22,139 nucleotides of DNA, from IMG/VR virus record IMGVR_UViG_3300036770_002446, positions 1 through 22,139 of that record. One strand, 5' to 3'. Below the pieces are notes generated by a model. That model made no database searches, had not been told where the DNA came from, and worked only from the letters and a program-made list of their open reading frames with translations. A program made the position numbers and the translations under genes. This document shows, piece by piece, positions 1 through 22,139 of this stretch. Position 1 is the stretch's first letter; each line of letters starts with the position of its first letter. The DNA is from a virus.

Positions 1-521
1 TGATTTCTTAAAGAATTTAATCTTGCAGATTCAACTGTAAGGTGCGCTAATTGCTCTTGAGCAGCAATTTGTGCTTCTACGTTTTGAGATTCAATTGCAT
101 TTTTTAAAGCTAATTTAGCTGCTGCCAAACTAGTTTTAACTCTGCTTTCAAACTCATCAACATATCCTTTGTCAACTGTAGATATTCTTTGTTCTAACTC
201 TTCTTTTTGTTTTTTAGTTAATTGAGCATAAGCAATAGCCTCTTCTCTTTGTCTTTCTGCTTCTCTCATTTTACGAGTTAGTTTAGCAATACGTTTTTGA
301 ACGCCTTCGCTATACTCTGCTAATTCATCTTTAGCATTTTTCGTATCTTCTTGTTTTGCTTCTACAACAGGCGTTTCTTTTTCTGCCTGTTCTACTTCTA
401 TTTTTTCTTCTGTAACAACTTCTGCTTTTTCAGGGTTGCCTTTATCATCTAAATGAATTTCAGCGCCTTGTTCTTCGCCAACATCAATTAGATCATGTTT
501 TTGTTTTTCTTGTTCTGGCAT
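1..521 (-). CDS. Coiled-coil protein, probable capsid scaffold (partial)
   Basis: The gene starts with ATG at 521 behind an AGGAGG ribosome site and runs off the left edge, leaving about 173 residues. The visible part is highly charged. An acidic N-terminal third rich in Glu and Lys is followed by a long heptad-like helical stretch (roughly residues 75-170) rich in Lys, Glu, Gln, Arg and Ala, with no hydrophobic segment. It is the last gene of the leftward head module, downstream of the portal and the co-chaperonin. In tailed phages a coiled-coil protein between portal and major capsid protein is usually the scaffold, and that is the inferred role. The capsid gene, if present, would lie outside the window. 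Scaffold is a positional guess; the coiled-coil character is visible. Confidence 0.6.
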   Translation of the reverse strand, partial: MPEQEKQKHDLIDVGEEQGAEIHLDDKGNPEKAEVVTEEKIEVEQAEKETPVVEAKQEDTKNAKDELAEYSEGVQKRIAKLTRKMREAERQREEAIAYAQLTKKQKEELEQRISTVDKGYVDEFESRVKTSLAAAKLALKNAIESQNVEAQIAAQEQLAHLTVESARLNSLRN

Positions 522-534
522 AGTGCCTCCTATG

Positions 535-1014
535 TTAAATTAAATGAAGAACTGATTCAGGATTTTTTATAGTCCCTAATACTTCATCATCGTTTAGTAG
601 TCGCACTTCTCCGCCCTCTATTGGTAATCTTGAACCCGCATAACGAGCAAAGATAACCCAATCTCCTTTTTTACACCATGGACCTGATGTAAATTTTTCA
701 TCTTTATAACAAAGCGGTCCCATCTTTAGAACATAACCACAAGTGGTTGCTATTCTAGCTCTGTCTAATGTTTCTTGTGAAAATATTATTCCACCTTTAG
801 TTTTATTTTTAGGTGTGAATGGTAAAACCAAAAGTCTATATCCTGATGGTTCTGGTAATTGATTAACCGTTTCATCCCCGATATTATCTGGGTTTAATGG
901 TTCTTTTTCTGGTGCTTGATTTTTTTTCTCTTCTTCGTATTTCTCTTCTAATCCTAAATTAATTTTTGGGACTTCCTTTTGTACTTCCGATGTTGACAAC
1001 GTTTCCGTCTTCAT
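535..1014 (-). CDS. Phage-encoded GroES-like co-chaperonin
   Basis: The protein has 159 residues. Positions about 54-152 match the GroES (Cpn10) fold: the start PSGYRLLVLPF, a mobile loop with KTKGGIIFSQE around 71-81 containing the Gly-Gly plus hydrophobic triplet (IIF) that binds GroEL, then GYVLKMGP, a GDWVIFARYAG barrel strand, and LLNDDEVLGTI at the end. Residues 1-53 are an acidic Lys/Glu-rich extension that ordinary GroES lacks. An AAGGAG ribosome site precedes the ATG. Known of the family: T4 gp31 and similar phage co-chaperonins replace host GroES so that GroEL can fold the capsid protein. Its place among head genes fits that role. No large chaperonin subunit is visible, so it presumably uses host GroEL. 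Its start overlaps the previous gene by 56 bases. Confidence 0.9.
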   Translation of the reverse strand: MKTETLSTSEVQKEVPKINLGLEEKYEEEKKNQAPEKEPLNPDNIGDETVNQLPEPSGYRLLVLPFTPKNKTKGGIIFSQETLDRARIATTCGYVLKMGPLCYKDEKFTSGPWCKKGDWVIFARYAGSRLPIEGGEVRLLNDDEVLGTIKNPESVLHLI

Positions 1015-1204
1015 TTTTTTGCTCCTTATTTTCTAGCAGGTTAGAGATTTCCTGTAATATTAGTTGATAGGCTTGTGCCTGGCCAAGTAAATACCTGTAT
1101 TTCTCGTAATTGTCAATACCTCCGCTTATCATAACATCGCCTATTTGTTGTAGGGTTGTTTGTATCCTTTTCTGTATCTTATAGATAATGTTTAATTCAT
1201 CCAT
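959..1204 (-). CDS. Small protein of unknown function
   Basis: This is an 81-residue protein read from the ATG at 1204, two bases after the stop of the upstream gene. A GTG at 1219 would add five residues, but the re-initiation spacing favours the ATG. It is predicted mostly helical (residues 1-65, with Ile, Leu and Gln at regular intervals), followed by a polar tail rich in Asn, Lys and Glu. It overlaps the co-chaperonin start by 56 bases, which suggests translational coupling. I do not recognise a family. It could be a small virion or assembly factor, judged only by position. Confidence 0.65.
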   Translation of the reverse strand: MDELNIIYKIQKRIQTTLQQIGDVMISGGIDNYEKYRYLLGQAQAYQLILQEISNLLENKEQKNEDGNVVNIGSTKGSPKN

Positions 1205-1206
1205 TA

Positions 1207-1539
1207 TTAGCAATTCCACTTTCTAAGAGACTTGTTTATTCTACTATTTGGGTCTCTTGCCGTTTTAGCAGAAGTTAATTTTTTCTTCATCCCAGACATT
1301 CTTCTACAGAATGATTTTCTTCTATTAGCAGCTTTAGAACCCTTTTTCAACTTACTAGGTTTTGTTGTTACAGCCATTGATAATTTAGAACCTGGATTTG
1401 CAGCTCTATAAGATGCAATACCTTTTCTATTTAATCCACCTGATTCGGATTTACCTTCTTTTCTTTGCCAAGCTGGAGTTCCACCACTTGCAAATCTTTT
1501 TCTTTCAATTCCACGTCCTCTTAAAGATATATCACCCAT
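1207..1539 (-). CDS. Small basic phage protein with MGDISLRG N-terminus
   Basis: The protein has 110 residues and is very rich in Lys, Arg and Ser, with a strongly positive charge. It opens with MGDISLRGRGIE, which recurs almost unchanged at the start of two other genes here (2415-2726 and 2726-2986). The middle and end carry GGLNRKGIASYRAANPGSK, KAANRRKSFCRRMSG and a C-terminal SLRKWNC. I associate this ending with a family common in aquatic phages and catalogued as a domain of unknown function (DUF6321, from memory). The two Cys and basic patches would suit nucleic-acid binding, but no activity is established. It is packed between neighbours with gaps of 1-2 bases. Confidence 0.8.
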   Translation of the reverse strand: MGDISLRGRGIERKRFASGGTPAWQRKEGKSESGGLNRKGIASYRAANPGSKLSMAVTTKPSKLKKGSKAANRRKSFCRRMSGMKKKLTSAKTARDPNSRINKSLRKWNC

Positions 1540-1540
1540 G

Positions 1541-1786
1541 TTAATATATTTTAGTTTTTTTAGTTTTAATAACTCTTCCTTGTCCTCTACCTACTAATCC
1601 ACCTTTTTTATAATGTTCAACTGGATTATATTCTCTTGTTGAATCTTCTGGAAATAGTCTAGCATATTTTTCAGCATCCATTTCCTCTTTACTTACTTTT
1701 TTATAATTCTCATCTAATTTTTTTTCAGATTCTTTAAATTTTTTTTGTCTTAATCGTTCTTCTTTATAATATTTATCTCCAGGCAT
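1541..1786 (-). CDS. Small Lys-rich protein with KGG tail
   Basis: The protein has 81 residues. The first two thirds are a charged helix rich in Lys and Glu, followed by YARLFPED, then a basic C-terminal tail HYKKGGLVGRGQGRVIKTKK. That tail resembles the end of the protein at 2063-2296 (YKQGGIAKGCGNVMENRRK). The shared element is Tyr-Lys, Gly-Gly, a Gly-x-Gly turn and a basic end. The start codon overlaps the stop of the upstream gene by one base (TAATG), a re-initiation arrangement. Function is unknown. Confidence 0.7.
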   Translation of the reverse strand: MPGDKYYKEERLRQKKFKESEKKLDENYKKVSKEEMDAEKYARLFPEDSTREYNPVEHYKKGGLVGRGQGRVIKTKKTKIY

Positions 1787-2061
1787 TATACTAATCCTCC
1801 CATGCTCATTGCTTTTCTTTTCGCGAATGTCGGAACATTTTTAGGTTTAGGACCTGTATTACCAGCGGCTCTTTTTCTTTTGACCGCGGATCTTCTTTGA
1901 CCTTCTGACATTGATCTAGCTTTAGCTAATGGTACACACTTTGGATAACCTTTTCTTTTTTCTCCTTTTGATCTTCCACATGGAGCAAAAGAACCATCTT
2001 TGCGTCTAGTTCCAATATCAACCCATTTTTCAGCAACCCATTTTCTAAGACCGTTTGCCAT
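1786..2061 (-). CDS. Small basic Cys-containing phage protein
   Basis: The protein has 91 residues, with a net strongly positive charge. Residues 1-45 read as a compact unit with WVAEKWVDIGTRRKDGSFAPCGR and YPKCVPLAKA, so two Cys are held in a CG...KCVP arrangement, followed by a basic helix (SEGQRRSAVKRKRAA) and a short MSMGGLV end. I recognise the KWV...PCGR...YPKCVP pattern as recurrent in aquatic phage genomes without an assigned function. It sits in the TAATG-coupled chain of the late module. A DNA-binding or packaged virion protein is possible but not shown. Confidence 0.75.
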   Translation of the reverse strand: MANGLRKWVAEKWVDIGTRRKDGSFAPCGRSKGEKRKGYPKCVPLAKARSMSEGQRRSAVKRKRAAGNTGPKPKNVPTFAKRKAMSMGGLV

Positions 2062-2062
2062 A

Positions 2063-2296
2063 CTAATATTTTTTTGTAACCTTTCTTCTATTCTCCATTA
2101 CATTTCCACAACCTTTAGCAATACCACCTTGTTTATAATTAGATACTGCTTTTCTTTGTTGTGATTTATTTTTTTTACCGCCTGGTGTTACTTTACCAGA
2201 ACAAACAGCTGATGCATACATATTTGCATACGCGCTTGGGTATACTTTAAATTTTCTTTTAGCTGCTGCTTTTCCTCTTGGACAAAGTTTAGCCAT
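2063..2296 (-). CDS. Small basic phage protein, LCPRGKAAAKRKF family
   Basis: The protein has 77 residues. It opens MAKLCPRGKAAAKRKFKVY and continues PSAYANMYASAVCSGKV, a pattern I have seen repeatedly as a short domain in marine and freshwater phages. The C-terminal part holds YKQGGIAKGCGNVMENRRK, the same Gly-Gly/basic tail type as the gene at 1541-1786. Two N-terminal-domain Cys (5 and about 33) and one tail Cys are present. The start overlaps the stop of the gene upstream by one base. Function is unknown. Confidence 0.75.
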   Translation of the reverse strand: MAKLCPRGKAAAKRKFKVYPSAYANMYASAVCSGKVTPGGKKNKSQQRKAVSNYKQGGIAKGCGNVMENRRKVTKKY

Positions 2297-2418
2297 TACT
2301 TTTTACAGTTACAACGTTTTGCACAAACTTTATCGATCAGTTTATTAAAAAAATAAACAACACGACTAGTTGCTGTTCTTATAACTTCAATTGAAAAGTT
2401 TAAAAAATTTTTAATCAT
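2296..2418 (-). CDS. 40-residue peptide with Cys-rich basic end
   Basis: A very short gene recognised by its joints. Its ATG (2418-2416) overlaps the TGA of the gene at 2415-2726 as ATGA, and its TAA overlaps the next ATG as TAATG. The peptide begins MIKNFLNFSIEVIRT, an amphipathic helix, has a VVYFFNKLIDKV segment, and ends CAKRCNCKK. The hydrophobic part followed by a basic three-Cys end could sit at a membrane face. No family is recognised. Two perfect stop/start overlaps in an otherwise gap-free chain are the main evidence that it is translated. Confidence 0.6.
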   Translation of the reverse strand: MIKNFLNFSIEVIRTATSRVVYFFNKLIDKVCAKRCNCKK

Positions 2419-2726
2419 TTTTTCTTCTTTGACATTCCAGCTTCTGAAAGAGCAATTGCTATTGCTTGTTTTCTAGATTTAACAACTGGTCCTTTTTTAC
2501 CAGAATGTAATTTTCCTTTTTTAAATTCTCTCATAACTTTACCTACTTTAGTCATGCCACCTTTTGCTTTTTTAACTACTCCACGTCCCATTAAAACGTC
2601 TTTGAAAGTTACTTTACCATCTTTATTTAAATCAGGAAAAGATTTATCTTTTTTAACTTTACCACCTTTAGCAAAGCTTTTTCTTTTCATTTCAATTCCG
2701 TGTCCTCTTAAAGATATATCGCCCAT
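2415..2726 (-). CDS. Basic phage protein with EF-hand-type loop and DUF6496-like tail
   Basis: The protein has 103 residues in three parts. First, the shared leader MGDISLRGHGIE. Second, around residues 30-43, DLNKDGKVTFKD, which matches a calcium-binding EF-hand/dockerin loop (Asp-1, Asn-3, Asp-5, Gly-6, Val-8, Asp-12). Third, KVMREFKKGKLHSGKKGPVV and RKQAIAIALSEAGM, the signature of a small phage/bacterial family I recall as DUF6496. Seen: the motifs and the very basic composition. Inferred: possible metal binding by the single loop. It is coupled to both neighbours (TAATG upstream, ATGA downstream). Confidence 0.8.
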   Translation of the reverse strand: MGDISLRGHGIEMKRKSFAKGGKVKKDKSFPDLNKDGKVTFKDVLMGRGVVKKAKGGMTKVGKVMREFKKGKLHSGKKGPVVKSRKQAIAIALSEAGMSKKKK

Positions 2727-2986
2727 TATCTTTTACCTTTCATTATTTTACCTTTTTTCTTCTTTGACATTCTAGCAGTCATCATATCTGCTTTCTTAAT
2801 CATCTTACCTTTTTTATTTTCCACGTATCCTTTTTCTTCCATTGCATACTCTCTAGCTTCATCGGCTTTAGATTCCATGCCTTCATGTTCCATAGATTCA
2901 TCCATGGCCATTCCGCCCATTCTCATAGCAGATCTTTTTTTATTCATTAAAGCTCTGCCTCTACCTCTTAAAGATATATCGCCCAT
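2726..2986 (-). CDS. Small Met/Lys-rich protein with MGDISLRG N-terminus
   Basis: The protein has 86 residues. After the repeated leader MGDISLRGRG comes a Met-rich region with RMGGMAMDESMEHEGMES, an acidic helix (KADEAREYAMEEKGY) and a very basic tail (KKKKGKIMKGKR). Its first 23 bases match those of the genes at 1207-1539 and 2415-2726 almost exactly. Start and stop overlap the neighbours by one base each (TAATG). Function is unknown; the leader suggests that it and its two relatives are used in the same place or expressed by the same mechanism. Confidence 0.7.
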   Translation of the reverse strand: MGDISLRGRGRALMNKKRSAMRMGGMAMDESMEHEGMESKADEAREYAMEEKGYVENKKGKMIKKADMMTARMSKKKKGKIMKGKR

Positions 2987-3123
2987 TATTTTTTCTTGTT
3001 TATTTTTTTATTATCTAATCTTTTTACAGATGCCATCATTTTTTTTGATGTGCTTCCTTTTTTAACAGCTTTACCACCTTTGGCAAATCTGACATCAGAT
3101 CTTATTCCATAATCGTTTCTCAT
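2986..3123 (-). CDS. 45-residue basic peptide with FAKGG motif
   Basis: This short gene fills the gap between the holin and the gene at 2726-2986. The ATG at 3123 lies directly after the holin stop, and its TAA overlaps the next ATG (TAATG). The peptide is MRNDYGIRSDVRFAKGGKAV followed by a Lys-rich tail. FAKGG also occurs at residues 18-22 of the protein at 2415-2726, tying it to the same small-protein group. It is highly basic. Function is unknown; the codon joints and the motif support it as a real gene. Confidence 0.6.
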   Translation of the reverse strand: MRNDYGIRSDVRFAKGGKAVKKGSTSKKMMASVKRLDNKKINKKK

Positions 3124-3543
3124 TTACTTGTCTCCTGTTGGTTGTTTGTTTGCTAAAGTTCTCGCAATGGATTCTCCACTACGTCCTACCACATATCCTC
3201 CAAGTCCAATATTGAGAAGTGTCCACACATCTCCTGGTAACTCAAAAGTTATTATAGTTCCGGTAAATATTTTTATAACAGGTCCTGCTACATAATTCCA
3301 TACTAAAATAAATATTAAAACATACATCAATAAAGGCCTCCAACTAGATACAAACCAATGACTTTTAGCCTCTGCTTCAACTATAGAAGCCGCTGCTTTG
3401 ATTTGTTCTGTAGATGATTTTAATAATTCAGTATTAAGCTGTGCTTTTAATTTTTCTGCTAAATCTTTATCAGGGATAGCTTTATCCACTGTTGAAAATA
3501 ACATTTTAGCTAAAGGTGCTATGGTAGATAGAGCTGCTAGCAT
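3124..3543 (-). CDS. Holin (3-TM / GTA-holin-like family)
   Basis: The protein has 139 residues. Residues 1-18 are a hydrophobic/amphipathic start, 20-60 a charged helix, then WRPLLMYVLIFILVWNYVAG (about 68-87) is a clear membrane segment and 105-120 (VWTLLNIGLGGYVVG) a second. The SHWFVSSWRP entry to the first segment is typical of the phage holin_3TM/GTA holin family (PF11351, from memory). Such proteins accumulate in the inner membrane and open it at a set time to release or activate the lysin. Here the likely lysin partner is far away at 16705-17265. It is immediately followed by the 45-residue peptide gene. Confidence 0.8.
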   Translation of the reverse strand: MLAALSTIAPLAKMLFSTVDKAIPDKDLAEKLKAQLNTELLKSSTEQIKAAASIVEAEAKSHWFVSSWRPLLMYVLIFILVWNYVAGPVIKIFTGTIITFELPGDVWTLLNIGLGGYVVGRSGESIARTLANKQPTGDK

Positions 3544-3544
3544 A

Positions 3545-3760
3545 TTAATATGATTTTGCTTTTCTTATTTTTTCTTTCAAGACAATTCCTTGTCCTCTAA
3601 CTGTTTCATGCATAGAAACATTATTGCCTTTAACCTTCAATCTTCTTTGAGAAGATTTTACTTTACCATGAGGTCTATGTAAGTCGGTAATTTTACCACC
3701 AAATGGTACTGGAACATTGTATTCCAATTCTTCAAAAACGTTTTTAGATCCTTTAGCCAT
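3545..3760 (-). CDS. Small basic protein of unknown function
   Basis: The protein has 71 residues. It begins MAKGSKNVFEELEYNVPVPF, continues with a basic middle (KVKSSQRRLKVKG) and ends MHETVRGQGIVLKEKIRKAK. That end aligns loosely with the MGDISLRGxGIExK leader of three downstream genes (Met, about five residues, Arg-Gly-x-Gly-Ile). One base separates it from the holin start. Unknown function; member of the same group of small late proteins. Confidence 0.7.
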   Translation of the reverse strand: MAKGSKNVFEELEYNVPVPFGGKITDLHRPHGKVKSSQRRLKVKGNNVSMHETVRGQGIVLKEKIRKAKSY

Positions 3761-3778
3761 TTTAAAACCTATTGGTTA

Positions 3779-3979
3779 TTAGAACCAAGTAGCTTTAACT
3801 GGTTTTTTTTCAGCTCTGATACGTTTAGTTCCTCTAACATCAACTGATTGAGACTCTTGATCGTTAGTCATCTCAACATCAACTCCGCCAGATTTATAAC
3901 CGTCGCTATTAATACCTAATTCTTTTTCAATTTTAGGTGCATTTACATAGCCTGAACCTTTTTGCCAATCTTTACTCAT
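3779..3979 (-). CDS. Small conserved phage protein (first gene after internal late promoter)
   Basis: The protein has 66 residues. It starts MSKDWQKGSGYVNAPKIEK and contains YKSGGVDVEMTNDQESQSVDVRGTKRIR. I recognise this layout (KGSGY..AP.IEK..GI, then SGGVDVEM and VRGTKRI) from other aquatic phages, always unassigned. An AGGAG ribosome site sits seven bases before the ATG, and a strong promoter lies just upstream at 4003-4031. It is therefore the first gene of a sub-operon with the holin and the small basic proteins. Confidence 0.75.
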   Translation of the reverse strand: MSKDWQKGSGYVNAPKIEKELGINSDGYKSGGVDVEMTNDQESQSVDVRGTKRIRAEKKPVKATWF

Positions 3980-4002
3980 ATTTTTCTCCTGTTTAAGTTT
4001 AA

Positions 4003-4031
4003 ATTATACTCTTTTAATGATTAATTATCAA
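4003..4031 (-). promoter_or_regulatory. Sigma70-type promoter for the small-protein/holin genes
   Basis: Read on the minus strand: TTGATA, 17 bases, TATAAT. Spacing is ideal, with five of six consensus bases in the -35 and all six in the -10. The -35 lies over the last codons and stop of the portal gene. The start point would fall about 15 bases before the AGGAG site of the gene at 3779-3979. It would give the holin and its neighbours expression independent of the terminase-portal transcript. Confidence 0.65.
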
Positions 4032-6531
4032 ATTTTATTTGAGTATTGCCCATTCCTGACTTTGCAAGTGATACACCGGCGCGAAGAGAAGCTAATTCTT
4101 CGTTTTGTTGCAGTTTTTCCTCTTGATTTTGCTGATTCATCATGGCTTTCATCTTATCCAAGTTAATTCTGTCCTCTTCGTATTCTTTTCTACGCTCATT
4201 TTCCTTGGCTCTAAGGTCTAATTCTCTTGATTTTAATCTTAATAGAGGATCTGCACCAAATTCTCCTGTAATTTTTTGTTCTTCTTCAGCATAATCTTTA
4301 GTCATCTCAGCAATCAAGATAGCTTTTCTAGATTCTATAGCATTGACAATCTGTTGAAGTCTTTGTTGTGCTTGCATCATCTGTGGATTTTGTTGCATTC
4401 CACCCATCATAGCAGGATTCATTGCACCCATTTGTTGCATCATCATTTGAATTTGTTGAACTTCTTGTAATTCTTTTACAAATTCTATTTGAACTTGTTC
4501 TTGAGCCATTAAACTTATGTGCTCTAATATATTTTTTTGTAAAGAAGCCATTGCACCTGGATTATTTTGTACCATTGCTAAACTCATAAAATTTAAATGT
4601 GCATCTACATGCGCTTTATGATCTTGTCCTGGGAATGCTTGAAAAGGTTTTAAACTAATTGCTAAGATATGTTCTAATGCAGGATCCATTGGCATTGGTT
4701 GAGCTGGAGGTGGTAAAATATTATTAATATTTTTTACACCTAATGCTTCATACATACTTCTGTATGCTTGATATAAATTATGAATTTGTGGATTAGATTG
4801 TGCTAATTGTAATTGGCTTTGTGCCATAGAAATTCTTTGAGTCTGAGAAAAGATATTTGGATCAGCAACAGGTAATACATCTATACGATCATCAAAGTCT
4901 GCAACTTTAATATTCTTTTGTGCACCTGGAACATCGTATGGATATTCAGCTGGTAAATAAGTTTTAAATACTTCTGATAATAATTTGAATTCGTTTTTCA
5001 AGCCAACATAAAGTCGTTTATGAATAGCAGACATAACCCGCGATCCACGTTCCAATAATGCTACCGTCGTACCAACAGCCGCTTGTTGGTTCATATCACC
5101 CACTTGTGAGTCAGCGATGCTCGCGAATCGTTGAGCACTCTGAACGCAAATACCCATCAATGCAAGTAATGTTTGATCTGGTCCTTTGAAAGGTAATTGC
5201 ATAAATGAGTCTCTGATGTTTCCACCAGGAGCATCTACATCTCTAAACTCACCTGGTTGAATAGGTTGAGCATCATCTCTAATTCTAATTCCTCTTTGTT
5301 TAAATCCAGCTGGTAAATTTGCTAAAGTTCCTGCATCTAATAATTGACGCAGTGCTGCAGTTGCAGTTCTAGATAAACCACCAATCATATGAATTAAACC
5401 AAATCCATAGAATCCTAAACCTGGTAAAAATTTAAAGTGTACAAAGTAATTAATTCTTCTTTTTAATGGATCATCTTGTGCATAATTTCTTCTAATAGAT
5501 AAAATTTTATTTGAGTCTTCGTCTAATGTTACAACGTAAGGTAATTTAATTCCTGTGGGCTCACCAGTTGTAGGATCAACATCTTCATATCCTTCAAGAT
5601 CTATATTCACATGCATTTCAAGAAGCGTATAAATATCTTCTGAAGTATTTGCAGTTAAACCTTGTAAGTCTAATTCTTTTTCTTTTAATGGACTTTCTTT
5701 AAGAGCAGGTTGTGAAGTTAATTCTATATCTTTATAAAATCCACCCACTTGTTGTTTTCTTAAATCATTTTTAGAAATTTTTACAATATGAATAATTGCT
5801 TCTGCATCATCTAATGAATTAGCAGAATAAGGTACAACGATATCTTCGGACGGTATAAATTTTGAAACGGCTCTACCTAAAAGATCATCATAATAAACTT
5901 TCTTAAAGGCAGAACCGCTTAGGGGTAAATAGAAAAGCATTTGATCAAATTCTGGTTCATATTCTTTCATCTGATCCATGATTTGATAGTTCATAAAATC
6001 TTTAACGCGATTTGCTTGGTCTTGTTTTTCTGCTGTAATATCTCCTAGGATCTGAACTCTAACAGGTCCTTCAGCTGGTAATAATTCTTTATAAGCTTGA
6101 GCTTGAAATTGAGTAACTGCTTCTGCAAGAACTGGATGTGTTACACCTGAAGCTCCTCTAAATGGTTCTGTTCTTTTTACGTATTTAAATCCTAATAAAT
6201 CTAAACCTTCTCTGTAACTATCTTCCCAATCTCCTCTGGATTCTTTGTATTCAACATATTGATTATAGAGATCGTTACCAAGCGGATCTAAAACATCGTC
6301 GCCTAAAAATTCTGCAAGGTTTGCACTATGATCTTCTCCACCTTCTGGTGATGCAATCTTTGGATCAAAAGAAATTTCTGCTCCACCATCTTCATCCATT
6401 TTAATTTCAACAGGACCGCCTTCACTCTCAACTTGTTCAATTTGATTTTCTTGTTCTTGAATTATTTCAGCTTCGCTTGGAAGTTCAATTGTGGTTTTGG
6501 TATTGGGTAAAGCGTCGTCTATTTCTGCCAT
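4021..6531 (-). CDS. Portal protein (P22-type)
   Basis: The protein has 836 residues, close to the size of large P22-like portals. Portals form a twelve-subunit ring at one head corner through which the terminase pumps DNA and to which the tail attaches. An acidic N-terminus (1-95) precedes the core (about 95-620), with SGVTHPVLAEAVTQFQAQAYKELLPAEGPV, SAFKKVYYDD, PSEDIVVPY and ALRQLLDAGTLANLPAG typical of this family. Residues about 680-735 are rich in Met and Gln, and a charged coiled-coil C-terminus follows, the region that forms the barrel in P22. It sits downstream of the large terminase and two unknown genes, the usual packaging order. The family is recognised by pattern; the exact subfamily is not certain. 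Confidence 0.88.
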   Translation of the reverse strand: MAEIDDALPNTKTTIELPSEAEIIQEQENQIEQVESEGGPVEIKMDEDGGAEISFDPKIASPEGGEDHSANLAEFLGDDVLDPLGNDLYNQYVEYKESRGDWEDSYREGLDLLGFKYVKRTEPFRGASGVTHPVLAEAVTQFQAQAYKELLPAEGPVRVQILGDITAEKQDQANRVKDFMNYQIMDQMKEYEPEFDQMLFYLPLSGSAFKKVYYDDLLGRAVSKFIPSEDIVVPYSANSLDDAEAIIHIVKISKNDLRKQQVGGFYKDIELTSQPALKESPLKEKELDLQGLTANTSEDIYTLLEMHVNIDLEGYEDVDPTTGEPTGIKLPYVVTLDEDSNKILSIRRNYAQDDPLKRRINYFVHFKFLPGLGFYGFGLIHMIGGLSRTATAALRQLLDAGTLANLPAGFKQRGIRIRDDAQPIQPGEFRDVDAPGGNIRDSFMQLPFKGPDQTLLALMGICVQSAQRFASIADSQVGDMNQQAAVGTTVALLERGSRVMSAIHKRLYVGLKNEFKLLSEVFKTYLPAEYPYDVPGAQKNIKVADFDDRIDVLPVADPNIFSQTQRISMAQSQLQLAQSNPQIHNLYQAYRSMYEALGVKNINNILPPPAQPMPMDPALEHILAISLKPFQAFPGQDHKAHVDAHLNFMSLAMVQNNPGAMASLQKNILEHISLMAQEQVQIEFVKELQEVQQIQMMMQQMGAMNPAMMGGMQQNPQMMQAQQRLQQIVNAIESRKAILIAEMTKDYAEEEQKITGEFGADPLLRLKSRELDLRAKENERRKEYEEDRINLDKMKAMMNQQNQEEKLQQNEELASLRAGVSLAKSGMGNTQIKFDN

Positions 6532-6554
6532 TATAATATCCTATATGATTTTGT

Positions 6555-7013
6555 TTATGATTTCAATGTTTGAATTAGTTGTCCAAGTAATGCTGGGTCT
6601 ATTTGATTACGTGTCTTTAATGGTTCAGGGTTTTGTGCTGACCATTGTAATAACTGTTCTTGATCTACTGGTTTTTGATTTGCTGTACTTACAAACTGAC
6701 CTAGATCAGGATTATATTTTATTGTATCACCATATGAATTCATAACATCTCCACCCATTTCATAACCCACTCTACCACCTGTAGCTAAGTAATTAGCTTT
6801 TAATAATTGTTCTAAAATATTTCTAATATCTCCTCCACCAAAGGCTGCATTCTTTAAAGAGGATTCTATTCTTGCTGCTCTATCTGGATTGTTAAATACT
6901 AATGGAGCTGGTGTTGTTGGAGCTGTTGGAATAGTTGGTTGTACAATTTTACTTGAAACTTCTCTAACCATATCTTTAATTTGTGGTAAAACTTTTCTTA
7001 ATGCTGCACCCAT
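6555..7013 (-). CDS. Unknown protein with GGRVGYEMGG motif
   Basis: The protein has 152 residues. The N-terminal 45 contain a helix then a Pro/Thr-rich linker (TIPTAPTTPAP). Residues about 47-75 are helical, with the motif ATGGRVGYEMGGD at about 76-88. The rest is polar, rich in Asn and Gln, and ends in a short helix. The GRVGYxxGG motif recurs in many unrelated small proteins of marine phages in my memory, with no assigned role. It lies between the 200-residue protein and the portal and may be a virion or assembly protein by position. Confidence 0.65.
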   Translation of the reverse strand: MGAALRKVLPQIKDMVREVSSKIVQPTIPTAPTTPAPLVFNNPDRAARIESSLKNAAFGGGDIRNILEQLLKANYLATGGRVGYEMGGDVMNSYGDTIKYNPDLGQFVSTANQKPVDQEQLLQWSAQNPEPLKTRNQIDPALLGQLIQTLKS

Positions 7014-7015
7014 AA

Positions 7016-7618
7016 CTACTTAACACCTTTAGTTAATGTTGTATTAATAATGCCACCATCTTTCTTTCTAGTCTTAACATAATTTTTTAACATGGCACCT
7101 AGATCTTTAAATTCTCCTGTGCTTGCTTTATCTCTACCAAGTTGTCTAAACATTTCTGTAAATGTTGATCCTGATATTTCATCTTCTCCTGATTCTGGTT
7201 CTTTACGTGGAGTTCTTTTTTTAGAAGCCATACCCATATCTTCTACTTCTCGGATTACATTACCGCGAATACTAGATGCTGCACCTTCTGCATCTGGATC
7301 TGAATAGTTTCCTCTACCTTCTCTACCTCTGCGAACTGCTTCTTTAATTCTTTGACTTTTTTCTTCTGCTGTTAATCTTGGTTTAGTTTCTGTTACTTCT
7401 GTTTCTTTAATTTCTTCTGTAGGTTCTTTTCTCTTTGCAAGCAAAGATGATAGTCCTTCCATTTGTGGACTGATCATAGATAAAATCTTTTGTGATACGT
7501 CTGGATTGTTTTGTATAAATTTTTGTACTTGCTCGGATATTTCCATCAAACCGCGGCCCGCGATTGCAATGCCGACTGCTTCTGCAAATGGAAGTAAAAG
7601 AGGTGCTGCTATTGGCAT
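7016..7618 (-). CDS. Unknown late protein with hydrophobic N-terminus
   Basis: The protein has 200 residues. Residues 1-25 (MPIAAPLLLPFAEAVGIAIA) are hydrophobic enough for a membrane-inserting or ejected-protein segment, followed by an amphipathic helix to about 60. The middle (65-160) is charged and probably disordered, rich in Glu, Lys, Arg and Ser. The end holds FTEMFRQLGRDKASTGEFKD and KKDGGIINTTLTKG. It lies directly downstream of the large terminase and two bases before the next gene. I have seen similar N-termini beside portals in aquatic phages. Role unknown; an internal head protein is one possibility. Confidence 0.65.
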   Translation of the reverse strand: MPIAAPLLLPFAEAVGIAIAGRGLMEISEQVQKFIQNNPDVSQKILSMISPQMEGLSSLLAKRKEPTEEIKETEVTETKPRLTAEEKSQRIKEAVRRGREGRGNYSDPDAEGAASSIRGNVIREVEDMGMASKKRTPRKEPESGEDEISGSTFTEMFRQLGRDKASTGEFKDLGAMLKNYVKTRKKDGGIINTTLTKGVK

Positions 7619-7628
7619 AAATTATTCC

Positions 7629-9092
7629 TTAGTAATAAGTTCTCTCAACCGGTGGTATTGAATCTTCTTCATAGTCTTCTGGATGCGAAATAAAACCACC
7701 TTGTCTAAAACGCATTACTGCCTGAGTTGTGCTATCCACTAAATCGTCATTATCTCCATATGGAAATGCAGCACATTCCTCAACAACTTCTTCTGCCCAT
7801 TTTTCATCCGGCGCCCATACTAGTCCACTTTCAAAAATAGGAGCAACCGCATTTACCCTAGCATGTTTATCATTTCCTTTGCTAGGAGTGAAATTTATAA
7901 CAGGTATCCCCATTTTACGCAACTCATATGTAAGCGGCATACCAGAAGCCTTAGATTCTATAATAACCGTTTCAGGATTCCAATATCTATATTGTTCCAT
8001 AGCTTTTTTCTTTAGCTCAGGAAACTCCAATCTTTCCTTAACTGCATCTAATAATATTAAATTAGCAGGACTATCTTGGTCAGGATAGAATACACCCCAA
8101 GTAGTTATTGCAGAATAATCCGCAGTTTCCTTTTTTAAAAATGCAGTATCATAACTTTGTATGACATGTTGAAGTGGGGGAATATAATCCTTATTCCAAA
8201 CCTTCCACCATTCACGTTTGATTAAAGATCCTTCTTCAGCCGTTGGATTTTGCATCCATTGTGCATTCCATTTACCAACAGATAAAGATGCTTTAACACC
8301 TTCTAATTCTTCAAGCTTCCAATACTCTGGCCATACAGGTTTACCTGATGGTAGTATTGCAGGAAATTCTACAATCTCCCACCTATCTGATTTTAATTCT
8401 TTTTGAGATTTAAGTAACATGCCTGTTAAATCTTTCATGTTCCATCTTGTCATAACCAATACAATTGCTCCACCTGGTTGTAATCGCTGACGAGGTCCTG
8501 AGGTGTACCATTCATATGCACGTTCCATGGATTGCATGTTCAACGCATCTTGCTCTGAGTGTGGGTCATCGATGATAAGTAAATCCGCGCCGCGGCCCGT
8601 TATTGCCGAACCGACACCCGCTGCATAGTATTCTCCACCTTGTTCAGTTTCCCATTTACCAGCTGCCTGACTGTCTTCGCGTAATCTTGTTTCAAATACT
8701 TGTTTGTATTCTACGGAGTCCATTAAGTTTTTAGCTTTACGTCCAAAGCGGACCGCGAGTTCTGTAGTGTGAGTTGATTGAATAATTTTTAAATCTGGTT
8801 TTCTACCAATCATCCAAGCAGGAAGTAAGAACGATGCAAACTCAGACTTGGTATGTCTAGGTGGCATGTTAATAATTAATCGTTTGATTTCACCCTTGGC
8901 AAGTCTATTAAATTTTTCTGCTATAACTTTATGATGTTCGCCTTGTATAAACTCTGGCCAAACATGTTTAACAAAAACCATGAAGTCATCTTTGACTTTT
9001 GATTTGGTTTTCTTTTCAGAGAGTTTTAATGCAACATTTATAAATTCTTTACGTGCATCCGGTGGGAGCTTATTTAAAATATCTTGATTCAT
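7629..9092 (-). CDS. terL: Terminase large subunit (packaging ATPase and nuclease)
   Basis: The protein has 487 residues, normal for this family. It powers DNA translocation into the head and cuts the concatemer. ATPase motifs are seen: adenine-side N75-M76, Walker A PPRHTKS at 77-83, Walker B LLIIDD at 171-176, and the coupling motif VMTRWN at 213-218. The RNase H-like nuclease domain has acidic residues at D314 (SYDTA), E379 (IIESKASG) and D450/D453 (DDLVDS). All catalytic residues appear intact. It is the first gene of the leftward late module. There is no clear ribosome site before the ATG at 9092. The small subunit is at 15121-15645 on the opposite strand, an unusual separation. Confidence 0.93.
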   Translation of the reverse strand: MNQDILNKLPPDARKEFINVALKLSEKKTKSKVKDDFMVFVKHVWPEFIQGEHHKVIAEKFNRLAKGEIKRLIINMPPRHTKSEFASFLLPAWMIGRKPDLKIIQSTHTTELAVRFGRKAKNLMDSVEYKQVFETRLREDSQAAGKWETEQGGEYYAAGVGSAITGRGADLLIIDDPHSEQDALNMQSMERAYEWYTSGPRQRLQPGGAIVLVMTRWNMKDLTGMLLKSQKELKSDRWEIVEFPAILPSGKPVWPEYWKLEELEGVKASLSVGKWNAQWMQNPTAEEGSLIKREWWKVWNKDYIPPLQHVIQSYDTAFLKKETADYSAITTWGVFYPDQDSPANLILLDAVKERLEFPELKKKAMEQYRYWNPETVIIESKASGMPLTYELRKMGIPVINFTPSKGNDKHARVNAVAPIFESGLVWAPDEKWAEEVVEECAAFPYGDNDDLVDSTTQAVMRFRQGGFISHPEDYEEDSIPPVERTYY

Positions 9093-9233
9093 AAAAAAAT
9101 TTTGCAGAATTTTTTAGGCTCTGTTTTTGTATCAATTTCATTTTTTTAGGGTTCGCCTATAAAATTTTTTTGATATTTTTATTGTAATGCCATTTACTAT
9201 TTTTAGCAAGTGTATGTCTAAAACTCGGGTAAA

Positions 9234-9256
9234 GGGTGGGCCCGAAGGACCCAAGC
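9234..9256 (+). repeat. R-box copy 1 (short form)
   Basis: Reads GGGTGGGCCC followed by eight bases and CAAGC. It lacks one GGGT unit compared with copies 2, 4 and 5 and is the most divergent of five copies (9234, 9327, 10733, 10769, 10847), all in the same orientation and all outside genes. Confidence 0.6.
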
Positions 9257-9326
9257 TACAAAAAAAGGGGGTGGGGGGTCATACAACATCTAGTATACGA
9301 ATCGTCTTGGGACCTCTATGGATTGT

Positions 9327-9353
9327 GGGTGGGTGGGCCCTACGTTCGCAAGC
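9327..9353 (+). repeat. R-box copy 2
   Basis: A 27-base unit: GGGTGGGTGGGCCC, eight variable bases, CAAGC. It is followed five bases later by the palindrome at 9359-9375, in the same order as copy 5 and its palindrome at the other end of the operon. Confidence 0.75.
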
Positions 9354-9358
9354 AGAGG

Positions 9359-9375
9359 TGCGGCATGATGTCGCA
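9359..9375. repeat. Palindrome TGCGGCATGATGTCGCA
   Basis: A 17-base near-palindrome that matches the one at 10890-10906 at 15 of 17 positions. Extending one base outwards gives GTGCG/CGCAC arms. Both copies lie just downstream of an R-box, suggesting a duplicated regulatory module or a protein-binding site. Confidence 0.6.
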
Positions 9376-9466
9376 CCACTACATATGGTGTGTTAATAAA
9401 AAGATATTGCTTGACACTATTCTGACCACGGCCCGTGGATCGCTGTGGATAATTAAATATACTTAC

Positions 9467-9497
9467 TTGACCTATTAGTATTCATATGCATTATAAG
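9467..9497 (+). promoter_or_regulatory. Promoter of the ribozyme operon
   Basis: TTGACC, 19 bases, TATAAG. Five of six bases match consensus in each box; the spacer is two bases longer than ideal. A start near 9504 would leave a 20-25 base leader with the AGAAAGGAAA ribosome site before the ATG at 9527. It is the only good rightward promoter candidate before the four-gene operon. Confidence 0.5.
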
Positions 9498-9526
9498 GGT
9501 AAGTAAACAAATAGAAAGGAAAACAA

Positions 9527-9916
9527 ATGGCACTACAATTCGATTACACCAAGGTTGCTAACTATAGTAAGTTTAATGACCTTGATCATAAAGATGCATC
9601 TCGATTCGCTTGGGTATTAGCCGCAGTTGATATGAACGAAATTACTAAAAGTAATATTGATGAGATTGCTTTTAGATTAAAGTTCGCTGAGCAATGCGGA
9701 GAAAACTTTTTAATCGGTTCGGTTTCAATTGGTTTAATGAAAGCAACACTTAGATCTTACATTGGATTTAAAACAAATGTAAGAACGGAAACTAGAAAAG
9801 CATATATGTTAAAAATTATGCGAATGGTTGAAAATAAAACAACAGAACTTTTTAAAAAAAAACCATTAAACAATATGGCTGATGACAAAGTTCATCAACA
9901 ATTATTCGGTATATAA
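9527..9916 (+). CDS. Unknown protein, first gene of ribozyme operon
   Basis: The protein has 129 residues behind an AGAAAGGAAA ribosome site. It is polar and mainly helical, with no membrane segment. Recognisable stretches are FNDLDHKDASRFAWVLAAVD (18-37), an IDEIAFRLKFAEQCGENFLI helix and a basic AYMLKIMRMVENKTTELFKKK helix (about 91-111). I do not recognise a family. The stop codon is followed on the very next base by the first hammerhead ribozyme, so self-cleavage would leave this mRNA ending in the ribozyme's stem III hairpin. Confidence 0.8.
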   Translation: MALQFDYTKVANYSKFNDLDHKDASRFAWVLAAVDMNEITKSNIDEIAFRLKFAEQCGENFLIGSVSIGLMKATLRSYIGFKTNVRTETRKAYMLKIMRMVENKTTELFKKKPLNNMADDKVHQQLFGI

Positions 9917-9970
9917 GATCGAAACGCCCCAATTGGGGCGTCCATCGTTTAATACGATGCTGATGAGATC
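9917..9970 (+). ncRNA. Type II hammerhead ribozyme, copy 1
   Basis: All elements of the self-cleaving fold are present in circular order with stem II open. Stem II: GATC 9917-9920 with GATC 9967-9970. Core: GAAA 9921-9924. Stem III: CGCCCC 9925-9930, loop AATT, GGGGCG 9935-9940. Cleavage site: T9941-C9942 (a GUC triplet, cut after C9942; A9924 pairs with U9941). Stem I: CATCGT 9943-9948, loop TTAAT, ACGATG 9954-9959. Core: CTGATGA 9960-9966. Every invariant core base is intact. It starts directly after the stop codon of the previous gene and ends 21 bases before the next ATG. Paired changes relative to copy 2 (10214-10267) support the fold. Activity is inferred from the family. Confidence 0.95.
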
Positions 9971-9991
9971 AGAAACTAAAAAGGAGAATAA

Positions 9992-10213
9992 ATGAAAGAG
10001 CATATAATAATAACTGATGACAAAGGGGTTGAACATATATTCCACGATCTAAAAGAATTAATAAATTATTTAGATAGTTTTAAAATGTCCTTCCTACCAG
10101 ATAACTTTAGCTATGAAATAAAAACAAATAAACTTGATGACTTAGGTTTTAAAAAAGAAGTTATAAGCGAAGGCATTACTTGCTTTACTTTAGACAGTAA
10201 AAATTTTAGATAA
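9992..10213 (+). CDS. Unknown 73-residue protein between two ribozymes
   Basis: The protein has 73 residues, acidic to neutral. It starts MKEHIIITDDKGVEHIFHDL and has alternating beta/helix character: IIITDDKGVEHIF as a hairpin, LKELINYLDSF as a helix, then FSYEIKTN and a C-terminal GITCFTLDSKNF strand. No family is recognised. AAGGAG lies seven bases before the ATG. It is the only gene on the 297-base RNA that cleavage at both hammerheads would release, so its message would be monocistronic with a hairpin at each end. It may need different stability or dosage from its neighbours. Confidence 0.8.
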   Translation: MKEHIIITDDKGVEHIFHDLKELINYLDSFKMSFLPDNFSYEIKTNKLDDLGFKKEVISEGITCFTLDSKNFR

Positions 10214-10267
10214 GATCGAAACGGCCCAATTGGGCCGTCCACCGTTTATTACGGTGCTGATGAGATC
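10214..10267 (+). ncRNA. Type II hammerhead ribozyme, copy 2
   Basis: Same layout as copy 1, again beginning on the base after a stop codon. Stem II GATC 10214-10217 with GATC 10264-10267; GAAA 10218-10221; stem III CGGCCC 10222-10227, AATT, GGGCCG 10232-10237; cleavage triplet ending T10238-C10239; stem I CACCGT 10240-10245, loop TTATT, ACGGTG 10251-10256; CTGATGA 10257-10263. It differs from copy 1 at five positions. Four form two compensatory pair changes (C-G to G-C in stem III, U-A to C-G in stem I) and one is in the stem I loop. The core and flanks (AGAAAC after stem II) are unchanged. This covariation is strong evidence for selected RNA structure. Confidence 0.95.
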
Positions 10268-10288
10268 AGAAACAAGAAAGGAAAGAAA

Positions 10289-10462
10289 ATGGAGTTAATA
10301 GTTGAGAAAAAAAGCGTCTACGGTAATCAGTTAGTTTACCCTATATGCAACAAGGCAAAACTATTCGCATCAATTTCTGGTAATAAAACTTTATTGCCAG
10401 AGGTTATCGAATCAATAAAAAAGTTAGGTTATAAGTTAACAACAAAACAGGAGGTACTATGA
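10289..10462 (+). CDS. 57-residue conserved-type small protein
   Basis: A short gene with AAGGAAA before ATG 10289. The protein contains VYGNQLVYPICNKAKLFA, then SGNKTLLPEVIESIKKLGY. I recognise the order VYGN.L.YP.C..A..FA..(S/T)G.KTL....(I/L)..I..LGY as a small unassigned family found widely in proteobacteria and their phages. Its TGA overlaps the next ATG (ATGA) and an AGGAGG ribosome site lies within its last codons, so the two genes are coupled. Its message would start at the second ribozyme cut and carry the stem I hairpin at its 5' end. Confidence 0.75.
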   Translation: MELIVEKKSVYGNQLVYPICNKAKLFASISGNKTLLPEVIESIKKLGYKLTTKQEVL

Positions 10463-10650
10463 GATCATACCAAGGCTGGAACATTAACAGCCCAGAAAGC
10501 AAAGACGGCAATTGGAGCGTTATTCTAGAGCATAAGCATAGCACTAGAACTCACTTCATAAACTTAAAGAATACCTTAACACTAAAAGAGGTTGAAACTT
10601 TAATATACGATACAATAGACGGCTTAGTCGAGGAAGAATCTAAGCGATAA
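10459..10650 (+). CDS. Unknown 63-residue protein, last gene of ribozyme operon
   Basis: The protein has 63 residues. It starts MRSYQGWNINSPESKDGNWS, continues as strands (WSVILEHKHSTRTHFI) and ends in an acidic helix (KEVETLIYDTIDGLVEEES). The start is set by AGGAGG six bases upstream and the ATGA overlap. The strand-strand-helix order is compatible with a small alpha/beta fold, but no family is recognised. A Rho-independent terminator follows 13 bases after the stop, closing the operon. Confidence 0.75.
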   Translation: MRSYQGWNINSPESKDGNWSVILEHKHSTRTHFINLKNTLTLKEVETLIYDTIDGLVEEESKR

Positions 10651-10662
10651 GACAATCACTAT

Positions 10663-10699
10663 CCACGGGTCGAGATCATCGGCCCGTGGTTTTTCTTTT
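10663..10699 (+). terminator. Rho-independent terminator of ribozyme operon
   Basis: Stem CCACGGG 10663-10669 with CCCGTGG 10683-10689, a 13-base loop and a T-rich tail (TTTTTCTTTT). It sits 13 bases after the last stop codon. Confidence 0.85.
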
Positions 10700-10732
10700 A
10701 TTTAAAATCAAAAAAATCGAGGAGGAGGGAGA

Positions 10733-10755
10733 GGGAGGGCCCGTAGTGCGCAAGC
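10733..10755 (+). repeat. R-box copy 3 (short form)
   Basis: GGGAGGGCCC, eight bases, CAAGC. One of the four G of the T-spaced form is changed (GGGA rather than GGGT), and the first GGGT unit is replaced by a looser GA/G-rich run. Confidence 0.6.
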
Positions 10756-10768
10756 GTTATTTTTTTAA

Positions 10769-10795
10769 GGGTGGGTGGGCCCATAGTGCACAAGC
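10769..10795 (+). repeat. R-box copy 4
   Basis: Full 27-base form: GGGTGGGTGGGCCC, eight bases, CAAGC. It begins 13 bases after copy 3 ends. Confidence 0.75.
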
Positions 10796-10812
10796 ATCAA
10801 ATACAAGCGGCC

Positions 10813-10842
10813 CGCGAATCGGTGTTCGCGTTTTGTTTTTTT
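10813..10842 (+). terminator. Second Rho-independent terminator
   Basis: Stem CGCGAA 10813-10818 with TTCGCG 10825-10830, loop TCGGTG, then TTTTGTTTTTTT. It is a classic intrinsic terminator lying between R-box copies 4 and 5, implying that transcription reaches or begins in this repeat block. Confidence 0.75.
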
Positions 10843-10846
10843 CTTC

Positions 10847-10873
10847 GGGTGGGTGGGCCCTTGGCGCACAAGC
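10847..10873 (+). repeat. R-box copy 5
   Basis: Full 27-base form, GGGTGGGTGGGCCC then eight bases and CAAGC, followed 16 bases later by the palindrome at 10889-10907, the same order as copy 2. Confidence 0.75.
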
Positions 10874-10888
10874 ACAATTTTTAGTTGT

Positions 10889-10907
10889 ATGCGACATTAT
10901 GTCGCAT
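10889..10907. repeat. Palindrome ATGCGAC-ATTAT-GTCGCAT
   Basis: Seven-base perfect arms around ATTAT. The inner 17 bases match 9359-9375 at 15 positions. Candidate protein-binding site or hairpin. Confidence 0.6.
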
Positions 10908-10973
10908 TGACAGCGGCGCGCGGTTATGCAAACGCGAAGCGTGGCCGGCGATGCGCCGGAGCGTGCGGCGCAA

Positions 10974-11351
10974 TTATTTTTGGTTGATTAAAATTTTTGT
11001 AATTAGTTTATAATCGTCCACGGCTAGCGGTACGGCTTTGTCTATTCCTATGATTAGATTATTTATTTCAGAGGAGCTAAAAAGTTTTAGAGTGGATTGA
11101 GAGGCGCGGAGCGCTTGTTCGACTAATATAAAATTCCGCTCATTTCTGGTTGTATGAAATAGTATTTGATGAGGGGAAAATTTGACTTTATTTGATTGAG
11201 TGAATTTTAATTCCACCATAAAAAACCCGCATAAATTATTATATCCGAGCAAATCTGGTACGCCAAAATTGATATAACTTTCAAGCCTAGTCCATAAAAT
11301 AGACGGCGTGTTTTTCTTGAATTTTTGATATAATTTTGTCTCTGGTTTCAC
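10974..11351 (-). CDS. PD-(D/E)XK nuclease (VRR-NUC / resolvase-like)
   Basis: The protein has 125 residues. It carries the nuclease signature: E24 in TRLES, D33 in GVPD, then E47-x-K49 in FFMVELKF, followed by SPHQILFH, a common helix in this group. Such small phage nucleases cut branched or host DNA during replication or recombination. The best start is GTG at 11351, giving MKPETKLYQKFKK as in relatives; an ATG 7 bases upstream is out of frame and stops after about 23 codons. There is no clear ribosome site, and the start codon lies inside a strong hairpin (11342-11378). It is the last gene of a three-gene leftward operon. Confidence 0.8.
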   Translation of the reverse strand: MKPETKLYQKFKKNTPSILWTRLESYINFGVPDLLGYNNLCGFFMVELKFTQSNKVKFSPHQILFHTTRNERNFILVEQALRASQSTLKLFSSSEINNLIIGIDKAVPLAVDDYKLITKILINQK

Positions 11352-11378
11352 CGTACATTAGCTGTACAGTAAAACCAG
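11342..11378 (-). promoter_or_regulatory. Hairpin covering the nuclease start codon
   Basis: On the minus-strand RNA, 15 bases (11378-11364) pair with 15 bases (11356-11342) around a 7-base loop, using 13 Watson-Crick and two G-U pairs. On the plus strand the same two positions would be mismatches, so the pairing suits the nuclease mRNA. The GTG start (11351-11349) is inside the 3' arm. Probable translational control; alternatively an operator. Confidence 0.6.
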
Positions 11379-11390
11379 AAATCAGTCAAT

Positions 11391-11591
11391 TTATGAGGCG
11401 ATTTTTATATCTTCTATTGTTTTTTCATTAAAAGAAATAACAAAAAAAGTATAGTTTTTATCACTATTTAAAAGCTTATGCGCTTCTAATTTTTTTTGCG
11501 CCTCTAATATATTATTTTCAACGCTTTCGCAATCATAGCGGGGTATTGCTCCGCTAATTTGCCATTTTTTAACTATCATATATTGCAACAT
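11391..11591 (-). CDS. Unknown 66-residue protein
   Basis: The protein has 66 residues and starts one base after the stop of the upstream gene. Its visible layout is a strand (YMIVKKWQI), a DCESVENNILEAQKKLEAHKL helix and YTFFVISFNEKT strand, a compact alpha/beta order. No family is recognised. It lies in the leftward operon with the nuclease and shares the promoter near 12280-12306. Confidence 0.65.
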   Translation of the reverse strand: MLQYMIVKKWQISGAIPRYDCESVENNILEAQKKLEAHKLLNSDKNYTFFVISFNEKTIEDIKIAS

Positions 11592-11592
11592 T

Positions 11593-12210
11593 TTAAGCCC
11601 TATTTTCTGTTGCTTGTTTTAAATGTTGTACTTGTATAGCGTTTTTCTTATCCCAGACAATGCCTAGCGGCTTAAATATGCTTGTAAGTACCGCCGGTAA
11701 TTCGTCCGGAATGCCCGTCTCAAATATTTGATTGATTGCGCTTTGTTTATAAAGCTTCAATTGTTTCACTTTTTGACCTTGAGGCGTTTTTTCAGCTTCT
11801 TTTGCGGCCAAAGTTGAAGCCCATAGTCTTAATTGTTCGCGGCAATCTTCGGGCGATATTCCTTTGTCTCTTCCATATCCCGAAGAGTTATAATTGATTG
11901 TGCCCTTGTCCCTATCTTTAAAACGATAATCAAGTTTTTCTTTTAAAGTTGAGGATGTAGCATTTTTGCTAAAAAATGTTTTAGCTTTACGCTGTACTAT
12001 TTCAAGATTTTGGAAAGCGTTTTCCAATTCCTTGATAATAATGTCAGCTTTTATTTTTTTAGCTAGCTTCATTTCAGCGGCTTCAGTCAATTCAGCAATA
12101 ACTGATTTTTGAAGCAATTCCGCCTCTTCAATAAGCGGGTTGATTTCATTAGATACCCGTTGCTTCAAGTGCTCTAATTGAAATTTAGTCATAAACCTAG
12201 TTTTTGACAT
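11593..12210 (-). CDS. Unknown 205-residue helical protein
   Basis: The protein has 205 residues, first gene of the leftward operon. Residues 1-90 form long charged helices with coiled-coil character (rich in Glu, Lys, Ala and Leu). A loop DYRFKDRDKGTINYNSSGYG follows, then an EDCREQLRLWASTLAAKEAEK helix and a basic middle, ending in a mixed domain. ATG 12210 is used, with AAAGGAT about 13 bases upstream; an in-frame ATG six codons in is an alternative. No family is recognised. The divergent control region at 12211-12409 would regulate it. Confidence 0.75.
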   Translation of the reverse strand: MSKTRFMTKFQLEHLKQRVSNEINPLIEEAELLQKSVIAELTEAAEMKLAKKIKADIIIKELENAFQNLEIVQRKAKTFFSKNATSSTLKEKLDYRFKDRDKGTINYNSSGYGRDKGISPEDCREQLRLWASTLAAKEAEKTPQGQKVKQLKLYKQSAINQIFETGIPDELPAVLTSIFKPLGIVWDKKNAIQVQHLKQATENRA

Positions 12211-12241
12211 AGTTTATATTATCCTTTCATATTGTTAGTTG

Positions 12242-12270
12242 TCTTTTAATTAACCTATTTAATTAAAAGA
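12242..12270. promoter_or_regulatory. 12-bp inverted repeat, probable operator
   Basis: TCTTTTAATTAA, five bases, TTAATTAAAAGA: a perfect inverted repeat between the two divergent genes, lying in the leader of the leftward operon just after its predicted -10. No T-tract follows, so a repressor site is likelier than a terminator. Confidence 0.5.
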
Positions 12271-12279
12271 TATTTATTA

Positions 12280-12306
12280 TTTATAATACCTTGAAATACT
12301 TGTCAA
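12280..12306 (-). promoter_or_regulatory. Leftward promoter candidate
   Basis: TTGACA (12306-12301) with TATAAA (12285-12280) at a short 15-base spacing, or TAAATA at 17. It overlaps the first rightward promoter, so the two directions probably compete. Confidence 0.35.
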
Positions 12307-12318
12307 TGGGATTATATA
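12291..12318 (+). promoter_or_regulatory. Rightward early promoter 1
   Basis: TTGAAA, 16 bases, TATATA, with the -10 embedded in TGGGATTATATAGGAT, a 16-base sequence repeated exactly at promoter 2. Confidence 0.45.
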
Positions 12319-12330
12319 GGATTAGTTAGT

Positions 12331-12359
12331 TGAAGATTAGGCGGGATTGTGGATAAGTC
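12331..12359. repeat. Hairpin between the two rightward promoters
   Basis: GGCGGGATT pairs with AGTCCCGCC across TGTGGATA near 12340-12364 (one wobble). A GC-rich inverted repeat placed between two promoters, possibly an operator. Position is approximate by a few bases. Confidence 0.35.
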
Positions 12360-12373
12360 CCGCCTATTTAGTA

Positions 12374-12402
12374 TTGACTTTAAAATTAGATGGGATTATA
12401 TA
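12374..12402 (+). promoter_or_regulatory. Rightward early promoter 2
   Basis: TTGACT, 17 bases, TATATA, again inside TGGGATTATATAGGAT. The -10 ends only seven bases before the ATG at 12410, so the transcript would begin at or within a base or two of the start codon (leaderless). Confidence 0.55.
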
Positions 12403-12409
12403 GGATAGT

Positions 12410-12664
12410 ATGAGTTTAATCAAATACACAAAAAAAGATTTTTTAGAATATGCTTCCGGCTTTGATTATTGGAATAGTAAAAAGGAAGATATGAAAAAAT
12501 GGAAAATTAAACAATTCCGCGATTTTTACAATTTTACTCATAAAGACAAACAAACGGGGGAAGAGTTTAAAGCTATTGAGGGCATACATTGCTTGAATTG
12601 TATGTCCAGATTAACCCTAGATTTTAGAAATCAATTTAATTCTAACTATTGCGCGGATTGTTAA
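12410..12664 (+). CDS. Small zinc-ribbon protein of unknown function
   Basis: The protein has 84 residues, first gene of the rightward early module. A Lys- and aromatic-rich N-terminal domain (1-57) is followed by HCLNCM (about 59-64) and YCADC at the very end, two CxxC pairs that could hold one zinc ion. Leaderless or very short-leader translation is predicted from promoter 2; a weak AGGA five bases before the ATG would serve messages from promoter 1. A small DNA- or protein-binding early factor is plausible, but no family is recognised. Confidence 0.7.
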   Translation: MSLIKYTKKDFLEYASGFDYWNSKKEDMKKWKIKQFRDFYNFTHKDKQTGEEFKAIEGIHCLNCMSRLTLDFRNQFNSNYCADC

Positions 12665-12668
12665 AAAT

Positions 12669-12791
12669 ATGAGTAATTTGATTAATGAAACAATATTAGA
12701 GCAATTATTCGAGAAATATTTAGAGCAAGGCTTTAACGAAGATGAAGCCGCAAAATTAGCAAAAAAGGAATTTGAAGAGAATGACGAATAA
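12669..12791 (+). CDS. 40-residue acidic helical peptide
   Basis: ATG 12669 lies five bases after the previous stop, and the gene overlaps the gp88-like start by 11 bases. The peptide is MSNLINETILEQLFEKYLEQ then GFNEDEAAKLAKKEFEEND, two acidic helices. The FNEDEAAKLAKKEF part resembles a short UBA-like or helix-turn segment. Coupling on both sides supports translation. Function is unknown. Confidence 0.55.
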   Translation: MSNLINETILEQLFEKYLEQGFNEDEAAKLAKKEFEENDE

Positions 12792-13497
12792 ATTAGAATT
12801 TAAAAAACCCTCTAAATTATTAAATTTAGACGCTAACGCCAAAACTATAAAGGGCCAGAAATACGGCTATAAAACAGCTATTTTATATTTAGCGCCGGCG
12901 CGGTCAAGTGGTTTTAATGTATGCCCTCAAGCTTCCAAAGGGTGCGCGGCTAGTTGCTTAAATACGGCGGGAATGGGTGTTTTTAAAAATGTGCAACAAT
13001 CTAGAATAAATAAAACAAGGTGGTTTATGTTGGAGCGCGCAAGTTTTATGGAGCAATTAAAAAAAGAAATACGTGCTTTTATAATTAAATGCAAAAAACA
13101 AAAATTTAAACCTTGTATAAGGTTGAATGGGACATCGGATATAGAATGGAATTTAACTGGAATTTTTGAAGAGTTTAAAGAGGTGCAATTTTATGATTAT
13201 ACAAAAATATATAAACGCGCTCTTAAATGGTTGAATGGGGAATATCCTAAAAATTATCATTTAACTTATAGTTTAAACGAAGATAATAAAAAAGAAGCCT
13301 TTGATATTTTAAACAAAGGCGGCAACATTTCAGCTGTATTTAGAAATAAAAAACTTCCTAAAATTTACAATGGTTTTAAAGTTATAAACGCCGATTTAAA
13401 TGATTTAAGATTTAAAGATAAAAAGAATTCTATTGCGGGCCTATATGCCAAAGGGAAAGCTAGATATGATAATTCCGGCTTTGTATTAGATATTTAA
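12781..13497 (+). CDS. gp88-family phage protein
   Basis: The protein has 238 residues. It matches the family named after mycobacteriophage gene product 88 (PF17338, from memory): YLAPARSSGFNVCPQASKGC (36-55) with C48, C55 and C59, then NKTRWF, RLNGTSDIEW (114-123) and QFYDYTK (136-142). The three Cys could bind a metal or iron-sulfur group, and the RLN/TSD and FYDYTK strands suggest a barrel-like enzyme, but the activity of the family is not known. I prefer ATG 12781 to an in-frame TTG nine bases earlier. The start overlaps the acidic peptide gene. An early-expressed enzyme is the likely role. Confidence 0.8.
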   Translation: MTNKLEFKKPSKLLNLDANAKTIKGQKYGYKTAILYLAPARSSGFNVCPQASKGCAASCLNTAGMGVFKNVQQSRINKTRWFMLERASFMEQLKKEIRAFIIKCKKQKFKPCIRLNGTSDIEWNLTGIFEEFKEVQFYDYTKIYKRALKWLNGEYPKNYHLTYSLNEDNKKEAFDILNKGGNISAVFRNKKLPKIYNGFKVINADLNDLRFKDKKNSIAGLYAKGKARYDNSGFVLDI

Positions 13498-13525
13498 TAA
13501 AAGGGTGTAAGGGTTTAAAATAGAA

Positions 13526-13612
13526 GTGAGCAAGCGCACAAGCTAACAAGCGAGTGAGCAAGCGTTAAGTTAACAAGCGAGCAAGCGGACAAGCTAACAA
13601 GCGAGCAAGCGG
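13526..13612 (+). repeat. CAAGCNNN direct-repeat array
   Basis: Nine CAAGC cores in 87 bases, mostly spaced eight bases apart as triplets (CAAGCgca, CAAGCtaa, CAAGCgag), giving about three and a third copies of a 24-28 base unit. It lies in the only gap between the gp88-like gene and the next gene. The same core ends every R-box and recurs once at 14989. Iteron-like; no spacers of CRISPR type. Confidence 0.8.
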
Positions 13613-13626
13613 TCAGAAAGGAAAGT

Positions 13627-13854
13627 ATGAGGATAGTAATAAATAATATGTATGATTTAAAAAGTGTAGCTGATGTAAAAAAATATTTAAGTATTTGTAC
13701 TGATGACAATTTAGAAAATGAGTTTTATTGTTTATCAAAACAAAATTGGACAGACAGTATAAGTGATACTTTTAAAACACTTGTTGAAAATGAACTTGCG
13801 TCAAGGGGATATGAACTTGGTGCGCAATTAATTAGACCTATTAAAAATGATTAA
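13627..13854 (+). CDS. Unknown 75-residue protein
   Basis: The protein has 75 residues behind AGAAAGGAAA. It begins MRIVINNMYDLKSVADVKKY, continues LSICTDDNLENEFYCLSKQN and ends with a helix TFKTLVENELASRGYELGAQ. Mostly helical and acidic. No family is recognised. It overlaps the next gene by eight bases. First gene after the CAAGC array, in a chain of small early genes. Confidence 0.7.
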   Translation: MRIVINNMYDLKSVADVKKYLSICTDDNLENEFYCLSKQNWTDSISDTFKTLVENELASRGYELGAQLIRPIKND

Positions 13855-14035
13855 ATTAAAAGAAAAAAATAAAGATAGATTAATAGAAGCTTTGCGAGAA
13901 TGGCACACAGAAGCTTATTATAATAGTAGAAGTAGCTTTGAACAAGACGAGGACGGAAACGACATTGGAACAGACTATCGTTCTTTTGAGGCTATGTTTA
14001 AAATAATAAAACGATTAATTGAGGAGGCACAATGA
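13847..14035 (+). CDS. Unknown 62-residue protein
   Basis: The protein has 62 residues: MIKLKEKNKDRLIEALREWH, then EAYYNSRSSFEQDEDGNDIG and FEAMFKIIKRLIEEA. Two helices are joined by an acidic loop whose DEDGNDIGTD resembles a metal-binding turn. It overlaps both neighbours (8 and 4 bases), so translation is coupled. Function is unknown. Confidence 0.65.
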   Translation: MIKLKEKNKDRLIEALREWHTEAYYNSRSSFEQDEDGNDIGTDYRSFEAMFKIIKRLIEEAQ

Positions 14036-14232
14036 ACATAAATAAAAAAACTGTAAATAAATTTATAGAATTATTTAATCAACTTGCATTGGACTACGAC
14101 AGATTAAGTAAATCTGGACAGGAAACATATTGCGAAATGCAAAAAATGTTGGATATGGTCACAGAAGAAGAGGAACAAATAACTATGGACTATGTAAGAA
14201 ATAACACAAAGTCTTTTGGGAGTAGAACTTAA
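14032..14232 (+). CDS. Unknown 66-residue helical protein
   Basis: The protein has 66 residues. GAGG lies six to ten bases before the ATG, which overlaps the previous stop as ATGA. Two helices (KKTVNKFIELFNQLALDYDR and QETYCEMQKMLDMVTEEEEQ) suggest a small helical hairpin. The stop directly abuts the ATG of the next gene. Function is unknown. Confidence 0.65.
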   Translation: MNINKKTVNKFIELFNQLALDYDRLSKSGQETYCEMQKMLDMVTEEEEQITMDYVRNNTKSFGSRT

Positions 14233-14367
14233 ATGATTAAATTATTATTAACCTTAATATCAATCATATTGATTGTTTTAGGGGTAATGGTGGCCTTGAA
14301 ATTTGAATTTACTATCGGCGTATTGATTGCGCTTGCCGGTGCTATAAATTTTATTTCAAGAAAGTAA
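14233..14367 (+). CDS. 44-residue two-span membrane peptide
   Basis: ATG 14233 follows the previous TAA with no gap. The peptide is MIKLLLTLISIILIVLGVMV (first membrane span), a short turn KFEF, a second span TIGVLIALAGAINF and a basic end SRK. Two spans in 44 residues, placed in the early module, fit a host-membrane or superinfection-type peptide better than the late holin at 3124-3543, but the role is not established. Confidence 0.6.
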   Translation: MIKLLLTLISIILIVLGVMVALKFEFTIGVLIALAGAINFISRK

Positions 14368-14391
14368 ACAAGCAACAGAAAGGAAAATAAA

Positions 14392-14601
14392 ATGGATGTA
14401 CTTAATCAACTGTCTACAGTTTATAATAATTGGTTAGATGAACAAAAAATAGAAGATCGAGCAAGTGCGGATGAATTATATTTTGGTCATCCTAATTTAA
14501 ACGACAAACAAAAAAATTGGTTATCTAATTTTATTGTAGCTTGGGAACAGGGCGAAGATTTTCAATCTTATGTTGATAAGATATTACCTAACAAACAATG
14601 A
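14392..14601 (+). CDS. Unknown 69-residue acidic protein
   Basis: The protein has 69 residues behind AGAAAGGAAA. It contains LSTVYNNWLDEQKIEDRASA, FGHPNLNDKQKNWLSNFIVA and WEQGEDFQSYVDKI, an acidic, all-helical small protein with several Trp. No family is recognised. It lies after a 24-base gap in the small-gene chain. Confidence 0.7.
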   Translation: MDVLNQLSTVYNNWLDEQKIEDRASADELYFGHPNLNDKQKNWLSNFIVAWEQGEDFQSYVDKILPNKQ

Positions 14602-14613
14602 AAGGAAAATAAA

Positions 14614-14724
14614 ATGACAACTAAATTTATGAAACAAATATCAAAATTATTTAAAGCTTATCATAAAAAATATGATGCGTTTGGAAAGGAAAGAAATGAA
14701 AAAAAAAGACAAAAAAGAAGCTGA
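14614..14724 (+). CDS. 36-residue basic peptide
   Basis: ATG 14614 follows AAAGGAAAA by four bases. The peptide is MTTKFMKQISKLFKAYHKKY then DAFGKERNEKKRQKRS: an amphipathic helix with a very basic tail. It overlaps the next gene by 29 bases. Evidence is limited to a good ribosome site and its fit in the chain. Confidence 0.45.
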   Translation: MTTKFMKQISKLFKAYHKKYDAFGKERNEKKRQKRS

Positions 14725-14986
14725 TTTTTTAAGATACCAAAAATTTGTGTACAAAGAGTTTGCAAAAATAATTGATAAGGGGTGGAATGAATTTGATTTT
14801 GATATGCCTCCAGAGTTTTTACTTCCATTGTCTTTGTATAACGCTGTGTTGACAAGCGATAGATTAACAGATGAGGCCAAGCATCGTTGGATTGAGTGTC
14901 AAAAAGGTTTTTGGAAGAATGAAAAAAATACTTTCAAAGCAGAAAAATCTCAAAATGTAATGAGGAAGAAACCTATTTTACATTAG
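14696..14986 (+). CDS. Unknown 96-residue protein
   Basis: I start this at ATG 14696 (GGAAAGGAAAGAA immediately upstream) rather than an in-frame ATG 24 bases earlier, which lacks a ribosome site. The protein starts with a Lys run (MKKKDKKEADFLRYQKFVYK), then NEFDFDMPPEFLLPLSLYNAV, LTDEAKHRWIECQKGFW and a basic end. The central part resembles a small helical domain. No family is recognised. It is the last small gene before the structured region and the small terminase. Confidence 0.7.
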   Translation: MKKKDKKEADFLRYQKFVYKEFAKIIDKGWNEFDFDMPPEFLLPLSLYNAVLTSDRLTDEAKHRWIECQKGFWKNEKNTFKAEKSQNVMRKKPILH

Positions 14987-15001
14987 TGAGCAAGCGATTA
15001 A

Positions 15002-15091
15002 AAGGGGACTCAGTATCAAGAATTACATTACAAGGTATTCTGTCGTAAGCCAGTCCCCCTTAACATGAAGGTTTTAACGTAAGTTAAAAAC
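15002..15091 (+). ncRNA. Candidate structured element upstream of small terminase
   Basis: GGGGACT 15004-15010 pairs with AGTCCCC 15052-15058 (7 bp, with AA/TT able to extend through a one-base bulge), enclosing 41 bases. A second hairpin follows: GTTTTAAC 15071-15078, loop GTAA, GTTAAAAAC 15083-15091. There is no U-tract after either. It fills the gap before terS. It could be a leader RNA, or part of the packaging (pac) site that often lies in or near terS. One example only, so no covariation support. Confidence 0.4.
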
Positions 15092-15120
15092 TAATTGCTT
15101 TGTACGCCAAATTACGGTAT

Positions 15121-15645
15121 ATGTCAATATTTATGGGATTACCATCTAAATTAACAGAAAAACAAATAAAATTTGCAGAACTACTTGTCTATAATGAAGG
15201 TAGGATGTCCCCTGCTGAATGTGCTTTTGAAGCAGGATATCAGACCAGACCAAGACAGGCGGCAAGCGAACTCAGAAATCCAAAATACTCACCATTGGTT
15301 GTAAAGTATATTGGTGAACTTAGAGCTGAGGTGCAAGAAAAATACGGTATTACTTTTGAAAGACATCTTACAGAGCTCGCAAAACTTAGAGATGATGCAA
15401 GGGTCAAAGGAGCGTGGGCGGCTGCAATAAATGCAGAGGTAGCAAGAGGTAAAGCCGGAGGTTTATATGTGGATCAAAAATTAATTATGACTGGTAATTT
15501 AGATAATATGTCAGAGAAAGAATTAGAAGCTAAGCTTAAACAAATATTAGATGACCACAAGAATGTAATTAATATTTCAGAGGATGTGGAAGATGTAATT
15601 ACAGAGAGCGCACAGGCTTCTTTGGAAGAGTCAAAACAGTCTTAA
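15121..15645 (+). CDS. terS: Terminase small subunit
   Basis: The protein has 174 residues from ATG 15121 (an in-frame TTG at 15100 and ATG at 15133 are alternatives). It shows the terminase_2-type layout: LTEKQIKFAELLVYNEGRMS then AECAFEAGYQTRPRQAASEL (a helix-turn-helix that binds phage DNA), NPKYSPLVVKYIGELRAEVQ, and a central helical oligomerisation part with FERHLTELAKLRDDA. The C-terminus is acidic and coiled. It recognises the packaging start and hands DNA to the large subunit. It is about 6 kb from terL and on the other strand, at the end of the early-type rightward module. Its last 47 bases are overlapped by an antisense gene. Confidence 0.85.
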   Translation: MSIFMGLPSKLTEKQIKFAELLVYNEGRMSPAECAFEAGYQTRPRQAASELRNPKYSPLVVKYIGELRAEVQEKYGITFERHLTELAKLRDDARVKGAWAAAINAEVARGKAGGLYVDQKLIMTGNLDNMSEKELEAKLKQILDDHKNVINISEDVEDVITESAQASLEESKQS

Positions 15646-15745
15646 ATCTTTTAGGTTTCAAGCCTTGTGAATCGGGGCCTTTAGTTGGTGGTATCTGATC
15701 CCATTTAACATGAGGCATATTCTTTGTAAGGTTTGGGTTTTTCAT
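15599..15745 (-). CDS. 48-residue basic peptide antisense to the end of terS
   Basis: The ATG at 15745 overlaps the stop of the gene at 15742-16032 as ATGA, and the reading frame stays open to TAA 15599. The peptide is MKNPNLTKNMPHVKWDQIPP then TKGPDSQGLKPKRFKTVLTL and a Lys-rich end. I recall the MPHVKWDQIPPTKGPDSQGL pattern from other marine phages. The coupling and the pattern support it as a real gene even though its 3' part lies over 47 bases of terS on the other strand. Function is unknown. Confidence 0.6.
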   Translation of the reverse strand: MKNPNLTKNMPHVKWDQIPPTKGPDSQGLKPKRFKTVLTLPKKPVRSL

Positions 15746-16032
15746 ATATTAATTTTTTCTAATTTAACAATACATCCTATTGGATATACATTCCTATCAG
15801 AAAATGTTTTTTCAGTGTTATCATAGCTAGCAAAACTTCTAATGCAAGTTTTATCCTTACTAAAGATATACCCATAACTAATCATCTCGTTTGGTTTTAA
15901 TGTATTAAATTCATCGGCATCAGCGTGTCCTGAATCACCTACGATATCAAGCCAAGTAATCTTGTAGAAGTAATATCGTTTTTTATTTATTAACAAAGAT
16001 CTGTATTTTGATTTTTTATTTTTTCTAGGCAT
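15742..16032 (-). CDS. Unknown 96-residue protein (DIVGDS family type)
   Basis: I start this at ATG 16032 (MPRKNKKSKYRSLLINKKRY), since AGAAGAGG lies just ahead; an in-frame ATG five codons earlier has no ribosome site. It contains YKITWLDIVGDSGHADADEF, LKPNEMISYGYIFSKDK and YPIGCIVKLEK. The (W/Y)xDIVGDS...LKP...GY...P.GC layout is one I associate with a small phage family without known function. Predicted beta-rich. Coupled to the 48-residue peptide downstream. Confidence 0.7.
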   Translation of the reverse strand: MPRKNKKSKYRSLLINKKRYYFYKITWLDIVGDSGHADADEFNTLKPNEMISYGYIFSKDKTCIRSFASYDNTEKTFSDRNVYPIGCIVKLEKINI

Positions 16033-16058
16033 AACCTCTTCTAACATATAAGTGGAAC

Positions 16059-16330
16059 TTTGACCCCTCCTAAGTTTTTAAAAAAAACAAAAAGGTCGCG
16101 CACGCAGAGTACATAAAATTGGTGTATTTATTGACTTATTTGTTCTTGCCAACACAAAAAATCAAAAAAGCTAGCAATACCAACAAATTTGCCAGAGCTT
16201 GCCAACAGAATTTGACTGCTCTGGCAAGACATTCTTCAATAATACCAACAGTTCTAGACGATATTTTGCACTTTTGCCAGCCTGCCAGCCTAAAAAAATT
16301 TTATTCTAAAAAAAAATAGGAGGGGTCAAA
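16059..16330. repeat. 272-bp non-coding element bounded by 14-bp inverted repeats
   Basis: TTTGACCCCTCCTA at 16059-16072 is the exact inverse complement of 16317-16330. Inside are a second inverted repeat (TTGCCAGAGC near 16189 with GCTCTGGCAA near 16219), several TTGCCA boxes in both directions, two AATACCAACA and two CTTGCCAACA copies. No gene and no obvious target-site duplication are seen. The right arm can instead pair with CCTCCT at 16333-16338. MITE-like element, recombination site or control region are all possible. Confidence 0.55.
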
Positions 16331-16358
16331 ATCCTCCTTATGTTTGGCAAACGGCCAG

Positions 16359-16380
16359 ATAGTAAACATATGTTTACTAT
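16359..16380. promoter_or_regulatory. 22-bp perfect palindrome
   Basis: Half-site ATAGTAAACAT followed directly by its inverse complement, centred at 16369/16370. It lies about 125 bases before the acidic-protein start. A dimeric repressor or other DNA-binding site is likely. Confidence 0.55.
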
Positions 16381-16414
16381 AAAAGAAAAAAGTTAATGAA
16401 ATCAATCCCCGCTC

Positions 16415-16468
16415 CGCGTTCCGCTACCCCCACTCCAAATTTAACTTGTCACAGGACATCGGAACGCG
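16415..16468 (+). repeat. 9-bp GC-rich inverted repeat in leader
   Basis: CGCGTTCCG 16415-16423 with CGGAACGCG 16460-16468, a 36-base loop. It sits in the leader of the acidic protein gene, in a stretch noticeably more GC-rich than its surroundings. Confidence 0.45.
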
Positions 16469-16503
16469 TATCGTTGCCGCCTCAACTAACAAAAGGAGCA
16501 GCC

Positions 16504-16662
16504 ATGCCAAGAAAAAAAGAGGAAACTATCGAGGATATTATCGATAGAATAGAGGCAGACCTAGAGATCATCAGAGATAAAGCTATTGAAAATAGCGAAG
16601 AAGATGAGTTCGAAGACGAGGATGAGGACGAGGATGAAGACGAAGACGAGGATGACGAATAA
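16504..16662 (+). CDS. Small hyperacidic protein with Asp/Glu tail
   Basis: The protein has 52 residues from ATG 16504, preceded by AAAGGAG; longer in-frame starts upstream cross the GC-rich leader and lack ribosome sites. Residues 1-33 are a charged helix (MPRKKEETIEDIIDRIEADL), and 34-52 are almost only Asp and Glu (alternating from about residue 38). No family is recognised. Such acidic tails can imitate DNA or bind basic proteins, so an anti-host or chaperone-type role is conceivable but unproven. It stands alone on the plus strand with its own control region and faces the lysin gene tail to tail. Confidence 0.7.
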   Translation: MPRKKEETIEDIIDRIEADLEIIRDKAIENSEEDEFEDEDEDEDEDEDEDDE

Positions 16663-16671
16663 ATAATCTTA

Positions 16672-16699
16672 TAGTGTGTGGCAGAAATGTCACACACTA
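16672..16699. terminator. Hairpin between convergent genes
   Basis: TAGTGTGTG 16672-16680 pairs with CACACACTA 16691-16699 around a 10-base loop. It lies 10 bases after the acidic gene and 6 bases after the lysin gene on the other strand. No strong U-run on either side, so termination is likely but not typical. Confidence 0.45.
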
Positions 16700-16704
16700 C
16701 CCAC

Positions 16705-17265
16705 CTAAAACCCTAAATCTTTAATTTCTTTGTGAGTTCTAATCAATAATTGTGGATAATCTTTATTAGTAGAATAGTTATATAATAGGTGAAAATAGCG
16801 ATTTACGTCATTTACGCGCAGTTTTGACTGTAATAACCGTTCATTCCTAAAAGAAATATAAGCATCCTTAGTATTAAGCAAATTCATATAGTACTCAATA
16901 GAATGGCATTTAGTCTTAAATTTAGCCACTCTGAAGGGGGCATTTGGGTTATCCCTAGGGGTCATACCGGTATGTAAATTTTTAAACTGATAGATACCCA
17001 TTAAATTGTTTCCTTCTTTGGCATAACGTGATCTACCATAATTAGACTCTAGTGCCGCCTGTGCTAACAGTAGTTTTCTTGGTATGATTTCTTCTTTCTT
17101 CATTCTTTTCTCTAAATAATCCGCGCATTTATTGACGGATTGTATGAATTCTGTGTTATTCGTATAGCCAAAGGCGGGCTGTGAGAATACAACAAACAGT
17201 ATGATAATTGCCCAAATGACAATTGCAATTCCGTAAATCAGTATATAATCTTTTAAATTATTCAC
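16705..17265 (-). CDS. Lysin: glucosaminidase-type peptidoglycan hydrolase
   Basis: The protein has 186 residues from GTG 17265, with GGAGG five bases upstream. Residues 7-29 are a membrane/signal segment (YILIYGIAIVIWAIIILFVV) ending near PAFGYT, so it may be exported or held at the membrane before release. The catalytic domain (about 40-180) follows the glucosaminidase/Bax pattern (PF01832): LLLAQAALESNYGRSRYAKE with the presumed catalytic E73, NNLMGIYQF and a late YSTNKDYPQLL. It cuts the glycan chain of the cell wall at the end of infection, with the holin at 3124-3543 as likely partner. Confidence 0.85.
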   Translation of the reverse strand: MNNLKDYILIYGIAIVIWAIIILFVVFSQPAFGYTNNTEFIQSVNKCADYLEKRMKKEEIIPRKLLLAQAALESNYGRSRYAKEGNNLMGIYQFKNLHTGMTPRDNPNAPFRVAKFKTKCHSIEYYMNLLNTKDAYISFRNERLLQSKLRVNDVNRYFHLLYNYSTNKDYPQLLIRTHKEIKDLGF

Positions 17266-17295
17266 TTATTCCTCCGACGATGTTGGTTAGTTTAT

Positions 17296-17856
17296 TTAAG
17301 AGCTTATCTTGGATCCTTTTGCCAAGTTTTCGCTGGCCCATAAAGGCTGTAAGTTTGTATAGTGGAAGCATTTTGCCTGTTCCTCAGGTTTTGTCAAGTC
17401 AAAAGATGAGCAAGGTTTTATGTGGTCTATGTGCCATTTTCCATGGTTTTCTCTAGTCATACCTAATTTAAATGATTTTTCTAAGTGTTCCCAAACTTTT
17501 TCTATACTTTCAACACCTAATAATTTTAATGTGGGTGCGCTTTTTGTTTTTCCTTTCAAAACATGAATTATTCTAGTTCTTAAACATGCTTTTAATCTAA
17601 AAGATGGATCTGTTTTATATTTTTTACTGTTATAGGCCATGCTTTTTTTACAAATTATTTTTTTGTTTTTCTTTCTCCATCGGAGTCCACTTAAACGATG
17701 TTGTTCGTAATTATTCTTGACCCAATTATTACAAATAATTTTTCTTTTTTCAGGATTGTTTTTTATCCACTTTCTAACTCTTTCAATTACAAGATCTTTA
17801 TTTCTCAAGTACCATTTTTTATTGTACTCTTTCATGTACTTCTTACGATCAAACAT
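17296..17856 (-). CDS. HNH homing-type endonuclease
   Basis: The protein has 186 residues. The N-terminal 90 are very basic, with repeated WxxKNxxK-like segments, probably DNA-binding. The C-terminal part has GKWHIDHIKPCSSFDLTKPE (139-158) with H142 and D144-H145, then CFHYTNLQPLWASENLAKGS with N168 and N177, a full HNH nuclease core. Free-standing HNH endonucleases are common mobile genes in phages. It lies between the lysin and a small unknown gene with short gaps on both sides (30 and 6 bases), consistent with insertion. No ribosome site is clear. Confidence 0.85.
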   Translation of the reverse strand: MFDRKKYMKEYNKKWYLRNKDLVIERVRKWIKNNPEKRKIICNNWVKNNYEQHRLSGLRWRKKNKKIICKKSMAYNSKKYKTDPSFRLKACLRTRIIHVLKGKTKSAPTLKLLGVESIEKVWEHLEKSFKLGMTRENHGKWHIDHIKPCSSFDLTKPEEQAKCFHYTNLQPLWASENLAKGSKISS

Positions 17857-17862
17857 ATTTTA

Positions 17863-18093
17863 TTATGATTGTTTATAAGTTATTGATCTAAATCTTTGTA
17901 AGCCTTCAGCTTTTAATACAATTCTTGCAGGCTCTGGTGAGTTGATTAATCTATTTTGTTGTAGTTCTATTCTTCTAATCTCTTCTAAATAACCATCTTT
18001 TGTTTCAATATAAATTGGACAATCTGAAATGATTGTGCCTTTTTGTCCGTTAGTAAATTTAGATAGTACTTGTTGTAGGTCTCTCAGTCTCAT
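17863..18093 (-). CDS. Unknown 76-residue protein
   Basis: The protein has 76 residues with GGAG before the ATG. It contains MRLRDLQQVLSKFTNGQKGT, then strands CPIYIETKDGYLEEIRRIEL and PARIVLKAEGLQR. A small alpha-plus-beta protein by composition. I have seen ...I....ARIVLKA endings in marine phage proteins of no known role. It overlaps the upstream gene by four bases (ATGA). Confidence 0.65.
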   Translation of the reverse strand: MRLRDLQQVLSKFTNGQKGTIISDCPIYIETKDGYLEEIRRIELQQNRLINSPEPARIVLKAEGLQRFRSITYKQS

Positions 18094-18572
18094 TTTTTTA
18101 CTCCATTTGTTTGTTTTTTAAAACCCTCCGCTGACTCTAATCCGGTAAATAATACTTTACCTGTTTTATAGATATGAATACTTTCAGCTTTATGAATTAA
18201 TTCATCTATCATATCGCAAGTACACCAAACTTTACCAACAAGTTGTCTAACCCAACCTAATAATTTTTCTGGACTATCACATCTAGAATATTCAAACCAA
18301 TAATCAGGATCTGATAATGTACTGTCATCAGGTCTTGTTGGCATTTTATCTTTAAAGATGTTGAAATAAATTTCTTTTTTACCATTATGTTTTTCTTCAG
18401 ATATCCAAATATGTTGAAGAATTCTTCCTTCTATATCAGACATACTCATAAAACCATTTCTAGGTTCAAACATAACTTGATCCAACTCTCTTCTTTTTAA
18501 AATTGCAACTGTTTCGTCCTTTATTATTTTTGCTGCTTTTTTATCGTCCCATTCCATTATTGTATTACTCAT
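18090..18572 (-). CDS. Unknown 160-residue protein
   Basis: The protein has 160 residues with AGGAGA before the ATG. It contains WDDKKAAKIIKDETVAILKR, MSDIEGRILQHIWISEEKHN, a beta part IYFNIFKDKMP and CTCDMIDELIHKAESIHIYK near the end. No nuclease or polymerase motif is seen. Placed directly after the RecB-like exonuclease with an eight-base overlap, it may be a partner in DNA processing, but that is only context. Confidence 0.65.
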   Translation of the reverse strand: MSNTIMEWDDKKAAKIIKDETVAILKRRELDQVMFEPRNGFMSMSDIEGRILQHIWISEEKHNGKKEIYFNIFKDKMPTRPDDSTLSDPDYWFEYSRCDSPEKLLGWVRQLVGKVWCTCDMIDELIHKAESIHIYKTGKVLFTGLESAEGFKKQTNGVKK

Positions 18573-19263
18573 TTTTCTCCTCTTTAGTTTTAGTTTGTTT
18601 ATAGTATTGATCTACTTTTCTTAAAAAATCGTGTTTGTATTTTTTAAGTTCTTCTCCCTCTACAATGAATTCTTGGTAAAGATAATCTTTAGAACACATC
18701 ATAATTACACCTTTCGTTATAGAAGTTTTATAAACAAAGTTATGCGCCATTGCATATGCTGCAAGCTGTAAACAATAATCTTCAATCCATTCTCTTTTCT
18801 TTGGTTTGTTTGTCTGTTTAAAATCGATGATTGTATCTTGACCTTTGTGGACTCCAACTAAATCCGTAGCGCCTGCATAAAGGCCCGGATAATGTAATGT
18901 TGCTTCTAATCCATAGTATTCTGTGACATTGGATAAACCGTTTTGGATTATTTGAATAGCCATGTTGTGTGCATTCAAACCTGTATCAGTTAAATCTAAA
19001 TAACCTTGTCCCTGAATATATTCTTCCAAAATCTTATGCATCGCCGTTCCGCGATTCCCCGCATCATCCACGATCCGCGTTGCGTTGGCATCGCCTACTC
19101 TTTCGCGCCACGCTGCTAACGACGCTTGTTTCTCAGGAGATTGTGTTGCGGATAATATTGTAGTGACCGATGGAAGCTTTTGTGATTTGACATCATAGTG
19201 TCGCTTACCATTAATAATCTCTCGTTGAGATTTAGGATATATAAATTTATTTGTGTGTTTCAT
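18565..19263 (-). CDS. RecB-like PD-(D/E)XK exonuclease
   Basis: The protein has 232 residues. Motifs in order: NRGTAMHKILE (70-80, with H76), GLE at 118-120, LYAGATDLVG (128-137, with D134), the metal-binding IIDFKQTNK (145-153, with D147 and K149) and the Q-motif YCLQLAAYA (163-171). This is the Cas4/RecB nuclease family used by many phages for recombination or end processing. All key residues are present. It overlaps both neighbours (8 and 17 bases) in a tightly packed leftward operon. No helicase partner is visible in the window. Confidence 0.85.
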   Translation of the reverse strand: MKHTNKFIYPKSQREIINGKRHYDVKSQKLPSVTTILSATQSPEKQASLAAWRERVGDANATRIVDDAGNRGTAMHKILEEYIQGQGYLDLTDTGLNAHNMAIQIIQNGLSNVTEYYGLEATLHYPGLYAGATDLVGVHKGQDTIIDFKQTNKPKKREWIEDYCLQLAAYAMAHNFVYKTSITKGVIMMCSKDYLYQEFIVEGEELKKYKHDFLRKVDQYYKQTKTKEEKNE

Positions 19264-19561
19264 TCTTAACTACTTTCAACATAGGTTTAATTTTAGGAAA
19301 TATTCCCTCTAATAGATCATGAGTAAAATCTTTAAATGAATTATAATCTTCTTCATTAAGTTCTCTTTTAAAATGAGAAACAATATTCATCATTAATAAA
19401 CAAGGAATTTGAGTTGGATCCACAGAAAAATTTGTAAATGTTTTGTTTCCATAATCAACAGCATCTTCCAAATGTTTTAGAAATGCTATTTGATAAACAG
19501 TAAAATCATGTTGATGTTTTTGTCTTTTTAATATTTCTTTAGGACTTAATTGTTCACTCAT
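19247..19561 (-). CDS. Unknown 104-residue helical protein
   Basis: The protein has 104 residues, mostly helical: SPKEILKRQKHQHDFTVYQI, FLKHLEDAVDYGNKTFTNFS, IPCLLMMNIVSHFKREL and DFTHDLLEGIFPKIKPMLKV. No known motif. Its position between the exonuclease and the glycosyltransferase, overlapping each, indicates coupled expression. Function is unknown. Confidence 0.65.
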   Translation of the reverse strand: MSEQLSPKEILKRQKHQHDFTVYQIAFLKHLEDAVDYGNKTFTNFSVDPTQIPCLLMMNIVSHFKRELNEEDYNSFKDFTHDLLEGIFPKIKPMLKVVKNETHK

Positions 19562-20222
19562 CTTTTCTCCTTAAGTTATCTTTAAATTTACCACGCCATC
19601 CATAGTTGCCGTGATGCACAGTTTCTGATCCGATGTTTGCATAAATATCAATACCAAGTTTCGTTAACATATGACAGAAAGAAACATCCTCTCCATACCA
19701 ATAGCCATCTTTGAATGTACTATTAAAAAAGTCATACATATCAGTGACATCTTTATCATTTTTAATTTTAAGTTCAGGATGTTTTTCTATTAGTATTTCA
19801 AAAATAGATCGATGAATTAACATTAAACCTGCAGGGCCCACTTTTATCTTTACCATGTCATTTGCATCTACTAATAATAATTTTTCATTATCAAACACAA
19901 CAGGATACTCTACTCTTAAATCTTGTTTCTTAACTCTATACAAAGTGCAAACAACTTTCTTTTTTGAATTAATCATTTTCATTACTGTTTCAGAATCAAA
20001 CTCAACATCAGCATCTACAAACAATAAATATTCTCCTTTTGTTTTTAAAAAACTAGAAACCAACATGTTTCTACACTTGCCTACGTAAGGAGATTTTGCA
20101 AACATTATAGTAGAACCAATTTGATTAGCTGCGAAAGCTTGTCCTAAGTGAAATAAAGATCCTGCTGTTGCAGTCTTCATATCATCATAACAAGGGATAC
20201 CTATAAATACAGAAGTCTTCAT
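19554..20222 (-). CDS. Glycosyltransferase, GT-A fold
   Basis: The protein has 222 residues. The N-terminus MKTSVFIGIPCYDDMKTATA fits a nucleotide-sugar-binding strand and loop, YLLFVDADVEFDSETVMKM (66-84) holds the DxD metal site (D70, D72), and a later WYGEDVSFCHMLTKLG (about 179-194) matches the usual catalytic ED segment. It would move a sugar onto phage DNA, a virion protein or the host surface; the acceptor cannot be read from sequence. It overlaps the upstream HNH gene by four bases (ATGA). Confidence 0.8.
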   Translation of the reverse strand: MKTSVFIGIPCYDDMKTATAGSLFHLGQAFAANQIGSTIMFAKSPYVGKCRNMLVSSFLKTKGEYLLFVDADVEFDSETVMKMINSKKKVVCTLYRVKKQDLRVEYPVVFDNEKLLLVDANDMVKIKVGPAGLMLIHRSIFEILIEKHPELKIKNDKDVTDMYDFFNSTFKDGYWYGEDVSFCHMLTKLGIDIYANIGSETVHHGNYGWRGKFKDNLRRKDE

Positions 20223-20833
20223 AAATTTTTTAAGTTTTTAAAATAAATATCTTTCTTAGTTTCAATCATATTATTACCCTTACCATTAAACCAATCTTTT
20301 TTAGATATTAATTCATAGACTCTATTAGGATCATTTTTACCATTGGGAGTTCCTTTTGAATTTTCAGCAACAGTACACCATCTTAAATTTTCTAATCTAT
20401 AATCCATTCTGTTTCCATTGATATGATCCACAACTGTATTATTAATAGTATCATTATTTTTTATAAATGCTTTTGCAACAATTCTATGTAATCCAAGTTG
20501 AATTTCTCTTGGTTTAGTTATTGATTCTTCTTTTAAATATCTGTATCTTTTTTGAACACGAGTTTCATTGATACAATAAAGTCTTACATATACATAAATT
20601 AATTTAGTAATACCAATAGATCCATAAATGATTCCTGATCTTAAACCTCTAAATTTATTTTTAACTCTGTAAATAAATGGCCAAATGTTTTGTTTGTAAA
20701 TAGGATCAACTTCACAAGTACATTGTGAAAAGTAATGTGGACCACCTGTTTCAAATAAATAATAAGTATTTGGCATTACCTTTGGTATAACCTTATGTAT
20801 ATCAACACATCTTACAAACGGATTATTTTCCAT
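20219..20833 (-). CDS. HNH endonuclease (HNH_3 type)
   Basis: The protein has 204 residues. The nuclease core lies at about 115-160: LHRIVAKAFIKNND, then VVDHINGNRMDYRLENLRWC with D136-H137, N139, N149, and TVAENSKG ending in N158. The first 110 residues include an N-terminal part with three Cys and a basic middle, perhaps for DNA recognition. Second HNH gene of the module and unrelated in layout to the one at 17296, suggesting separate insertions. Likely a homing endonuclease. Confidence 0.85.
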   Translation of the reverse strand: MENNPFVRCVDIHKVIPKVMPNTYYLFETGGPHYFSQCTCEVDPIYKQNIWPFIYRVKNKFRGLRSGIIYGSIGITKLIYVYVRLYCINETRVQKRYRYLKEESITKPREIQLGLHRIVAKAFIKNNDTINNTVVDHINGNRMDYRLENLRWCTVAENSKGTPNGKNDPNRVYELISKKDWFNGKGNNMIETKKDIYFKNLKNL

Positions 20834-20948
20834 ATACTTTCTTTATTTCTTTCTTTATTGTTTTTATATGTTTTTTATTCTTTTTATTATTAATTCGTTT
20901 TGGTTTATTAAATTTATTTAAGTGCTTTGCGACTGGGTTTGTACTCAC
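20823..20948 (-). CDS. 41-residue Lys-rich peptide
   Basis: GTG start at 20948, with GGAGG ten bases upstream. The peptide begins MSTNPVAKHLNKFNKPKRIN and continues almost only as Lys, Asn, Ile and Glu. The NPVAKxxNKFN(R/K)P beginning is one I recall from many marine phage genomes. It overlaps the HNH gene by 11 bases and the next small gene by 35. Function is unknown. Confidence 0.65.
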   Translation of the reverse strand: MSTNPVAKHLNKFNKPKRINNKKNKKHIKTIKKEIKKVYGK

Positions 20949-21024
20949 GATACAATTTCCTCCAACTTAAATTAGTCAAATAACAACCTAAACTGTTTAT
21001 TCTATTCCAAAACCATTTTCTCAT
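20914..21024 (-). CDS. 36-residue Trp-rich basic peptide
   Basis: ATG 21024 to TAA 20914. The peptide is MRKWFWNRINSLGCYLTNLS then WRKLYREYKPSRKALK: aromatic, basic and amphipathic, of a type seen in other marine phages (…GCYLTNLSW…). It lies five bases after the one-TM peptide gene and overlaps the Lys-rich peptide gene by 35 bases, whose GGAGG site is inside it. Confidence 0.5.
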   Translation of the reverse strand: MRKWFWNRINSLGCYLTNLSWRKLYREYKPSRKALK

Positions 21025-21029
21025 TAAAA

Positions 21030-21122
21030 TTATTTGTATACTATGATGGATACAATTAATAACAACCAAGTAATGATAATAAATAATAACCAAAAATTTG
21101 GTTCATAATTTTTTAATTTCAT
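21030..21122 (-). CDS. 30-residue single-span membrane peptide
   Basis: ATG 21122 with GGAGC eight bases upstream, overlapping the previous stop as ATGA. The peptide is MKLKNYEPNFW followed by one membrane span of Leu, Ile, Phe and Val, ending VYK. Coupling and ribosome site support translation. It could be an accessory membrane peptide; no family is known. Confidence 0.5.
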   Translation of the reverse strand: MKLKNYEPNFWLLFIIITWLLLIVSIIVYK

Positions 21123-21286
21123 ATAATTGCTCCTGCATCATCTGTTTTTTCTTCTTTAGATATTATTTCTCCTTCTGATTTGCATTTTTGACACTGAACA
21201 ACTTCATTATAAGAAGATGTACTAATTCTTATATATCCATTGCCCATGCAATTATCACAAATTATTTTATGGACGGGTCTTTCCAT
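21119..21286 (-). CDS. 55-residue zinc-finger peptide (DnaJ-like CxxCxGxG)
   Basis: ATG 21286, overlapping the ribbon-helix-helix gene by 20 bases. The peptide has ICDNCMGNGYIRIS (9-22) and VQCQKCKSEGEII (30-42), two CxxCxGxG-like pairs that match half of a DnaJ zinc domain. It ends ...TDDAGAII. Such short CxxC peptides are common in phages. A zinc ion is predicted to be held by the four Cys; the partner is unknown. Confidence 0.65.
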   Translation of the reverse strand: MERPVHKIICDNCMGNGYIRISTSSYNEVVQCQKCKSEGEIISKEEKTDDAGAII

Positions 21287-21446
21287 TTTTATATCCAAAT
21301 TTTTTAGCTGCTCTTGTAGCTAATGCTTCGATTGTTTTACTAACTGTCAAATCAGCATCTAAAAACTTACCTTTAGCAAGGAATAATAGCTTATGATAAG
21401 TATCAATTTGAACCGATACGGATTTAAATTTATTAGGATCTGCCAT
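21267..21446 (-). CDS. Ribbon-helix-helix-like small protein
   Basis: The protein has 59 residues from ATG 21446 (an in-frame GTG four codons upstream is possible). The layout FKSVSVQIDTYHKLLFLAKG then LTVSKTIEALATRAAKKFGY gives a short beta strand and two helices, as in Arc/CopG/MetJ-type DNA-binding proteins, which bind operators as dimers. It is the first gene after a promoter at 21491-21518 and could control that promoter or another one. The family assignment rests on secondary-structure pattern, not on a full motif. Confidence 0.55.
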   Translation of the reverse strand: MADPNKFKSVSVQIDTYHKLLFLAKGKFLDADLTVSKTIEALATRAAKKFGYKNGKTRP

Positions 21447-21490
21447 GTTTTTTCTCACTTTCTTTGTTTGTTATATTTTTTATATGGGAA

Positions 21491-21518
21491 GTTATAACAC
21501 AAAAACAAGGTATTGCAA
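21491..21518 (-). promoter_or_regulatory. Promoter of the leftward module
   Basis: On the minus strand: TTGCAA, 16 bases, TATAAC. A start near 21484 leaves a leader of about 38 bases before ATG 21446. The AT-rich stretch around it has no gene. Confidence 0.45.
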
Positions 21519-21567
21519 TATATTATTTTTTAGTATATAATGAGGATCTCTTCTCACCCTTTTGTTT

Positions 21568-21595
21568 GCTCGCCCTGATTTCTTTCAGGGTGGGC
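21568..21595 (+). other. 11-bp hairpin, wobble-paired on plus strand
   Basis: GCTCGCCCTGA pairs with TCAGGGTGGGC around TTTCTT. Nine Watson-Crick and two G-U pairs form on plus-strand RNA; the minus strand would have two mismatches. It lies between two leftward genes, so it may act as a terminator-like block, an operator, or part of an antisense RNA. No U-run. Confidence 0.4.
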
Positions 21596-21601
21596 ATTCA
21601 C

Positions 21602-21733
21602 TTATCTTCTTCCTTGACCTTTATATTCTTTTCTATCGTTGCGTTTATTTGGTCTTTTAGAATGACGTCCGGGCCTTTTTTTGTTGGTGTGTTTAATGAA
21701 TGTGCCTGAACCTGATTGAACTTTACGTGCCAC
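21602..21733 (-). CDS. 43-residue basic peptide (KRPGRH...GQGR type)
   Basis: GTG 21733 overlaps the stop of the upstream gene by one base (TAGTG). The peptide has GTFIKHTNKKRPGRHSKRPN and ends EYKGQGRR. I recognise HxxKKRPGRHxKRxNK...GQGR as a recurring small basic peptide in aquatic phages. No start other than GTG is available before an upstream stop. Strongly basic, so nucleic-acid or virion binding is possible; function unknown. Confidence 0.65.
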   Translation of the reverse strand: MARKVQSGSGTFIKHTNKKRPGRHSKRPNKRNDRKEYKGQGRR

Positions 21734-21963
21734 TATTCTTTTATCTCTGTTGTCATTCCTATTCTTTTGGTATTTGTAATTGGAATGTATCTAATAACTC
21801 CATTAATATATTGTTCTACTTCTTCTCCACACAAAGAACATCTGTAAAAATCTTTATATAAAAATAACAATGGGTATAATAAATTGCAATAGGGACATAT
21901 ACCATGTTCTATTCTGGCATCTAATTTTAAAGTTTTACTAATCTTTTTTATTTTTTTTGGCAT
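21733..21963 (-). CDS. Zinc-ribbon protein
   Basis: The protein has 76 residues. HGICPYCNLLYPLLFLYKDF (20-39) and YRCSLCGEEVEQYINGVIRY (40-59) give two CxxC knuckles in a typical zinc ribbon, preceded by a basic N-terminus. I recall CPYC...YYRC..CGE..EQ.(V/I)NGVI.Y(I/V)P as a recurrent phage zinc ribbon. Might bind RNA polymerase or DNA; unproven. Its start overlaps the upstream gene by 26 bases. Confidence 0.75.
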   Translation of the reverse strand: MPKKIKKISKTLKLDARIEHGICPYCNLLYPLLFLYKDFYRCSLCGEEVEQYINGVIRYIPITNTKRIGMTTEIKE

Positions 21964-22139
21964 CTATACTGTAGAACATATCATCAGAATCATCTGTTTT
22001 CCAATCTTTGTTTTCTACATTCCATTCTGTAGTTTGTACTTTATAATCCGGCCAATGTGTTGAAGTTGTAAAGCTAGGAATACTCCACAGAATACGATTA
22101 TTAGGCTGAGCTGCAAAATTGCCGTTATCAAGAGCCAAA
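21938..22139 (-). CDS. Unknown protein, C-terminal part (partial)
   Basis: The frame is open to the right edge, so this is the end of a longer gene; no proper start is in the window. The visible 66 residues include FAAQPNNRILWSIPSFTTST and HWPDYKVQTTEWNVENKDWK and end in an acidic then basic tail. Trp- and Thr-rich, probably beta-structured. I have seen the SIPSFTTSTHWPDYKVQT pattern in other marine phages without a known function. Confidence 0.65.
   Translation of the reverse strand, partial: LALDNGNFAAQPNNRILWSIPSFTTSTHWPDYKVQTTEWNVENKDWKTDDSDDMFYSIDAKKNKKD

Follow-up and report, generated by a model that had tools for sequence, protein, structure and literature searches.

The window analysed here, a 22,139-nt stretch of viral DNA (IMG/VR record IMGVR_UViG_3300036770_002446), has a GC content of 33% and carries on its + strand a short operon in the order 129-aa ORF, type II hammerhead ribozyme 1, 73-aa ORF, ribozyme 2, 57-aa ORF, 63-aa ORF and terminator (Table 1), with the terminase and portal genes lying on the opposite strand. 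The two hammerheads, both on the coding strand, bound the 73-aa ORF. The terminase was found to be 77–80% identical to the terminases of Pelagibacter phage HTVC027P and phage 023Pt_psg01; judged from these sequences, the window is a relative of the Pelagibacter phages, which makes a SAR11-type host likely. Relatives of the 129-aa ORF show 82–88% identity, and the 73-aa ORF is 97–99% identical in three relatives. A comparison of the operon's ORF proteins with Pfam and PHROG gave no match. The 73-aa ORF looks chimeric, its residues 1–47 matching proteins in contigs without a detected hammerhead and its residues 46–73 corresponding to the C-terminus of the 129-aa ORF relative in two contigs (L003 and L005). 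Just 5' of the operon, a G-rich and GC-rich stretch at 9215–9400, whose surrounding region is 85–90% identical in relatives, had no match in Rfam; it may represent a leader or some other structured RNA that is not translated. Beyond the operon terminator, two more terminator-like hairpins are present on the + strand at 10813–10830 and 10952–10972.

Table 1. Features of the hammerhead-bearing operon in the window.
Feature	Position	Strand	Remarks
ORF, 129 aa, first gene of operon	9527–9916	+	stop TAA 9914–9916, directly before ribozyme 1
Type II hammerhead ribozyme 1, 54 nt	9917–9970	+	covariance models and fold
Ribozyme 1, stem II (GAUC)	9917–9920 with 9967–9970	+	
Ribozyme 1, GAAA	9921–9924	+	
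Ribozyme 1, stem III	9924–9930 with 9935–9941	+	
Ribozyme 1, GUC	9940–9942	+	predicted cut after 9942
Ribozyme 1, stem I	9943–9948 with 9954–9959	+	
Ribozyme 1, CUGAUGA	9960–9966	+	
Alternative hairpin CUGAU-GAG-AUCAG, ribozyme 1	9960–9972	+	predicted to exclude the active core; energies and covariation in relatives
Conserved tail AGAAAC, 3' of stem II, ribozyme 1	9971–9976	+	
ORF, 73 aa, between the ribozymes	9992–10213	+	stop TAA 10211–10213, directly before ribozyme 2
Type II hammerhead ribozyme 2, 54 nt	10214–10267	+	covariance models and fold
Ribozyme 2, stem II	10214–10217 with 10264–10267	+	
Ribozyme 2, stem III	10221–10227 with 10232–10238	+	
Ribozyme 2, GUC	10237–10239	+	predicted cut after 10239
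Ribozyme 2, stem I	10240–10245 with 10251–10256	+	
Ribozyme 2, CUGAUGA	10257–10263	+	
Alternative hairpin CUGAU-GAG-AUCAG, ribozyme 2	10257–10269	+	energies and covariation in relatives
Conserved tail AGAAAC, ribozyme 2	10268–10273	+	
ORF, 57 aa, 3' of ribozyme 2	10289–10462	+	conserved in contig L087
ORF, 63 aa, last gene of operon	10459–10650	+	overlaps 57-aa ORF
Intrinsic terminator, operon end	10663–10699	+	11-bp stem, 8 G-C, T tract

An initial annotation had placed two type II hammerheads at these positions, and both were located there with support from covariance models and folding. CUGAUGA, GAAA and GUC are present in both copies, as are three helices, of which stem II is open while loops cap stems I and III, as evident from the fold and from covariation in relatives; the expected cut sites had been correctly placed. 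Folded alone, each 54-nt element adopts the three-stem hammerhead as its lowest-energy structure, with z-scores of −3.8 and −4.0 relative to shuffled sequences. The covariance search of the window with the Rfam type II model, which the initial annotation had proposed, matched both elements: in a local scan with Hammerhead_II (RF02276), copy 2 scored 37.9 bits (E = 8.9e-6), above the gathering score of 37, and copy 1 scored 32.9 bits (E = 1.8e-4), below it. An independent covariance model, built from 19 relatives with the window copies excluded, gave 74.9 bits for copy 2 and 74.4 bits for copy 1 (E ~1e-16) and no other significant match. The copies differ at five positions, and the earlier description of these as a pair of compensatory base-pair changes plus a single change in a loop was exactly right: 9927/9938 changes a stem III pair from C-G to G-C, 9945/9957 changes a stem I pair from U-A to C-G, and 9952 is a base of loop I.

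A pseudoknot between loop I and the tail 3' of stem II is common in type II hammerheads and is not required. Here, loop I (UUAAU) and the tail AGAAAC can form two pairs, and four (GUUU:AAAC) only if two stem I pairs are opened. For a Watson-Crick pseudoknot between the two, no covariation was seen.

A search of related phages for the same motif between genes, as suggested in the initial annotation, found it there, including in multi-copy arrays. The pattern of a GATC stem II followed by the AGAAAC tail was present in 97 stretches in IMG/VR and absent, in this exact form, from the GTDB contigs; the AGAAAC tail is kept in nearly all GATC-type relatives. With broader patterns, at least 357 distinct elements were collected, at least 320 of them in viral contigs and at least 37 in GTDB contigs; they constitute a sample and not a census. 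A strict descriptor gave 0 matches in 7.06 Mb of reversed sequence, and chance is therefore excluded. In a sample drawn without any stem requirement, 53 of 60 distinct sequences conformed with the strict descriptor; inspection by eye of the other seven revealed that stem I is kept and that most have small mismatches in stem III. A search of 50,697 phage records yielded no DNA match to the hammerhead family, a further search returning only short matches at chance level, and the family was not found in HTVC027P, HTVC023P, 023Pt_psg01 or the Brevundimonas phages Polewnik and Strzyga. Most of the TerL relatives examined are without the element, implying that it is dispensable.

Covariation was measured over 23 diverse relatives, the rows of which were pre-selected by the descriptor: 100% of the cells are paired versus 70% after shuffling, with a score of 0.749 versus 0.167, and 10 of the 15 stem pairs have changed on both sides. 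The changes span all three helices; in stem II, for example, UA becomes CG. Stem III has a GC content of 80%, that of the contigs being 32%.

Among the matches listed, arrays of 9, 8, 7, 6 and 5 copies were observed, and the Rfam model (E ≤ 0.05) revealed 11 type II hammerheads within ~5 kb of one 67.6-kb phage (L437; G012:C1:2569-7558), where copies stand in front of many small genes. In another contig (L127:3035-6295), small genes in succession are separated by eight type II hammerheads whose stem II sequences differ, the first of these hammerheads preceding the operon's first gene and not being located behind a stop codon. In six contigs (L098, L134, L142, L147, L155 and L159) the hammerheads are followed by a shared A+T-rich stretch (ttttttat.gttga), and the downstream long ORF is missing in most (five of the six with none).

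The position of the elements relative to the neighbouring genes was found to be strongly recurrent. For sampled elements with enough flank, among the matches listed, the upstream stop codon ends −8 to +2 nt from stem II in 277 of 346 cases; 44 of 955 random sites show such a stop. In 106 of the 346 listed elements stop codon and stem II share exactly one base, with which the former ends and the latter begins (TAG in 93 of these). The next start codon typically lies some 20–30 nt further on, and in 241 of the 346 it is located 15–35 nt past stem II. The downstream genes are very diverse, the 308 proteins falling into 251 clusters among the matches listed, and those flanking genes to which a name could be assigned are of non-structural kinds (DUF932, GP88, ParB-like, HNH and SSB). 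Since the register recurs while the downstream genes are so diverse, we conclude that the ribozyme is a generic intercistronic linker and not a regulator of a single gene.

A second, alternative helix became apparent 3' of the catalytic core. In many short-loop members the tail reads N'UCAG and is complementary to the core CUGAN7, of which N7 is the sole free base; in the GATC family, the complementary AUCAG consists of the 3' strand of stem II and the AG of the tail. Among the short-loop members in the matches listed, the N7:N' combinations were U:A 16, C:G 19, U:G 1, U:U 1 and C:A 1 (Fisher p = 2e-8 for U/C versus A/G with one exception placed per row, a significance overstated by the non-independence of the sequences). 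N7 and N' also switch within single contigs (L127 and L461). A 5-bp match between CUGAN and the tail is present in 58 of 197 non-GATC elements among the matches listed, compared with a mean of 9.8 and a maximum of 19 for shuffled tails. This covariation supports a helix that, as modelled, is incompatible with the active core. Many type II hammerheads are without the N'UCAG tail, and therefore such a hairpin is not universal. For both window copies, the 3' product is predicted to fold into the alternative hairpin, which, with the tail included, is also calculated to lie 0.7 kcal/mol below the hammerhead in the precursor (nearest-neighbour energies, in which tertiary contacts are not modelled), so that uncut RNA could be partly inactive. 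The hairpin is likewise the predicted precursor minimum in each of the 62 GATC-type relatives whose stem-loop I spans 17 nt.

The arrangement of hammerheads around a gene is itself already known. The initial annotation had taken the presence of a copy in each of two neighbouring gaps of a phage operon to be undescribed; this was wrong, as multiple hammerheads flanking single prophage genes were reported by Perreault et al. 2011 (PMC3088659), who showed cleavage for three arrangements. Its interpretation was right in kind, erring on the novelty of the arrangement, and it covered the ribozymes and missed the stop-codon register, the long arrays of the relatives and the core-sequestering hairpin. 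In the prophage clusters of A. tumefaciens (a triple around ardA), Azorhizobium caulinodans and Clostridium scindens, for which cleavage was shown, same-strand hammerheads flank single genes as they do here (PMC3088659); the window, in contrast, is a contig of a marine relative of the Pelagibacter phages, its relatives reach 8–11 copies, and the stop codon touches or shares stem II. Similar tandem arrays cleave in vitro, and one also in E. coli (PMC3088659). In the text of that paper, the largest array that we found is a triple, and a search there for an alternative fold of the CUGAN:N'UCAG kind gave none (PMC3088659). Later work on phage type II arrays was not found in open-access full texts, subscription literature being mostly outside this scope. 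The stop-to-start register, the array length and the covarying alternative helix appear to be new.

With the type II class of RF02276 (PMC3088659) the window copies share the CUGANGA/GAAA core, the UH triplet, the open stem II with closed stems I and III, and the bacterial and phage context. They differ from it in having a 5-nt loop I with no obvious loop I-tail pseudoknot of at least 4 pairs, a tail AUCAG complementary to core CUGAU, and a fixed GAUC/GAUC stem II with the AGAAAC tail. HHphage of haloviruses HF1/HF2, a hammerhead variant 13 nt upstream of a phage start codon for which a transcript 5' end was mapped no more than 3 nt away from the site of cleavage, is comparable in position (PMC3088659), but it has a variant core and occurs as a single copy heading a transcript of an archaeal virus. 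In retrozymes and viroid-like circular RNAs (PMC4918200, PMC7761336) hammerheads likewise bound a short RNA, whereas the window copies are intercistronic in a DNA phage, with no sign of circularisation or replication.

Taken together, we favour, with a probability of about 0.7, the reading that the two type II hammerheads are self-cleaving stop-to-start linkers in a non-structural phage operon, which convert its polycistronic message into single-gene mRNAs and carry a hairpin dismantling their core. Each hammerhead would fold on the nascent + strand message and cut after its GUC, separating the genes. A short way beyond its stop codon, the upstream message would end in the GC-rich stem III hairpin and a 2',3'-cyclic phosphate. 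The downstream message would carry a 5'-OH, and the stem I hairpin with which it begins would lie a short distance ahead of its ribosome binding site. Once the cut is made, core CUGAU would pair with AUCAG and the core would be taken apart; this may free the upstream product and prevent re-ligation, and the new 5' end would be left with a stack of two hairpins. The proposal of the initial annotation that type II hammerheads in this phage operon process its message between cistrons is well supported, and we infer that both copies are active; cleavage would also take place in vivo, and the mRNAs may be stabilised.

The alternative helix could act either after cleavage, in release and against re-ligation, or before it as an off state, as far as its sequence tells. 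The latter underlies a tentative reading, which we regard as rather unlikely, in which the CUGAU:AUCAG hairpin is the pre-cleavage off state, a ribosome terminating at the stop codon next to or within the 5' strand of stem II blocks that stem and thereby favours the hairpin, and the cut occurs only when upstream translation slows. It is consistent with the stop codon abutting or overlapping stem II, with the predicted precursor minimum of both copies and their GATC-type relatives, and with stems I and III being common to both states, which would keep switching local. However, tight stop placement is also seen without the helix, and the fold energies ignore tertiary contacts. Tight stop overlap is associated with the helix across all elements listed (p = 2e-6), but not significantly once the GATC family is left out (p = 0.15): among the matches listed, the overlap is tight in 29 of 52 non-GATC short-loop members with the helix versus 68 of 157 without it. 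That phage type II hammerheads in general are bistable linkers, whose fold is set by the terminating ribosome and which couple operon self-cleavage to translation, is more doubtful still; if true, arrays of up to eleven copies would provide per-gene, translation-tuned mRNA processing without a protein nuclease.

Two further readings concern the linkers as half-sites and as DNA. A 297-nt RNA carrying the 73-aa ORF might be excised by the two cuts and circularised, the GAUC in the 3' half of ribozyme 1 pairing with that in the 5' half of ribozyme 2 to rebuild a ligating hammerhead: both stems II are self-complementary and offer compatible half-sites, and the ends would be 5'-OH and 2',3'-cyclic phosphate. 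We hold this to be the least probable explanation. Neighbouring stems II are incompatible in 43 of 111 array pairs among the matches listed, and fully compatible in only two of seven in L127, so cross-pairing is not under constraint; ligation would be hindered by the alternative hairpin; and circular or spliced products were sought by Perreault et al. with none detected (PMC3088659). It is scarcely more probable that the repeats serve at the DNA level as homology for swapping operon genes, ribozyme activity being incidental. Swapping at the linkers is real: one relative has the 129-aa gene replaced over the stretch from the start codon to ribozyme 1, others have a gene inserted at the ribosome binding site 3' of ribozyme 2, and one identical ribozyme occurs in seven contigs with six upstream and five downstream gene clusters, among the matches listed. 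Yet DNA homology would favour conservation of sequence and not of pairing, whereas the stems stay paired through compensatory changes around fixed core bases; as gene swapping leaves these changes unexplained, this reading is disfavoured.

The favoured reading, self-cleaving linkers between stop and start codons, bears on the job of bacterial and phage hammerheads, a question standing since 2011. To our knowledge, type II is the sole permutation in which each of the two products retains a hairpin, and hairpin-ended products on both sides of the cut are a simple possible reason why type II recurs between phage genes. The stop-to-start placement, the near per-gene arrays and the core-dismantling helix jointly point to intercistronic processing with a release or off state.
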